From positions 62,001-126,000 of the forward strand of contig NZ_KI911559.1 of assembly GCF_000515255.1 (NCBI RefSeq): 64,000 bases of DNA, written 5' to 3'. How positions within the stretch are numbered: position 1 is the first letter of the stretch; every line of letters starts with the position of its first letter. The position numbers and the translations under genes were made by a program. This document shows, piece by piece, positions 1 through 64,000 of this stretch. The stretch is from Rhodovibrio salinarum DSM 9154. GTDB taxonomy: Bacteria; Pseudomonadota; Alphaproteobacteria; Kiloniellales; Rhodovibrionaceae. A model generated the notes under the pieces. That model was not told the origin of the DNA and did no database searches. It saw only the letters and a program-made list of their open reading frames with translations.

Positions 1-873
1 CCGCGTGACGTTCGCGAGCGACTGCAGCACCTGGTCGACCGGCCCCTTCATATAAAGCAGGACCAGCACGTAACCGCTGAGCACTTCCGCCGGGATCGGC
101 TCGATCCAGGCGGCCCAGCCGAACAGCGCGCCGATGACCAGGAAGAACAGGGCCGAGCCGACCGCGTTGCCGATCACGAAGGTGTTGATCGCGCGCTGAT
201 TGACGTCACGGATCCGGGCGATCGTCGGCTCAATCTGCCCGTCCAATAGCTGCGCCCGACGGGTCAGGTTGAGCCGCAGCTCCTTCGCGCCGTCGCTCAA
301 CACCCGGTAGGCCTTGTGCAGTTCGTCCTCGTGCTGTCGCGCCGTCCAGAAGCCGCGGATGCCGCGACGGGTGATCCGGTATTGGACCGCCGTTCCCATC
401 GCGAGCAGACACAGCGTCAGAACGAACAGCGGCACCGAGAGAACCGCCATGTAGACGAGACAGCCGAGCACCACCGCGAGCGAGATCACGAAACCGGCAA
501 ACACGAAGGCCACGTCGCTGATCATATCGACATCGTGCGTCAGTACCGGCATCAGCCGATGGCTCCGGAAACGCTCCAAGGCGTCGATCGGCGCGGACAG
601 GATCTGGCGGGCCAACTGCCCGCGCACCCGCGCTACCAGCCGCTGCCCGACGATGTTGATGCAGATGTCGGAAGCCACCCGCCCCGCCAGCGTCACCAGG
701 CACAACCCGGCGAATCCCAGGGCCAATTGGCGCGGCCACGCGCCCGCGGTGTGGAGCGTCTGGTTGATCACCGACAGCAGGGCGACCGTCCCGATGCTAG
801 CGCACGCACCGCAGACGACCGCCAGCAGCAAGATGCCCGCAAAGGGCCGCAGCAGGCCGACAATCCCTTTCAT
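1..873 (-). CDS. Cyclic-peptide/siderophore ABC exporter, N-terminal part (partial)
   Basis: The gene enters from the right and runs off the left edge; 291 codons are present. The visible part is a transmembrane domain with a helix at about residues 7-30 and further hydrophobic helices, in the style of the PvdE/SyrD family of cyclic-peptide exporters, where a fused ATPase domain follows. No ATPase motif lies inside the window. The ATG at 873 overlaps the fhuF stop by four bases (ATGA), so the two are translationally coupled. A family-based guess is export or periplasmic handling of a peptide siderophore or its iron-free form. It is not a substitute for the FhuC importer ATPase, because its fold is of the exporter type. 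Confidence 0.7.
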   Translation of the reverse strand, partial: MKGIVGLLRPFAGILLLAVVCGACASIGTVALLSVINQTLHTAGAWPRQLALGFAGLCLVTLAGRVASDICINIVGQRLVARVRGQLARQILSAPIDALERFRSHRLMPVLTHDVDMISDVAFVFAGFVISLAVVLGCLVYMAVLSVPLFVLTLCLLAMGTAVQYRITRRGIRGFWTARQHEDELHKAYRVLSDGAKELRLNLTRRAQLLDGQIEPTIARIRDVNQRAINTFVIGNAVGSALFFLVIGALFGWAAWIEPIPAEVLSGYVLVLLYMKGPVDQVLQSLANVTR

Positions 874-1622
874 CGCCCCGCCTGCCGGACCTTGGGGAGC
901 GGACACAGGCTGCCGCAGGTGTCCACCCCGGCCAGCCGGTAGCGCAGGCAACAGACCTTGCGCCGGCGCACCGGCGTACCGGCGTCGTCGAGATAGCGGA
1001 TGTGGCCGGCGAACGGGCTGGCATCCGCGGCCTCCGGCGCCTGCGGATCGATCCAGCGCCTGGCCGCCGCCAGCGCGGCGCGGTCGGCCTCCGGCCGGGC
1101 GGCGGCGACGCGGACCGCCCATTCGTAATAGTGCGCGGCGTTCCCCCAGAGCAGCCGCGGCGACACACGGCTCCAGCCCGCGAGCGCGGCCACCAGGGGA
1201 CCGAGGTGCCCCGCCATCAGACCTTCCGACAGCAGGTCGTCGGGGGTGCCGGGCGCGGTCGCGCCGGCGTACCGGATCGCCTCGGGTTCGCCGTCCGCGG
1301 ACAGCAGAATCTCCGTCTCCGCGAGGCGCATCGGAAGATGCTGGCCCGCGAGCACGACGAGGGCCACTGTGGGCGGGATCACCGTGCCGAAGTATTTGAG
1401 CGTCCAGAACGAGACCGCAGCCACGCGCGCGTCCGTCGGCCAGCGCGCGGCGAACGGTGTCACTACCCGGTCCAACATGGTGGGGGTCATCAGGTCCGCC
1501 GACTGCACGGCCGGGCGCGGATCGTCCGGGCCAGCCACCTTGCCTTGCAGGACCGCAAGGTCGCCGGTCAGCAGGGCCCCCAGATCCAGGCCCGGCGCGC
1601 GGGCTGTGCGTCCCACGCTCAT
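870..1622 (-). CDS. fhuF: Siderophore-iron reductase FhuF
   Basis: A 250-residue protein that in this family releases iron from imported ferric hydroxamate siderophores by reduction in the cytoplasm, using a [2Fe-2S] cluster. The C-terminus carries the cluster cysteines C224, C225, C236 and C240 in the order CC-X10-C-X3-C, followed by PLPKVRQAGR. The ATG at 1622 overlaps the stop of fhuB by four bases, which decides the start; the frame stays open further upstream but only inside fhuB. It is the third gene of a fhuD-fhuB-fhuF run. The last cysteine spacing is X3, whereas the Escherichia coli protein is usually described with X2. Confidence 0.85.
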   Translation of the reverse strand: MSVGRTARAPGLDLGALLTGDLAVLQGKVAGPDDPRPAVQSADLMTPTMLDRVVTPFAARWPTDARVAAVSFWTLKYFGTVIPPTVALVVLAGQHLPMRLAETEILLSADGEPEAIRYAGATAPGTPDDLLSEGLMAGHLGPLVAALAGWSRVSPRLLWGNAAHYYEWAVRVAAARPEADRAALAAARRWIDPQAPEAADASPFAGHIRYLDDAGTPVRRRKVCCLRYRLAGVDTCGSLCPLPKVRQAGR

Positions 1623-3571
1623 CCCCGGCGCGCCAAAAGCCACAGAAAATACGGCGCGCCGACGAAGGTCGCCAGAATCCCGGCAGGGATCTCGTAGGGG
1701 AAGTGCAGCGACCGGCCGAGCCAATCCGCCGCCACCATGATCGCCGCCCCGATCAGCATCGCGGCCAGAAGTTGGTGGCGGGCCCGCACGAACCCGGCCA
1801 TGCGCGCCATGTGCGGCGCCATCAGACCGACGAAGGTCAAGGGACCGGTCAGCAGGGTGGCACCAGCGGTCAGCACGGCCGAGATCGACAGCAGCAGCAG
1901 CCGGCTCCGGCCGACGCGTACGCCCAGGGCTTGGCTCGTCGTCGCGCCGAGCGGCAAGAGACCCAGCCACCGCACAGTCAACAGGCTCAGCCCCAGGCCG
2001 AGCGCGAGCAGCAGCGCCCCGGCCAGCGCCGGCAGCGCGCCGGCCCGGAAGGTCGGACCGGTGATCCAGACCAGGACGTAGCTGGCACGCGGATCGCCGC
2101 TGGCGACCACCAACGAGACCACGCTGGTGAACAGCGTTCCGAGCGCGACACCGCACAGCAGCACGTGATTCGGCGCGAAGCGCACCGACCGGGCCAACAG
2201 CAGCAACAGCGGAAACACCAGCAGCGCCCCCAAGGTGGCCGCGACGAGCTGCGTGACGGGCGACATCCCGGCCCCCAGGAACAGCGCGGCGATCACCCCG
2301 AGCGCGGCGCCGGAACTGACCCCCAACACCTCCGGGCTGGCCAGCGCATTGCCGGTCGTGCGCTGCACGATCGTCCCGGCGAGCGCCAGCATGCCGCCCG
2401 CCGTCAGGGAGGCCAGCACCCGCGGCCAGCGGCCGCCGATCAATTCCATGAGTGGAAGCTGCCCCACCTGAACGTGTTCGCTCAACGACAGGGCGACGAC
2501 GATGGTCAGTCCGACAGCTGTCAGCCCAAGCGCCAGACGGGGAATCCGGAGCCGTCGCGCCGCCGTGCCGACGAGCTGGTCGGCCGTGTCGGCGAGCGGC
2601 ATCGACTTGATCAAGACGAGCAGCAACGGCGCCCCCAACATCGCGGTCGCGATTCCGGTCGGTACCTGGGCGATCCAGCGGGCCGCGAGTTGCACGACCC
2701 CGTCGGCCAGCAGCAGCAGCGCCGCACCGAGCAGCGGGGCCCAGACGAGCCGCGCGCGGAACGTCCGCGCCCCCGCGACGCGCGCCAGATGCGGCGCGGC
2801 CAAGCCGATGAACCCGACCACGCCCACGGCGCTGGCAACCGCCGCAGCCAGAGCCGTCGCGACCGCGAGCGCCAACAGACGCACCCGCCGCAAGGGCACA
2901 CCCAGGCTGGTGGCGCTAGTGTCGTCGAGCCCGGCGACCGTCAGCGGCCGGAGCAGCGGCACCAGCAGCAGTATTCCCAACGCCAGACGCCAGGCCAGCG
3001 CCTGCGCCTGTCCCCAGTCGTTCTGCAGCAGCGAACCGCTGGACCAGATGAACACGCTCCGCAGGAACTCGTACTGGAAGATTCCGAGCAGCGCCGTCGC
3101 CGAACCGGCAACCAGGCTGATGATCAAGCCGGCCAGGATCAGCGTGATCGGCGACAGGCTGCGCCGCCAGGCGATCGCGAAAACCAGCGCCATCGCGCCC
3201 GCGGCCCCGCAGAACGCGGCCAGATCGCGGGTCACGCCCAGGAACAGGCCCGGGGTCACGAGCGCCCCGATCGTCACGCCAAGCTGCGCGCCGGAGAGGA
3301 TGCCAAGCGTCGAGGGCTCGGCCAGGGGATTGCGGAGCACCTGCTGGAACACCGTCCCCGACAGGCCGAGCGCCACGCCGACCAGCACCGCCACCACCGC
3401 GCGCGGCAGCAGGGCGTGATGCACGAAAACGTCCGCGAAGCGCGTCGGATCGGGGGCGACCGCCACGTCGGCCAGGCGGTCCAGCGCAACGTGCTGTGCC
3501 AATCCCGCCAGCAGCAGGCCCAGCGCGGGCACGACGAGGGCGAGCAGCAGTTGTGCCGGCGACAGCCTCAC
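1619..3571 (-). CDS. fhuB: Ferric-hydroxamate ABC importer permease FhuB (two fused halves)
   Basis: A 650-residue inner-membrane permease that moves ferric siderophore from FhuD into the cytoplasm. It consists of two homologous BtuC-like halves, about residues 1-325 and 326-650, each rich in hydrophobic helices and each carrying the APH cytoplasmic loop that contacts the ATPase (GLAAPHLAR in the first half, GLMAPHMAR in the second). This fused form is typical of FhuB. The start is a GTG at 3571 overlapping the fhuD stop by four bases; an in-frame upstream extension lies within fhuD and is rejected. No fhuC ATPase gene is visible in the window. Confidence 0.9.
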   Translation of the reverse strand: MRLSPAQLLLALVVPALGLLLAGLAQHVALDRLADVAVAPDPTRFADVFVHHALLPRAVVAVLVGVALGLSGTVFQQVLRNPLAEPSTLGILSGAQLGVTIGALVTPGLFLGVTRDLAAFCGAAGAMALVFAIAWRRSLSPITLILAGLIISLVAGSATALLGIFQYEFLRSVFIWSSGSLLQNDWGQAQALAWRLALGILLLVPLLRPLTVAGLDDTSATSLGVPLRRVRLLALAVATALAAAVASAVGVVGFIGLAAPHLARVAGARTFRARLVWAPLLGAALLLLADGVVQLAARWIAQVPTGIATAMLGAPLLLVLIKSMPLADTADQLVGTAARRLRIPRLALGLTAVGLTIVVALSLSEHVQVGQLPLMELIGGRWPRVLASLTAGGMLALAGTIVQRTTGNALASPEVLGVSSGAALGVIAALFLGAGMSPVTQLVAATLGALLVFPLLLLLARSVRFAPNHVLLCGVALGTLFTSVVSLVVASGDPRASYVLVWITGPTFRAGALPALAGALLLALGLGLSLLTVRWLGLLPLGATTSQALGVRVGRSRLLLLSISAVLTAGATLLTGPLTFVGLMAPHMARMAGFVRARHQLLAAMLIGAAIMVAADWLGRSLHFPYEIPAGILATFVGAPYFLWLLARRG

Positions 3572-4434
3572 GACGACGCCCCGGGCTGTAAAACGCGCGA
3601 GATCTGCTCGGCGAACCGCATCGCCGACGGCAATGCTCCGAACACCCAGGTCGGCGGAATCTGCACGACCCGCCCTTCGCGCACCGGCGGCAGGCTGCGC
3701 CACAGGGCGCTGGTCTTCAGACTGTCGGGCGGCCCGGGCGCGATCACCACCAGACGGGCGTCGGGCACGCGCGCAACCGCATCCAGGCCGGCCATGCCGA
3801 AGCCCCAGATGTTGGTCTCTTCCGTCCACGCGTTGGCAAGGCCCAGGTGCTGCAGAACGGCGTCGAACAGGCTGCCATCGCCGTAAACATCGACGTGGCG
3901 GGCATCGCTGAACTTGAAGATCAGCACCGGCCGCCCGTCATAGCCGGCCAGACGCTGACGGGCGCGTTCCAACGTCTCCGACAGGCGCTGGCGGAAGGCG
4001 GCCGCCTGCGCTTGCCGCCCGGTGCGGTCGGCGATCGCTTGCAGCGCCGCGTCCGCGAGACGATAGGGCGCCCGCTGCTGGCTGTAGATCTCGAGCGGCA
4101 AGGTCGGCGCGATCGACTTGAGACGTGCGGTCGGCACACCGTAGCCCGCCAGCGAAACGATCAGGTCGGGCGACAGGGCCCGCAAGCGCTCCAGATTCGG
4201 CCAGGTGCGCAGACCGAGATCGACCACCTCCGGCGGCAACTCGGGCGTGACCACCCGCCGCCGATAGAGCGGCGCTTCCGCAACGGCCAGCGGGGTCAAT
4301 TGAAGGGCCAGCACGGTTTCGGCCAGCCCCCAATCCAGCACCGCCAACCGGGGCCCGGCGGCAGCGGCCGACACCGGAAGGACGGGCAAAAACGCGGCGA
4401 GCGGCAGTCCGGTCACGAACTGCCGCCGCGTCAT
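3568..4434 (-). CDS. fhuD: Ferric-siderophore periplasmic binding protein FhuD
   Basis: A 288-residue class III binding protein that collects ferric hydroxamates in the periplasm and delivers them to FhuB. The N-terminus MTRRQFVTGLPLAAF is a good twin-arginine (Tat) signal, with cleavage expected after about residue 24. Two lobes follow, with family-like stretches such as SPDLIVSLAGYG and the conserved FKFSDARHVDVYG segment. I chose the ATG at 4434 because it puts the twin arginines at positions 3-4; a GTG at 4506 would add 24 residues and start only 9 bases from the receptor stop. Neither start has a strong ribosome site. It is coupled to fhuB by a GTGA overlap. Confidence 0.85.
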   Translation of the reverse strand: MTRRQFVTGLPLAAFLPVLPVSAAAAGPRLAVLDWGLAETVLALQLTPLAVAEAPLYRRRVVTPELPPEVVDLGLRTWPNLERLRALSPDLIVSLAGYGVPTARLKSIAPTLPLEIYSQQRAPYRLADAALQAIADRTGRQAQAAAFRQRLSETLERARQRLAGYDGRPVLIFKFSDARHVDVYGDGSLFDAVLQHLGLANAWTEETNIWGFGMAGLDAVARVPDARLVVIAPGPPDSLKTSALWRSLPPVREGRVVQIPPTWVFGALPSAMRFAEQISRVLQPGASS

Positions 4435-4514
4435 CGAGGGTAAAGGGGAGACCGGGGAGCCTACGCCCCCCGGCCTCCCGCCCGGCGTCGAGCGATCGAA
4501 CGTCACGCGCGGCG

Positions 4515-7037
4515 CTACCAGTTGTATTTCAGCGTCGCGTAGACCGTGCGTCCGACACCGTAGTAGCAGCCGGTCGCCGACAGGCAGGTGGCGACGTACT
4601 TCTCGTCCAACACGTTGTTGACATCGAGCGAGACCTGCAGTCCCGCAAAGTCATTGCTGAGCGCGCCCAGGTCATAACGCACACCGGCATCGAACAGGGT
4701 GTAGGAATCGATGTCGTAGGTATTCCCGGTATCGCCGTAAGTCTGGCCGACGTAGCGGGCACCGCCACCGAGCCCCAGCCCCCGCAACGGGCCGTCCTGG
4801 AACTCGTAGTCGACCCAGCCGGATGCCTGGTGCTTCGGCACGAACTGCAGGCGATTACCTTCGTCGCTGTTGCCCGAGCTATCCGGGTTGTCTTTCGTAA
4901 TCTCGCTTTCGGTATAGGCATAGGAACCGACAAGCGACAGCCCTTCGGTCAACTGGGCCTTGCCTTCGAGTTCCAGCCCCCGGACCTCCACTTCGCCGGT
5001 CTGCACGTTGAAGCTGGTGTTCACCGGGTCCGGCGTCAGCACGTTGGTGCGCGTGAGCTGGTAGGCCGAGACCGTCACGAAGCTGTTCCAGTTGGCCGGC
5101 TGGAACTTGACGCCGGCCTCGATCTGCTCACCCTCCGTCGGATCGAACGGCTCGCCGTTGCGGTTCGTACCGCCCTCCGGATCGAACGAGGTCGAGTAGC
5201 TGGCGTAAGGCGCCAGACCGTTATCGAACAGATAGGTCAAGCCGACGCGGCCGGTGAACGCGCCGTCGTCCTGATCGCTGCTCGACGTGCCACTGCCCAG
5301 CCGCCAGGTGTCGGTTTCCGTCTCCGCCCAGTCATAGCGGCCGCCGAGCGTCAGGGTGAAGCCGTGGAAGCCGATCTGGTCCTGCGCATAAAGGCCGAGC
5401 TGCGACTGCGTCTGGTCGATCTGCAACCCCGGATCGGGCCGTGTCACCGACGCGCCGTACTGCGGATCGTAAGCGTTGAACGTCCCCGGCAGGATCGTCA
5501 GCTGGGTTTCGGTGAACGAGCTGTCCTCGAAGGAATAGTCGACCCCGACCAACGTCGTGTGATCCAGCGGCCCGGTCGCATAGTCGGCGATCACCTGATT
5601 GTCGACCGTGAAGAGCTGCGAGGTTTCCGGGAACCCCCAGGCATACCGCATCAGCGCAGACGGGTCGCAGGTGCCATTACAGAACGCCTGAACGCGCTGC
5701 GTATCGACGTCGACGTCGGCATAGCGCAGGTTCTGACGCAGCGTGAAGGTCTCGTCCAACTCGTGCTCGGCCTCGTAGCCGACGAACCACTGCTGATTCT
5801 CGAACAGATCGTAGTCTGGCTCGCCGACGAAGGTCTCGCGCGGCAGTTCGCCGTAGCCATCGGTGTAGAGGGTGCCATTGGCCGGCAGCGCCGGAGCGCC
5901 GCCACCGCCTTCCGAGCGCACCTCTTGATACTCGGCGAACAGTGTCAAGCTGGTCCCGTCGCTCGGCACCCACTTGAGCGAGGGCGCGACGTAGGCCTTC
6001 TGCTCGTCAACGTGGTCGAACTCCGTGTCGCTGTCGCGGCCGAGCAGGACCAGCCGCCCCTGCAACTCGCCGCTGTCGATCAGGCTGCCGCTCAGGTCGG
6101 CGGCGGCCTGCTTGCGGGCGTGGCTGCCGGTCTGCAGCAGCACCTCCCGGATCGGCTCCTCCGTCGGCCGTTTCTTGACCATGTTGACGGTGCCGCCCGG
6201 CGCCCCCTGCCCGTAGAGGATCGATGCAGGCCCCTTCAGAACCTCGACACGCTCCAGGCCATAGGTCTCGATCCGCGGCTGGGAATAGCCCCGCGCGCCA
6301 TAGGGCAGGCGAAGGCCGTCCAGATAACGGCCCGGCGTGAAGCCCCGTACCGTTAGCCAGTCGTGGCGCAGGTCGTTGTCGCCGTACTGCGCGACGACAC
6401 CGGGGGTATAGCCCAGGCTCTGCGCGACACTCTGCACCCCCTGATCTTCCATCTGATCGCGGGTGACCACGTTCACCGCCTGCGGCGTCTCGATCAGCGG
6501 CGTGTCGGTCTTGGTCCCCGTGGCGCTGCGGGAAGCGACATAGCCATCGACCGGGCCGCGCGCTTCCTCGCCGTCGCCTTCCACGACGATCGGCCCGAGC
6601 GCGGCTTCATCGTCCCCGCCAGAAGACTCCAACACGACCGTGCCATCCTCGCTGAAGCTCCAGACGATCCCGGTGCCGGTCAGCATGATGTCCAACGCCT
6701 CGGCCAGCGTGTAGCGGCCCGAGAGTTCCGGCGCGCTCTGGCGCGCGACCAGCTCCGACGGGAAGAGGATTCGAGCATTCGCCGCATCCGCCAAGCGGGT
6801 CAGCGCCTGCCCCAAGTCCATCGCCGGCATGTCGAGCTGCACCGTGCTGGCCGCAAGCTGCGTGGCAGCCGCGCGGTCTGCGGTCGTGGGTGCGTTGCCT
6901 GTGGCATCAGCTGCAACGGCATCCGTGAGCGGCAGCGACAGCGCGGCCAGTGTCATGGCCCCAAACATGCCCGCAGAGCACAACAACTCCGTGCGCCCGC
7001 GACGCGGCGCGCCGAGCGGCCGTAAAGTCCGTGTCAT
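4515..7037 (-). CDS. TonB-dependent siderophore receptor with STN signalling domain
   Basis: An 840-residue outer-membrane receptor of the FhuA/FecA class. A signal peptide (about 1-43) is followed by a secretin/TonB N-terminal signalling domain (about 65-137), a TonB-box-like stretch GPIVVEG (148-154), the plug beginning GPVDGYVASRSATGTKTDTP, and a 22-strand-type barrel ending in TLKYNW. Near the C-terminus is the cysteine pair CLSATGCYYG that is usual in hydroxamate receptors. The STN domain fits the FecR and sigma-factor genes upstream: ligand binding would signal through FecR. A Fur-box-like palindrome lies at 7082-7100, 45 bases before the start. The ligand is probably a hydroxamate, judged by the fhu genes downstream. 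Confidence 0.93.
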   Translation of the reverse strand: MTRTLRPLGAPRRGRTELLCSAGMFGAMTLAALSLPLTDAVAADATGNAPTTADRAAATQLAASTVQLDMPAMDLGQALTRLADAANARILFPSELVARQSAPELSGRYTLAEALDIMLTGTGIVWSFSEDGTVVLESSGGDDEAALGPIVVEGDGEEARGPVDGYVASRSATGTKTDTPLIETPQAVNVVTRDQMEDQGVQSVAQSLGYTPGVVAQYGDNDLRHDWLTVRGFTPGRYLDGLRLPYGARGYSQPRIETYGLERVEVLKGPASILYGQGAPGGTVNMVKKRPTEEPIREVLLQTGSHARKQAAADLSGSLIDSGELQGRLVLLGRDSDTEFDHVDEQKAYVAPSLKWVPSDGTSLTLFAEYQEVRSEGGGGAPALPANGTLYTDGYGELPRETFVGEPDYDLFENQQWFVGYEAEHELDETFTLRQNLRYADVDVDTQRVQAFCNGTCDPSALMRYAWGFPETSQLFTVDNQVIADYATGPLDHTTLVGVDYSFEDSSFTETQLTILPGTFNAYDPQYGASVTRPDPGLQIDQTQSQLGLYAQDQIGFHGFTLTLGGRYDWAETETDTWRLGSGTSSSDQDDGAFTGRVGLTYLFDNGLAPYASYSTSFDPEGGTNRNGEPFDPTEGEQIEAGVKFQPANWNSFVTVSAYQLTRTNVLTPDPVNTSFNVQTGEVEVRGLELEGKAQLTEGLSLVGSYAYTESEITKDNPDSSGNSDEGNRLQFVPKHQASGWVDYEFQDGPLRGLGLGGGARYVGQTYGDTGNTYDIDSYTLFDAGVRYDLGALSNDFAGLQVSLDVNNVLDEKYVATCLSATGCYYGVGRTVYATLKYNW

Positions 7038-7081
7038 TCCCCATCCCCCTTAAGCGAAGCCGAGACAACGGCCCAAATGCA

Positions 7082-7100
7082 AATGCGACCAATTCGCATT
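7082..7100. promoter_or_regulatory. Fur-box-like palindrome upstream of the TonB receptor
   Basis: A perfect inverted repeat, AATGCGA-CCAAT-TCGCATT, 19 bases in all, which is the length of a classic Fur box. It lies 45 bases upstream of the receptor start. Similar palindromes sit before both sigma-factor genes (8914-8936 and 55155-55173), supporting a shared iron regulator (Fur, or another iron regulator such as RirA or Irr). Confidence 0.6.
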
Positions 7101-7247
7101 CCCAGGGATGACGAAACGGCGGACAGAAGTTTGCAGCAGTCGTGCGAAAAAATTTTCCGCGGCCGCGTGCGACACGCCACGCGCGGGCACGCCAGACCTC
7201 AGCTGGCCCGCCAATTCTGCAGGGATATCAGGCAGATAATGCGCGCC

Positions 7248-8255
7248 CTAGCGGATCACCGTCAGGAACGGCAGCCGGTGAACCTGGACCGGAAGGGTCC
7301 GGTCGATCGCGTTCAGAAGGCTCTCGGTGTCGGCGAGCTCGAAGACGCCCGTGACCCGCAAATCCGCCGCGGCGCTGTCGAGAATGACGATCGGCGCACG
7401 CCGGTAACGCGCGGCAATCGCCACGACATCGCCCAACCGCTCGCGGTCAACGATCAGCTTGCCGCGATGCCACGCCGCCAATACCGCCGGATCGCCAACA
7501 TGCCGAACATCGAAATGCCCGGCATCGTCGTAGTGCGCCCGGTCCCCGGCCAGCAGGCGGCGCGGCGCGGTGGCCTGCGCACTGTGCCGGGGCGGCCGAA
7601 CGTCGACCTGCCCTTCCAGGACCGTTACGCGAGCACCGTGCGCGGCCCGGGTGACCTGGAAAATCGTTCCGACAGCCCGCGCCCGTCCATCGGCCGCCAC
7701 GACGTCGAACGGGCGGTTAGGCTCCTTCTGAACATCGAAAATCGCGCGACCCGTGTGCAGGTGCACGGTCCGGGACTCGGCCGTGAAATCGATCGAGGCG
7801 CTGCTGGCCGCATCCAGTTGCAGTATGGACCCATCGGGCAAGGTGATATCCCGGCGCTCGCCAACGCCAGTGACATAGTCGCTATACAACCCGCTGAGCG
7901 GACCTAAAGCCCCGCTTCCTCCCAGCACGGTCAACGCCACCCCCGCCGCCAACGCGCCGCCAAGCAGCTTACGGCGTGTGAGACTGCCGGAACTTCCAGT
8001 CGCAGGCTCCGGAGCCGCCGGCCGCACCGGAACCTCCGGAACGCTCGCCGGCCGTGGCAACGCGTCGAAATCGTCCCACAAGCGTTCTGCTTCCAACGCC
8101 GCGGCCTGGTGCGCCGGGCTCTTCGCCTTCCAGGCGCGATACGCGGCCGCCTCGAAGTCGCTCGCCTCGCCGGACGTCAGCCGCACGCGCCAATCCAAAG
8201 CTTGATCGAGCAGATCCCGTCGGACGCTATCGTTGCGATAGGAGGGCAGCGTCAT
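7248..8255 (-). CDS. FecR-family anti-sigma factor / signal transducer
   Basis: A 335-residue protein with an N-terminal cytoplasmic domain (about 1-65) that would hold the sigma factor, a membrane span at about 98-118, and a periplasmic FecR domain (about 130-335) that receives the signal from the receptor STN domain. Typical FecR segments are visible: DITLPDGSILQLDAASS, HLHTGRAIFDV and AVGTIFQV. The span is preceded by TRRKLLGG (93-100), which fits a twin-arginine motif; Tat-dependent insertion has been reported for E. coli FecR. It lies between the ECF sigma gene and the receptor gene, the usual order. Confidence 0.92.
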   Translation of the reverse strand: MTLPSYRNDSVRRDLLDQALDWRVRLTSGEASDFEAAAYRAWKAKSPAHQAAALEAERLWDDFDALPRPASVPEVPVRPAAPEPATGSSGSLTRRKLLGGALAAGVALTVLGGSGALGPLSGLYSDYVTGVGERRDITLPDGSILQLDAASSASIDFTAESRTVHLHTGRAIFDVQKEPNRPFDVVAADGRARAVGTIFQVTRAAHGARVTVLEGQVDVRPPRHSAQATAPRRLLAGDRAHYDDAGHFDVRHVGDPAVLAAWHRGKLIVDRERLGDVVAIAARYRRAPIVILDSAAADLRVTGVFELADTESLLNAIDRTLPVQVHRLPFLTVIR

Positions 8256-8346
8256 CTCCGTCTACAGCGCTTTCCAGTAGAGCTGGGATCGCCTGAACAC
8301 GAGCCCTTACTGTTAAGGACGATCTGGCGATGGGATTCTTGCAGTG

Positions 8347-8871
8347 TCACCGGTTATTTTCATGCGTGTCGTAGGCGTCGAGCCGCTGGCGGCAATGCCG
8401 CAACGCCTGCGAAATGTATTTTGCCACCATGCTGTTGGATACACCAAGGTGGTGTGCAATCTGCGTATGGGTCAGACCGTCGTACCGATTCAACACGAAC
8501 GCCGTGCGCGCATTCGGTGACAGTTCGTCGAGGGCCCGCTCGAGAACCGTCAGGCGCCGCCGATCGCTGACGATCCGGTCCGGCGTTGGCGCCGGGTCGG
8601 CCACATGCCGCCCGGCTTCTTCCGACGCAAGACGCGTGTGACGGGCGCCTTCCCGCCGCCCACTATCGGTGGCGAGATTGGCGGCGGTGCGGAAGATGTA
8701 AGCACGCAGGTTCGCGATCTCGGTCTCAGCAGAAACCGCCGCCAGCCGGATATAGGTCTCCTGTGCCAGATCTTCCGCGCGGTCCGGCGTATCGGTCCGG
8801 CGCCGCAGGAAGCTCAGCAACTCATCCCGACATGCTTCAAAACAGGAAATAAGATCCTGGCGCCGCCGCAT
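8347..8871 (-). CDS. ECF RNA polymerase sigma factor (FecI type)
   Basis: A 174-residue sigma-70 family factor with region 2 (DRAEDLAQETYIRLA) and region 4 (LSPNARTAFVLNRYDGLTHTQIAHHLGVS, helix-turn-helix). It would direct transcription of the adjacent siderophore genes when released by the FecR protein. The start at 8871 (MRRRQDLISCFEA) is preferred: a longer frame opening at 8958 would translate across the palindrome at 8914-8936, which looks like the iron-responsive operator. There is no strong ribosome site before 8871. It heads the locus sigma, FecR, receptor, fhuD-B-F. Confidence 0.9.
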   Translation of the reverse strand: MRRRQDLISCFEACRDELLSFLRRRTDTPDRAEDLAQETYIRLAAVSAETEIANLRAYIFRTAANLATDSGRREGARHTRLASEEAGRHVADPAPTPDRIVSDRRRLTVLERALDELSPNARTAFVLNRYDGLTHTQIAHHLGVSNSMVAKYISQALRHCRQRLDAYDTHENNR

Positions 8872-8913
8872 AGGAAGGTCATACGTGAAATGAAACGCTG
8901 CGCGGCAGACTAA

Positions 8914-8936
8914 TTGCAAATGGTTCGCATTTGCAA
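8914..8936. promoter_or_regulatory. Fur-box-like palindrome upstream of the sigma factor
   Basis: A perfect inverted repeat with nine-base arms, TTGCAAATG and CATTTGCAA, around a five-base centre. It is 43 bases upstream of the chosen sigma start. It resembles Fur boxes by composition and symmetry and is the strongest of the three such sites in the window. Confidence 0.6.
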
Positions 8937-9073
8937 GCTCGGCCAGACACTTCACCAACCTGATTCCGGTGATCAGCCCCCGCGACGTCAGGGTAGCCGG
9001 TCAGCGGTGCGCCCCATCCTCTTCAATCCGCGACCCACCGGTCGAGGACGCGGCTTGCGATCTCTCGGGGGAC

Positions 9074-9114
9074 GGCCTGCCGCTGGACATCATACGGGCG
9101 TCCAGCGGCAGGCC
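9074..9114. terminator. Hairpin after the FAH-hydrolase gene
   Basis: A perfect 14-base inverted repeat (9074-9087 with 9101-9114) around a 13-base loop, lying just after the leftward hydrolase gene. A T-rich tract follows it only when read rightward, so for the leftward operon it is at best a stem-only terminator or transcript end-protecting structure. Confidence 0.55.
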
Positions 9115-9123
9115 TGCTGTTGT

Positions 9124-9966
9124 TTAGGCCGACACCGTCCGTTGAGTCTGCGTGCCCAGCCCTTCAATCCCGAGTTCGATTTTCTGGCCCGGGCGCAAGA
9201 ACACCTGCGGCTTCTGACCTGCGCCCACCCCTGGCGGCGTGCCGGTCGAGATAACGTCGCCGGGCTCAAGCGTCATGAAACGCGAGAGATAGCTGATCAG
9301 ATGGCTAACCCCATAGACCATCGTCTTCGACGACCCGTCCTGGTACCGGTGACCATCCACGCTCAACCACATCGAGAGGTTCTGCGGATCGGCGACCTCG
9401 TCGGCGGTTGCGAGCCAAGGACCGAGCGGGCCAAAGGTATCGTGGCTCTTTCCCTTCACCCACTGACCGGAATGCTGGAGCTGGAAGTCGCGCTCGGAGA
9501 GGTCGTTCACGACGCAGTAGCCCGCAACGTGGTCCAGCGCGTTGGCTTGGTCGACGTATTTCGCCCGTGAGCCGATCACCACGCCGAGTTCGACCTCCCA
9601 GTCCGTCTTGCTGGATCCACGCGGAATCTCGACATCGTCGTAGGGGCCGCAGATCGCGGTGGTCGCCTTGAAGAAGATCACCGGCTCAGGCGGCAGATCC
9701 ATGCCGGATTCCTCGGCATGATCGGCATAATTCAGGCCGATGCAGATCATCTTGCCGACGCCGCCGACGCACGGCGCCCAGCGGGCATCCTCCGGCACAG
9801 TCGGAAGCGCCGACACGTCAACCTCCGCCAAACGGCGCAATCCCGCCGGCGAGAGAACATCACCAGCGATGTCCGCAGCCGTGCCGGAAAGGTCGCGGCG
9901 CGTCCCGTCCGCAGCGATGATGGCGGGTTTTTCCGATCCTGGGTTTCCGAACCGCGTGAGCTTCAC
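9124..9966 (-). CDS. FAH-family 2,4-diketo-3-deoxy acid hydrolase (putative)
   Basis: A 280-residue fumarylacetoacetate hydrolase family enzyme. The fold motif GLNYADHAEE (78-87), metal ligands in DWEVELGVVIG (E124, E126) and D155 in VVNDLSERD, and KSHDTFGPLGPWL are all present. In L-fucose and L-rhamnose non-phosphorylative pathways this subfamily cleaves 2,4-diketo-3-deoxy acids to pyruvate and a hydroxy acid; ureidoglycolate-lyase-like naming is common in databases but less likely in this context. The start is a GTG at 9966 behind AAGGGGGATTAG. The SDR gene 47 bases upstream and the dehydratase beyond it suggest one catabolic unit. Confidence 0.85.
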   Translation of the reverse strand: MKLTRFGNPGSEKPAIIAADGTRRDLSGTAADIAGDVLSPAGLRRLAEVDVSALPTVPEDARWAPCVGGVGKMICIGLNYADHAEESGMDLPPEPVIFFKATTAICGPYDDVEIPRGSSKTDWEVELGVVIGSRAKYVDQANALDHVAGYCVVNDLSERDFQLQHSGQWVKGKSHDTFGPLGPWLATADEVADPQNLSMWLSVDGHRYQDGSSKTMVYGVSHLISYLSRFMTLEPGDVISTGTPPGVGAGQKPQVFLRPGQKIELGIEGLGTQTQRTVSA

Positions 9967-10013
9967 CTAATCCCCCTTGAGATCATTGACTTGTTGTAAA
10001 GCGGCGGGCGCGT

Positions 10014-12406
<2,393 letters not shown>

Positions 12407-12485
12407 CTCAATCTCCCCATATTGGCGGCGGTTGTCTTGCGGATCTGTGCGCCTGCCGCCGAAGACATCGCCAGATCATGAATGT

Positions 12486-12495
12486 ATACTAGTAT
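12486..12495. promoter_or_regulatory. Operator-like palindrome ATACTAGTAT
   Basis: A perfect 10-base palindrome, 80 bases upstream of the dehydratase start. It shares the ATAC-NN-GTAT pattern, followed by GA or GG, with sites at 12671 and 24771 and a variant at 46474. The pattern resembles the GGTATACC-type cores of UxuR/ExuR-like GntR repressors, so the FadR-type regulator at 16023 is the natural candidate to bind it. Confidence 0.5.
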
Positions 12496-12665
12496 GAAAG
12501 GTTGTGCCATGGGAATGCCGGTAGCGGACATTTCCGACAGCAGCCAACTCCCAGTAAGATCAACGCACTGCGCGGCCAGCGCATCCTGATACCGATAGCG
12601 GGGGCGACGGTGTTTTACCGATCTTGCCTGCTGGGCCAAAGTGGGGGCATCCGGTCCAAAATATC

Positions 12666-12692
12666 TTGGTATACTGGTATGAACGGTATAAT
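12666..12692 (+). promoter_or_regulatory. Promoter with overlapping operator before the TRAP operon
   Basis: A TATAAT hexamer at 12687-12692 lies 15 bases after TTGGTA (12666-12671). The motif ATACTGGTAT (12671-12680) sits between the two hexamers, where a bound GntR protein would block the polymerase. The TTGGTATAC stretch also resembles the UxuR/ExuR core. Confidence 0.5.
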
Positions 12693-12779
12693 ATCATCGA
12701 CCTAAAAGAATAACAAACAAGCCATCCCGCGGACCAAGCCGCGGGAACGAAAAGACCAATACACGGAGGTAAGGCGTTC

Positions 12780-13766
12780 ATGAACAAGCTTAAGCTGCTG
12801 GGTAAATGCGGTCTGATGGCCCTCGCGCTCAGCGCGGTCACAACCGCCCCGCCCGCATCCGCCAAGGATATGAAGTTCGCGCACGTCTACGAGACGTCCG
12901 AGCCTTTCCATAAGTGGGCGGTTTGGGCCGCCGACGAGTTCGAAAAGCGCACCGATGGCCGGCATACGATGGAGGTCTTCCCGGCCTCCTCGCTTGGCAA
13001 GGAATCCGACCTCAATGAAGCCCTTGGTCTGGGCACGGTTGACGTCATTTACACCGGCAATCAGTTCGCTGGCCGGTTCTACGGGCCAATCGGAATCGCC
13101 GGCGCCCCTTACATGTTCCGCGATGTGGATCACTGGAAGGCTTATCGCGACAGCGACCTTTTCCGCGAACTGGCGCAGGGTTACCGGGACAAGACCGGTA
13201 ACAAGGTCATCACCCTGACCTACTATGGCCAACGTCACGTGACGTCGAACAAGGCCATCGATACGCCTTCCGACATGGAGGGCCTGAAAATCCGGACCCC
13301 GAACGCACCGCTGTACATGATGATGCCGAAGGCGGTGGACGCGAACCCAACCCCAATCGCCTTCGCCGAGGTCTACCTGGCCCTCCAGCAGGGAACGGTG
13401 GACGCGCAGGAGAACCCGCTCAACACGATCCGGGCGAAGAAGTTCTACGAGGTCCAGGACTACATCAACCTGACGGGTCACATCTCGGACTCGCTGCTGA
13501 CCATTGTCAGTGGAATCACCTGGGAATCCCTGTCCGAAAAGGACCAGAAGATCCTCACGAACGTTCTGGAGGAAGCAGCCCAAGGGGCCACTCAGGATAT
13601 CTTGAAGTCCGAGGAGGAACTCGTCGCCTGGTTCGAGGACCAGGGCACCACGGTCAATCAGGATGTCGACCGCGCCGCCTTCCGTGAGGCCGTACGCCCC
13701 CACCTGACAGGCGACAACGTGGAGTGGTCCAAGAAGACCTTCGAGCGTCTGCAAGCGATCAAATAG
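12780..13766 (+). CDS. TRAP transporter substrate-binding protein (DctP family)
   Basis: A 328-residue periplasmic binding protein with a signal peptide (about 1-28, cleavage near ASAKD). The DctP hallmarks are present: SSLGKESDLNEALGLGTVDV and the carboxylate-binding arginine R172 in GLKIRTPNAPLY, with R152 as a possible second ligand in QRH. It delivers an organic or sugar acid to the DctQM membrane parts encoded directly downstream. The gene pairs divergently with a UxaA-type dehydratase, so a hexonate or uronate is the likely ligand. Confidence 0.92.
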   Translation: MNKLKLLGKCGLMALALSAVTTAPPASAKDMKFAHVYETSEPFHKWAVWAADEFEKRTDGRHTMEVFPASSLGKESDLNEALGLGTVDVIYTGNQFAGRFYGPIGIAGAPYMFRDVDHWKAYRDSDLFRELAQGYRDKTGNKVITLTYYGQRHVTSNKAIDTPSDMEGLKIRTPNAPLYMMMPKAVDANPTPIAFAEVYLALQQGTVDAQENPLNTIRAKKFYEVQDYINLTGHISDSLLTIVSGITWESLSEKDQKILTNVLEEAAQGATQDILKSEEELVAWFEDQGTTVNQDVDRAAFREAVRPHLTGDNVEWSKKTFERLQAIK

Positions 13767-13856
13767 CGGCTATCGCCCTGCCGCCCGCCGGACCCGCGCA
13801 GGGTTTGGCGGGCGGTTTCGCCGGCATTGCTTTCCTCGCGGACCTGGAGGTTGGAG

Positions 13857-14435
13857 ATGACGACTCCCGACCCTGCAGATAGCACGTCCTCGGACGCCAT
13901 GGCGCTTGACGTCGAGCCGCCTTTTAGCTTTTCCGAATATGCTATCGAGGACTACATCGTCCTGGTTGTCTTTTGGCTGCTGGCCGCCGATGTCTTCGCC
14001 CAGTTCTTCTCGCGCTTCGTCCTCGACGATTCGATCGGCTGGACCGAGGAGATGGCGCGATATCTGTTGATCGCCGTCGGCTTCCTGGGGGGCGCGATGG
14101 CGGTGCGCCGAAACAGCCACATCATGATGGAATTTCTGTACCGCTACATGTCAGAGCCCATGGGGCGCTTGCTGGCGGTCTTCGTCGACGTGGTGCGGCT
14201 GATCTTCTTTGGCATGTTGGCATGGCTCACCTACGAGCTCGCCGCGCGCACCAACTCCTACATGACCTCCGTCGATATCCCGAAGAGCGTGATCTATTAC
14301 GTCGCCTGCGCGGGCTTCGTGCTGATGACGTTCAGGATGGTGCACCGCATTCTCCAGCTCTGGCCACAACGGTTTAAGGCGAGCGTGTCAGCGCCCGGCA
14401 AGCGGACGGCCGCTAACGAGGAGGCCGCCGGATGA
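13857..14435 (+). CDS. TRAP transporter small permease (DctQ family)
   Basis: A 192-residue inner-membrane protein with four hydrophobic helices and the DctQ signature FVLDDSIGWTEEMARYLLIAVGFLGG. The ATG at 13857 is chosen for its GGAGG six bases upstream; the frame opens ten codons earlier without such a site. Its stop overlaps the large-permease start by four bases (ATGA), so the two subunits are made together. Confidence 0.9.
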   Translation: MTTPDPADSTSSDAMALDVEPPFSFSEYAIEDYIVLVVFWLLAADVFAQFFSRFVLDDSIGWTEEMARYLLIAVGFLGGAMAVRRNSHIMMEFLYRYMSEPMGRLLAVFVDVVRLIFFGMLAWLTYELAARTNSYMTSVDIPKSVIYYVACAGFVLMTFRMVHRILQLWPQRFKASVSAPGKRTAANEEAAG

Positions 14436-15811
14436 GTGCCGTCTCCCCAAGCTTCCGCCGCCCCCAAGCCGTGGCGCCGATCATCCTGGCGACCGGCACC
14501 GCGCTGTGCGTATGGCTGGCCTGGAGCGGCCAGGACATGGGCTTCCTGTTCGCCTGCTTGTTCACGATGCTGCTGACCGGGATTCCGGTGGCGGTCGCGC
14601 TTGGCGGCTCCAGCCTGCTGTTCGTCTATATAACCGGCCAGGTGCCCGACTTCGTCGTCGCGCACCGCATGATCAACGGCGTCGACAGCTTTCCACTCTT
14701 GGCGATTCCCTTCTTCATCCTGGCTGGCGCGTTGATGAACGGCGCGGGCATCACCTACCGCCTGTTCAATTTCGCCAACGCCCTGATGGGCTGGATGCGC
14801 GGCGGCCTGGGACACGTCAACATCGGCGCCAGCATCATCTTCTCAGGCATGTCCGGCGCGGCGGTCGCCGACGCCGGCGGTTTGGGCATGATCGAGATCA
14901 AGGCGATGCGCGAGCGCGGCTACGATTCCGACTTCGCCATTGGCATCACGGCCGCCTCCTCCACCATCGGTCCGATCATTCCGCCCAGCCTGCCCATGGT
15001 GATCTATGGCGTGATGGCCTCCGCATCGATCGGGCAGCTGTTCATCGCGGGTTTGATCCCGGGTCTGCTGATGGCGGCGACCCTGATGATCATGGTTGCC
15101 TGGATCGCGCGTCGTCGTGGCTATCCGCGCGACACACAGTTCGCGCTCGGCCGCTTGGGGTCGACCTTCAGCCGGGCGTTCCTGTCGTTGCTCACGCCCC
15201 TCATCATTATCGGCGGGATCATCTCCGGCGCCTTCACGCCGACCGAAGCGGCGATCGCGGCCGTCGTCTACGCGCTGTTTCTGGGCAGCGTGATCTACCG
15301 CACGCTGCCGCCGCGGCGCCTGCTCCGCATCAGCATGGAGACGATCGAGACCACGGCCATCATCCTGCTGGTGGTCGCCTCGGCGTCGATCTTCTCGTGG
15401 ATCCTGATCAGCAATCAGTTCACGGACTACTTCGCCACGATCCTGACGAGCTACACCGACAACCAGGCCGTCATCCTGCTGCTGATGACCCTGATCATGC
15501 TCGTGGTGGGCTGCTTCATGGAAACGGTGGCCGCGATCACGATCCTGGTTCCGGTACTGCTGCCGGTCGCGACCCAAGTGGGCGTGGACCCGGTGCATTT
15601 CGGCGTCATCATGGTGCTGAACCTGATGATCGGCCTGCTGACGCCGCCGGTCGGGATGGTACTTTACGTGCTCTCCCGCGTCTCCGACGTCTCGTTCGAG
15701 CAGTGCATGCGGGGAACGTTGCCCTTCCTCGTACCGCTGTTGATCTCGCTTCTGCTGATCACCTTCATTCCGGAAATCTCGATGTGGTTGCCGAGCCTCC
15801 TATACCGCTGA
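14432..15811 (+). CDS. TRAP transporter large permease (DctM family)
   Basis: A 459-residue membrane protein, slightly longer than usual (about 425-430) because of an extra N-terminal segment of about 30 residues before the first helix. The DctM family stretch GLGHVNIGASIIFSGMSGAA and the SSTIGPIIPPSLPMVIYG segment, both typical of the transport core, are clear. It catalyses sodium-driven uptake with the DctP and DctQ partners encoded just before it. A strong hairpin follows at 15847. Confidence 0.93.
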   Translation: MSAVSPSFRRPQAVAPIILATGTALCVWLAWSGQDMGFLFACLFTMLLTGIPVAVALGGSSLLFVYITGQVPDFVVAHRMINGVDSFPLLAIPFFILAGALMNGAGITYRLFNFANALMGWMRGGLGHVNIGASIIFSGMSGAAVADAGGLGMIEIKAMRERGYDSDFAIGITAASSTIGPIIPPSLPMVIYGVMASASIGQLFIAGLIPGLLMAATLMIMVAWIARRRGYPRDTQFALGRLGSTFSRAFLSLLTPLIIIGGIISGAFTPTEAAIAAVVYALFLGSVIYRTLPPRRLLRISMETIETTAIILLVVASASIFSWILISNQFTDYFATILTSYTDNQAVILLLMTLIMLVVGCFMETVAAITILVPVLLPVATQVGVDPVHFGVIMVLNLMIGLLTPPVGMVLYVLSRVSDVSFEQCMRGTLPFLVPLLISLLLITFIPEISMWLPSLLYR

Positions 15812-15846
15812 TCCGGTCTCAACGACGCCATCCAGGGTCGACAGCC

Positions 15847-15881
15847 GCTGTGTTCTGCGCATCGGCTTCGCAGAACACAGC
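15847..15881 (+). terminator. Hairpin terminator after the TRAP operon
   Basis: Perfect 13-base arms (15847-15859 and 15869-15881) around a nine-base loop, 35 bases after the large-permease stop and followed by a pyrimidine-rich stretch. It separates the TRAP operon from the regulator gene at 16023, although read-through is possible. Confidence 0.6.
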
Positions 15882-16022
15882 TGTTCCCTTCGGGGCGACA
15901 AAGCACTATGCCTGCTCACGGAAAACGAGAAACAGGCAGACGAAAATTCCGGTAGGCACCAGTATGCGGCGTGAGAGACCCCCCGCTGCAAGACGGCCTA
16001 CTCAGACGGCGCGACGAAGGCC

Positions 16023-16754
16023 ATGAAGAAGTACAAGATCGAACGTAAGACCTTGTCGGAGCAGGTCGCCGAACGCCTTGAGCAGGAGATCCGCGAAGGC
16101 ACCTACAAGGCCGGCGATCAACTCCCCTCGGAACGCGAGATGATGGAACAGTTCGGCGTCGGACGCCCTGCCGTCCGCGAGGCGCTGTTCTATCTCCAGA
16201 AACTGGGCTTCGTCGCGATCAACAGCGGCACGCGGCCCCGCGTGATCAAGCCCACATCCGACGCGGTACTTCCCCGTCTCTCAGGCGTGGTGCAGCAGCT
16301 GTTGGAAGACCCCAACGGGCAAACGTCCCTGCAGGATGCCCGTGTGCTCTTCGAGGTGGCGGTCGCCCGGCATGCCGCCCAACAGGGCACCTCGGCCGAT
16401 CATGCTGCTTTACGCGACGCGCTGGAGACCAATCTGCACAACATCGGGGACGATCCGGCCTTCAAACGCTCGGACGTTGCTTTCCATGCCGCCTTGGCAA
16501 AAGTGACCGACAACCCGATCGTCGTCGCCGTTCACGACGCGCTCTCCACTTTGCTCGACGACCAACGGGCGCACGCCCTGCAACGTCCGGGAGAAGACAG
16601 GATCGCCTCCGAAGCGCACCGGGAAATCGTCGAAGCCATCGAACGCGGCGACCCCGACGCGGCCGAGGATGCGATGCGCCGACACCTGCAGCACCATTAC
16701 GGAACCTACAGAACGCTCAAAGAAGGCGGCCCGCAAACCGACAGTCCAGGCTAG
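16023..16754 (+). CDS. FadR-subfamily GntR transcriptional regulator
   Basis: A 243-residue repressor with a winged helix at about 8-75 (LPSEREMMEQFGVGRPAVREAL is split across the recognition region) and a C-terminal FCD ligand domain. The metal-binding set D151, H155, H199 and H221 is in place, typical of FCD regulators that sense small carboxylates. It follows a TRAP transporter and lies near a dehydratase operon, so it probably controls both through the ATAC-NN-GTAT sites. The effector would be a pathway acid; this is inference. Confidence 0.9.
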   Translation: MKKYKIERKTLSEQVAERLEQEIREGTYKAGDQLPSEREMMEQFGVGRPAVREALFYLQKLGFVAINSGTRPRVIKPTSDAVLPRLSGVVQQLLEDPNGQTSLQDARVLFEVAVARHAAQQGTSADHAALRDALETNLHNIGDDPAFKRSDVAFHAALAKVTDNPIVVAVHDALSTLLDDQRAHALQRPGEDRIASEAHREIVEAIERGDPDAAEDAMRRHLQHHYGTYRTLKEGGPQTDSPG

Positions 16755-16800
16755 GGCAAGATCGTGGAGGGTTGAATCACCTTCCACGTGAATCTTGCCC
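16754..16800. terminator. Hairpin between convergent genes, first of two
   Basis: Outer arms GGGCAAGAT/ATCTTGCCC (16754-16762 and 16792-16800) and inner arms CGTGGA/TCCACG form a long broken stem. It starts at the regulator's stop codon and probably ends that rightward transcript. Confidence 0.6.
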
Positions 16801-16814
16801 TCTCTTCAAGACGT

Positions 16815-16866
16815 TAGAGCGAAATTCACGCTGGAGGCTGAACCAGCCTCCAGCGATTTCGCTCTA
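16815..16866. terminator. Hairpin between convergent genes, second of two
   Basis: Outer arms of 11 bases (16815-16825 and 16856-16866) and inner arms of 11 bases (16829-16839 and 16845-16855) make a nearly continuous stem. The last three bases are the stop codon of the leftward dehydrogenase gene, so the structure begins at the stop and probably ends that seven-gene operon. Confidence 0.6.
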
Positions 16867-17817
16867 GCCCTGGGGAACCGGCGTCACCAACGAGCGGCCA
16901 TCGCGACGGGCGCGCAGGTTCTCAAGTACCAATTCCCCCATCGCGCGGCGCGTTTCCAAGGTTGCGCTGCCGATGTGCGGCGCCAGCACCACGTTGTCCA
17001 ATCCAAACAGCGAGTCCGGCACGTCCGGTTCGTTCTCAAAGACGTCAAGCGCCGCCCCCGCGATCCCCCCGGCGTGCAAGGCCGCCACGAGCGCGGCTTC
17101 ATCCACGACACTGCCGCGCGCGATGTTCACGAGACTCCCCTGCGGCCCCAGCGCCTGCAGGACATGCGCGTCGACGAGATGGCGCGTGGCGTCTCCCCCG
17201 CGACAGCAGACGATCAGGTCGTCGCTGTGCTCCGCCAGCGCAGCCGGGCTCTCGCAATAGGTCCATTCCGAGGCGGGCCGCGGATGGCGGCTGTAGTAGA
17301 GGATTTCGGCGCCAAACGCCGTCAGACGCCGCGCCGTCGCCTCCCCGATCCGACCCAATCCAAGGATGCCCGCACGCCGGCCGCGCAGGCTGCGCCCGAG
17401 CGGGATGCCGCCAGAGCGCGCCCACTCGCCAGCCCGGACCCAGGCATCGCCTTGCACCAACCGGCGATGCAACGCGCCCAGCAGGAAGACCGCCAGGTCC
17501 GCAACATCGTCCGTCAGGACATCCGGCGTATTGGTTACCTCGACGCCGTGCTTGCCGGCTGCCGCGAAGTCGATGGCATCGACCCCAACACCGTAACAGG
17601 CGATCAGGCGCAACTGCGGAAGCGCCGCGATCACTTCCGCTTCCGCGCCGCGACCGCCGGTCGTCACCAGCGCGCTCACCCGATCCCCGATCTGAGCGAT
17701 CAGGTGATCGAGCGCACCGTCCCGGCCAACGAGATGGCACTCAAACTCGGAATCGAGCTGTTCCTGCACCTCTGGTGGGCCGAGCGGCGCCAGGGCAAGC
17801 ACGGTACATTTAGACAT
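16864..17817 (-). CDS. D-2-hydroxyacid dehydrogenase (glyoxylate/hydroxypyruvate reductase-like)
   Basis: A 317-residue NAD(P)-dependent enzyme of the GhrB/SerA family. It shows the Rossmann motif GLGRIG (153-158), the catalytic arginine in VNIARGSVVDEAAL, the glutamate in VFENEPDVP and the histidine in LAPHIGSAT. It interconverts 2-keto acids such as glyoxylate or hydroxypyruvate with 2-hydroxy acids. As the last gene of the sugar-import operon it probably handles a two- or three-carbon product of sugar-acid breakdown. Gap to the previous gene is 27 bases. Confidence 0.88.
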   Translation of the reverse strand: MSKCTVLALAPLGPPEVQEQLDSEFECHLVGRDGALDHLIAQIGDRVSALVTTGGRGAEAEVIAALPQLRLIACYGVGVDAIDFAAAGKHGVEVTNTPDVLTDDVADLAVFLLGALHRRLVQGDAWVRAGEWARSGGIPLGRSLRGRRAGILGLGRIGEATARRLTAFGAEILYYSRHPRPASEWTYCESPAALAEHSDDLIVCCRGGDATRHLVDAHVLQALGPQGSLVNIARGSVVDEAALVAALHAGGIAGAALDVFENEPDVPDSLFGLDNVVLAPHIGSATLETRRAMGELVLENLRARRDGRSLVTPVPQG

Positions 17818-17844
17818 ATCGTCTCCGATCGGTCGGGATGGCGG

Positions 17845-18735
17845 TCAGCTTGACTGGCTGTGCCAGCCGTTCAGCATCCGATAAAGGTAAGGCACGTATT
17901 CGTCGCCATTGCCCTGCGCGGTCGCGACCTCGAAGAGCTGGTGAACGGCCTGGGTCGTCATCGGGACGCAGCCCGCATCGCGCGCGCATTGCAGATAGTA
18001 GCCATAGTCCTTGCGCGCGTTGCCGAGCGTGAACTCCAGACCGTCGACGCGGTCTTCGATCGCCGCGGGCATCACCATGCGGAACATTTTGCTGTCGGCC
18101 CCGCCAGCGGTCACGATGTCATACAGCACCTGCGGATCGACACCGGCGGCCTTGCAGGTCACCGCGGCTTCCGCCGCCAGCGCGGCGTGTCCAAGCGACA
18201 GCGCGTTGTTGACCAGCTTGGTGGTATGCGCACTCCCCAAGGGGCCTGTACGGAAGCGGTTCTCGGAAAACACCTCAAGCAGCGGCTCAAGCGCGTCGAT
18301 ATCGGCCGCCTCCCCGCCCAGCAACAGATTCAGACGTCCTTCCCGGGCTTCCCGCGGCGTCCGCGTCATCGGCGCATCGATCATGCGCATGCCCCATTCC
18401 GCCAAGGTCGCCGCCAAGGCCCGGGTGGACTGCGGATCGGCCGTGGTCATATCGACCAGGACCTGCCCCTCGCGCGCGCCCGCGGCGATGCCGTCGTCCC
18501 CGTGGACCAGCTTTTCCATGATCGCCGAGGACGAAACACAGGTGATCACCACGTCCACGTTGCGCGTCAGTTCGGCTGCCGTTTCGGCTTCCTGCGCACC
18601 GCGCCCGACCAGATCGTCCACCGGCGCGCGATTGCGGTGACCCAGCAGGGTGAGCGGATAGCCGGCCTCCAACAGCAGGCGGGCGGGGCCGTAGCCCATA
18701 AGGCCCACGCCGATGAAACCGATACGCTTTTCCAT
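17845..18735 (-). CDS. 3-hydroxyisobutyrate / tartronate-semialdehyde reductase family dehydrogenase
   Basis: A 296-residue beta-hydroxyacid dehydrogenase. GFIGVGLMG (6-14) binds the cofactor and K173 in TTKLVNNAL, with N176 and N177, is the catalytic site. The substrate-binding segment reads DAPMTRTPREAREGRL rather than the common DAPVSGG, so the substrate may differ from tartronate semialdehyde or hydroxyisobutyrate. It lies between a lactonase and a D-2-hydroxyacid dehydrogenase in the sugar-import operon. Confidence 0.85.
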   Translation of the reverse strand: MEKRIGFIGVGLMGYGPARLLLEAGYPLTLLGHRNRAPVDDLVGRGAQEAETAAELTRNVDVVITCVSSSAIMEKLVHGDDGIAAGAREGQVLVDMTTADPQSTRALAATLAEWGMRMIDAPMTRTPREAREGRLNLLLGGEAADIDALEPLLEVFSENRFRTGPLGSAHTTKLVNNALSLGHAALAAEAAVTCKAAGVDPQVLYDIVTAGGADSKMFRMVMPAAIEDRVDGLEFTLGNARKDYGYYLQCARDAGCVPMTTQAVHQLFEVATAQGNGDEYVPYLYRMLNGWHSQSS

Positions 18736-18851
18736 GAAGACCTCCGATTCTGAACCTTAACCAGCCTTGGCGAGGCGATGCCGGCCGGTCGCGATGGACT
18801 CAAACCGCTGCGCAGCGCGCCGGGAAGACCACACCCGCGTGGAATCCGCGC

Positions 18852-19760
18852 TCATGGCGCCTGCGCCCCACTCACGGACAGAAAAATGGCATAGAGCGAG
18901 CTGGTCGCCGTGATGAACAGACGATTCCGCTTCGCCCCGCCAAACGTCACATTGGCAACAACCTCAGGCACCGGGATTTTACCCAACAGCGCGCCGTCCG
19001 GGGCGTAGCAGTGGACGCCGTCACCGGCACTGGTCCAAAGGTTACCATCGGTATCCAGCCGGAAACCGTCCGGCACGCCAGGCGATACCTCGGCGAAGAC
19101 GCGAGCGCCGGTCAGGCGACGCCCGTCCTCGACGTCGAAGGCACGGATGTGGTGCGGCCCATCCGGATCGTGCGACGCGCCGGTATCGGAGATGTAGAGC
19201 ACGCGCTCGTCCGGGGAGAACGCGAGGCCGTTGGGCTTAACGAAGTCCTCGGCGACCGCGTCAATCCGGCCGCTTTCCGGCTCCAGGCGATAGACCCGGC
19301 AACGCGTCTGCTCCTGCGCGGCCTTGTGACCTTCGTAGTCGCTGATGATGCCGTAGGGCGGATCGGTGAACCAGACAGTGCCGTCGGATTTCACCACAAG
19401 GTCGTTGGGCGAATTCAGCGGCTTGCCCTCGAACCGGTCGGCCAGGACCGTGACCGTGCCGTCCGGTTCCGTACGTGTGATCCGGCGGCCGCCATGTTCC
19501 GCCGTCACCAGCCGAGCTTGCCGATCCCGGGTGTTGCCGTTGGCGTAGTTGGAATCACAACGAAAGACGCCCGCGCCCATCCCGTCGACCCAGCGCATCA
19601 TCCGATTGTTCGGGATGTCGCTGAAGACCAGCACGTCGGTATCGGCAAAATAAACTGGCCCCTCGGTCCAGCGCGCGCCGGTCCACAGCCGTTCCAGCCA
19701 GGCGTTGGGCTGCACCAACGCCCGAAAACGGGAATCGTAGACCTGGTAGCTGTCGTTCAT
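18852..19760 (-). CDS. SMP-30/gluconolactonase-family lactonase
   Basis: A 302-residue six-bladed beta-propeller hydrolase. Family motifs include WTEGPVYFADTDVLVFSDIP near the N-terminus (metal-binding glutamate), NSPNDLVVKSDGTVWFTDP (metal-binding asparagine) and LYISDTGA (metal-binding aspartate region). It opens sugar lactones to aldonic acids. It follows the importer genes by 29 bases; a second family member (32614-33489) occurs in the neighbouring importer operon. Confidence 0.88.
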   Translation of the reverse strand: MNDSYQVYDSRFRALVQPNAWLERLWTGARWTEGPVYFADTDVLVFSDIPNNRMMRWVDGMGAGVFRCDSNYANGNTRDRQARLVTAEHGGRRITRTEPDGTVTVLADRFEGKPLNSPNDLVVKSDGTVWFTDPPYGIISDYEGHKAAQEQTRCRVYRLEPESGRIDAVAEDFVKPNGLAFSPDERVLYISDTGASHDPDGPHHIRAFDVEDGRRLTGARVFAEVSPGVPDGFRLDTDGNLWTSAGDGVHCYAPDGALLGKIPVPEVVANVTFGGAKRNRLFITATSSLYAIFLSVSGAQAP

Positions 19761-19789
19761 CGGCCCACTCCGGTGCTGCCAGGTACCAG

Positions 19790-20773
19790 TCAGGTGTCGG
19801 TTTCGCCGCCGGCCAGCGTGATCACGCCAACGATGATTAGGCCGGTCATCAAAGAGCGCATGCCGGGGCCCGCACCCATGGCGTTCAGCATCGTCACCAT
19901 CAGGTAGAGGAACAGCGCCGCCCCCACGATGCCGGGCACGTTGGAGCGTCCGCCAGCGATCGAGGTGCCGCCGATCACGACAACCGCGATCGAGGAAAGC
20001 AGGTATTCCTCACCCATGTTCAGCGAGGCGCCGCCGGAGAAAGCGGCGAGCAAAGCCCCCGTCAGGCCAGCGAAGACGGCGCAAAGCGTGTAGGCGAGAT
20101 AGCGGGTCACCTCCACGTTGATGCCGGCCAGCCAAGCGGCGCGGGTGTTCTGGCCGATGGCGATAAGACCGCGGCCATAGGGTGTACGTCCCAGCACCAC
20201 CGCCATGATCGCCGCCAACCCGACGGTCAGAACCGCAATCGCCGGGACACCGCCGAGTTGCACCGACATGAACTCGCCCAACCCTTCCGGGGGCTTGATA
20301 CGCAGGCCCCGGCCATAGCTGATCGCCACCGACTGGATCAGGAAGCTGGCCGACAGGGTGGCGATGATCGGCGGGATGCGGAGGATCCGGATCAGCCCAT
20401 AGTTGAAGGTACCCACCGCGACCCCGGAGCCCAGCGCCGCCAGCAGCCCGACCAGGATCATGGCATCGCTGCCGCCCATGACCTTCATCGCAAGCGCGCC
20501 CGACAGCGCCATGTTGGCCGGGATCGACAAGTCGATGTTGCCGGGTCCCAGCGTGATCACGAACATCTGCCCGATGCCCACGATCACGAAGTAGACCGAG
20601 AAGGACATCGCCGCGCTCAACATGTCGCCGGCGCCCTTGCCGTCGGCGACATAGACCGCGATCACCCACATCACGGCCGCGCCGAGGAACGACCAGACCC
20701 ACGGGACCTCGCCCAACTTCTGGCGAAGCTGGTCCATCACGGGGGTGGTGCGGGTCTCGCTTTCCTGCGTCAT
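19790..20773 (-). CDS. Sugar ABC transporter permease (RbsC family), second subunit
   Basis: A 327-residue inner-membrane permease with eight to ten helices and the family stretch GPGNIDLSIPANMALSGALA. The ATG at 20773 is preferred because its ATGA overlap with the preceding permease stop matches the coupling seen elsewhere; a TTG at 20785 would add four residues. With the permease at 20770-21726 it would form a heterodimeric channel. Confidence 0.9.
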   Translation of the reverse strand: MTQESETRTTPVMDQLRQKLGEVPWVWSFLGAAVMWVIAVYVADGKGAGDMLSAAMSFSVYFVIVGIGQMFVITLGPGNIDLSIPANMALSGALAMKVMGGSDAMILVGLLAALGSGVAVGTFNYGLIRILRIPPIIATLSASFLIQSVAISYGRGLRIKPPEGLGEFMSVQLGGVPAIAVLTVGLAAIMAVVLGRTPYGRGLIAIGQNTRAAWLAGINVEVTRYLAYTLCAVFAGLTGALLAAFSGGASLNMGEEYLLSSIAVVVIGGTSIAGGRSNVPGIVGAALFLYLMVTMLNAMGAGPGMRSLMTGLIIVGVITLAGGETDT

Positions 20774-21726
20774 GCCGTTTTCCAACTGGCTGTGCCTTCA
20801 CGACGGGTGATGATCGCGCGCGCCGCCAGCACCAGGATCAGCATCGCGCCCTGCGAGCCGACCTGCCATTCGGAAGGAATCCGCACGAAGGAGAGGAACG
20901 ACACCGCGAGCGTCAGCGTGATCGCGCCAAGCACGGCCCCGATCGGCGACACCCGGCCGCCAACGAATTCCCCGCCGCCAAGGATCACGCCGGCGATCGA
21001 CAGCAACGTATAGCGCAGCGCGATGTTGGCATCCGCCGAAGTGGTGATGCCGACCAGCGACAGGCCGGCCAGCAGGCCGAACAGACCCGCCAGCGTGTAC
21101 ATCGTTGCTTTCGTGCGCAGCAACGACCAGCCCGCGCGCTGTACCGCGCGCGCGTTGCCGCCGGTACCGCGCAGGATCGTTCCGGTCGCCGAGCGCAACA
21201 GGCCGAAATGGACCACCAGGCCCATAACCACCGCCGCCACGATCGGGAACGGCACCCCGGGCGGCTTGAAGCTCATGATCCCCTGCAGCCAGGCTGGCGC
21301 CTCCCCACCCGGCTGCGGCAACAGCATGATCGCCACGCCCGACCAGACGAAGGACATGCCGAGCGTGACCACAATCGCCGGCAGGTTCCGCAGCTGGATC
21401 AGCACGCCCATCGCCGTATAGGCAGCGACACACCCGAGCAGGGCCAAGACGCCCAACAACGGCGCGGAGTTCAGCAGGGTGGCCCCGATGCAGGCCACCA
21501 GACTGACGTACGCGCCGATCCCGAGATCGAGATCGTTGACCGTCAGGATGAACATCTGCGCCAGCGTGGCGAAGGCAATCGGGATCGCCAGGTTCAGCAG
21601 CAGATCAAGGCCGAAATAGCTCATCGTCCGCGGCTGGATCGCGAAGATCGGCAGCAAGACAGCGGCGAGCGCGATCGCCGGCAGCGCCGCGCGCAGAAAA
21701 CGGGGGCTAAGCAGCCGCTCCAGCAT
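20770..21726 (-). CDS. Sugar ABC transporter permease (RbsC family), first subunit
   Basis: A 318-residue membrane protein with the RbsC-type motif LTVNDLDLGIGAYVSLVA and a C-terminal GGGEFVGGRVSPIGAVLGA, which lies in the cytoplasmic loop contacting the ATPase. It starts three bases after the ATPase stop. Together with the next gene it makes a two-gene permease, unlike the single fused permease in the adjacent operon at 27661. Confidence 0.9.
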   Translation of the reverse strand: MLERLLSPRFLRAALPAIALAAVLLPIFAIQPRTMSYFGLDLLLNLAIPIAFATLAQMFILTVNDLDLGIGAYVSLVACIGATLLNSAPLLGVLALLGCVAAYTAMGVLIQLRNLPAIVVTLGMSFVWSGVAIMLLPQPGGEAPAWLQGIMSFKPPGVPFPIVAAVVMGLVVHFGLLRSATGTILRGTGGNARAVQRAGWSLLRTKATMYTLAGLFGLLAGLSLVGITTSADANIALRYTLLSIAGVILGGGEFVGGRVSPIGAVLGAITLTLAVSFLSFVRIPSEWQVGSQGAMLILVLAARAIITRREGTASWKTA

Positions 21727-21729
21727 CGC

Positions 21730-23220
21730 CTAGCCCTCCCCTTCAAATGATGAGTGAATCACTTTTTCTTCCGTGAGCTCGCTGTGCGACAAGCCGGCGA
21801 CCACCCGGTTATTACGGAACACATAGACGTAGTCGCAGTTTTCCAGCTCTTCCATTTCCGTGGTGTACCAGATGAAGGTACGGCCGTTGCCGGCTTCCGA
21901 ACGGATCAGATCGTAGACCTCCAGCTTGGTGCCAAAGTCGACGCCGCGCATGGGATCGTCCATCAAGACGATCTCGGCGTCAGACCCGAAGGCGCGGGCG
22001 AACAGCGCTTTCTGCTGGTTGCCCCCGGACAACGAAAGGATGCCGTTGTCCACGCTCGGCGTGCGGATGCCCATGCGCGTGCGCCAAGACTCCGCCAGTT
22101 CGCGTTCCTTAGCGGTGCGGATCAGTGGACCGCGGCGCAATTGCCCCAGCGAGCGGATCGAGATGTTCTTCAGGATCGACCAGCGCGGGAAAATGCCGTC
22201 GCTCTGGCGGTCGCCGGCCACCAGCGCACAGCTCTGCATCACGCGCGTGTGCTTGGTCTTACCCCGCGCACGCTTGCCGGCCTGAAACACTTGCAACAGC
22301 AGGTCGGTTTGCCCGTGCCCGGCCAGCCCGGCCAAGCCAATGATCTCGCCCCGATGCGCCGTCACCGCCTGGTCGTCCTGTTGCGTGGGCGGGCGGGCTT
22401 CCACAGCCACCGGCGTATCCGCGCGGACATGCTCACTGCTTTGGCGCACGGCAGCACCTTGTTGGGCCTCCGCCACGTTGCCCATAGCGGCGACCAGTCC
22501 GTCGCGCGACATCTCGGCGGCAGGACTGTTCGCAACCACCTGGCCGTCCCGCATCACCGCGACACGGTCCGAGTAGCCGAGAATCTCGCCCAGCAAATGG
22601 GAAATCAGGACGCAACTCTTGCCGGCGTCGACGAAGGTCCGCACAAAATCCAGCAGTTGCCGTGCCGACACGGCATCGAGCGAGGAGGTCGGCTCGTCCA
22701 GGATGATCAGTTCCAGGCGCTCTTCATCCGTTTGTGTGAAGGCGCGGGCGATCTCGACCATCTGACGCTGCCCGATCGACAGGTCGCCGACCACGTCGTC
22801 GCCCTTTACGCCATGACCGGGAAAGATCTCGTCGAGCTTGTCGACGATCAGGCGGCTGGCGCGCCGACGCCAGCCCCACCCCTTGATTCCGGCATGCGCC
22901 ACGCGGGCGTTCTCCGCAACCGTCAGGTTGGGACACAGCGACAGTTCCTGGAAGATGCAGCGCACGCCGCGATCCTGCGCCGACGAAACCGCCCAGGATG
23001 CGGTCTCGTCGGCGCCGCGGATCGCGATCGCGCCACGGTCGGGAGCCAGCGTGCCGGCCAGCACGTGCATCAGGGTGGATTTGCCAGCGCCGTTGTGGCC
23101 CACCAGCCCGAGACACTCACCTGCCGCCACCGTCAGATCGACTTGTTGCAGCGCCCGTACAGCCCCGAAACTTTTGTCGATTCCACGTAGCTCGACGACA
23201 TCATTCGTCGGCTCGCGCAT
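21730..23220 (-). CDS. Sugar ABC transporter ATP-binding protein (RbsA/MglA type)
   Basis: A 496-residue protein with two ABC domains in tandem. The first has Walker [10 protein letters not shown] (about 42-50), the signature [15 protein letters not shown] and Walker [13 protein letters not shown]. The second has a degenerate Walker A (GLAGHGQT), as is normal in this family, and [15 protein letters not shown]. It powers uptake through the two permeases encoded just downstream. There are 38 bases between the binding-protein stop and its ATG. Confidence 0.93.
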
Positions 23221-23258
23221 GCTTGCCTCCCGACGTGCAGTCCCGACCGACGGCCGGC

Positions 23259-24290
23259 TCAGTTCGACTTCGCTTGTTGGATGAAGTCGATCACTTCCTG
23301 TTTCGAGTAGGTCTTGTTGGTGACGCTGCCTTCCTGCGTCTGCTCCAGCCGCTTCTCCAGGTTATCCTGGTTCACGGTCAGCATCGGCAGGGTCATCTGC
23401 TTGGGGACCTCGCGGCCGGCCAGGATTTGCTGCGCGACCCAGAACGCGAAGGTCGACGAGCCGGGCGAGATCGACACCGACATCGTCTCGTACTGGTTGG
23501 CGTCCTTTTGCTGCTTCCACCAGGTCAACTCGTCATGGCGGTTGCCCATGATGATGATCGGAAGATCCCGCCCGGCGGACTTGAACGCCTGCGCGGCGCC
23601 GTAGCCATCACCGCCCTGGGTGACGACCGCATCGACCTCGGGCAACGTCGGCAGGATGCCCGCAACCTCCTTCTGCGCCACGCTCTGGGTCCAATCGCCG
23701 TGGACCGAACCGACGATCTCGAACCGCGGGACCGCCTCGACCCCGGCGGCGATGCCCGCGTGGATGTTCTCATCGACCGACGTCCCCGACAGCCCGCGAA
23801 TCTCCAGCAGGTTGGCCGAGCCCTCGAGACGGTCGGCCAGATACTCGACCTGCCTCTCGCCCATGCCCTTGAAGTCCACCTCGATCCGGTAGGCGCACGG
23901 TTCGGTCACCACGGCATCGAACGACACCACCACGATGCCCTGCTCGCAGGCCTGGCGTACCGTGCCGTTCAGTGCGGTCGGCGATGCGGCGTCGATGACG
24001 ATCGCGTCGTAGCCCTGCAGGATCAGGTTCTGTAGCTGCTGGGCTTGCTCGGTCGCCTGGTTCTCCGCAGTCGTGAAACTCGGCGCTTCCTGGACAACGC
24101 CGGCGCTGACCGCCTCGTCGGCGTTCTCCTCCCAGCTCTTCAGCATCGCCTGACGCCAGGAGTTACCGGCGTAATTGTTGGACAGCGCAATCCGCATGTC
24201 CGAGGTATCCTGCAAATCCTCGGCGCTGGCGGGACCGGCGAGCGTGACAAGCCCGACAGCCACGACGGGGACGATCGTCTTCAAATTCAT
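23259..24290 (-). CDS. Sugar ABC transporter substrate-binding protein (RbsB type)
   Basis: A 343-residue periplasmic binding protein with a signal peptide (1-23, ending ASA) and a type I sugar-binding fold ([46 protein letters not shown]). It is the first gene of a seven-gene leftward operon (binding protein, ATPase, two permeases, lactonase, two dehydrogenases). A good ribosome site (AGGGAGGTAGG) precedes the ATG. The sugar is unknown. Confidence 0.92.
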
Positions 24291-24417
24291 GGTGCCTACC
24301 TCCCTTGTTGCGAAACGGGTCTACGACCCATGCCGTCAGTTCGGTCGCCGCGTACCGGCGACACTCTAACGGTCGTTGATCTTTGATATTGAGGGGATCG
24401 GTGCGGAACGGCCCTCT

Positions 24418-24693
24418 CTATCGTCTGGCGCGCCGAGAGCTATGGCCGCCCCAGGAGATCGGCGTACCAAACCTTCGGGCGGTCGCGTTCGGCGTCGCGG
24501 TGGAGACAATCATCTGACGAAAGCCGAAGCGCGCCCCAGCGGCGCGCGGCCTCAAAGCAGCGCCCAGAAACCAGCCTTCGATGTCTGGATCACGCATGCT
24601 GAAACCGGCCGGAGCCGCGCGTTCCGGCGGATCAGTCATGTGCCCGCGAACACTGCCAAGCGGGTAGTCGCGGAACGCCCCCGTCTGCGTCAC
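24418..24693 (-). CDS. Possible small protein in the operon leader (unknown)
   Basis: A 91-codon frame that would start at a GTG with GGGGAG six bases upstream and end 127 bases before the binding-protein gene. The product is arginine- and proline-rich, matches no family I recognise, and could simply be a random open frame in GC-rich DNA. It is listed because it sits in an unusually long leader directly downstream of the predicted promoter and has a good ribosome site. Confidence 0.25.
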   Translation of the reverse strand: MTQTGAFRDYPLGSVRGHMTDPPERAAPAGFSMRDPDIEGWFLGAALRPRAAGARFGFRQMIVSTATPNATARRFGTPISWGGHSSRRARR

Positions 24694-24765
24694 GTTTGTC
24701 TCCCCGAAAGCGCATCGACAACGCTCTGTTCTCCAGCCCGTTATGGCCCGGGCTTTAGTCGTATT

Positions 24766-24794
24766 ATTATATACCTGTATGGTACCTTGTCCTT
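24766..24794 (-). promoter_or_regulatory. Leftward promoter with ATACAGGTAT operator motif
   Basis: On the minus strand a TATAAT hexamer (plus 24766-24771) lies 17 bases from AAGGAC (plus 24789-24794), a weak -35 match. The motif ATACAGGTAT (plus-strand ATACCTGTAT, 24771-24780) fills the spacer. Its placement between the promoter hexamers matches the TRAP promoter at 12666-12692, suggesting the same repressor. Confidence 0.45.
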
Positions 24795-24917
24795 AACCAC
24801 AAGGCCGGTCAACCACTCTTTGAGACTCCGCGCCCCACCATCCGTCGGCGCAGCGTTTTACGCAACGCGCACGTAGGGGCGTGCAAGCGCCCGGCCACGA
24901 CCGGGCGCTTGCCCCGT

Positions 24918-25850
24918 TTAGAACCCGACGTTGTCCTTACCTTTCAGTTGCAACATCTCGCGGGCCTCGTCCGGTGTCGCAACCTCGAGCGACATGCCCT
25001 CGATGATCTGCCGAACCTTGCGGACCTGCTGCGCATTGCTCTCGGCCAACTGGCCGGGAGCGATGTAGAGCGAGTCCTCAAGACCGACCCGCACGTTACC
25101 GCCGGAGGCCAGCGCGATCGACGCAAACGGCATCTGGTTGCGCCCCGCCCCCAAGACCGACCACTGGTAATCCTGCCCGAACAGGCGGTCGGCCGTGCGG
25201 CGCATGTGCTGCAGATCCTCCGGGTGGGCGCCGATCCCGCCCAGAATGCCGAACACGCTCTGAACAAAGAGCGGCGTCTTGATCAGGCCCGCGTCAAGGC
25301 AGTAGCGCAGGTTGTAGAGGTGCCCGATATCGTAGCATTCGCATTCGAAGCGGGTGTTGTTCTCCGCGCAGGTCGTCAGGATCTGGCGGATGTCGTTGAA
25401 GGTGTTCTTGAAGACCAGGTCCCAGCTGTTCTCCAGGTGCTGGCGTTCCCAGTCGTGTTCGAACTGCTGGAACTTTTCCAGCATCGGAAACAGGCCGAAA
25501 TTGATCGACCCCATGTTGAGCGAGGCGACCTCGGGCTTGAACTCGACCGCCGGGCGCATCCGCTCCTCGACCGGCATATGCGGACTGCCGCCGGTGGTAA
25601 TGTTGATCACCGCGTCGGTGCCCGCCTTCACCTTCGGCAGGAAGCGGGCGAACATGTCCGGGTCCTGGGTCGGACGACCGGTCTCCGGATCGCGCGCATG
25701 CAAGTGCAGGATCGAGGCCCCGGCTTCCGCCGCCCCGAGGGCGGCATCCGCGATCTCCTCTGGCGTGACCGGGAGGTAGGGCGACATGGAAGGCGTATGA
25801 ATCGCCCCTGTGACCGCGCAGGTGATAATGACTTTGCGAGACCGCGCCAT
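24918..25850 (-). CDS. BKACE family beta-keto acid cleavage enzyme (DUF849)
   Basis: A 310-residue zinc enzyme of the 3-keto-5-aminohexanoate cleavage family. It condenses a beta-keto acid with acetyl-CoA to give acetoacetate and a shortened acyl-CoA. Zinc ligands H49 and H51 lie in LHLHARDPETG; GGSPHMPVEERM (88-99) and GGNVRVGLEDSLY (E258) are family motifs. It is the last gene of the LacI-headed operon, 19 bases after a 3-hydroxyacid dehydrogenase. BKACE members cleave 2-deoxy-3-ketoribonate in the oxidative deoxyribose route, which fits the lactonase and dehydrogenases encoded upstream; the substrate here is inferred. Confidence 0.9.
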   Translation of the reverse strand: MARSRKVIITCAVTGAIHTPSMSPYLPVTPEEIADAALGAAEAGASILHLHARDPETGRPTQDPDMFARFLPKVKAGTDAVINITTGGSPHMPVEERMRPAVEFKPEVASLNMGSINFGLFPMLEKFQQFEHDWERQHLENSWDLVFKNTFNDIRQILTTCAENNTRFECECYDIGHLYNLRYCLDAGLIKTPLFVQSVFGILGGIGAHPEDLQHMRRTADRLFGQDYQWSVLGAGRNQMPFASIALASGGNVRVGLEDSLYIAPGQLAESNAQQVRKVRQIIEGMSLEVATPDEAREMLQLKGKDNVGF

Positions 25851-25869
25851 TGTTGAAGCTCCTCTTAAA

Positions 25870-26832
25870 CTAATTGCTGCTGTCGTCGGACTGCGCCTGC
25901 TTGTGCGCGGCCAGCGCCATCAGGCGCCGATCACGCCAGGCCTGTCGCGCCGTCAACGCGTCGCCGGCAAGGTGTTGCCGTCGCTCGGCTTCCAGTTGCT
26001 GGACTGTGGAGTGCTGCCAGGGACGCGGATCGGCTTGTTCCTGCCCCAGCGTCTCGTAAAGCGGCCCGTAGCGGGCGGCGTAATCGGCTAGCCCGCCAGG
26101 CGCATTCAGATCGATCGTCTCGAACGGGCCCATGAACGACCAGCGCAGACCGAGGCCGTATTTCATCGTCCGGTCGATATCCTCGGCCGAGGCGTAGCCA
26201 TCCTCGAACAGACGCAACGCTTCGTTCAGCACCGCGCCCTGGAGCCGGTTGAGCAGGAAACCGCGTACCTCCCGACGGACCACGACCGGGGCCTGCCCAG
26301 CCTGTTCCAGCAACGTGCGGGTCCGCGCCACCGCCTCCGGATCGGTCGTCGGCGCCGGGCAGATCTCGACCAACGGCACCAGATAGGGCGGATTGACCGG
26401 GTGCGCGACGAGACAGCGGGCGGCGCCAGCCAAGTCACCCGTGAATGTGCTGGCAACGATGCCGGAGGTTGAACTCGCGAGAATGGCGTCGGCGGGCGCC
26501 AGGCGATCCAATGCCGCGAACAGCGTGCGCTTGATGCTCAGCTCTTCCGGCACGCACTCCTGAACGTACACGGCATCGCCCACCGCCGCCGCGAGGTCAT
26601 CTTGCAGCGTAACCCTCTCGCAGACGGCATCAGGATCAGGGATGAGCGTATAGCGCGCCAACGCACGCGTCGTTTCCGCGATCCAGTCTTTTGCCGCCTT
26701 CAACGCCTGCGCGTCGGCGTCAAAAAGCGTGACCTTGAAGCCGGCGCGGGCGAACACGATCGCCCAGGAGCGTCCGATCAGACCCGCGCCGACGACGGCG
26801 ATCCGAGGCTCAGCCTCGGTCTCCCCGGCCAT
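25870..26832 (-). CDS. 3-hydroxyacyl-CoA dehydrogenase family, L-gulonate 3-dehydrogenase-like
   Basis: A 320-residue enzyme related to lambda-crystallin/L-gulonate 3-dehydrogenase. GAGLIG (15-20) binds NAD; S124, H144 in AHPVNPPYLVPLVEI, E156 and N195 form the active site; ETIDLNAPGG (238-247) is typical of this group. It would oxidise the 3-hydroxyl of an aldonic or hydroxy acid to a 3-keto acid, exactly the substrate class of the BKACE enzyme encoded next. The ATG at 26832 lies two bases after the SDR stop; a longer frame upstream overlaps the SDR and is rejected. Confidence 0.88.
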   Translation of the reverse strand: MAGETEAEPRIAVVGAGLIGRSWAIVFARAGFKVTLFDADAQALKAAKDWIAETTRALARYTLIPDPDAVCERVTLQDDLAAAVGDAVYVQECVPEELSIKRTLFAALDRLAPADAILASSTSGIVASTFTGDLAGAARCLVAHPVNPPYLVPLVEICPAPTTDPEAVARTRTLLEQAGQAPVVVRREVRGFLLNRLQGAVLNEALRLFEDGYASAEDIDRTMKYGLGLRWSFMGPFETIDLNAPGGLADYAARYGPLYETLGQEQADPRPWQHSTVQQLEAERRQHLAGDALTARQAWRDRRLMALAAHKQAQSDDSSN

Positions 26833-26834
26833 CG

Positions 26835-27623
26835 CTAAAGCGTCTCGACGTTGGCGCAGACACTGATCGGCTGTCCGGAGATGTTGCGCCCGTGGCGGGA
26901 ACAGAGAAACAGCGCCATGTCGGCCACGTCCTGGGCGCTGACCATGCGACGCAGGGACGCCTTGTCGCGGTATTGCTGCTTCATCTCCTCGAAGGACACG
27001 CCGACCGTCTGCGCGCGGTCGGCGATGACCCGGTCGATCCGCGGCCCTTCGACGATGCCGGGCAGAAGCGCGTTGACCCTGACGCCATCGGGGCCGAGTT
27101 CCTTCGCCAGGCTGGCGGTCATCCCGACGACGCCCCACTTGGTCGCGGCGTAGGGCAGCCGGTAGGCATAGCCGAGACGGCCCGCGACCGACGCGATGTT
27201 GATCATCGCCCCGTCGCCGGTCGCCCGGAGCAGCGGCGCGGCCCGGCGGGCGCAGTTGAACTGCCCGCTCATATTGATATCCACCGTCTGGTCCCAGGCG
27301 TCCGGATCGATCTGGTCGACGCCGGCCGTCGGTCCGGCAATCCCCGCGTTGTTCACCAACACGTCGAGCCCGCCGAACCGCTCGGCCAGATCGGCGAACA
27401 GCGCATCGATCTGCGCGCGATCGGACACATCAGCCTGCGTGGCACTGGCGTTCGGGTGGCTGTCATCGAATTCCGCAACCGCGGCCGCGTCCACGTCGCA
27501 GGCATGCACACGTGCACCGTGCGCAAGGAAGGTATCGGCAATCACGCGCCCGATGCCGGCCGCCCCGGCGGTGACCAAGACCCGCAACCCGTCCGGAACG
27601 CCTTCGAGAAACTTCTCGGCCAT
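26835..27623 (-). CDS. SDR-family dehydrogenase (sugar or aldonate dehydrogenase, putative)
   Basis: A 262-residue short-chain dehydrogenase with TAGAAGIG (18-25; the usual second glycine is alanine), NNAG (91-94), S145, Y158 and K162. It could oxidise the imported aldose to a lactone, or the aldonate at C3. Both steps occur in the oxidative deoxyribose pathway, where an SDR serves as deoxyribonate 3-dehydrogenase. The ATG at 27623 is chosen over a longer frame that would begin inside the permease gene. Confidence 0.88.
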   Translation of the reverse strand: MAEKFLEGVPDGLRVLVTAGAAGIGRVIADTFLAHGARVHACDVDAAAVAEFDDSHPNASATQADVSDRAQIDALFADLAERFGGLDVLVNNAGIAGPTAGVDQIDPDAWDQTVDINMSGQFNCARRAAPLLRATGDGAMINIASVAGRLGYAYRLPYAATKWGVVGMTASLAKELGPDGVRVNALLPGIVEGPRIDRVIADRAQTVGVSFEEMKQQYRDKASLRRMVSAQDVADMALFLCSRHGRNISGQPISVCANVETL

Positions 27624-27660
27624 CGTCACTCCCCACTTTTCTGTCGATTTGTTTGAACCG

Positions 27661-29721
27661 TCATGCGGTGCGCTCACGCAGCGCCAGGATCGCGCCCAGT
27701 ACGACGAGGCCGTAGATGATGCTGCGCACCGCATCGGGCAGCATCGTGCCGGTCAGCGCCGTAGCCAACGCGGTCAGGACCAATGCACCGCCGAAAATGC
27801 CAAGATAATGGCCACGCCCGCCGGTGATCAGCGTGCCGCCGACCACCACCACCGCGATGGAGGGCAATAGATAAGAATCGCCCATACCGTTGAAGGCCTG
27901 CCCGTTGAACCCGGTCAGCAGCACGCCGGCCAATCCGGAACAGAAGCCGCTGAGCATGTAGACGCTCAACAGCGTCGCGCCCACGCCAACGCCGGACAGA
28001 CGCGCCACGCGCTGACTGTTGCCAACGGCGAAGACCCGCCTGCCGAAAGTCGTGCGCGTCAGCAGGAGTGTCGCGACGATCACGAAGGCGACCAGGGCAT
28101 AGACCACCGGGGCAAAGCCGAACAGGTTGCCGGTCATGAACTCCTGCAGCGCCGGTGGCGCCCACCCTTTCGGGGTGCCGTCGGTGTAGACCAGCGACAG
28201 ACCCTGAACGATGCCGTTCATCGCGAGCGTCACGACGATCGGGGACAGGCCGAGGAAAACGACGCCAAGCCCGTTGGCGAGGCCGATCAGCGTACCGACC
28301 GCCAGCACCAGCGGGATCGCCCAACTCGCCGCCACATCCGATCCCCCGGCCAGCCCGGTCAAGAGCACGCCGCAGAAGGTCAGCGTCCAGGGGATCGACA
28401 GGTCGAGGCCGCCGGTCAGCACAACCGTGCCCTGACCCAGACCGAGGATCGCCAGGAAGGTCGTCAGGACCAAAAGCGAGTTGATGTAGTTCAGGCTCCC
28501 GATCGGCGCACCGGCCAGGATCGCGGCGGCCGCCAGCACCAGCGCCAGCGCGACATAGGACGGCACGACGAACCGAAGGGTGGCCTTGTGCCGCGCGATC
28601 CAATCGTGCAGCGGCCGACCGCTCAGCCCGTCATCCGCCCGCACGGCCGGCAGCTTTCCGAACCCGGCATGGCGTGCCTGTTGCTGCGGCCGCGTGCCCT
28701 GCCGCAGCGCCCCGAGGCGCCGCCCGGCAAAGCGCAGGTAGCTGCTGAGCGCCGAACCCCGGCCAAGCGAACTGCCGAGCACGGCCAGGATCAGGATCGC
28801 CCCTTCGGCAATCGTGCTGTAGTAGGCCGACACGTTCAGCACCAGCAGGATGTTGACCGTCATCATCAGCGTGTAGGCCCCGAAAACGGTTCCCACACAG
28901 CCGCCGCGCCCACCGCCCAGGCGTGTGCCGCCCAGCACCACGGCCGCAAAGATCTGCAGCAGAAGCGGTTGGCCGATCAACGGATCGCCGGCACCGGTCT
29001 GGGCCGTGGTGAAAATGCCGGCGGCGGCATAGAAAAGACCGGCGACAAAGAACGCACGAAAGCGGCTGCGGGCGATCGAAATGCCGTTCGCTTGCGCCGC
29101 GTCCGGGTCGCTACCGACGGCATACAGGCCCGTGCCCAGCCGGCTGTTACGCAGCAGCAGCCACGCAGCGACCCCCAATGCCACCAGCACCACGGGCATG
29201 GGCAGCACACCAGGAATGGCGGAGCCGGACAACGCGGTCACGAACCCGTAGGGCACGCTGCCGCCCGGTTGGTCGAGCACGAGCAGGGTGATGCCCTGCA
29301 CGATGAACATCGTCGCCAGCGTGACCACGATCGCCGGCAGCCGCATGAAGCCGGCGAAAAAGCCGTTCACCGCGCCAACGGCACCGCCCGCCGCAAGGGC
29401 GATCACGCACCACAGCACCTGCGAGCCGAGGCTGTCGCCCATGTGCGTCGCGAGCAGGACGTTGACCAGTGAGATCACCGCCCCGGCCGACAGGTCGAAA
29501 CCGCCAACCAGGATCACGATCGTCTCACCGATGGCCGCCAACGCCAGGGTGGCGCCGCCAGAGGCGAGGAAGCTGAACTCGAAGTAGGACATCGGTCCAG
29601 CCGAGACCGCGCGTAGGACGACGAAGATCGTCAGGAACGCCAGGAAGGCAACGATGGTCGGTTGATTGCGCGCCCACAGGAAGCGCGCGTCATCAACAGG
29701 ACGGAAGGTGCGCGCGGCCAT
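27661..29721 (-). CDS. Fused double permease of a sugar ABC importer (RbsC-RbsC)
   Basis: A 686-residue membrane protein made of two complete RbsC-type permeases in one chain. The N-terminal half (about 1-330) has VGGFDLSAGAVISLVNVLL and GGTRLGGGRGGCVGTVFGA; the C-terminal half (about 385-686) has TGGLDLSIPWTLTFCGVLL and GGTLITGGRGHYLGIFGGA. A hydrophilic linker rich in R and Q (RPQQQARHAGFGKL) joins them. RbsC permeases are normally single and dimerise, so this would be a covalent dimer. Its ATG overlaps the ATPase stop by one base. Confidence 0.9.
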   Translation of the reverse strand: MAARTFRPVDDARFLWARNQPTIVAFLAFLTIFVVLRAVSAGPMSYFEFSFLASGGATLALAAIGETIVILVGGFDLSAGAVISLVNVLLATHMGDSLGSQVLWCVIALAAGGAVGAVNGFFAGFMRLPAIVVTLATMFIVQGITLLVLDQPGGSVPYGFVTALSGSAIPGVLPMPVVLVALGVAAWLLLRNSRLGTGLYAVGSDPDAAQANGISIARSRFRAFFVAGLFYAAAGIFTTAQTGAGDPLIGQPLLLQIFAAVVLGGTRLGGGRGGCVGTVFGAYTLMMTVNILLVLNVSAYYSTIAEGAILILAVLGSSLGRGSALSSYLRFAGRRLGALRQGTRPQQQARHAGFGKLPAVRADDGLSGRPLHDWIARHKATLRFVVPSYVALALVLAAAAILAGAPIGSLNYINSLLVLTTFLAILGLGQGTVVLTGGLDLSIPWTLTFCGVLLTGLAGGSDVAASWAIPLVLAVGTLIGLANGLGVVFLGLSPIVVTLAMNGIVQGLSLVYTDGTPKGWAPPALQEFMTGNLFGFAPVVYALVAFVIVATLLLTRTTFGRRVFAVGNSQRVARLSGVGVGATLLSVYMLSGFCSGLAGVLLTGFNGQAFNGMGDSYLLPSIAVVVVGGTLITGGRGHYLGIFGGALVLTALATALTGTMLPDAVRSIIYGLVVLGAILALRERTA

Positions 29722-31271
29722 TATTGGGCCCCCGCCTGCTGACTGCCCGCCTGTTGGCTAACAGCCTCATGCCCGATCACCGAGCGCAGGATGTTCTGTT
29801 CGCTCAGATCGTCGCCGGCGATCTCGTCCGTGACCCGCCCGCGGTAGACCGCCAACACACGGTCGCAAAGGTTCACGAGCTCGGGAATTTCGGTCGAATA
29901 GAACAGGATGGCGCCGCCGCGCCCGACAAAGTCGTGCATGAGCTGATAGATCTCGTGTTTGGTGCCAACATCGACGCCGCGGGTCGGGTCGAACATGAGC
30001 AGGACCCGACATTCGGTCAGCAGCCACTTCGCAAGCGCGATCTTTTGCTGGTTCCCGCCCGAAAAGGAGGTGACAGGGGTGTAAAGCGCACGCGGATGCA
30101 CGTTCACCTGCGCCAGCACGCTGTCGACCGCACGCGCCTCAAGGTCGGTATCGATCCAACCAAAGCGCGCGAAACGGTCGAGCACCGGAAGCGAAACGTT
30201 GGGTTGCCCGGGCAAATGCTGGAACAGCGCCTCGGTCTTGCGGTCCTCCGGCACCAGGCTGACGCCCAGATGGCTCCGGACCGCATCGTTCGGCGAGGCA
30301 ATCGTGGTTTCCCGGCCACCGATTTCGACATGGCCGCCCGACAGTGTGTCCATGCCGAACAGGGACATGAACAGCTCCTGCTGCCCCATACCCTGCAGCG
30401 CACTGACACCGAGAATTTCGCCGGCATGAAGATCAAACGAGATGCCGTCGAGCCGGCCATCGTTCGCAAGCTGCCGCCCCGATAGCAGCACCTCCCCCAT
30501 GGTCTTGGACTGTCGCTCGGGGAAAGCAGTCGCCAGCGAGCGGCCAATCACCCGCTCAACGACATCCTCGTCGCTGATCTCGCCGGTCTCGAAGGTGCCG
30601 ACGTGCGAACCGTTGCGCAGGATCGACAGGCTGTCGCAGAACAGCCGAACCTCGGGCATGCGGTGGGAAATGAAAATGATCGTCACGCCATCCGCGCGGA
30701 GCTGCTCGATCAAGCCACCGAGCCAGTCGACGTCCGCGCCCGACAGCGCCGAGGTCGGTTCGTCCAGCAGCAGGATCTTCGGCCCGCGCGCAACCGCCTT
30801 GGCGATCTCGATCTTCTGGCGTTGCGGCAGGTCCAGGGACCGCACCTCGGCGCGCAGATCGACGTCGCCCAGGCCAAGATGCTCCAAAGTCTCCGCCACC
30901 GCACGCATACCGGCCTTCCGGCGGAGCTGCCCATAGCGGGTCGGCTCGTAGGGCAACAGCATGTTCTGGGCAACGCTCAGGTCCGGCACCAGCGTGATCT
31001 CCTGGAACGCCGTCTGGATGCCCAAGCGGTGGGCGTCGCGCGGGGACGCAAGGTCCGCGACGCTCCCGTCAATCTCGATCCGACCGGAATCGGGGGTAAT
31101 CAGCCCGCTGAGAACTTTGACGCAGGTCGACTTGCCGGCCCCGTTCTCGCCCAAAAGGGCATGAACGTGTCCGGAGCGAACGGCAAAGCTGGCTTCGTTA
31201 AGGGCCACCGTCGGCCCAAAGCGCTTCGTGACGTCTTGCACAGCCAGGGCATAGGTATCCTGCGAGGTCAC
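29721..31271 (-). CDS. Sugar ABC transporter ATP-binding protein (RbsA/MglA type)
   Basis: A 516-residue tandem ATPase. Domain one has Walker A GENGAGKST and Walker B ILLLDEPTSALSGAD, but its signature reads LDLPQRQKIEIAKAV, so the usual LSGGQ is degenerate. Domain two has FSGGNQQKIALAKWL and VLLMFDPTRGVDVGTK. It starts with a GTG at 31271 behind GGGAGAGG and serves the fused permease encoded immediately after it. The C-terminal tail QQAGSQQAGAQ is low complexity. Confidence 0.92.
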   Translation of the reverse strand: MTSQDTYALAVQDVTKRFGPTVALNEASFAVRSGHVHALLGENGAGKSTCVKVLSGLITPDSGRIEIDGSVADLASPRDAHRLGIQTAFQEITLVPDLSVAQNMLLPYEPTRYGQLRRKAGMRAVAETLEHLGLGDVDLRAEVRSLDLPQRQKIEIAKAVARGPKILLLDEPTSALSGADVDWLGGLIEQLRADGVTIIFISHRMPEVRLFCDSLSILRNGSHVGTFETGEISDEDVVERVIGRSLATAFPERQSKTMGEVLLSGRQLANDGRLDGISFDLHAGEILGVSALQGMGQQELFMSLFGMDTLSGGHVEIGGRETTIASPNDAVRSHLGVSLVPEDRKTEALFQHLPGQPNVSLPVLDRFARFGWIDTDLEARAVDSVLAQVNVHPRALYTPVTSFSGGNQQKIALAKWLLTECRVLLMFDPTRGVDVGTKHEIYQLMHDFVGRGGAILFYSTEIPELVNLCDRVLAVYRGRVTDEIAGDDLSEQNILRSVIGHEAVSQQAGSQQAGAQ

Positions 31272-31359
31272 GAGCCTCTCCCATCAAGAAGAATGCGCGA
31301 AGGAGGTTGCCGCGGCACCGGAGGACGTGCCTCCGGTGTCGCGGCCGAGCACCAGGGGC

Positions 31360-32532
31360 CTATTCGGCCTTGATCTGGTCGAACTCTTCTTCGAAAGGCG
31401 CGGTCCCGCCATCTTCCGGCTCGCCGTTCAAAGCGGCGCGGAAACCGACCTCGGGGGTCCAGGGACCGTAGATGTCGGCGAACCAGCCTGGCGGCACGAG
31501 ACTGGGATCGAAGACGTTGCACCCGTTCCGCATCTCCTCCCAGGTGCCCTCTTCGCAGAACTCCATCTCACCGGTCTTGGCGATCGGCAGCGGCAGCGTC
31601 ACCTGCTTGGGGACCGTCTTGCCTTCGAGGGAGGCCACCGCGATCTTCAACGCCAGCGCGCCGGAATAGGGCGGCGAGCCATAGGAAATGCTGCGGTAGC
31701 CGATCGGACGGTAATGACCATCGGCGCCCTCGATCGCCCCCTTCGGCAGCATCTGCACCCGGTGACCGTTGGCCGATTCACCGGCGCAGGGGATTACGTC
31801 CGCGTCGGCAACGCCCGCTTCCAGCTGCATCTTAGCCGCGGTGTAGCAGCCAACCTGCATCCACAAGCCGTCGATCGTGTCCCAGTGGTGGGTCGCGGTG
31901 ATCTGCGACAGCTTCTCGCGCGCCACCGCCTGCGACCACATGCCGGGGGCTTCCGCGATCACGTTGATGCCCTCGTGCCGGTCGAAGACCTCCTTCGCAG
32001 CAGCGGTGCGCTTCTTGTCGACGGACGTTCCGGGCACCCCGGTCACCAGCACGACGTCGCCCTCGCCGCCCAGTTCCTCGGCCAGCCATTCCGCGGTTAC
32101 GCGGCCGGCTTCGGTCTGGTCGATCGTGACGTTGTGGGCGCAATCCGCAGTGATCTCGGCATCGTAGGCGATGATGAAGACACCCCGGTTGCAGGCGTGT
32201 CGCACCACCTGTTTCAAGGCCGTGGGCGAAATCGGATAGACGACGATCGCGTCCGCGCCGGCCTGCACCATGGCGTTGATCTGCTGGATCTGCTTCTGCG
32301 CATTCGCGCCGGAAACCTGGACCTCCAGATCGACCCGATCCTTGTAATCGGGATGTGCGGCCATCGCCTTGACCATGCGCTGAGCCTCGGCCTGCCAGTC
32401 ATTGCCGATATAGCTCATGCTCAGATAGATCTTGTAGGGCTCCTTGGCCTGCGCCGGAGATGGTCCGAAAACAGCGCCGGCCAACGCCAGCAGACCGGTC
32501 GCCAGACATACTGCACACGTTATCCGCTTCAT
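31360..32532 (-). CDS. Sugar ABC transporter substrate-binding protein (RbsB type, large)
   Basis: A 390-residue periplasmic binding protein with a signal peptide (about 1-29, ending AQA) and a type I sugar-binding fold (IYLSMSYIGNDWQAEAQRM, QAGADAIVVYPISPTAL). It is longer than the usual 310-340 residues, with extra C-terminal sequence containing several cysteines (CAGES, CEEGTWEE, GCNVFD). The ATG at 32532 has GGGAGGG seven bases upstream; a longer frame exists but lacks such a site. Third gene of the LacI-headed operon. Confidence 0.9.
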   Translation of the reverse strand: MKRITCAVCLATGLLALAGAVFGPSPAQAKEPYKIYLSMSYIGNDWQAEAQRMVKAMAAHPDYKDRVDLEVQVSGANAQKQIQQINAMVQAGADAIVVYPISPTALKQVVRHACNRGVFIIAYDAEITADCAHNVTIDQTEAGRVTAEWLAEELGGEGDVVLVTGVPGTSVDKKRTAAAKEVFDRHEGINVIAEAPGMWSQAVAREKLSQITATHHWDTIDGLWMQVGCYTAAKMQLEAGVADADVIPCAGESANGHRVQMLPKGAIEGADGHYRPIGYRSISYGSPPYSGALALKIAVASLEGKTVPKQVTLPLPIAKTGEMEFCEEGTWEEMRNGCNVFDPSLVPPGWFADIYGPWTPEVGFRAALNGEPEDGGTAPFEEEFDQIKAE

Positions 32533-32613
32533 TGAGCGCCCTCCCATAGGGGTATGGATCATTTTCTTATTGTTGGCCTGCCGGAAACCGGCTGGCGGCA
32601 TTTGCCGGACGGT

Positions 32614-33489
32614 TCACGCCGCGAAGCGCGGTTCCGGCAATCCGGTGACGCCGAGCCCGCGAATGGCGAACAGACTTCCGCCTAGCGGACCATCCTCGGG
32701 CAGATGCGGCAGCGGCGGTTTCGCCATCGAGGTTGCGAACAGGATGTCGAGGTCCGGGCCGCCGAACATGACGCTCGTGACCTTCTTGACCGGCATCTCG
32801 ATCCGGCGGTCGACACGGCCGTCCGGCGCGTAGCGCACGATTTCGCCGCCATAGACCTGGGCGTTCCACAGACAGCCTTCGGCATCGACGGTCGATCCGT
32901 CGGGTACGCCATCCTGGCCTTTGGTCGAACAGAAGGTACGGCGGTTCGAGATGGTGCCCTGGTCGAGGTCGTAGTCGTACGCCCAGATATCCTCGCTCCA
33001 GGTATCCGTGAAATAGAACGTCCGGCCGTCCGGGCTCCAACAAGGGCCGTTCGAGACCATGATCCCGCTTTCCAGCTTGCTCCAGCTGAAGTCGGGATCG
33101 AGACGATAGAGCGCCCCGTTCGGCGCCGACTCTTGCATGTCCATCGAACCGACAAGGAAGCGCCCGTGGCGGTCGACCTTGCCGTCGTTCATTCGCGTCG
33201 TCTCGATATCCGCCTCGGGGTCGCCGATCGCCTCAAGTTCGCCGGTGGCGAAGTCCAGTAGGAAAAAGCCGGTGCGCAGCGCAACCACGGCGCCGGATCC
33301 GTCCTTGCGCAGCGCCATCGAGCCGATCTTCTCGGGGACGTCCCACGTCTCGACTTCCCGGCCCTCAACGGTTGCGCGGTAGACCTTGTTACCGAAGCTA
33401 TCGATCCAGTAGATGCGTTGCTGCTGGACGTCCCAAAGCGGCCCTTCCCCAAGGATCGTTTGGCAGTCCACGAGTTGTTCGATTTTCAT
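32614..33489 (-). CDS. SMP-30/gluconolactonase-family lactonase
   Basis: A 291-residue beta-propeller lactonase. Metal-site motifs are LGEGPLWDVQQQRIYWIDS near the N-terminus, MNDGKVDRHGRFLVGSMD (asparagine ligand), SNGPCWSPDGRTFYFTD and DGSTVDAEGCLWNAQVYGG. It hydrolyses a sugar lactone, such as deoxyribonolactone or gluconolactone, to the free acid. It follows the LacI gene by 41 bases and precedes the binding protein by 81, so lactone hydrolysis and import are co-regulated. Confidence 0.88.
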   Translation of the reverse strand: MKIEQLVDCQTILGEGPLWDVQQQRIYWIDSFGNKVYRATVEGREVETWDVPEKIGSMALRKDGSGAVVALRTGFFLLDFATGELEAIGDPEADIETTRMNDGKVDRHGRFLVGSMDMQESAPNGALYRLDPDFSWSKLESGIMVSNGPCWSPDGRTFYFTDTWSEDIWAYDYDLDQGTISNRRTFCSTKGQDGVPDGSTVDAEGCLWNAQVYGGEIVRYAPDGRVDRRIEMPVKKVTSVMFGGPDLDILFATSMAKPPLPHLPEDGPLGGSLFAIRGLGVTGLPEPRFAA

Positions 33490-33530
33490 GATTTAAGTCC
33501 TCCCGAAGCTTTTTTCTTTGTCGGCAGACG

Positions 33531-34556
33531 TCAGGCGGATGCGCGCACCTCCAGGTGGAAAGGCAGCAGGATTTGCCGCTCCATCCGCTCGCCACGATGG
33601 TTGGCAAGCTCGACGATGACCTCCGCGGCGGCGCGCCCGAACTGGCTGTGCGGGACGTGCACCGTGCTGAGCCACGTTGCGAGCCAGGCGTTGAGGGGAT
33701 TGTCGTCGAAGCCGAACAGCGCGACGTCGGCGACCGACAAGCCCTGGTCGGCCAGACGGCGATGGGCGCCGTAGGCCATCAGATCGTTGCCGCAGAAAAC
33801 GGCGTCCGGACGGTGTCCACCCGCGAGCAGGCGGGCCATCGCGGCATCGCCCGACTCGATCGTCAGCGCCCCCTGCTCGACCAGATCCGGGTCAAGCGGC
33901 TTACCCGCAGCCGCCAGGGCAGACTGGAAGCCTTCGAACCGCTCGCGGCTGGCAGGCGATGTCTGCGGTCCGCGAATGCATCCGATCCGCGCCCAACCGC
34001 GCTCCGCGAAATGTTCCCCGACCGCCTCGCCCGCAGCGGCGTTGTCGATGCCGATGAAGGGCCCAGGCACGCCCTGCGGTGCCCGCCGGTTGAGGAACAC
34101 GATCGGCGTGTCGGAGTTGGCGGCCGTGCGCAGCTCAGCGGTCTCGACCGCGCCGAGCAGGACGATCGCCGCGACGTTGTGCGCCTGCATCTCCCGCAAA
34201 TACTCGTCCTGGATCGCGGGATCCTCGCTGGTGTTGCAGAGGATCATCGCGTAGCCGCGTTCGCGCAGCGCGGTCTCGGTCGCATGCGCGATGGCGGCGT
34301 AGAAGGCGTTCGTCGCGTCCGGGATCAGCAGCGCAACCACATGCGCGACCTGGGTACGCAAGGTCCGTCCAACCTGACTGGGACGGTAACCAAGCGTCTG
34401 CATTGCCTGCCGCACCCGTTGGCAGGTTTCCTCGGCCACCGGATTGCGGTCGCCGGCTTTCGCGTTCAGCACGCGGCTGACCGTGGCCACCGAGACCCCC
34501 GCCTGGCGGGCGACATCGGCAACGGTCGCGCGGCGCTTGTTCGCAGACTTCTGCAT
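33531..34556 (-). CDS. LacI-family transcriptional repressor
   Basis: A 341-residue regulator with a helix-turn-helix at about 11-35 (ATVADVARQAGVSVATVSRV), the hinge helix PSQVGRTL, and a sugar-binding core with SPASRERFEGF and PDAVFCGNDLMAYG. It is the first gene of an eight-gene leftward operon for sugar import and breakdown. Two 14-base operators at 34583 and 34610 lie directly upstream, so it probably represses itself and the whole operon until the sugar or a metabolite binds. An upstream in-frame ATG at 34580 is an alternative start. Confidence 0.92.
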   Translation of the reverse strand: MQKSANKRRATVADVARQAGVSVATVSRVLNAKAGDRNPVAEETCQRVRQAMQTLGYRPSQVGRTLRTQVAHVVALLIPDATNAFYAAIAHATETALRERGYAMILCNTSEDPAIQDEYLREMQAHNVAAIVLLGAVETAELRTAANSDTPIVFLNRRAPQGVPGPFIGIDNAAAGEAVGEHFAERGWARIGCIRGPQTSPASRERFEGFQSALAAAGKPLDPDLVEQGALTIESGDAAMARLLAGGHRPDAVFCGNDLMAYGAHRRLADQGLSVADVALFGFDDNPLNAWLATWLSTVHVPHSQFGRAAAEVIVELANHRGERMERQILLPFHLEVRASA

Positions 34557-34582
34557 GGCCTGTCCGGGTCGCTCTGGCATTA

Positions 34583-34596
34583 TGTAATCGTTTACA
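34583..34596. promoter_or_regulatory. LacI-type operator, proximal
   Basis: TGTAATCGTTTACA, with arms TGTAA/TTACA around a central TCGT, matches the centre-CG palindromes bound by LacI-family proteins. It lies 26 bases upstream of the LacI start. Confidence 0.7.
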
Positions 34597-34609
34597 TTCG
34601 CGAACAGTC

Positions 34610-34623
34610 TGTAATCGATTACA
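34610..34623. promoter_or_regulatory. LacI-type operator, distal (perfect palindrome)
   Basis: TGTAATCGATTACA is a perfect 14-base palindrome. Its centre is 27 bases from that of the proximal operator. No third copy was noticed elsewhere in the window, which suggests the repressor controls this promoter only, at least locally. Confidence 0.7.
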
Positions 34624-34789
34624 TGATCGTTTCCGCGATACCGCCTGGTTGTCAAGCTGTTTTCGGAATGATTGACGAAGACCGCCACCGACAGGCGGAC
34701 ACACACCGCGCTCTCGAGATCAGGATTCAAGGCGCCTCACGGCGCCTCAAAGCGTTTTGGGCAGCCGCGCAACACGCCCGCGCCCCAAA

Positions 34790-34826
34790 TCTGGCCCAAC
34801 AGCGGCACACCGCCGGCTGGGCCAGA
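34790..34826 (-). terminator. Hairpin after the WG-repeat operon
   Basis: Nine-base arms TCTGGCCCA/TGGGCCAGA enclose an inner GCGG-CACA-CCGC stem. It lies 30 bases beyond the last WG-repeat stop codon and probably ends that leftward transcript before the LacI promoter. Confidence 0.5.
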
Positions 34827-34855
34827 CCTGCCCAGCCAGCGGCGCACGCAAACCG

Positions 34856-37744
34856 TCAGCGGCAGTTGCTCGGCATCGCCTCCGGCCAAACACGGCGGTT
34901 ATCCGGGCCATACAGCACCCGCACGCCGCACCGCTGCGTGACCCGTGCGACCGGGCGCCCCGTGCGGTCGATCATCATGGCGTTGTAGCCCGTCGTGACG
35001 ACGGCCCGCCCGTCGCTGAACGCAGTGGCATTGCTATAGACCGGCGGGATCAGATACCGCCCCTTCCGGTCGATATATCCGTAGACGCCCTCGGCGCCGG
35101 CGGCGAACGCCAGCCCATCGTCGCTGAGCATCCCCAGATCGCGATAGCGGCCGATATCCAGCGGCGTGCCGGAGTTGTCGATCCAAACGGCCGGCTCGTC
35201 CCGATCCGCGCGCGACAACGCCACACCGTTGCGGAACGCGCCCGCCTGGCTCTCCAGGCGCAAGGCCGGCTCGCCTTGCGCGTCGGCATAGACCGTCTTG
35301 CCCGCCACATGATCCGAACCGATGAGCCAGTCCGAGTCCGCCGGCCAGGACCACCATGCGGTCTCCAGGTCGGCGACCCGTTCACCCTGTTGGTCGATAA
35401 TGTGCGGTCCTGTGTGATCGCGGAAGAGCGCGTGGCCGGAGTCTTCGTGGAAGGACGAGCCAACGCCCACGCGAAGGGGGAGCGCCCAGTCCCCGTCGGC
35501 AGTGAGATAGCCCGTGGCAGGACGCCGGGCGGTCCGCACCCAATTGCCGACACGCGCGAATTTCGTCTTCCGACCGTCAAGTTCGATCTCGCCACTCGGC
35601 GATAGCAGACGGTCCAGATGGTCATCATTGCAACCGCAATAGACCAGGATCCGCCCGTCCGGCCAGGGCGCGATCTGAAGCTGGGAGGTATAGGGCACGA
35701 TCATCTCACCCGAGGCATCCACGATCGCGCGCGGTTCCCGGTTAAAGAACGTCTCCGACGGCTTGTGTTGGACCGCCCACAGCTGACCGTTCAGGCGCTC
35801 GACGTAACCGTAGCGCGGTGACAGCGTCCAATCGCCGTTCGTATCGATGACGCCGACCTTGCCGTCGGCCGCGGTGGCAATCGCCTGCCCGTCGACGAAG
35901 TCCTCGATCGCCTGGAACTTGGCCTCGCCCCTGGGCTCACCGGCTTGGATATCGTACAGACGCAGGAGCGCATCGGCCGCCGCCGTTTTCTGGTAGGCCA
36001 GGAAGCCCGGCGCGACCACGTCCATGCCAAAAGCGGGGGGCAGATCGTAAAGCTTGCCCTCCCGGTCGAGAGCTTGAACCGCACCGTCCGCGTAGGTCAT
36101 CGCATAGCCGTGCTGGAACTTGGCGATACTGTTCCGCGTCGCGGCCAGCACGACCTTGCCGTGCCCGTCGATCATGCCGACCCCATCGGCCGTCTCCACG
36201 GCAAAGCGGGAGTCCCGCGTCTGGGTGGGATCTTCATCCAGCGGCGTCACCTTCTGCCACGCCTGATCGACCACGATACGGCCATCGGACAGCAAGAGGC
36301 CGGCGCCCTCACCGGCGCAATTACAATGGCCACGGGTCAGGATGGCGATCGGCACCGGACCCTCGTCTTCCGGGACTCGCTGGACGACCTCCAGGCCATA
36401 CTCCCCCACCTTGTCGCGGACCTCCGGCGTCAGCGTGGGCTGGAGGTCCGGTCCCAGCACATTAAGAAAATTGCGCTGCGCGTTCTTCATCCAATAGGAA
36501 CCGCCCCGGACCTCGATCGAGTCGATCTGCCCGACCCACTTGTGGGTTTTGCGCAAGAGCTTGTGACCGGCGCGCGATACGAGCCCGCCGATGCCCCCTT
36601 CGCCATCCCCGAGCACCAGCAGGCTGTTATCGAGGACCATCTCTGCGGTGAAGCCGTCTTCGAGGACCAGCGGTTCCTGTGCGCCAGGGGCCAAGACGCG
36701 GGGGCCATCCTCTGCCTGATACACGACGAAGGGACCGACCCGGTCGAGGTTGTAATAGGCATCCCGATCAACCTTGGTGAGCACCGTGCCATTGCGATCC
36801 AGGATCGCGAGCTGGCTGTCCCGGTCGACCACCAGCCAGAAATCGTCGGAAAGCCGCCGGACGTTACGGTAATCGTCCCCGACGACCGTGCCGTCGGGCT
36901 TCAACAGCGTCTGCCCGGCGGAACCGCGATTGGCGATCCACAAGCCACCTTCTTCGTTCGGCGCATCGATCGAGTCATAGAACGGCGGCACGACCAAGAT
37001 AGAGTCACCGTTGAGGACGCCGACCCCGTCATCGAAGCTGACGCGGAACAGGTTTTCCTCGGGATCGCCGAACCGGCCGAGCACTTCCATGTCGCCCGAA
37101 ACGACCAGTTGCCGGCCGTCCGGGGCGGTATGGACCGCATGGTAGGTCGTCCGGACCGGCGCCGGATCGCCCGCGCCAACCTCAATCGAGGCGACATTCT
37201 CGCCAAGATCGATGTCGAGGTCATGGTCATCGCGCCCGATCAACGTCCAGTGATAGTCGCGTTTGACCGGGGCGATGCCGATCTCGGCGAACGGCTTCGC
37301 ATCCTGGAATGCCGCGTCGACGACCCAGTTCCCCGAAGCGTCGATGAAGCCCCAGTCCGACCCGTCCTTGGCTGCGGCAAGCCCCTGCGCGAACGGCTTC
37401 ACGGCATCGAACTGCGGCGCCGCGACAAGCTTCCCATCACGGTCGATCAGGCCCCATCGATGATCCTTCAACCCCCGGGCCGCCGCGACGTCATCGATGT
37501 GCACGCCCAAAGCGGGCAAGCGCACCGCGGCCATGCCATTGCCAAGCGCTGCCATACAGTCGGTGCCGCGAGGGGTCGGCGTCTCCGAGGGATAAAGCGC
37601 TTCAAACGCGTGGGCGCGTCCAGAGGCCTTGCACGTCTGCGCCTGTGCCTGGGCAGACGGCACCGGCCAAAGCAGCGCACACGCCATGAGCGCGCCGCCG
37701 AGTTGTGCCACGAAGAGAGCGCGCATCGGGAAACCATCGCTCAT
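34856..37744 (-). CDS. Secreted WG-repeat protein, 962 residues
   Basis: A large protein with a signal peptide (about 1-34, ending QAQAQ) and many degenerate WG (KWG) repeats, for example HRWGLIDRDGKLVAAPQFD and SDWGFIDASGNWVVDAAF, spread to the C-terminus (VYGYIDRKGRYLIPPVYSN). WG repeats form beta-rich folds of largely unknown function, often exported. The C-terminal tail (CGVRVLYGPDNRRVWPEAMP, then SNC) resembles that of the protein encoded just upstream, so the two are paralogues. The ATG at 37744 overlaps the upstream stop by four bases. No enzyme motif was recognised. Confidence 0.8.
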   Translation of the reverse strand: MSDGFPMRALFVAQLGGALMACALLWPVPSAQAQAQTCKASGRAHAFEALYPSETPTPRGTDCMAALGNGMAAVRLPALGVHIDDVAAARGLKDHRWGLIDRDGKLVAAPQFDAVKPFAQGLAAAKDGSDWGFIDASGNWVVDAAFQDAKPFAEIGIAPVKRDYHWTLIGRDDHDLDIDLGENVASIEVGAGDPAPVRTTYHAVHTAPDGRQLVVSGDMEVLGRFGDPEENLFRVSFDDGVGVLNGDSILVVPPFYDSIDAPNEEGGLWIANRGSAGQTLLKPDGTVVGDDYRNVRRLSDDFWLVVDRDSQLAILDRNGTVLTKVDRDAYYNLDRVGPFVVYQAEDGPRVLAPGAQEPLVLEDGFTAEMVLDNSLLVLGDGEGGIGGLVSRAGHKLLRKTHKWVGQIDSIEVRGGSYWMKNAQRNFLNVLGPDLQPTLTPEVRDKVGEYGLEVVQRVPEDEGPVPIAILTRGHCNCAGEGAGLLLSDGRIVVDQAWQKVTPLDEDPTQTRDSRFAVETADGVGMIDGHGKVVLAATRNSIAKFQHGYAMTYADGAVQALDREGKLYDLPPAFGMDVVAPGFLAYQKTAAADALLRLYDIQAGEPRGEAKFQAIEDFVDGQAIATAADGKVGVIDTNGDWTLSPRYGYVERLNGQLWAVQHKPSETFFNREPRAIVDASGEMIVPYTSQLQIAPWPDGRILVYCGCNDDHLDRLLSPSGEIELDGRKTKFARVGNWVRTARRPATGYLTADGDWALPLRVGVGSSFHEDSGHALFRDHTGPHIIDQQGERVADLETAWWSWPADSDWLIGSDHVAGKTVYADAQGEPALRLESQAGAFRNGVALSRADRDEPAVWIDNSGTPLDIGRYRDLGMLSDDGLAFAAGAEGVYGYIDRKGRYLIPPVYSNATAFSDGRAVVTTGYNAMMIDRTGRPVARVTQRCGVRVLYGPDNRRVWPEAMPSNCR

Positions 37745-39243
37745 TGTTCACCCCCTTCCTGGGCCGGGCTGTCTTGAGATGCACCGTCCTCTGCCGCGTC
37801 CTCGCAAGCGGGCTGCTCGTCCGGCCAGGTGCGCTCTCCCTGCGCGTTCTCGACAACGATCTGCCCACAGTGCGTGCCGAAGTGGATCGTCATTTCACCC
37901 TGCTTGTTGATGAAGAACAGTTCACCGTCCTGATCGACCACCAAGGAGTGGCCTTCGCTAAAGGAGTTCACCGCGGAATAGTTGGCCGGAATGGCGAGCG
38001 CGCCCTCCCGGTCGATAAACCCGAACAACCGGCCAGAAACATCCGATCGCAGGAAAAAGGCCCGTCCTTCGGTCATGGGACCAAGAACGTCGAAGAACGG
38101 CCCGATGACTTTCTTCCCTTGGGCATCGAGGAAGCCCTCTTTGTGCGCCTCCGCGTCGCGGTACGGGACCAGTCCTTCGCTTCCCGTTTCATAGGTCAGC
38201 TTGTAGAGACCTTCGATACGCGCCAGTTCCTGCCCCTTAGGATCGATCAGTGCAGTTGCCCTCTCGTCCTCCAAGATCCGGGCATAGCGGTTCATTCCGG
38301 AAATCGGGAACGTCCTCTCGGCGTCCAGGTCCAGGATGCTGCCGTCGGCCTTGACGAAGATCGTCTCGTTGCCGTCATAAGCACGCGCCACCTGCTGCGG
38401 CAGGGTAAATTTTATTTGATCGAAGCGCGGCTGAAGGCGCCAGTTCCCCTGCGCATCGACCGCCCCCCTCCGCGAGCCGAAGGTCAGGACCGCCAAATCC
38501 CCCATAGGCGTGATATCCTCTAGCGGACTGGTGGTCTCAAAGAGCGTCTCCCCCGCGCGGTTGATGAGGCGCGCCCCGCCGCTGGCGGGTTGCACGAGGA
38601 TACGCCCGTGCTTCATCTCCTGCGGTCGCGCGCTCAAGCCGGTCGCGATCACCTCGCCCGTTTCCGGCGCGGCCAGCGTGTAAGAGCTTTCGCTGTCTTC
38701 CCGCTCGGTCAGCAGATAGAGGCCCGAGGCGAGGCGCTCGGGTTCTCGGTAGCTGGCATACGCGGGATCGATCACCCAATTGCCCGCGCGGTCGATGATG
38801 CCCCACACCTGCTCACTCGGCTTTGATCCTGGCATCTCGGCTGCTGCGAAACCGCCGGAGAATTCCGTCACATCGGTGAAGACAGGCTCGCTGATCGTCT
38901 TGCTGGCATCGACATCCCACAGGCCATAACGCGGTCCCCGGCGATCGGAAACACGCTGGCGGTAGGTTAGAATGCCGTCGGTTATCTCGCCGCGATTGCG
39001 GAAGACCGCACGCCGTACCGCATGCTCCGTGCCGTCATCGGCCACGATCAACCCGTCGTCGCTCCCCGGCTTCCGGGCAAGCGCGTAGCCGTCAGTAAAA
39101 GAGGATAAATCGGCATACTTCGGGTCGATGACCCAGTCGCCGTTAGCCCCGATCGCGCCATAAAGGCGCGCGTCGTTGCGCACGCGCACCGGCCCCTGTT
39201 TGACGTAGGACGCATAGACCTCGGCCCAGTCCTCCTGGGTCAC
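37741..39243 (-). CDS. WG-repeat protein without signal peptide, 500 residues
   Basis: WG-type repeats run throughout (RLYGAIGANGDWVIDPKYAD, QVWGIIDRAGNWVIDPAYAS), and the tail has the same CG...R-WP...C pattern as the 962-residue paralogue. There is no signal peptide. It starts with a GTG that overlaps the upstream stop by four bases. Residues from the GTG on (TQEDWAEVYASYVKQG) align with the middle of the paralogue (TPEVRDKVGEYGLEVVQ), so this looks like the C-terminal half of a split protein. The C-terminus is acidic and Q/E-rich. Confidence 0.78.
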   Translation of the reverse strand: MTQEDWAEVYASYVKQGPVRVRNDARLYGAIGANGDWVIDPKYADLSSFTDGYALARKPGSDDGLIVADDGTEHAVRRAVFRNRGEITDGILTYRQRVSDRRGPRYGLWDVDASKTISEPVFTDVTEFSGGFAAAEMPGSKPSEQVWGIIDRAGNWVIDPAYASYREPERLASGLYLLTEREDSESSYTLAAPETGEVIATGLSARPQEMKHGRILVQPASGGARLINRAGETLFETTSPLEDITPMGDLAVLTFGSRRGAVDAQGNWRLQPRFDQIKFTLPQQVARAYDGNETIFVKADGSILDLDAERTFPISGMNRYARILEDERATALIDPKGQELARIEGLYKLTYETGSEGLVPYRDAEAHKEGFLDAQGKKVIGPFFDVLGPMTEGRAFFLRSDVSGRLFGFIDREGALAIPANYSAVNSFSEGHSLVVDQDGELFFINKQGEMTIHFGTHCGQIVVENAQGERTWPDEQPACEDAAEDGASQDSPAQEGGEQ

Positions 39244-40499
39244 GATCGCGCCTCCCGGGATAAAATCGCCGGGGCGGCGTTCACGTCTTTCGGGCGCAAC
39301 TCCGCGAGCGGTAGTGTGGCCTCATTGGCTGCGGTGGCAGGCAAAGGCGTGACGTAATAATCCTCAAGGCGCGCCGTCGTCTCGTCGTCGAGCACCGCAG
39401 TTCCATCCGGACTAAAAGGCTCGACCGGCTGAGATTCTTTATCGTATATCCAGAGATAGTCGCCTTTTACGCGGCCAGAGTCGAAATCGGCGAAGGTTTT
39501 GGTCACGACCTCGCCTGCCGCGTTGATGATCACGACCCCCTCGTCGATCTGGAAGTAAGTGGGGAGCTCATCGCGGTTGATCTGGCGCGGTCTCTTACCA
39601 AGCGACACGAGCGTATTGCCGTCATTGCCCAGCAACAGCTTGGTGCGATCTTGTTGCCGGACATACCAGATGCCGGGTGCGACCAGCGAGATGGTCCGGA
39701 ACACAGGTTGCGTCAGCGCCTGCCCCTGGCGATCCACGAGCTGCCAACCGTCGTCGCGCTTAAGTGCAAAGGCCTCGCCATCGGTTTTCGGCAAGTACCG
39801 CGTGTGCAACGTTTCCGGGGCAACGATCCATGCGCCATCCGCGTCCAGCAGGCCCCACTGCCCGCGATAGCGGCTGTCCCGTATCAGGACGAACAAACCG
39901 CCCTCGACAGACGGCGCCGGCTCCACCCGCATCGTCTTGTCGGGCAGGGTGAGCACCGTCTCGGACGCCGCGTTCCAGACTTTGGGGACGACCGGCACTT
40001 CAATCGGCGTCAGCGAGAGTTCGCTCTGATTCCCCGGCTCAAGGTAACGCGCGCCAAGCGGAAAGCGCTTCACAACGGCCCCGGTCCGGTCGATCAGGCT
40101 GAATTCCTCCCCCTCTTCGACGACGGCAACACCGGCGGCATTGAAAGAATTGGCCGAATCGTAATGCGGTGAAATCACAAATGCGCCAGACGTATCGATG
40201 TAGCCCCACTTGCCGTCGAGCTTTACCTGAGCAAGCCCATTGGCAAAGGGGGCCGCCTTCTCGAAACGCGGCGCGATCGCCATCTGACCGTCATAGTCGA
40301 TATAGCCATAGACCGGCGCCTTATCTAACGACTCGACCGATCCAGTCGGCACAAGAGCCCGCCCGTCGTGAAACGTGCCGAAGCAACTGACAGGGTCCCG
40401 CCAATCGCAACTCCGCGGCCAATTCTGAGCTGCCAAGGCAGGCGAGGCGGCAAGAACCAACGCAAGACAAATGGCCATACGCAGCCGGAGGCAAGTCAT
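39240..40499 (-). CDS. Secreted WG-repeat protein, 419 residues
   Basis: A protein with a clear signal peptide (about 1-25, MTCLRLRMAICLALVLAASP, ending ALA) followed by WG repeats (PVYGYIDYDGQMAIAPRFEK, GKWGYIDTSGAFVISPHYD). The start at 40499 has an excellent ribosome site, AAGGAGAG. It matches the N-terminal half of the 962-residue paralogue, and with the next gene (500 residues) it adds up to about the same length. First gene of the three-gene WG operon; it faces a small secreted-protein gene across an AT-rich spacer. Confidence 0.8.
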   Translation of the reverse strand: MTCLRLRMAICLALVLAASPALAAQNWPRSCDWRDPVSCFGTFHDGRALVPTGSVESLDKAPVYGYIDYDGQMAIAPRFEKAAPFANGLAQVKLDGKWGYIDTSGAFVISPHYDSANSFNAAGVAVVEEGEEFSLIDRTGAVVKRFPLGARYLEPGNQSELSLTPIEVPVVPKVWNAASETVLTLPDKTMRVEPAPSVEGGLFVLIRDSRYRGQWGLLDADGAWIVAPETLHTRYLPKTDGEAFALKRDDGWQLVDRQGQALTQPVFRTISLVAPGIWYVRQQDRTKLLLGNDGNTLVSLGKRPRQINRDELPTYFQIDEGVVIINAAGEVVTKTFADFDSGRVKGDYLWIYDKESQPVEPFSPDGTAVLDDETTARLEDYYVTPLPATAANEATLPLAELRPKDVNAAPAILSREARS

Positions 40500-41040
40500 A
40501 AACTCTCCTTTACACACCGCCCCTAAAGGCGACGGACAGACGGTCGAATAGCCGAAAGACAAACGCGCCAGAATGTCGCGCATTCGTGGTAGTTCGGCTC
40601 TTAGCAGCGGGGGTGGACCCCGTCAAATCGCCCTGATCGGCCCGCCAAATCGTCAATGGACCGATTCTTCGATCTTCCAAGACGTTCAGATTCGAGCCTT
40701 GCGCCACGTATTTGTGAGATTTGGCTAAACCGGAATGTCTCACCAAAAAGCCCGGTTTTCCGCCAGAACGAGCGGAACGAGGCGGCCGAACGGCCTAATA
40801 CCGAGGCACTCAGCAGTATAACTCAGGCCGCCGCTACTATAGGCAAACGCCCACACCAAAAACAATCCCCACCCCTATTAACCATATGTGATGTGATGAC
40901 TTATAGGAAAATATATATTCTTTTTTCACTGCGATGACACAGGACTTTCACTGTGAAGGCAGTGCTATTTTGGGGAACAAAGGGGTCAGTTTTCCAAAAA
41001 TTCGCTGCTCGATACCCAGCACCTCTACCGAGGAAGTAAA
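40500..41040. other. AT-rich divergent spacer
   Basis: This 541-base spacer is visibly poorer in G+C than its flanks, especially at 40800-41000. It would hold the promoters of the leftward WG operon and the rightward secreted-protein gene. A hairpin-like element (CACTGC at 40927, GCAGTG at 40959, with TTCACTGTGAA inside) lies in it. No gene was recognised. Confidence 0.5.
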
Positions 41041-41649
41041 ATGAACCTGCGTACGGCTGTTGCCGCTGTGGCTATCCTCTGCATCTCACCCATGGCTGTA
41101 TCGGCTGACCAGCAACCTGACTGGGCGGACCCCAATCACACCGAAATCGACTACTCCGGATTTCGCTGGAGAATTGCGTCCGGCGGAGGCGAACACCCCA
41201 TCACCGGGTGGTGGGTCTACCGGGATAATACCGATGAGTACGATGGATTGATCCAGGTGATCACCGTCGAAAACGCCTCCTATTACGTCAACCATGGCGC
41301 CTATCACACCCTTATGGCGAACTGCTTCAACGGCACGATGATGCTCGCGCTGAACCCTGAAGAGACCAATTGGCAGGTCAACGAGAGTGGGCAGGTCGAT
41401 GTGCGCTTTTCGATCGACGGCGGCGAGAGGCATGCCGAAGCATGGCGAGCCACCTCGAATGGCAGCAAAGCGGTTCTGGAGAATGCAGAAGCCGATGAGC
41501 TGATGACGCGCTTCGAGGATGCCGATCAGGTGCATTTCGCGCTGAGCAATGCCGAGGGGAAAAATCTCGAGATCACCTTCGACATGGCGGGCGCCGCCAA
41601 AGCATTCGCCTATGTGCGCGAAAACTGCACCTCCGATTCCAGCCAATAA
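41041..41649 (+). CDS. Small secreted protein, VasI-like or unknown
   Basis: A 202-residue protein with a signal peptide (1-22, ending VSA) and two cysteines, C94 in MANCFNGT and C196 in VRENCTS, that could form a disulfide. The segment from about 115 to 196 (VDVRFSIDGGERHAEAWRA, ITFDMAGAAKAFAYVRENC) resembles type VI secretion-associated VasI-type proteins, but no secretion genes are nearby, so the match is weak. The ribosome site GAGGAAGT is close to the ATG. The function is unknown. Confidence 0.65.
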   Translation: MNLRTAVAAVAILCISPMAVSADQQPDWADPNHTEIDYSGFRWRIASGGGEHPITGWWVYRDNTDEYDGLIQVITVENASYYVNHGAYHTLMANCFNGTMMLALNPEETNWQVNESGQVDVRFSIDGGERHAEAWRATSNGSKAVLENAEADELMTRFEDADQVHFALSNAEGKNLEITFDMAGAAKAFAYVRENCTSDSSQ

Positions 41650-41781
41650 AATGCGCACGGCAGGCAGCAGGCCGGCGTTGTCACCCTGCCGCCACGCCGC
41701 ACGTTCGCATCGGCGATCCCTGATCCTGACGTATGCGCCCCTGCCGGCGGGCCAGGCCCTAATGCCTCACATGGACAGGCG

Positions 41782-42819
41782 CTAGAACAGGAGTTGCGCC
41801 TTGACCGCCTGCGTGCGGTCGCCGGCGAGCTGGAACGCTTCGGAAAAGCTGTCGAGCGGCAGTTGGTGGGTGATCATCGGCGCCACATCGATCGCCTGCG
41901 TATCGATCAACTTCGCCGCGTCCGCGAACTCCGCATGGAAGCGGTGGGTACCGACGAGGTCGATTTCCTTGCCGACGACCGCGTTGATCGGAACCGACAT
42001 GTCGCCGGTCACCCCGACCTGAACGATGCGGCCGAGCGGCCGTACCGTGGCGATCGCCGAGGCGAGCGCCGGCGCCGCGGCCGAACACTCGAAGGCCACG
42101 TCGAAGGTGCCCTTGTCCTTGCCGTAGGCATCGAGCACATCGCTTTGCTCAGCGGTATTGATGGTCTGGCTGGCCCCCATCGCCCGCGCAACCGACAGCG
42201 GCGTGTCATGCAGGTCCGTAACAACGACTTCGGCCGCGCCGCGATGTCTGGCGACGGCCGCGCAGAGCGCGCCGATCGGGCCCGCTCCGGTCACCAGAAC
42301 GCGCCTGCCGGACAGGTCGCCAGCCCGGTTTGCCGCATGCAGACAGACGGCAAGCGGCTCCGCGCAGGCGCCGCGCGTCAGACTGGTCTCCTGCGACAGC
42401 AGTTCGCATTGGCTGGCTGACACCACCATGTGCTCGCGAAACCCGCCCTGCTCGTGGGGAAGCCGCATCGCGGAGCCGAGGAACCGCATGTTGAGGCAAT
42501 GGTTGAAGTGCCCCTCCGCGCAATAGCGGCACTCCCCACATGGGCGGCTTGGGTTGAGCGCCACCTTGTCGCCAATGGCGAGGCCCGTGACCCCCTCGCC
42601 CAGCACCTCGACCGTCCCAGCGACCTCGTGCCCGAGGATGATCGGTTCCTTCACGCGGATCGGGCCGAAGCCGCCGTCGTGGAAGTAGTGCAGGTCCGAG
42701 CCACAAATCCCGCCGGCGCCCATGCGCACGCGGACCTCGCCGCGCTCCGGTTCGGCAAGGGGAAGCGTCTCGAGGCGGAGATCGTGCTCGCTATGCAAGC
42801 GGCAAACGCGGGTTTCCAT
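41782..42819 (-). CDS. Zinc-dependent L-idonate/L-gulonate 5-dehydrogenase-like enzyme
   Basis: A 345-residue medium-chain dehydrogenase. Catalytic zinc ligands are C39, H64 and E65 with E154 nearby; structural zinc cysteines are C94, C97, C100 and C108; NAD binds at GAGPIG (178-183). It resembles L-idonate 5-dehydrogenase and the RspB-type L-gulonate 5-dehydrogenase. With UxuB and UxuA encoded across the divergent promoter, L-gulonate to D-fructuronate is the more coherent reaction; L-idonate to 5-ketogluconate is the alternative. Last gene of the GntR-TRAP operon. Confidence 0.87.
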   Translation of the reverse strand: METRVCRLHSEHDLRLETLPLAEPERGEVRVRMGAGGICGSDLHYFHDGGFGPIRVKEPIILGHEVAGTVEVLGEGVTGLAIGDKVALNPSRPCGECRYCAEGHFNHCLNMRFLGSAMRLPHEQGGFREHMVVSASQCELLSQETSLTRGACAEPLAVCLHAANRAGDLSGRRVLVTGAGPIGALCAAVARHRGAAEVVVTDLHDTPLSVARAMGASQTINTAEQSDVLDAYGKDKGTFDVAFECSAAAPALASAIATVRPLGRIVQVGVTGDMSVPINAVVGKEIDLVGTHRFHAEFADAAKLIDTQAIDVAPMITHQLPLDSFSEAFQLAGDRTQAVKAQLLF

Positions 42820-42828
42820 GAAGGCCTC

Positions 42829-44106
42829 TCAATCGAAGATCGCGGTTGGCAACCAGGTGGCCAGCGCCGGGATGTACGACACCAACAGCAAGATAATGAT
42901 GTTGGTCACCAGGAACGGCAGCACGGCGCGCACCACCGGCGCCAAGGGTAAACGGGCGATGTTAGCGCAGACGAACAGGCACACCCCGACCGGGGGCGTG
43001 GTCAGCCCGATCATCAGGTTCAAGACGGCGAAGACCGCGAAGTGCAAGGGATCGACGCCAACGCCCTCGGCCAGCGTCAGCAGGGGCACGAAGAGAACGA
43101 TCAGGGCTGCGATCGTCTCCATGAACATCCCGATGCACAACAGGAAGACGTTGATCAGCAGGATCACGACGTACTTGTTGTCGGTGACCGACAGCACCGC
43201 GTCCGCGATCATCTGCGGAATCCGTTCGGAAACCAGGATCCAGCCGAAGACGTTGGCGAAGCCCACCAGTACCAGGATCGCGGCGGACGCGATCGCGGAA
43301 TCGACGACGATTTTCGGCACCTTCTTGAGCGGCAGTTCGCCGTAGACGAAGGCGCCGACCAGGAAGGCGTAGAAGCTGGCGACGACGGCGGTCTCGGTCG
43401 GCGTCATCATGCCGGACAGCAGGCCGCCCACGATCAGCGCCGTCATGAAAAGTGCCCAAAAGGCACCGAAGAACGAGCGGCCAAGCTCGCCCATGCCTTG
43501 CCATGGCTGGCGCGGGAACTGCTTGCGAACCGCGATCACGTAGGTCGTCACCATCATGGCGAGACCCAGCAGGATCCCGGGCACCGCGCCGGCCATGAAC
43601 ATCCGCCCGACGGAAACGCCCGACAGCGAACCCACGATAATCATCGGCACGGACGGCGGGATCATCGGCCCCACCGTCGAGGAGGCGGCTGTGACGGCGG
43701 CGGAGAAGTTCGCCGGATAGCCCGCCTTCTTCATCCCCGGGATCATGACACCGCCAATCGATGCGGAATCGGCCACGGCTGTGCCGGAAATGCCGCCAAA
43801 CAGCATCGAGGCGGCCACGTTCGAAAGCCCGAGCCCGCCACGCAACCAGCCGACGATCGCGTTGGCGAACCGCACGATGCGCTCGGTGATGCCGCCATGG
43901 TTCATCAGATTGCCGGCCAGGATGAAGCCGGGGATCGACAGCAGAACGAAGACGTCCATGCCCGCGTACATCTTCTGCGGGATCACGACGAGCGGCAAAC
44001 CCGCGGAAACGATGTAGGCAAGCGACGCCAGCCCGAGGGTGACCGCCACGGGAATCCCGACGATCAGTCCGCCGAGAAACACACCAACTAACAGCGCCAG
44101 ACTCAT
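42829..44106 (-). CDS. TRAP transporter large permease (DctM family)
   Basis: A 425-residue membrane protein of normal family length. GGLGLSNVAASMLFGGISGTAVAD (split around 90-115) and SSTVGPMIPPSVPMIIVG are the DctM core motifs. It starts two bases after the small-permease stop and precedes the zinc dehydrogenase by nine bases. With its DctP and DctQ partners it should import a hexonate. Confidence 0.92.
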   Translation of the reverse strand: MSLALLVGVFLGGLIVGIPVAVTLGLASLAYIVSAGLPLVVIPQKMYAGMDVFVLLSIPGFILAGNLMNHGGITERIVRFANAIVGWLRGGLGLSNVAASMLFGGISGTAVADSASIGGVMIPGMKKAGYPANFSAAVTAASSTVGPMIPPSVPMIIVGSLSGVSVGRMFMAGAVPGILLGLAMMVTTYVIAVRKQFPRQPWQGMGELGRSFFGAFWALFMTALIVGGLLSGMMTPTETAVVASFYAFLVGAFVYGELPLKKVPKIVVDSAIASAAILVLVGFANVFGWILVSERIPQMIADAVLSVTDNKYVVILLINVFLLCIGMFMETIAALIVLFVPLLTLAEGVGVDPLHFAVFAVLNLMIGLTTPPVGVCLFVCANIARLPLAPVVRAVLPFLVTNIIILLLVSYIPALATWLPTAIFD

Positions 44107-44108
44107 GA

Positions 44109-44612
44109 CTATGGCTCGCTATCGACGGCGGGATGGCCGTCGGATTTTCCGGAAAGCATCGCAATCGCCCGCGACAATGCGAAGATCATGAGGATCACCA
44201 GCAGCGCCAGGATGCTGCCGTGCACCAGGTCCATCCTGAGCGTCAAAACCGGCGAGGTTTGACGCACGCCGATCGAGACGAAACGCCAGGTCGGGATCAG
44301 CAGGACCGCGCAGAGGCCGGCGGTCGCAAGCGCTGCGAACAGGCGCAGACGCCAGGGCCAGCGGCCTGGCAGCGCCTCGCAAACGACGTCGACATTCACC
44401 AGATCGCCCGTCCGCAGCGACAGACCGGCGCCGAAGGCCACGAGCCAGAGCAGCGAATAGCGCGTCAGCTCCTCGGTCCAGGGCGGGGAGTCATTGAGAA
44501 TCGACCGGCCCACAACCTGGACAAGGACCGCCACAATGAGAGCGGCAAAGGCCAAACCGACCCCAAGCCGACATAGCGCGATGATCGCAGCGTGCAGTTT
44601 CCGGAACGCCAA
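44109..44612 (-). CDS. TRAP transporter small permease (DctQ family)
   Basis: About 167 residues with four hydrophobic helices and the DctQ motif LNDSPPWTEELTRYSLLWLVAFGAG. No ATG is available near the N-terminus. I chose a TTG at 44612 behind GGACGGGGG; a GTG at 44645 and a TTG at 44675 are alternatives without ribosome sites. Weak initiation plus the hairpin at 44698 would keep membrane subunits below the binding-protein level. Confidence 0.8.
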   Translation of the reverse strand: MAFRKLHAAIIALCRLGVGLAFAALIVAVLVQVVGRSILNDSPPWTEELTRYSLLWLVAFGAGLSLRTGDLVNVDVVCEALPGRWPWRLRLFAALATAGLCAVLLIPTWRFVSIGVRQTSPVLTLRMDLVHGSILALLVILMIFALSRAIAMLSGKSDGHPAVDSEP

Positions 44613-44697
44613 GCGCGCCCCCGTCCTGTGTGGATAATCGAACACAAGAGGCGGCCGGGAAGCCCAAAGGGCCAACCCGGCCGCGCAGGTCGCTCAA

Positions 44698-44719
44698 ACG
44701 CGGTCGTGTCTGACCGCGT
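44698..44719 (-). terminator. Intra-operon hairpin between dctP-like and dctQ-like genes
   Basis: Perfect eight-base arms ACGCGGTC/GACCGCGT around a six-base loop, starting six bases after the binding-protein stop. There is no T-run, so it is more likely a transcript-stabilising or attenuating structure than a full terminator. Confidence 0.5.
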
Positions 44720-44724
44720 CCGAC

Positions 44725-45699
44725 TTACTTGTCGAAGAGCTTCTTGACCGTGGGTCGGATTTCGTCGCTGACGTTGGAGAGCACGGCATCGCGGGCCTTG
44801 TCGGCGAAGGCCTGCTTGTCGACCTCGACAAACTCCATGCCCTTTTCCTTCAGCGTCTGCTTCAGCTCTTTCTCATCCTCGAGGAAGAGCTTGCGCTCGT
44901 AGGCCTGCGCACGCTTGGCCGCTTCCATCACGGCGTCCTGCTGCGCGTCCGTCATCTCCTGCCAAGTCATTTCCGAGATCGTGAGATAGATCCAGGAACG
45001 GACGTGCTCGGTGAGGTTCACATAGTCCTGAACTTCGGCGAAGTTGGCGGAGTTGATCAGCGCGAGCGGGTTCTCCTGCCCATCGATCGTGCCGTTCTGC
45101 AGCGAGGTGAAGACCTCGGAGAAGGCCATCGGGGTCGGATTGGCGCCAAGCGTCTTCCAGACATCGACGAACAGCGGGACATTCGGCACCCGCAGCTTGA
45201 GACCGTTCAGATCCTCCGGCGTCTTGATCGGACGGTTCGACGTCAGATTGCGCGGCCCCCGCGCGAAATAGGCGATCGGGCGGATCTGCGCCTTTTCGAT
45301 GATCTGCTGTTCGATCTCTTCGCCGATCTCGCCGCTTGCGACCTGGTCCATCTCGTCAAGAGAGGTGTAGGCGTAAGGGATGGCGAGCAGCGCCGCCTTC
45401 GGGGCCCAGTTCTGCAGACTCTCACCGGTGATCGTCATATCGGCCGTGCCGAGCTGCATCCCGTTGATGAGATCCATCTCGGAACCGAGCGATTCGTTGG
45501 GGTAAACCTCAACCTTGATCTCACCATCGGTGAGATCGGAGAGTTCCTCGCCGAACTTCACGGCCGCCTTGTGCCAGGTGTTCTCTTCATTGGCGAGGTG
45601 GCCCAGCTTGAGCGTCATCTCCTGCGACAGGGCCGGGCCCGACAGGAGCGTGGTGGCGACGGTGGCGCCAAGCAGGCATTTGCAGACTCGTTTCAGCAT
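44725..45699 (-). CDS. TRAP transporter substrate-binding protein (DctP family)
   Basis: A 324-residue periplasmic protein with a signal peptide (about 1-26, ending ALSQE). ESLGSEMDLINGMQLGTADM and R170 in GLKLRVPNVPLF are the family ligand-binding motifs. The ATG at 45699 follows GGGGAGGAC and lies 23 bases after the GntR stop, in the same operon. An upstream in-frame ATG at 45726 overlaps the regulator gene and is less likely. Confidence 0.92.
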   Translation of the reverse strand: MLKRVCKCLLGATVATTLLSGPALSQEMTLKLGHLANEENTWHKAAVKFGEELSDLTDGEIKVEVYPNESLGSEMDLINGMQLGTADMTITGESLQNWAPKAALLAIPYAYTSLDEMDQVASGEIGEEIEQQIIEKAQIRPIAYFARGPRNLTSNRPIKTPEDLNGLKLRVPNVPLFVDVWKTLGANPTPMAFSEVFTSLQNGTIDGQENPLALINSANFAEVQDYVNLTEHVRSWIYLTISEMTWQEMTDAQQDAVMEAAKRAQAYERKLFLEDEKELKQTLKEKGMEFVEVDKQAFADKARDAVLSNVSDEIRPTVKKLFDK

Positions 45700-45722
45700 A
45701 TTGTCCTCCCCATGCTGATTGT

Positions 45723-46433
45723 TCATTCGATCGGCTGTTGGCCGGGTTCGAAGAAGTCCGGATAGGCCCCGATGATGGTGGGCAGATCAGACAGCACCTT
45801 GCGCAGGTGCTCGCGCATCGCGGCTTCCGCGATCTCTCCTTCACCGCGTTCCACGGCATCGACGATGGCCAGGTGCTGCTCGATGAGCAGTTGCTTCGGG
45901 AACTCGCTCGCCGTCAGATAGCGCACCCGGTCCATTTGCGCCTTGATGTTTTCAAGAATTTTCCAGGCGCGGCCCTTACCGGCCGCATCCGCCAACGTGC
46001 GGTGGAAGGTTTCGTCCAGCTGCAAGAACTGGGCGGGGTCGCCATCAGGAACCTCGACCTGGCGCGCGACGAGATCTCTGAGGTCGGCGGCGACGTGCGC
46101 GTCCGCTGTCTCGGCGACCAGCCGGACGATGTCCGCCTCGATGGCTTCGCGCACGAAACGCGCATCCATAACGTCGGCTTCGGAGATCTTCCGCACGAAG
46201 GTGCCGCGCTGCGGCCGGATCTCCACCAACCCCTCTTCGGCAAGGCGGATAAAGGCTTCGCGCACCGGCTGTCGCGACAGCGTGTAGGTTTCGGCAATCT
46301 CCTGTTCGGAGAGCCGCATCCCAGGCACCAGCTCCGTCCGGATAATGCGTTCACGCAGGCTGCGCAGCAATTGCGGGCCGATCGGCGCCGCGACCTCCAG
46401 GGTGTGCTGCTGGGCTGGTGCCGTCTGCCGCAT
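45723..46433 (-). CDS. GntR-family (FCD) transcriptional regulator
   Basis: A 236-residue regulator with a winged helix at about 18-80 (LSEQEIAETYTLSRQPVREAF) and an FCD domain with the metal set D140, H144, H187 and H209. First gene of an operon with a TRAP transporter and a hexonate dehydrogenase, and divergent from uxuA-uxuB. The operator-like site at 46474-46493 in the shared 123-base spacer would let it control both directions. It is only distantly similar to the FadR-type regulator at 16023. Confidence 0.9.
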   Translation of the reverse strand: MRQTAPAQQHTLEVAAPIGPQLLRSLRERIIRTELVPGMRLSEQEIAETYTLSRQPVREAFIRLAEEGLVEIRPQRGTFVRKISEADVMDARFVREAIEADIVRLVAETADAHVAADLRDLVARQVEVPDGDPAQFLQLDETFHRTLADAAGKGRAWKILENIKAQMDRVRYLTASEFPKQLLIEQHLAIVDAVERGEGEIAEAAMREHLRKVLSDLPTIIGAYPDFFEPGQQPIE

Positions 46434-46473
46434 CTTCGCGACCGTCTCCGTTTCTACCGGTGCGAAGTAAAAT

Positions 46474-46493
46474 GTATACTACCATACTAGTCA
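46474..46493. promoter_or_regulatory. Operator-like site between gntR and uxuA
   Basis: GTATAC (46474-46479) is followed by CCATACTAGT (46482-46491). The minus strand reads ACTAGTATGG, close to the ATACTAGTATGA site at 12486. It is a variant of the motif seen in two other control regions, placed where it could regulate both divergent operons. Confidence 0.45.
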
Positions 46494-46556
46494 ACCGTTG
46501 CTGTCTTCGGTATGGATGATGGGGCCAATTCAAGCGACCGTGAAGGGAGATGCCGA

Positions 46557-47771
46557 ATGCGCCAGACGTGGCGATGGTTCGGTCCGCGCGACCTGGTAAG
46601 CGTCGACGACATGCTCCAAGCAGGTGTCGAAGGCGCCGTCTCAGCCCTCCATCACATCCCCCCGGGTCAGGTCTGGGCGACCGAGGAAATCCGCCAGCGC
46701 CAACGGGAAATCGCCACGCGCCGCGACGGCAGTCCTTCCGGCTTGGCCTGGGATGTGGTGGAAAGCCTGCCGGTGTCTGAAGACATCAAGAAGCAGACGG
46801 GTGATTGGCGCACGCATCTCGAGAACTACAAGATCAGTTTGACGAACCTCGCGAACGCGGGGATCAAGACCATCTGCTACAACTTCATGCCGGTGTTGGA
46901 CTGGACGCGCACGGACCTTGCCTACAGGCTCGCGCACGGTGGCACCTGTATGCGCTTCGATGTCTTCGACTTCGCGGCATTCGACATCTTCATCCTGAAC
47001 CGACCGGGCGCCGCAACGGCCTTTCCGGAGGGTGTCTACGAGGAAGCGGAACGCCGCTTCCGCGGGATGAACGAGACGGAACGTCAGGCGCTCTCCGGCA
47101 ACGTGGTCTTTGGCCTTCCCGGCGCGGCGGAGCATTTCACGCTCGAGGATGTCCGCCGTCATCTTGCCGAATACGAAGCCATCGACGCCGACCAGTTGCG
47201 CACACATCTGGTCACCTTCCTGGAGGAGGTTGTGCCGCTCGCCGAACGTCTTGGCGTGCGGCTCTGCTGCCACCCGGATGATCCGCCGTTCCCGCTCTTG
47301 GGACTGCCACGGATCATGTCGACCGAGGGGGATTACGAACGGGTCATGCGCGCCGTCGACAGTCCCGCCAACGGCATCACGCTCTGCTCGGGGTCGCTGG
47401 GCGCCCGGGCGGACAACGACATTCCGGGCATGATGGAACGGCTCGGGGATCGGGTGCACTTCCTGCACATGCGCAATGTGAAGCGGGAAGACGACCAGAT
47501 GCCCGGCTCCTTCTACGAGGCCGAACATCTTGGCGGTGACACCGACATGGTCGCTTTCGTCGCCGCCGTCTTGAAGGAGGAGACACGGCGACGCGCGCAG
47601 GGTCGCGCCGACTGCTCGATCCCGTTCCGGCCCGATCACGGACAGGACATTCTGGACGACCTCAACCGCAAGGCCCAACCCGGCTATCCAGCGATCGGGC
47701 GCCTCAAGGGGCTCGCCGAACTGCGCGGTATCATGACCGCGCTCAGCACCGCATCGTCCGGGAGCGCCTGA
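46557..47771 (+). CDS. uxuA: D-mannonate dehydratase UxuA
   Basis: A 404-residue enzyme that dehydrates D-mannonate to 2-keto-3-deoxy-D-gluconate. Metal and active-site motifs are CCHPDDPPFPLLGLPR, ITLCSGSLG, VHFLHMRNVKRE and FRPDHGQDILDD. The ATG at 46557 is preferred for AGGGAG seven bases upstream; the frame opens 15 codons earlier without one. It is one base from the uxuB start, so both are cotranslated. Confidence 0.95.
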   Translation: MRQTWRWFGPRDLVSVDDMLQAGVEGAVSALHHIPPGQVWATEEIRQRQREIATRRDGSPSGLAWDVVESLPVSEDIKKQTGDWRTHLENYKISLTNLANAGIKTICYNFMPVLDWTRTDLAYRLAHGGTCMRFDVFDFAAFDIFILNRPGAATAFPEGVYEEAERRFRGMNETERQALSGNVVFGLPGAAEHFTLEDVRRHLAEYEAIDADQLRTHLVTFLEEVVPLAERLGVRLCCHPDDPPFPLLGLPRIMSTEGDYERVMRAVDSPANGITLCSGSLGARADNDIPGMMERLGDRVHFLHMRNVKREDDQMPGSFYEAEHLGGDTDMVAFVAAVLKEETRRRAQGRADCSIPFRPDHGQDILDDLNRKAQPGYPAIGRLKGLAELRGIMTALSTASSGSA

Positions 47772-47772
47772 A

Positions 47773-49269
47773 ATGAGCCCCCAGCTTGGCGAGACGACAA
47801 TGGGCCATGCGCAGGCGACGGCCGTGCGTCCCGGCTACGATCCAGCGGCGCATGGCGTTGGGATCGTCCACATTGGGTGTGGGGCGTTCCACCGTGCCCA
47901 CCAGGCCGTTTACACCGATGACGCGCTGGCGCGTTCCGGGGGCGACTGGCGGATCATCGGTGTCAGCCTGCGCAGCACCGAGATCGTCGACGCGTTGAAC
48001 GCCCAGTCCGGGCTGTACACGCTGATCACACGAGGCGCCGGGGGCACCCACAGCCGGATCGTGGCCAGCCTTGCCGAAGCGCGCGCGGCCTCGCGGGACG
48101 TGGCGCACGTGCTGGCGGCGTTGGTCGACCCTAACATCCATCTCGTCACGCTGACGGTGACGGAAAAGGCGTACGGCATCGACCGCACCGCCGGCGACAT
48201 CGACGAGACGCATGCCGCCGTTGCTGCCGACCTGGCGCGTCCGGACGCACCGACCGGCGTGCTCGGCCTCCTGACCGAAGGGCTGCGGCGGCGCAGGCAG
48301 GCAGGCATCCCCCCCTTCACCGTGCTGTGTTGCGACAACCTGCCGGACAATGGCCACCTTCTGCGGACCGGCGTGACGGCCTTCGCCCGGCGGATCGACC
48401 CTGAGCTCGCCGATTTCATCGCGCAGGAGGTGGCTTTCCCCTGCTCGATGGTCGACCGGATCACACCGGCCCCGACCGCACAGACCCGCGCGGAGGCGGA
48501 ACGGCAAACCGGCCTGGAGGACCTAGCGGCGGTCGAGACGGAGCCCTTCACGCAGTGGGTGATCGAGGATCGCTTCCCCGCCGGTCGCCCCGACTGGGAA
48601 GCGGGCGGCGCGCTGTTCGTCGACGACGTTGCCCCTTATGAGCGCATGAAGCTGCGGATGCTGAACGGCACCCATTCGATGCTCGCCTATGCCGGATTTC
48701 TGGCGGGCTGCGTCTATGTACGCGACGTGATGGCCGATGCGTCCCTGGCGGCGCTGGTTAAGCGGCATCTCGCGGCCGCCGCCGCAACCCTCGAACCGCT
48801 TGATGGGATCGACCGGGCGCGGTACGCCGAGCAATTGGCCGAGCGCTTCGCCAACCCGGCAATCGCACACGCGACCTACCAGATCGCGATGGACGGCACC
48901 GAGAAGCTGGCTCAGCGCATCGCAGCACCGGCGGTGGCGGCACTGGAGCAGGGCACGCCCACCCGCCCCTTCGCGTTCGCGCTTGCCATGTGGATGCGCT
49001 ATTGCCTCGGGCGGAGCGAAGCGGGGGAGACCTACGACCTCCGCGACCCTCGGGAGGCGAGCATAGCCGCGGCTGTCGCGCAGGCTGGCGACGATGGGCA
49101 CGCGCTGGCCGCCGCACTGTTCGCGCTTCGGGACGTATCCCCCCAACGTCTGGCCGCCGACGCGGGTTTCCAGGCGCAGGTCGGGGAGATCCTGAACGCC
49201 ACGATGGCGAACGGCGTGCGCGCGGTAATCGACGCCGAGGCGCAGGACCGAGCAGCGACGCCATCCTGA
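47773..49269 (+). CDS. uxuB: Fructuronate reductase / mannitol dehydrogenase family (UxuB)
   Basis: A 498-residue polyol-type dehydrogenase that reduces D-fructuronate to D-mannonate with NADH. The N-terminal nucleotide site is GIVHIGCGAFHRAHQAVY, and the catalytic Lys-x-Asn-His arrangement lies in MKLRMLNGTHSMLAY. Its ATG follows the uxuA stop by one base. With UxuA it feeds 2-keto-3-deoxygluconate; no KDG kinase or aldolase gene occurs in the window, and no uronate isomerase (UxaC), so uronate entry is not explained here. Confidence 0.93.
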   Translation: MSPQLGETTMGHAQATAVRPGYDPAAHGVGIVHIGCGAFHRAHQAVYTDDALARSGGDWRIIGVSLRSTEIVDALNAQSGLYTLITRGAGGTHSRIVASLAEARAASRDVAHVLAALVDPNIHLVTLTVTEKAYGIDRTAGDIDETHAAVAADLARPDAPTGVLGLLTEGLRRRRQAGIPPFTVLCCDNLPDNGHLLRTGVTAFARRIDPELADFIAQEVAFPCSMVDRITPAPTAQTRAEAERQTGLEDLAAVETEPFTQWVIEDRFPAGRPDWEAGGALFVDDVAPYERMKLRMLNGTHSMLAYAGFLAGCVYVRDVMADASLAALVKRHLAAAAATLEPLDGIDRARYAEQLAERFANPAIAHATYQIAMDGTEKLAQRIAAPAVAALEQGTPTRPFAFALAMWMRYCLGRSEAGETYDLRDPREASIAAAVAQAGDDGHALAAALFALRDVSPQRLAADAGFQAQVGEILNATMANGVRAVIDAEAQDRAATPS

Positions 49270-49322
49270 CATCGGGTGATCTTGGCCGTTCTATACAGCG
49301 TTCACCCCCGAGCCGAGCTCTC

Positions 49323-50711
49323 TTAGGACGAAGACCGGGAGGCCGATCTTGACCCGCCACGGCAGCGGCGCGAGCCCCGTGCCACGTCCCGCACCAGCAT
49401 CTGTGGCCGCCACAGCGCAAAGATCCAGCCGCCGATCATGGCCATTGTGAGAACGATCCAGCCGAGGATCACGGCCCGGACACCCGGCGCGAGTGTCGGC
49501 AACTGCCGCGTCCCATCGACCAGGGGGCCGTAGAGGTCGCGTGTCTGGAAGAAACCCAAAGGGACGGACGCGGCTAGCACGCCGAGCGAAATCGCGCACG
49601 CGGCCATCGTCCCCGGCCATCGGGCACGGGCTTTCCCGCCCGCCTCGCGGGCGAGCCGATGCACGTGCAACCACGTGCCGGTCAGGATCAAACCGCTGAG
49701 CGCCAAACCGAAGACGCACCAGACAAGCTTGCTGGCGAGGCCGCCGAAGTCACCGTAGTGCAAGGGATCGGCGGTATTCGCCCAGCGCCAGTACAGCGGC
49801 AGGTCCGAGGCGCGCTGGTCGTACAGCACCTCTCCCGTGTGCCTGTCCACGTACAGGCGGTTGGCGCGATCGCGCACCAGCAGATGGTCGGCTTGACCGT
49901 CAAGGTAGAGGGCACACTCCCCGGGACGCAGGTGTCGCAAATCCATGTCCGGCCGCACCGAGCGCGCCCGTGCCACGACCGCGTCCAGCGGCAGATCCGG
50001 GCGCGTGGACTCGCAGGTCGGTTGCGGCGCCGGATGAACGGAGGAGCTTTCGGCGCCGACATAGGCCATGATCCCGTCGGCGAATTCGTACCGGGCCCGT
50101 TCGATGCCGTACCACGCCCCGGTCACGCTGATCAGCAGCACGAACCACAGGCTCCAGAGACCGCCCGTCTTGTGCAATTCGGACCAAAGCGTCCGGCCTT
50201 TGCCCGCCTTGAACCGGAAAAAGCGGGTCCACCAGCGTTTGTAGAAACAGAGGGCGCCCACAAGTGACACCAACATCGTCACAGCGAACGCGGAGACGAA
50301 CAAAACGCCCCATTGCGTCGGGAAAAACAGATTCCGGTGAAGACTGCGGAAGAACCGCCAGACGTTCATATAGCTGTAGGCGCCGCGCACCTCGGCGGTA
50401 TAGGGGTCGACATAGACACGCACGCGCGCCTGTTCCGGCCGGTTGATCAGCACTTCGGCCGCCGAGCGGGGATAGAGCGGGGCCTGGAGCGATGTCACCT
50501 GAGCTTCAGGAAAGGCCGCTTCGACCGCAGCCAAGATATCGCCCCAGCTCGCCCGCTCCGCACCGACGGCAACCCGCGCTTCCGGCGTCACCAACCAGTC
50601 GATCTCGTGCGAGAGCGTCGCGACGGTCCCGCTCCAACAGATCACGAACAGCAGCAGGCCGGTAATCACCCCCGTGAAGCTGTGCACACGAAACCAGGCA
50701 CGTGTCTTCAT
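49323..50711 (-). CDS. PepSY-domain membrane protein linked to iron uptake
   Basis: A 462-residue membrane protein with four main spans, the first at about 10-34 (HSFTGVITGLLLFVICWSG), large periplasmic PepSY segments (WGDILAAVEAAFPEAQ, YVDPYTAEVRG, LYVDRHTGEVLYD) and conserved histidines (HRNLFF, ELHKTGGLWSLWF). Proteins of this type occur beside TonB receptors and are thought to reduce iron-siderophore complexes in the periplasm. It follows the receptor by 43 bases. Confidence 0.88.
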   Translation of the reverse strand: MKTRAWFRVHSFTGVITGLLLFVICWSGTVATLSHEIDWLVTPEARVAVGAERASWGDILAAVEAAFPEAQVTSLQAPLYPRSAAEVLINRPEQARVRVYVDPYTAEVRGAYSYMNVWRFFRSLHRNLFFPTQWGVLFVSAFAVTMLVSLVGALCFYKRWWTRFFRFKAGKGRTLWSELHKTGGLWSLWFVLLISVTGAWYGIERARYEFADGIMAYVGAESSSVHPAPQPTCESTRPDLPLDAVVARARSVRPDMDLRHLRPGECALYLDGQADHLLVRDRANRLYVDRHTGEVLYDQRASDLPLYWRWANTADPLHYGDFGGLASKLVWCVFGLALSGLILTGTWLHVHRLAREAGGKARARWPGTMAACAISLGVLAASVPLGFFQTRDLYGPLVDGTRQLPTLAPGVRAVILGWIVLTMAMIGGWIFALWRPQMLVRDVARGSRRCRGGSRSASRSSS

Positions 50712-50754
50712 GACACCGCCGTCGCTATGGTCGCATCGACCCCACTTCCCAACG

Positions 50755-53208
50755 TCAGAACGTAAGCGAAAGCGTCCCCATCACCGTCAAAGGCGCACCG
50801 GGGTGGATCTCTCTTCGGCCGCGGGAAGCCTCGATGTATTCCACGTCGAACAGATTCTGGATATTGAGGGATGTCTGGATGTTCTCGCTATAGTTATAGA
50901 ACACCGTGGCATCGGTGCGCACATAGCCATCCACATCGAAGGTATTTTCCAGGTCACCCTTGCGGGCACCGACCGCAAACAGGCCGCCGCCAAATCCAAA
51001 ACCTTTGAGCGAGCCCCGCTGAAACTCGTAGGTCGACCAAAGACTGCCGCTGATCTCGGGAACGTTGGCCAGCCGGTTGCCGACCTCGATCGTATTATCT
51101 TCCGTGACCTCGGCGTCTATGTAAGCGCCGGAGGCGATCACCTTCCAACCGGGCAGGATCTCACCCGTGATATCCAGTTCGACCCCTCGGCTCCGCTGTT
51201 CGCCCGTTTGCACCGAAAAGCCCGGATTGTCCGGATCGGCGGTCAGCACGTTTTCGCGCGTTAGCTGGAACGCGGCCAAGGTGGTCGAGACCCGTCGGTC
51301 GAAGAACTCCGTCTTGACGCCGACCTCGTATTGCTCGCCGGTTTCAGGCTCGAAGGGCGAGCCTGCGTAGGTGGACCCGATCTCGGGTTGGAACGACTGG
51401 CTGTAGCTGGCGTACAGCGACACCCGGTCGACGGGTTTGTAGACAAGACCGAGTCTGGGCGAGAATTCGCGCTCGGTCTGATCGGACGTCACCGCCCCGT
51501 TGCGCTTGCTGCGAATGTCCGCGTAGTCGAAACGCCCCCCGGCGAGGACCTGCCAGTGATCGCCGATCGACACCTGATCCTGCAGGTACAGCCCGACATT
51601 GTTGATGCGGTTATCGGTCGTGGTCGACGACCCGAACGTCCCGGGCTGCGCGCCATAGACCGGATCAAAAATATCGATGGGGGCTAGGCTTGCGATGGCA
51701 TACTCGACCTCGCGTTCGGCCCGGGCCGCTTCAACACCGATCAGCACCTCGTGCTCGAGGAGCCCGGTCTCGAACGCGCCGATTACATCGTTCTGAAGGC
51801 GCAGTTCACGGATGTCGTCATGCTGGCGAAACGTCCGGCGATCGAGCGTCCTGTTGTCGGCCTGAAGACCGCGATTGTCCGCGCTGAAGCGCGATGCATT
51901 CCCGGTGACGAAGCGCGCCGAGTTACGCACCTTCCACGAGTCATTGAACTCGTGCTCCAGGAGGTAGCGCAGCCGTGTCTGGTCCGCCTCGTACTTCGAG
52001 AACCGTTCGCCGAAATAGCGGCTGTGCGGAACATCGGCAACGCGATCACCAACCGCGGTTAAGCCCCGGTCGAATTGGTTCTCCTGCTCCGCGTACTGCG
52101 CGCTCAACGTAAGCCGCGTATCCGGCGAAATGTCCCATGTGCCGATCGGGGCAACGAACACGCGCTCGGAATCAATGAAATAATCCCGGAAGCTGTCACT
52201 CCGCTGGTAGGCGCCGTTGACCCTGAATTTCAGGCTCTTGCTTGCATTCAGGGGGGTGGAGACATCCACCGTTGGACGCACGAACTCATAGCTACCGACC
52301 GTCACATCCGCAGCGTAACGCGGCTCATCCAGGGGCTTTTTGGTCACCAGGTTGACCAGACCGCCCGGCCCCCCCTGCCCATAAAGCACCGATGCCGGGC
52401 CCTTGAGAACCTCCACGCGCTCGACATTGGCAAGATCAAGGAAGATCTCGTCCCCGAAGAAGGGGTTACTGGTCATCCCGTCAGACGTGAAAGCAAACTG
52501 CTCGAACCCCCGTATCCGCAGCACCTCCGCGCGGTTGCCAAAGGTGCCGCCCGCTTGAACGTTACTGACGTTCTTGGCGACATCCGCCAGGCTGTTGGCC
52601 TTCTGATCCTCGATGACCTCACGTGGCACCACCTGGATGGCCTGAGGCACATCGATCAGTGGCGTGTCCGTCCGCGTCGCCGTTGCCGAGCGGGAGGCCT
52701 TGTAGCCGTCGACCGGCCCGTAAGCCGACTCGGTTGCCCCTTCCACCGTGATCGGCCCGAGCTGCAAAGGACCGGCACCGTCCTGCGTTCCTGGCTTTGT
52801 CAGCGTCACGGTATTCGCGTCGGAAAAGCGATACTGCAGTCCGGTACCAGCAAGCAGACGGCTCAGCGCCTCTTCAGGCGTGTACGAACCTTGCACGCCC
52901 TGGGTCTGGCGTTCGGCCGTCATCTCCGCCGGGTAGAGGAGTTGTAGGTCGACGGCCTGAGAGAAGGCCAGCAGCGCCGTCTGCAGGTCGCCTGCGGGAA
53001 TGTCGAAGCGCTGGGCCTCAGCCGCCTGGGCGAGCTGGGCAGACCCTTGTGCGGTCTCGCGCACAGGCTGCGCCCCCTCGTCGGCCGAAGCCGGAATAGC
53101 GGCCAGCGCCAGCAGCGAGCCCCCTGTGAGCAAAGCCCCCATGCGATACCAAAGCGCTCGGTCCCGCGTGGCGGGCCTGCTGCTGCCCGTGTTCCCCCAG
53201 GTGTTCAT
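50755..53208 (-). CDS. TonB-dependent siderophore receptor with STN domain (second)
   Basis: An 817-residue outer-membrane receptor of the FpvA/FoxA type. Signal peptide about 1-42; STN signalling domain about 65-137 (FDIPAGDLQTALLAFSQAV); TonB-box-like GPITVEG; plug starting GPVDGYKASRSATATRTDTP; barrel ending TLSLTF. The plug start closely matches the receptor at 4515, so the two are paralogues with different ligands. The sigma and FecR genes lie directly upstream. Confidence 0.93.
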   Translation of the reverse strand: MNTWGNTGSSRPATRDRALWYRMGALLTGGSLLALAAIPASADEGAQPVRETAQGSAQLAQAAEAQRFDIPAGDLQTALLAFSQAVDLQLLYPAEMTAERQTQGVQGSYTPEEALSRLLAGTGLQYRFSDANTVTLTKPGTQDGAGPLQLGPITVEGATESAYGPVDGYKASRSATATRTDTPLIDVPQAIQVVPREVIEDQKANSLADVAKNVSNVQAGGTFGNRAEVLRIRGFEQFAFTSDGMTSNPFFGDEIFLDLANVERVEVLKGPASVLYGQGGPGGLVNLVTKKPLDEPRYAADVTVGSYEFVRPTVDVSTPLNASKSLKFRVNGAYQRSDSFRDYFIDSERVFVAPIGTWDISPDTRLTLSAQYAEQENQFDRGLTAVGDRVADVPHSRYFGERFSKYEADQTRLRYLLEHEFNDSWKVRNSARFVTGNASRFSADNRGLQADNRTLDRRTFRQHDDIRELRLQNDVIGAFETGLLEHEVLIGVEAARAEREVEYAIASLAPIDIFDPVYGAQPGTFGSSTTTDNRINNVGLYLQDQVSIGDHWQVLAGGRFDYADIRSKRNGAVTSDQTEREFSPRLGLVYKPVDRVSLYASYSQSFQPEIGSTYAGSPFEPETGEQYEVGVKTEFFDRRVSTTLAAFQLTRENVLTADPDNPGFSVQTGEQRSRGVELDITGEILPGWKVIASGAYIDAEVTEDNTIEVGNRLANVPEISGSLWSTYEFQRGSLKGFGFGGGLFAVGARKGDLENTFDVDGYVRTDATVFYNYSENIQTSLNIQNLFDVEYIEASRGRREIHPGAPLTVMGTLSLTF

Positions 53209-53374
53209 CTAATCCACTCCCCCTCGTCGGTAACGCCGCTAAAGCGCAGGGCGGCAGACCGCCTGTGCGTCAATGTCACGGGTTAGACCGATCGGGGAGC
53301 CGGCCTCCTGACCCTCACCAACGAGAAAAATGCGCGGACATGGAAAAAAGTCGGGCCTCGGCCCGACCTGGGCC

Positions 53375-54397
53375 TCAGCCGTCGGCGCGCAGCAAGGTGA
53401 GCCAGGGGGTGACATGGATGACGTCGACCGGCAGCGTCGCCTCGATGGCGGCAAGCGCCCGGCCGGTATCGTCGAGCCGGAAGACCCCCGTGAAACGCGC
53501 CTCAGCGATCGCGGACTCGAGGAACAGGATAGCGCCAGGGCGATAGCGGTCGAGTTCGGCCACCACGTCACGCAGGCGCCGATCGGAAAAGACCAGCCGA
53601 CCGTGGCGCCAAGCGGTCAGCGCCGCCACATCGGCGTGTCGCGTCTCGATGCCGCCCACAGGGCCGTAGCGCGCCACCTCGCCCGCCCCCAGCGTGACGC
53701 CGTCCGGGTCATCGCCTCCGGTTTGTCCACGGGCCACGCGGACCTGCCCCTCGACGACGCCCACGCGCACGGCCGCGTCCGCTTCACGCACGGCGAACGC
53801 CGTGCCAAGCGCTTGCGCCGTGCCGTCGCCCGCTGTCACCCGGAACGGTCGGTCCGGTTCGGACGCCACGGTAAAAAAGGCTTCGCCGCGCAGCAGCTCG
53901 ACGCAGCGGCAGTCGTCGCCCAGGTCGACCGTGAGCGCCGTATCGGTGTTGAGGCGAACCACCGAGCCATCGGCCAAGGCCGCTTCCCGGGTTTCGCCAA
54001 CAGCCGTGGCGTAGTCGGCCCGCAAGCTGTCCGTGCCGCCCAATGCCCACAGGCCAACGACCCCGGCGACCAAGATAGCTGCTGCCACCGGCCACACATG
54101 GCTTCGACGCCGAGGAGAACTCTCTTCTTTGTGCCGAGCACACTGATCGGATGGGGGACTCCCGGTCGCGGCGCCGGGCCGCGGATCGGGCAGGCCGCCA
54201 AGCTCGCCCCAGAGCGCCTGCGCATCTTCATACGCCGCGCGATGGGCGGGATCGCGATCGAGCCAGGCTTGGAAGGCACGGCGGTCCGCTTCGCTGACAG
54301 CATCGGAGGTCATGCGCACGAACCACGCGGTCGCTTCTTCGGCCAGCGCGTCGTTGTGCGGACCTGTATTCGCCGAGCGGCGCCTCGGTCGTGTCAT
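53375..54397 (-). CDS. FecR-family anti-sigma factor (second)
   Basis: A 340-residue protein with a cytoplasmic sigma-binding part (about 1-65), one span at about 101-120 preceded by PRRRSHVWP, and a periplasmic FecR domain (REAALADGSVVRLNTDTALTV, LLRGEAFFTV, ALGTAFAV). It links the receptor at 50755 to the sigma factor at 54521. The ATG at 54397 is preferred; a TTG nine codons earlier is less likely. Confidence 0.9.
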   Translation of the reverse strand: MTRPRRRSANTGPHNDALAEEATAWFVRMTSDAVSEADRRAFQAWLDRDPAHRAAYEDAQALWGELGGLPDPRPGAATGSPPSDQCARHKEESSPRRRSHVWPVAAAILVAGVVGLWALGGTDSLRADYATAVGETREAALADGSVVRLNTDTALTVDLGDDCRCVELLRGEAFFTVASEPDRPFRVTAGDGTAQALGTAFAVREADAAVRVGVVEGQVRVARGQTGGDDPDGVTLGAGEVARYGPVGGIETRHADVAALTAWRHGRLVFSDRRLRDVVAELDRYRPGAILFLESAIAEARFTGVFRLDDTGRALAAIEATLPVDVIHVTPWLTLLRADG

Positions 54398-54520
54398 GCC
54401 GTCCCGTTGCCAGCAGTCTCGCAAGCGACCCGCGCCGGCGGCGTCGCCCCAGACGGTCGCGCGCTTGGTTCACGATCTTGGACTGCCCGCGGGCAGCGCC
54501 TCCTGACTGGGAAGATGCAA

Positions 54521-55039
54521 TTATTTCCCGGCGGCGTCGAGGCAACGACGGCAGTGCACCAGGGCGCGGATGATGTGCTTCTCCACCATGTTCCGGGAAA
54601 TCCCCAGGCGGGCCGCGATCTCGCCGTTGGCGAGTCCGTCAAGCCGGCTCATCAGAAAGACCTCGCGGCAGCGCGGGGATAACGCGTCCACGGCTTCGGC
54701 CAGCAGCAGAAGGCGCTCCCGCGCGAGGGCGGCGGTTTCCGCATCCGGCTCGGAGCACGCCACCGCCTCGGGTACCGGGCTGCCGTCGACGACGCCCGCG
54801 TGCGTGCGCTCCCGCGCCATGCGGTCGCGGGCAGCATTCGCGGCCACCTGGAACAGATAGGCCCGGGGCTCCTCCACGGGCCGTCCTGGCGTGCGGCGAA
54901 GCAGACGCAGCCACGCCTCCTGAGACACCTCAGCCGCCGTCTCCTCGCAGCGCAGCATGCGCACGAGAAACCGGCGCAACGCCGTCTGATGCTGGCGGTA
55001 TAGCGCCTCCACCGCAAGCTCCTGCGCCGAGGATCCCAT
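54521..55039 (-). CDS. ECF RNA polymerase sigma factor (FecI type, second)
   Basis: A 172-residue sigma factor with region 2 (ETAAEVSQEAWLRLLRRTPG) and a region 4 helix-turn-helix (LSPRCREVFLMSRLDGL, IAARLGISRNMVEKHI). The start at 55039 (MGSSAQELAVEALYRQH) fits family length; a frame opening at 55198 would run through the Fur-like box. It heads the second iron locus, and its leftward operon is probably iron-repressed through the box at 55155. Confidence 0.9.
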   Translation of the reverse strand: MGSSAQELAVEALYRQHQTALRRFLVRMLRCEETAAEVSQEAWLRLLRRTPGRPVEEPRAYLFQVAANAARDRMARERTHAGVVDGSPVPEAVACSEPDAETAALARERLLLLAEAVDALSPRCREVFLMSRLDGLANGEIAARLGISRNMVEKHIIRALVHCRRCLDAAGK

Positions 55040-55154
55040 GCTCCCGTCCCATCCGCGTCCCGGCCTCCCTACGGCGCGTCGCCATCCGCGCGCTCCTGCT
55101 TGAGGGCACCCTCGGGAATACCTGACTGTTTGAATCGGGATGGACGTTAGTGAG

Positions 55155-55173
55155 AATGCGAACCACTCGCAAC
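55155..55173. promoter_or_regulatory. Fur-box-like palindrome upstream of the second sigma factor
   Basis: AATGCGA-ACCAC-TCGCAAC: five-base inner arms (TGCGA/TCGCA) are perfect and the outer bases imperfect. It lies 116 bases upstream of the chosen sigma start. The half-site AATGCGA is identical to that in the 7082 box. Confidence 0.5.
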
Positions 55174-55211
55174 AATGAATCGCCGCGCCAACAGGCAACG
55201 GCCACTCCCCC

Positions 55212-56114
55212 TCAGCCGTAACCTTCGGGGGTCGTTCGCGGGCGGCGCTCGCGGTAAGCGACGTAGACCGAGCTCACGAAGATCATGCTCCCGCCGACCC
55301 ACGTGAACAGGTCCGGCACCTCGGCGAAGAACACAATCCCGAACAGGCTGGCCCAGACCAGCTTGAGGAAATCGAACGGCAACACGACGCTGGTGTCCGC
55401 CAGCGCAAAGGCCCGCGACAGGGACAGCTGTACCACGCTCCCCAAGGCCCCGATCCCAACCAGCCAGCCCCACTGGATCGGTGTCGGCCATTTCCAGACC
55501 AGTAACGCCGGCACCAGGGTGAAGAGCCCCACGAAGAAGGCCGCCCACACGGTGATGGATAGGGAGCTTTCCGTCTCCGTCAAACGCTTGATCACGATCA
55601 TCGCGCCCGCCCAGACGACGCTGGCGCCCAAAGCCAACAAGGCGCCATCCCCAAGCAGTTCGCCGCCCGGGCGCAGGATCAGCAACGTGCTGGCAAAGCC
55701 AACAACGAGGGCTGACCAGCGGCGTGCGCCCACACGCTCGCCAAGGATCAGGATTGCCAGCAGCGTCGCGAAGAGCGGCGCGGTGAAGTTGATGGCGGAA
55801 ACCGTCGCCAGAGGGGCTAGGCTCACGGCCCAGAAGAACGACAACATCCCGACAGCGTTGAGCGCGCCGCGCAACACGTGCAGCCAGGGGTGCGACGTGC
55901 GCACCACGGCTGCGCCCCCGGCGTGCCAGATCACCGGCAGCAGCATGATCAGGCCGATCAGGCAGCGGAAGAAGCTGATTTGCGCCGGATGAAGGTCGCT
56001 CGACAGCACCTTCACCGCCGACACCATAACGGTGTTGGTGAAACCGGAGAGCACCATGAAGCCGATACCGAGAAGCGCCGGCGCGCTCACCCCCTGCGGT
56101 AAGCGCAGACTCAT
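55212..56114 (-). CDS. EamA/DMT-family membrane transporter
   Basis: A 300-residue protein with about ten membrane helices in two EamA repeats (SFFRCLIGLIMLLPVIW in the first; VVLPFDFLKLVWASLFGIVF in the second). Family members export amino acids, nucleosides or other metabolites; the substrate cannot be told from the sequence. The ATG at 56114 is the natural start; a longer frame extends far upstream through non-membrane, arginine-rich sequence and is rejected. Confidence 0.88.
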   Translation of the reverse strand: MSLRLPQGVSAPALLGIGFMVLSGFTNTVMVSAVKVLSSDLHPAQISFFRCLIGLIMLLPVIWHAGGAAVVRTSHPWLHVLRGALNAVGMLSFFWAVSLAPLATVSAINFTAPLFATLLAILILGERVGARRWSALVVGFASTLLILRPGGELLGDGALLALGASVVWAGAMIVIKRLTETESSLSITVWAAFFVGLFTLVPALLVWKWPTPIQWGWLVGIGALGSVVQLSLSRAFALADTSVVLPFDFLKLVWASLFGIVFFAEVPDLFTWVGGSMIFVSSVYVAYRERRPRTTPEGYG

Positions 56115-56262
56115 CGGGCCGTGACGGGCGCCCCACCCCCGTGCAGGGCCACGGCCGAGGCGACGCCAAGCCTGCCCCACTCCAGGGAACGCGCGTCCCC
56201 TCCCCAGAGGGGGCTTATCGGGCAGCACCTTGGCGCGCCTGCATCCAAGCCCAGCATCCCGT

Positions 56263-58302
56263 TCAGATCGCCCGGCAAATGCGATTCGCGTCGAGCATCG
56301 CGGCGTGAACATCACGCGAGGACACAGCGTCGCCGATCCGGTAGAGCTCGAAGGTGTCTGCTGCCCCCTGCGCAACAGGTTGGGGGCGCGCCGCGGCCAT
56401 TGCGGCGGGATCGATCGCGCCTGCGTTGCGCGACCGCGGCGCGAGTTCGAAGAACAGTTCGTCCAGCGGATACGTGCCGCGCTCGATGACCAGACGGTCC
56501 GCCTCGATCTCCGTCTCGGCACCCGTGTACTCGTTGACGAAACGCGCCGTGACACGGTTGCCACTGCGCCTGCAGGACACCAGGCGCAGATCGGGATGGA
56601 TTGCGGTGCCGGCACGGTAGAGCGCCCGCTTAACATGCGGACGTTCAAGATAGCTCATCTCTTTGCCGAAAGAGTCGTCGGGGGTGACGAAGGTCATGTC
56701 CTGCCCAGACTCGGCCAGCATCTCGGCGACGCTCGCACCGGCCACGGTGCCGACGGCGTCGTAGAAAAGTAAATCGCCGCTCGGCGTCGGCAGGGTTTCG
56801 AGAAGTTCCCAGACCGAGCCGACAGGCGCGTCCTCTCCAAGAGTGTCTTCGAGCGTGTCAGGGAGCCCGCCGGTCGCAAGGATCACGACATCGGGCGCGA
56901 GCGCCTCAATGTCCTCGGCTTCGGCATAGGTGTTGTAGCGAATCTCGACCCCCAGGTGCCCCAGCTCGGCAACCCGCCAATCGACGATCCCAATGAGGTC
57001 GCGTCGGCGCGGCATCCGGGCCGCGAGCCGAAGCTGGCCGCCCGCCTCGGGTGCCGCTTCAAATACCGTCACATGGTGGCCGCGAACCGCAGCAACGCGC
57101 GCGGCTTCAAGCCCACCAGGCCCAGCGCCGACCACGACGACCCGCCGGGCCCGTTCGGCAGGTGCGATCTCGTGCGGCAGGGTCATCTCGTTGCCGACCG
57201 AGACGTTGTGGATGCAGCGCCGCTGCCAGGAACAGTAGGTCGCGCCGACGCACGGGCGGATGCGTTCCTCTTCATCTGCCTCGATCTTGGCGACGATCTC
57301 TGGGTCGGCGATGTGCGCGCGGGTCATCCCGACCATGTCCACGAGACCTTCGCTGATGGCGTGCCGCGCCGTGGCGAGGTCGTTGATCCGCGCGGCATGA
57401 AACACCGGCCGCGACAGGAAGGACTTGAACTTGCCCACCGCCGCGAGCTGCGGCGCGAGCGCGAGATGCATCCCGGGCATGTAGTTGGAGAGCCCGATCT
57501 CCGTGTCGATCCGCCCATGCGAAAGGTTGAAGAAATCCACGAGGCCGGAGGTATCGTGGAGCCGCGCGATCTCGGCATACTCCTCGTCCGGCAGAGCGGC
57601 CTGCTCGCCATCCCCCACAGCCATTCGAATCCCAACGAGCATGCCGTCGCCGGCCGCCTCGCGGACCGCCTCGAGCGCCATCAGGCCAAAACGGCAGCGC
57701 TTCTCCAGCGAACCGCCGAAGTCATCGGTCCGCTGGTTGACCTCGGGCGACCAGAACTGCCCGATCAAGTGACTGGTGACGTGCAGTTCCACCCCGTCGA
57801 GTCCAGCTTCGCGGCAGCGTCGCCCGGCCTCGCCAAAGTCCCGCACAACACGGTCGATATCGGCACGATCCATGGCACGCGCGAACCCGCGATGGCGCGG
57901 TTCGCGATAGCGTGACGGCGCAATGGTCGGCAACCAATTGTCAGCCCGCCAATGGCTACGCCCGCCCAGATGCGTGAGCTGGCACATGGCCGCCGCCCCG
58001 TGGCCATGGATGCGCTCAGCCATTTCGGCCAGATGGGGAACGACGGCATCGCTGTTCAGATCGATCTGGCCGAAGACCGAGCCCGAGTCAGGCGAAACGC
58101 TCGCGGAGCCGCCAAACATGGTGAGCGCGATACCCCCACGCGCCTTGGCCTCGTGATAGTCCTTGTAGCGGTCGTCCGGCATGGCCCCATTGACGAAGCC
58201 AAGCGCGTGACTCGTCGACATGACGCGGTTGCGCAGGACCAGCGGACCAATGGTCAGCGGCGTCAGCAGGGGATCATTTTTTCGCATCTTGATTAAGGCC
58301 AT
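56263..58302 (-). CDS. NADH:flavin oxidoreductase, amine demethylase-like (DgcA/TMADH group)
   Basis: A 679-residue flavoenzyme with an N-terminal old-yellow-enzyme barrel (FMN; VELHVTSHLIGQFWSP, 171-186) and a C-terminal NAD(P)/FAD part starting at VGAGPGG (391-397). Related enzymes demethylate dimethylglycine, N-methylproline or trimethylamine, or reduce enoyl-CoAs. Between the domains the iron-sulfur motif holds only three cysteines, C351, C357 and C363, with short spacing. The ATG at 58302 is chosen by family length; ribosome sites are weak. It faces an aldehyde dehydrogenase gene across a 247-base divergent spacer. Confidence 0.85.
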   Translation of the reverse strand: MALIKMRKNDPLLTPLTIGPLVLRNRVMSTSHALGFVNGAMPDDRYKDYHEAKARGGIALTMFGGSASVSPDSGSVFGQIDLNSDAVVPHLAEMAERIHGHGAAAMCQLTHLGGRSHWRADNWLPTIAPSRYREPRHRGFARAMDRADIDRVVRDFGEAGRRCREAGLDGVELHVTSHLIGQFWSPEVNQRTDDFGGSLEKRCRFGLMALEAVREAAGDGMLVGIRMAVGDGEQAALPDEEYAEIARLHDTSGLVDFFNLSHGRIDTEIGLSNYMPGMHLALAPQLAAVGKFKSFLSRPVFHAARINDLATARHAISEGLVDMVGMTRAHIADPEIVAKIEADEEERIRPCVGATYCSWQRRCIHNVSVGNEMTLPHEIAPAERARRVVVVGAGPGGLEAARVAAVRGHHVTVFEAAPEAGGQLRLAARMPRRRDLIGIVDWRVAELGHLGVEIRYNTYAEAEDIEALAPDVVILATGGLPDTLEDTLGEDAPVGSVWELLETLPTPSGDLLFYDAVGTVAGASVAEMLAESGQDMTFVTPDDSFGKEMSYLERPHVKRALYRAGTAIHPDLRLVSCRRSGNRVTARFVNEYTGAETEIEADRLVIERGTYPLDELFFELAPRSRNAGAIDPAAMAAARPQPVAQGAADTFELYRIGDAVSSRDVHAAMLDANRICRAI

Positions 58303-58549
58303 GTGCTGTCGGTTCGGGCGCGGCAGGCGCGCTCCAGACATCCTCGCATGACACGGCGATCCAATACGCAACGACCTAGCGCTTCGATCGCCGATCATGC
58401 CGTACGAGCGTAGGCGGGAACCGGAAGCAGGACCGGCTGCATTCGCCCCAAACCGGACAGAAACTGTGGCTGAGTTCCGGCATATCGGCACAATCTGTCG
58501 CGCGGTGTCCGCTAGACCCAGGCTAGCCTTTCACCTCGCGGAGACATCA

Positions 58550-60025
58550 ATGGGGCTCACCTTCGACCCAGCCGACGTCACCCTCCCCGAGCTTGGCCAC
58601 CGTATCGGCGGCCGCCCGCGCACGGGAGCACCCGCAACGACGCTTCGGCGTCCGTCCGACGGCCAAGCCTACGCGGAAATCCCGTGCGCTGACGCGCAGA
58701 TCGTGGACGAGGCTGTCGCCACCGCCCGTGCAACCTGGCGCACCAGCGGATGGGGCGGCTGCCACCCCCGCGAACGCGTGCGCACGCTGCACGCCTGGGC
58801 CGATCTGATCGATGCCGAAGCCGGTGAACTGGCGCGGCTCGAGGCTCTTGGCTCGTCCCGCCCGATCGCAGAGCTGGTCAAAGGCGACGTCGCCACGATC
58901 GCCGAGCAGATCCGCTTCTTTGCCGAATTCGCCGACAAGGAAGGAGGCGCTCTGCCGCCGGTCGGGGATGCGCGCTTTGGCATGGTCCAGCCCGAGCCCT
59001 ATGGCGTCGTCGGCGCGATCACGCCTTGGAACTTCCCGCTTTCGATGGCGGTCTGGAAGCTCGCCCCGGCGCTGGCGGCCGGCAACGCCGTGGTGATCAA
59101 GCCCTCGGAGGTCACCCCGCTGTCGACCCTCCGGCTCGTAGAGCTTGGCGAGCGGGCGGGCTTGCCCGCAGGGCTGGTCAACGTCGTCCTCGGGGACGGC
59201 CCCGTCACCGGCAACGCGCTCGTGCAACACCCCGGCGTGGCCAAACTGTCCTTCACCGGCTCCACGCGGGCCGGTGGCGCGATCATGGAAGCCATTGGAC
59301 GCAGCGGCGTTAAGCCGGTCACGCTCGAGCTGGGGGGCAAAAGCCCCCAGATCGTCTTCGCGGACGCCGACCTCGACCTCGCCGCCGCCTGCGTGGCGCG
59401 CGGGATCGTGGCGAACGCGGGCCAGGTGTGCGTCGCAGGCTCGCGCCTCCTCGTCGCCCGGGAGGTCGCAGAGGAACTCTCGGAGAAGATCTCCGAGATC
59501 ATGGGGAGCAAACGCCCCGGTGCGACCTGGTCAGAGGAGAGCAGCTACTCGCCCATCATCTCGGAAACCCAAATCGCCCGTATCGAGAGCATCGTTTCTG
59601 CAAGCGTCAGCGCAGGGGCCGAGATCGTCAGCGGCGGGACCCGGCTGGGGCAGGAGGGGTGGTTCTATGCCCCGACGATCCTTGGCGGCATCACACCCGA
59701 CAATCCAGCGGTGCGTGAGGAGATCTTCGGCCCTGTCCTGACGCTTCAGACCTTCACCGACGAAGCCGACGCACTCCACCACGCCAACCACGAGACATAC
59801 GGGCTCTGCGCCGGCGTCTTCACCCGCGACCTGAACCGCGCGATGCGGATGACACGGCGGATCGAGGCAGGGACGGTTTGGGTCAACCGCTACGGCCGCT
59901 CGCAGGATCATATCATGCCGACGGGCGGGTATGGCGGTTCCGGCATCGGCAAGGACCTCGGGCGTGAGGCCTATATCGCCAACTGCCGGCACAAGACCGT
60001 GCTCATGGACATCGGGACAGACTGA
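58550..60025 (+). CDS. NAD-dependent aldehyde dehydrogenase
   Basis: A 491-residue enzyme with complete active site: N161 in TPWNFPLSMA, E260 in LELGGKSP and C294 in NAGQVCVAGSR. It resembles the amino-aldehyde dehydrogenases (PuuC, betaine aldehyde and related). The ATG at 58550 follows GGAG six bases upstream; an upstream frame starting at 58397 has no such site. Neighbouring amine oxidase and demethylase genes suggest it oxidises the aldehyde made from an amine. Confidence 0.93.
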   Translation: MGLTFDPADVTLPELGHRIGGRPRTGAPATTLRRPSDGQAYAEIPCADAQIVDEAVATARATWRTSGWGGCHPRERVRTLHAWADLIDAEAGELARLEALGSSRPIAELVKGDVATIAEQIRFFAEFADKEGGALPPVGDARFGMVQPEPYGVVGAITPWNFPLSMAVWKLAPALAAGNAVVIKPSEVTPLSTLRLVELGERAGLPAGLVNVVLGDGPVTGNALVQHPGVAKLSFTGSTRAGGAIMEAIGRSGVKPVTLELGGKSPQIVFADADLDLAAACVARGIVANAGQVCVAGSRLLVAREVAEELSEKISEIMGSKRPGATWSEESSYSPIISETQIARIESIVSASVSAGAEIVSGGTRLGQEGWFYAPTILGGITPDNPAVREEIFGPVLTLQTFTDEADALHHANHETYGLCAGVFTRDLNRAMRMTRRIEAGTVWVNRYGRSQDHIMPTGGYGGSGIGKDLGREAYIANCRHKTVLMDIGTD

Positions 60026-60100
60026 TATTCGCGAAAGCGGTCGTGTCAGGGTACGGCATTGCCTGATCCCCGATGCCTACGACCGTTTGCTTCTGCCCGC

Positions 60101-61387
60101 CTAGCGTAGCCGGTCCAGCAAACGGTAATAGAGCCCGACAGCCGGCAGGAACCACGGCTTTCCGAAATGCCCCGGAATTGCGGGCCAGTCGAGCCCCGCG
60201 AGCGGATTTTCCGGCGCACGGCCAAGCGCCATGTCGGCCAGCATCGTTCCCATCAGGCTCGAGAACTGCGCGCCGTGCCCAGAATAGCCCATGGCATAGG
60301 CGACCCCGTCGGCCTCGCCAGCGCGCGGGTACCGGTCGCGGGTCATGCCAACCAGTCCGCCCCAACAGTAATCAATCTCGATCCCCGCAAGATGCGGGAA
60401 AATCTCCCCCAGCCCCGCCTGCAGGATGGCACCGGAACGGGACTCGCTGTCCGCATCCGAAGTCGCGGAAAACCGCGCGCGACCGCCAAAAATCAGCCGG
60501 CGATCCGGCGATAGCCGGAAATAGTTGCCGATATTCTTGGTCGTGACGCAGGTCCTATCGCCGGGCAGCGTGCGTGCCGCCTCCGCCTCGCTGAGGGGGC
60601 GGGTCGCGACGACGAAGCTGCCGACGGGGACGAGCCGTCGGCGGAAATAGCTGAAGGGCCCGTGGGTATAGGCGTTAGTGGCGAGGATCACGCGCTCCGC
60701 GACAAGCTCGCCCCTCGGCGTCGTGAGCCGCCACCCGCCATTCTCGCGCTTGCGGTCGGTGACCGGGGCGTTCTCGTAGATCGATGCACCGTGACGGACC
60801 GCCGCCTCGGCGAGGCCGGTGACGTAGCGCCCCATGTGCATCATGCCCGCCTTGCGCGACAGCATGGCGCCATGGAAGCCGCCGCTTCCGACCTCGGTGC
60901 GCAAATCCTCGGCCGAAAGCAGATCGGTATCGGGATCAACCTCCTGATGTACGGCCTCGAAATTGCGCTTCAGCGCATCGAAGTGGCCCGCCTTCGAGGC
61001 CAGCTTCAACTTGCCCGAACGGCGGAAGGCGCAATCGATTTGCTCTTCGGCGACGATCGATTCGATCAAGTCCACGGAACGATCGAATGCCTGATAGAGC
61101 GCCTTCGCGCGCTCTGCCCCGAGCTCGGTCTTCGCCGCAAGGTAGCTGTGGGCAAGCCCGTTGTTCAGATGCCCGCCATTGCGTCCCGACCCGCCATGGC
61201 CGACATCATGCGCCTCGAGCAGCACCGTACTGACGCCGGCCTTTGCAAGCGCGCGCGCCGCCGAAAGCCCGGTGAAGCCGCCGCCGACGATCGCGACATC
61301 GAACCGCCCTTCGACCGGGCCCGGCACCGCCCCCGTGAAACGAGGGGCGGTGTCGCGCCAGTAGGGAGTCAGCTTCATATCCCTCAT
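60101..61387 (-). CDS. FAD-dependent amine oxidoreductase (PuuB/DadA-like)
   Basis: A 428-residue DAO-family oxidase with FAD-binding GGGFTG (35-40), the GSGRNGGHLNNG segment typical of PuuB-like enzymes, and GYSGHGAQFSSLMG near the C-terminus. Family members oxidise gamma-glutamylputrescine or other secondary amines to aldehydes, which would suit the aldehyde dehydrogenase encoded next to it. Start at the first of two ATGs (61387); the second, three codons on, is equally possible. It is two bases from the HAD gene stop. Confidence 0.88.
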   Translation of the reverse strand: MRDMKLTPYWRDTAPRFTGAVPGPVEGRFDVAIVGGGFTGLSAARALAKAGVSTVLLEAHDVGHGGSGRNGGHLNNGLAHSYLAAKTELGAERAKALYQAFDRSVDLIESIVAEEQIDCAFRRSGKLKLASKAGHFDALKRNFEAVHQEVDPDTDLLSAEDLRTEVGSGGFHGAMLSRKAGMMHMGRYVTGLAEAAVRHGASIYENAPVTDRKRENGGWRLTTPRGELVAERVILATNAYTHGPFSYFRRRLVPVGSFVVATRPLSEAEAARTLPGDRTCVTTKNIGNYFRLSPDRRLIFGGRARFSATSDADSESRSGAILQAGLGEIFPHLAGIEIDYCWGGLVGMTRDRYPRAGEADGVAYAMGYSGHGAQFSSLMGTMLADMALGRAPENPLAGLDWPAIPGHFGKPWFLPAVGLYYRLLDRLR

Positions 61388-61389
61388 GG

Positions 61390-62055
61390 TCAGAGGCCGA
61401 CGACGGCCGGCAGCCCCCGGATGTCGGGGATCTCGGTATAGCCATAGAAAGGATTTGCCGGCTCGTGCCCCCGGTTAACCCAGACCTTATTGCGGATCCC
61501 GAGATCGTGGGCGGACATCAGATCGTAGCGGAATGAAGAGGAGCAGTGCAGGATATCCTCCGGCCCGCAGCCCAGTTGATCGAACATGTACTCAAACGCC
61601 CTAAGGCGCGGCTTATAAGCGCCGGCTTGTTCCGCGGTGAAGACATGCGCGAAAGGGGCGCCCAGCTTTTCGACATTGGACATGATCTGCTCGTCCGCCG
61701 CGTTGGACAGGGCCACGAGCGGATACTCCTCTGCTACGCGGGCCAGGCCCTCGGGAACATCGGGATGCGGTCCCCAGGTCGGCACAGCCTGATAGAAGCG
61801 CCGGGCCTCGGCCTCATCGAACGCCACGCCGTGGCGCCGGCAGGTCCGCTCCACGGCGTTGACCAGAACCTGCTCATAGGGCTTCCAGTCCCCGAGAATC
61901 TCGTCGAAGCGATAGGCGCGGAAATCGTTGATGAATGCCTGCAATGCCTCGGGCGAGAGGCGCGGGCCGTAAATCTCGGTGGCGAGTTCGCCCATCTGAA
62001 AGCGCGTTAGCGTGCCGTAGCAGTCAAAGGTAATGAACTTGGGGCGGAAGGTCAT
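61390..62055 (-). CDS. HAD-superfamily hydrolase, haloacid dehalogenase type II
   Basis: A 221-residue hydrolase with the nucleophile D11 in FDCYGTLTRF, motif II in LSNAADEQ, the lysine in AGAYKPRLRAFEY and the end motif SSFRYDLMSAHDLGIRNKVWVNRG. These match L-2-haloacid dehalogenases, although such enzymes in amine-catabolism gene clusters may have other roles. The ATG at 62055 follows ACAGGA; the frame is open twelve codons further without support. Confidence 0.87.
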   Translation of the reverse strand: MTFRPKFITFDCYGTLTRFQMGELATEIYGPRLSPEALQAFINDFRAYRFDEILGDWKPYEQVLVNAVERTCRRHGVAFDEAEARRFYQAVPTWGPHPDVPEGLARVAEEYPLVALSNAADEQIMSNVEKLGAPFAHVFTAEQAGAYKPRLRAFEYMFDQLGCGPEDILHCSSSFRYDLMSAHDLGIRNKVWVNRGHEPANPFYGYTEIPDIRGLPAVVGL

Positions 62056-62501
62056 GGTCGGTCCTGTCAGTTGCTCGACGGATGAAGGCAAACGCTCCGA
62101 CGATGAACCTTAGCCCCCTGGGCGTCGCGGCATCTGTGCAAAGGCGCCAGCATTCCGGCAGAAAATGCCAAATCTGATACATGCCAAGACAGCCACTGCC
62201 ATCCCGATGCAGCCGCGCACGGCCCCTCATTCGACCAAAATCACGATCCGAAGCTGTACGCCGCGCGACCACCCGGTCGGCCGGCGGTCTACAGCACGAC
62301 GACCGATCTCACCGCCGTCCGTCTAACTAGCGCTGCGCTTGGCTGGGCTCCTTCGAACGAACCGGGTCGCCCCTTCGCTGGCATATGATGCGGCAAGGTG
62401 CGGAGTTCTTCAGCCGATTCCTGTGCCGTTCGGAATGAATGCGGTCGCACCTGCCAGCGCGACGCTCGCAAACTCATCGTGATGACACCGATGGAGACGT
62501 C
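62056..62501. other. 446-base divergent spacer, no gene recognised
   Basis: It lies between the leftward HAD gene and the rightward acetyltransferase gene and should contain both promoters. I see no clear operator, hairpin or small gene in it. Confidence 0.4.
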
Positions 62502-63329
62502 ATGACGCCAATCACGCTCGCCCCATTCGAGGTGGGTCACCTCGACACCGCGCTGACCTTGTCCCAGCAGGTCGGCTGGCCGCATCGGATAGAGGACTGG
62601 GAACTCATACGGATCCTCTCCCGCGGCTGGGTCGCGCTGGAGGGCGCGCAGGTGGTCGGCACGGCCTTCCTCACGCCCTACGGCCCCACACTTGGGGCCG
62701 CCAACATGATCATCGTCGACGAACGGATGCGCGGACGCGGGGTCGGCCGGCGCCTGATGGACGCGCTGCTCGAGGCACGCGAGGGCCGCACGCTGCAACT
62801 CGTCGCGACCGAGGCCGGGCGACCGCTTTACGAGCGGCTGGGCTTCCGCCCCCTGGTCCGGATCGCGCAGTACCAGGGCACCGTCGGCCAAGTACGCGCC
62901 CCTGGCGGCGTCGAACCGGCGGACCAGCACGACCTGTCGGAGCTGGTCGACCTGGATCACGCGGCCAGCGGGGGGATGCGAAGCGCGCTCCTGTCGGCGC
63001 TGATCGACCAAGGTCCTGCTGCCGTCATTCGCCGGGCGGGGAGGATCGCGGCCTTTGGCTTTCGCCGCCCCTTCGGCCGCGGCCACGTCGTGGGTCCCAT
63101 CATCGCAAGTCATATAGAGGACACCCAGGCGCTGACCGCGCATCATCTCGCCGCATGTCCAGGGGCCTTCGCCCGGATCGACGTGCCGGAGCCCACGCAG
63201 ATGGGGAGCTGGCTGGAGGAAACCGGCCTTCTCCACGCCGGTGGCGGGCTGATGATGCGGCTCCCAGGCCATCCTCTGCCGTCCACCGAAGCGACTGTCC
63301 ACGCTTTGACCAGCCAGGCTCTTGGATAA
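62502..63329 (+). CDS. GNAT-family N-acetyltransferase
   Basis: A 275-residue acetyltransferase. The acetyl-CoA pyrophosphate loop is RGRGVGRRLMDALL after IIVDERM. A second, more diverged domain follows (about 140-275). The ATG at 62502 follows GGAG about five bases upstream; an earlier in-frame ATG at 62439 is less supported. It precedes the class III aminotransferase gene by 19 bases, so it may act on the same amine. Confidence 0.87.
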   Translation: MTPITLAPFEVGHLDTALTLSQQVGWPHRIEDWELIRILSRGWVALEGAQVVGTAFLTPYGPTLGAANMIIVDERMRGRGVGRRLMDALLEAREGRTLQLVATEAGRPLYERLGFRPLVRIAQYQGTVGQVRAPGGVEPADQHDLSELVDLDHAASGGMRSALLSALIDQGPAAVIRRAGRIAAFGFRRPFGRGHVVGPIIASHIEDTQALTAHHLAACPGAFARIDVPEPTQMGSWLEETGLLHAGGGLMMRLPGHPLPSTEATVHALTSQALG

Positions 63330-63348
63330 CAGCGAGCGGTTTACAGCC

Positions 63349-64000
63349 ATGTCCATGAACTCACTTCCGGAACTCGACCGAGACCATCTTATCCACCCCG
63401 TGACGTCCTTTCGCGGCCACGAAGCCGCCGGCGTTCGGGTGCTGCGCTCAGCCAACGGCGCCCGCATCACGGATACCGAGGGTCACGAACTCGTCGACGG
63501 CTTCGCTGGTCTTTGGTGCGTCAATACCGGCTACGGACAGGAAAGCATCGTCGAGGCGGCTACCGAGCAGCTCCGCCGCCTGCCCTATGCGACCGGCTAT
63601 TTCGGCCTGGGGTCGGAACCGGCGATCCGCCTCGCCGCCTCGCTGGCCGAGCGTACGCCGGGGGACCTCGACCACATCTATTTCACGCTCGGCGGCTCTG
63701 ACGCGGTGGACAGCGCCTTGCGCTTCATCCGCTACTTCCAGCAAGCACGCGGCATGCCCGGCAAGGACCAGGTCATCTCGATCGAGAAGGGCTATCACGG
63801 CTCCTCGACCGTCGGGGCGGGGCTGACGGGCCTGCCGGCCTTTCACGAAGGCTTCGGCGTACCACTCGACTGGCAGCACAAGATCCCGTCGCCTTATCCC
63901 TACCGCAATCCAGTAGGCGAGGACCCACAGGCCATCATCGACGCATCGACGCGCGCGCTGAGCGATAAAATCGCTGAGCTTGGCGCCGAGCGTGTTGCCG
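63349..64000 (+). CDS. Class III aminotransferase, N-terminal part (partial)
   Basis: The gene runs off the right edge; about 217 codons are present. Family motifs are visible: VTDTEG-like ITDTEGHELVDG, GLWCVNTGYG, the PLP phosphate site GGSDAVDSALRF and YHGSS. The PLP-binding lysine lies beyond the window. Such enzymes move amino groups from putrescine, omega-amino acids or related amines to pyruvate or 2-oxoglutarate. With the oxidase, aldehyde dehydrogenase and acetyltransferase nearby, amine catabolism is likely. Confidence 0.88.
   Translation, partial: MSMNSLPELDRDHLIHPVTSFRGHEAAGVRVLRSANGARITDTEGHELVDGFAGLWCVNTGYGQESIVEAATEQLRRLPYATGYFGLGSEPAIRLAASLAERTPGDLDHIYFTLGGSDAVDSALRFIRYFQQARGMPGKDQVISIEKGYHGSSTVGAGLTGLPAFHEGFGVPLDWQHKIPSPYPYRNPVGEDPQAIIDASTRALSDKIAELGAERVA

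Follow-up and report, generated by a model that had tools for sequence, protein, structure and literature searches.

The window, the whole 64,000-nucleotide stretch of Rhodovibrio salinarum DNA analysed here, carries on its minus strand three consecutive open reading frames for WG-repeat proteins, joined by overlaps of four bases. Together they encode 1,881 residues. Membership of the Pfam family PF14903 (WG_beta_rep) was taken to mean a whole-protein score above the curated Pfam cut-off of 25.6 bits, and all three proteins exceed this, with 91.8 bits for ORF1 (E = 2.5e-26), 110 bits for ORF2 (E = 5.2e-32) and 122 bits for ORF3 (E = 9e-36). The whole 4.18 Mb genome contains 12 matches to PF14903, every one of them inside the WG cluster. 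The features of the locus, assigned as argued below, are the following.

40499-39240, minus strand: ORF1, 419 aa, with a signal-peptide-like start; assigned as the N-terminal half of gene A
39243-37741, minus strand: ORF2, 500 aa, with a GTG start; assigned as the C-terminal half of gene A
37744-34856, minus strand: ORF3, assigned as gene B, 962 aa, intact, with a signal-peptide-like start
37741-40499, minus strand: full extent of gene A, frame-interrupted; orthologous to single-ORF WG proteins of 920-928 aa
39240-39243, minus strand: four-base overlap of ORF1 and ORF2
37741-37744, minus strand: four-base overlap of ORF2 (stop of A) and ORF3 (start of B)
39246-39275, minus strand: frame-break zone in A, where homology and codon usage switch frame with no loss of sequence
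39251-39256, minus strand: GGGAGG, Shine-Dalgarno-like, seven bases 5′ of the ORF2 GTG

An earlier sequence-only reading of this DNA had described three such frames of about 1,880 residues with four-base overlaps, and the coordinates and PF14903 scores bear this out. It had also placed signal peptides on the first and third proteins and none on the middle one. Signal-peptide-like starts were judged by mean hydropathy over 12 residues, a crude measure, for which the best values near the N terminus were 2.57 for ORF1, 1.94 for ORF3 and 0.53 for ORF2. By this measure a hydrophobic N-terminal stretch is present on ORF1 and ORF3 and not on ORF2, as claimed. The flanking genes are also as described, i.e., two sugar-catabolism modules. 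On one side of the WG cluster lie a LacI regulator, a gluconolactonase-like gene and sugar ABC genes, and on the other a Zn-dehydrogenase, a TRAP transporter, UxuA and mannitol dehydrogenase.

The same reading took the three frames to be separate genes for three subunits. From sequence comparison we conclude instead that a single gene A is divided into ORF1, its N-terminal half, and ORF2, its C-terminal half, and that ORF3 is a gene B, an ancient paralogue of A. The end of ORF2 resembles the end of ORF3 and the start of ORF1 resembles the start of ORF3, and ORF1 and ORF2 were therefore suspected to be the two halves of an ORF3 paralogue. Global alignment of the joined ORF1 and ORF2 with ORF3 gave a score of 345, compared with −150 ± 23 for 40 shuffles, and joining them in the reversed order gave only 69. 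Matched to a profile of B, ORF2 falls at positions 521-956. The intact A protein of the closest pair found elsewhere (L195, see below) was matched to the window by tblastn in two blocks, residues 12-423 to 40469-39246 in frame −3 with 40% identity, and residues 422-924 to 39252-37768 in frame −2 with 37% identity. These blocks are contiguous at the ORF1/ORF2 junction with no sequence lost, and the junction is gap-free in the alignment with six enteric A proteins. The lack of a signal peptide on ORF2 is thus explained by its being the C-terminal half of A. The locus is very probably a two-gene cassette, A-B, in which A is frame-interrupted near its middle, rather than a set of three genes.

Does this cassette exist elsewhere, and is A whole there? 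A profile of the WG-region alignment was searched against the contigs of 84,980 species genomes, giving at least 590 stretches, at least 476 relatives and at least 79 loci. The best six of these at least 79 loci (L079-L084) have E ≤ 1e-50 and lie in Rahnella laticis, Rouxiella aceris, Rahnella inusitata, Rahnella rivi, Rouxiella silvae and Ewingella americana; the remaining 73 among the matches listed are weaker, with E values of 6e-23 at best. Gene layout was read for the best six of the 79 loci listed, together with L195 and L196. All six of the former have an A frame of 920-927 aa followed directly by a B frame of about 945-1,006 aa, and two further intact pairs were found in the genomes G1013 (L196) and G1330 (L195). 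The hosts of the eight pairs are Rahnella, Rouxiella, Ewingella, one relative of these and one genome of the gammaproteobacterial class. In 8/8 full-length pairs elsewhere A is a single frame of about 920-928 aa directly before B, so that the three-frame layout that the earlier reading proposed to look for occurs in none of them. That reading had held that absence of the triplet from relatives would point to decay; the triplet is indeed absent, but what the relatives hold is the intact A-B pair.

The start of B overlaps the end of A by one base in three of the eight pairs and by four bases in five, where the B start was taken as the one nearest to the end of A, some pairs having other in-frame B starts. 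As this overlap is conserved, translational coupling of A and B is likely, to judge from the gene layouts. The window agrees with the cassette in the order A-B, in the full-length homology of each member to the reference A and B, in the overlap of four bases at 37741-37744, and in the signal-peptide-like starts and the N- and C-terminal cysteine pairs of both A and B, from which export is predicted. It departs from the cassette in that A is not one uninterrupted frame, the two frames meeting at about 39246-39252. On the sequence comparison, the broken A lowers the standing of the window cassette as a working member and leaves its descent from an A-B cassette unaffected.

The Rahnella, Rouxiella and Ewingella pairs resemble the window in gene order, in lengths, in an overlap of one or four bases, in signal-peptide-like starts and in four conserved cysteines. 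Identity to the six enteric pairs is 30-33% for ORF1+2 against A and 31-32% for ORF3 against B, and in Rahnella inusitata A and B both lie above the PF14903 cut-off, as do the window ORFs. Unlike the window, they have an uninterrupted A, and their neighbours (an M20 peptidase and an extensin-like gene to one side of the pair, with ASCH and C39-like genes beyond its other end) are not found beside the window cassette. The pair of G1330 is the closest found to the window, with identities of 39% (A) and 41% (B) and a four-base overlap; its A differs in being one frame, of 928 aa from the chosen start and open further upstream.

In a phylogenetic tree the A proteins and ORF1+2 stand apart from the B proteins and ORF3, with ORF1+2 grouped with the L195 A protein (support 0.995) and ORF3 with the L195 B protein (1.00). 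A and B share only about 20-26% identity. The separate clades and this low identity indicate that the duplication giving A and B predates the split of the lineages, and that the two have been inherited jointly.

The pair is rare. Full-length matches to B were found in the window's own genome and one other among 398 sampled genomes of the phylum, and full-length pairs in 2/394 genomes of Rahnella's order and 2/350 of Rahnella's class, counting in each case the source of the query (G776). Other genomes of the window's own class gave no full-length match among the 385 and 270 sampled. In searches of 3 genomes of the window's family, 61 of its order and 385 of its class, B gave short repeat matches only, besides its own copy. 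None of the 18 stretches found with exact peptides of B was confirmed as a relative, and among 10 plasmid and 2 phage records no match covered 80% of B, coverage being at most 30%. Either horizontal transfer or losses on several occasions would fit this scattered distribution, on which base composition (63.7% G+C, against 65.0% for the window) gives no hint. A WG stretch in G243 (L060), part of a long frame with a methyltransferase-like portion, was set aside by eye. In Pfam, PF14903 is a short repeat; among the matches listed the full-length architectures of A and B, with two terminal cysteine pairs, are found only in the pairs named here. Two genomes of the window's order (G010 and G011) encode exported WG-repeat proteins, as does the window, but these are single proteins of about 540-720 aa beside secreted VWA and Big_5 proteins, and not A-B pairs.

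We compared the conservation of A and B. Of the 376 columns in which the six enteric A proteins do not vary, ORF1+2 retains 178, shared between ORF1 (94/203) and ORF2 (84/173), and ORF3 retains 191/402 of the invariant enteric B columns. The invariant cysteines are all retained, 4/4 in each. Those of A form an N-terminal pair in ORF1 (C31, C39) and a C-terminal pair in ORF2 (C459, C480), and those of B an N-terminal (C38, C63) and a C-terminal pair (C939, C961). To judge from these alignments, the frame break is the only mark of decay on A, and conservation is not reduced. In A, a tolerated split would look no different from a sequencing error or from a mutation of very recent origin. The sample of the window genome's family comprised three genomes, with no second sequence of the species or genus among them.

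To place the break, we trained a codon model on 46 genes of the window, having left out of the 51 predicted the three ORFs with WG repeats and two genes of low score. The ORF1 frame is preferred down to about 39266 and the ORF2 frame from about 39264-39252, putting the switch at about 39255-39270. The codon scores are 0.34 for ORF1, which is somewhat low, 0.43 for ORF2, 0.46 for ORF3 and 0.51 for other genes. We also simulated frame loss by removing one base at each of the 46,725 positions of the 46 genes. A four-base stop-start overlap resulted at 22,206 of these (47.5%), and at 666 (1.4%) the overlap was accompanied by a Shine-Dalgarno-like site equal to or better than that observed. Since close to half of such breaks yield the overlap, that between ORF1 and ORF2 is no evidence of coupling, although the match to a ribosome-binding site ahead of ORF2 is mildly unusual. 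The earlier proposal of coupled, exported WG genes stands, as probable, for the adjacent A and B, while the overlap within A is uninformative. More generally, a four-base overlap of reading frames in a GC-rich genome is by itself no evidence of coupling.

How, then, did the three frames arise? Local tandem duplication giving three independent WG genes would account for the presence of WG repeats on all three ORFs. However, ORF1 and ORF2 correspond to different, consecutive halves of the A orthologues and of ORF3, and the frame-contiguous tblastn match rules out three independent genes; we regard such an origin as extremely improbable. Given the single gene A, the break might be an error of sequencing or assembly, the organism having an intact A and an ordinary working A-B pair. 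This is a serious possibility, if short of an even chance. It agrees with the presence of no further lesion over about 919 codons of A, with the coding bias retained in both halves, with A being as well conserved as the intact B, and with two homology blocks that adjoin with nothing lost. Set against this, the genome is a single contig, and none of the 26 other window genes judged by Pfam matches and by eye is split across ORFs, so that the sequence is not grossly faulty. We give the same weight to a true and recent loss-of-function mutation in A, with the cassette starting to decay in this strain. The sequence does contain the frame break, the C-terminal half would go without an export signal, and the pair is missing in most sampled relatives, as might be expected of a dispensable cassette. 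Yet a second lesion was not found, and B is intact and conserved.

A further explanation is that the split is tolerated or even useful, ORF2 being restarted at its GTG so that the halves are separate chains and the locus makes three working proteins. The GGGAGG sequence seven bases ahead of the overlapping GTG could allow some restart, a combination seldom produced by chance in the simulation, and both halves have kept residues invariant in the family. But the overlap is expected at about half of all breaks, and none of the eight intact pairs elsewhere is split. Moreover, the C-terminal cysteine pair requires an oxidising compartment, and it lies on ORF2, which lacks a signal peptide. We therefore consider a working split rather unlikely.

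The break in A apart, what might an A-B cassette do? The B protein was modelled with six orthologues, giving an all-beta structure with pLDDT 70.6 and pTM 0.41, i.e., local confidence that is usable and global confidence that is poor. Its structural matches reach Z = 10.6 (rmsd 6.9, 275 residues aligned) and Z = 10.1 (rmsd 10.4, 271 aligned), and are largely to beta-propeller proteins. A beta-propeller is a closed ring of four-stranded blades. Foldseek TM-scores for the query are only 0.09-0.15, and the model gives a hint, and no more, of propeller-like arrays in B. ORF2 modelled alone had pLDDT 39.8 and was unusable. Among solved structures, searching by sequence gave one chance-level match for B and none for ORF1.

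We propose that A and B would be made from one message, with translation of B beginning where that of A stops, and that both would be exported by the Sec pathway to the periplasm or cell surface. There the terminal cysteine pairs may close the mature chains by disulfides. Each protein might fold as an all-beta array, possibly propeller-like on the weak model described above, and A and B could jointly provide an envelope scaffold for binding. A complex of the two is suggested by their likely coupling in translation, by an export common to both and by their inheritance as a pair, and an A-B envelope complex that binds something is tentatively put forward as the most likely role. The multi-subunit surface or periplasmic assembly proposed earlier is upheld as to a plausible envelope location and the intact pairs in relatives, though not as to three subunits. 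Should the organism itself carry the break, ORF1 would be exported as a truncated half, ORF2 would be at best cytoplasmic, and A would probably be non-functional. We think it improbable that the locus represents a previously undescribed, exported two-protein giant WG beta-array assembly, dispersed as a coupled cassette among distant Pseudomonadota, in which the window's A works as two halves made by stop and restart.

The PF14903 family is known, and the A-B pair is seemingly unstudied. One report lists PF14903 with families that were modelled in the absence of a solved structure (PMC8078820), another describes in Pseudomonas aeruginosa a putative WG-repeat protein with a lipoprotein signal (PMC8855297), and a third mentions a KWG-repeat gene used as a marker (PMC5350142). 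No description of the pair was found in the literature searched, which covers bacterial WG repeats sparsely and excludes most subscription papers. With the three-subunit reading corrected to a two-gene one, the lead is a pair of large WG proteins, probably coupled and exported, that is intact in the cultivable Rahnella, Rouxiella and Ewingella. The pair offers a usable entry to the role of a widespread, uncharacterised repeat family.

The only linkage common to the lineages compared is that of A with B, and in the two settings compared, enteric and window, the pair shares no accompanying enzyme or system. That a VasI-like neighbour links the cassette to type VI secretion was rejected, the Pfam match of this gene lying below the cut-off. 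No NCBIfam match to it was obtained at E = 0.1, and the sheath gene VipB (PF05943) was absent from the genome in a search whose control recovered VipB of E. coli. Matches to the VasI-like neighbour itself occur in 3/59 genomes, that of the window included.

The intact A-B pair of WG-repeat genes found in G1330, a genome of 67% G+C, is 39-41% identical to the window's pair, and is the best reference for the A-B WG family. This pair and the other features are located as follows.

L195:2837-9156 (G1330), intact A-B pair
Window 41041-41649, plus strand, exported 202-aa protein, divergent from the cassette
L048:2133-9113 and L049:4374-8612 (G010), WG and VWA genes, domains by Pfam
L050 and L051 (G011), WG and VWA genes
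L052:6001-8142 (G041) and L053 (G040), 525-aa WG protein and TspO/MBR genes
L060:169-2856 (G243), long ORF
Window 1619-3571, fused double-permease gene, FecCD twice, 650 aa
Window 27661-29721, fused double-permease gene, BPD_transp_2 twice, 686 aa

The 202-aa protein weakly resembles VasI (PF11319; E 4e-4, below the cut-off), and the T6SS sheath gene VipB (PF05943) has no match in the window's own genome.

Exported VWA-domain proteins adjoin exported WG proteins in G010 and G011, which belong to the same order as the window (Pfam search covering G010), providing a possible functional lead on WG proteins. These VWA-domain proteins share a DGS..MWGQ-like start, and one set also includes a Big_5 protein.

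One genus of this order has the WG gene adjoining that of TspO/MBR in both of its genomes (G041, G040; Pfam search covering G041). Judged by eye, the long ORF of G243 has WG-like repeats followed by a methyltransferase-like part, and adjoins a radical-SAM-like ORF.
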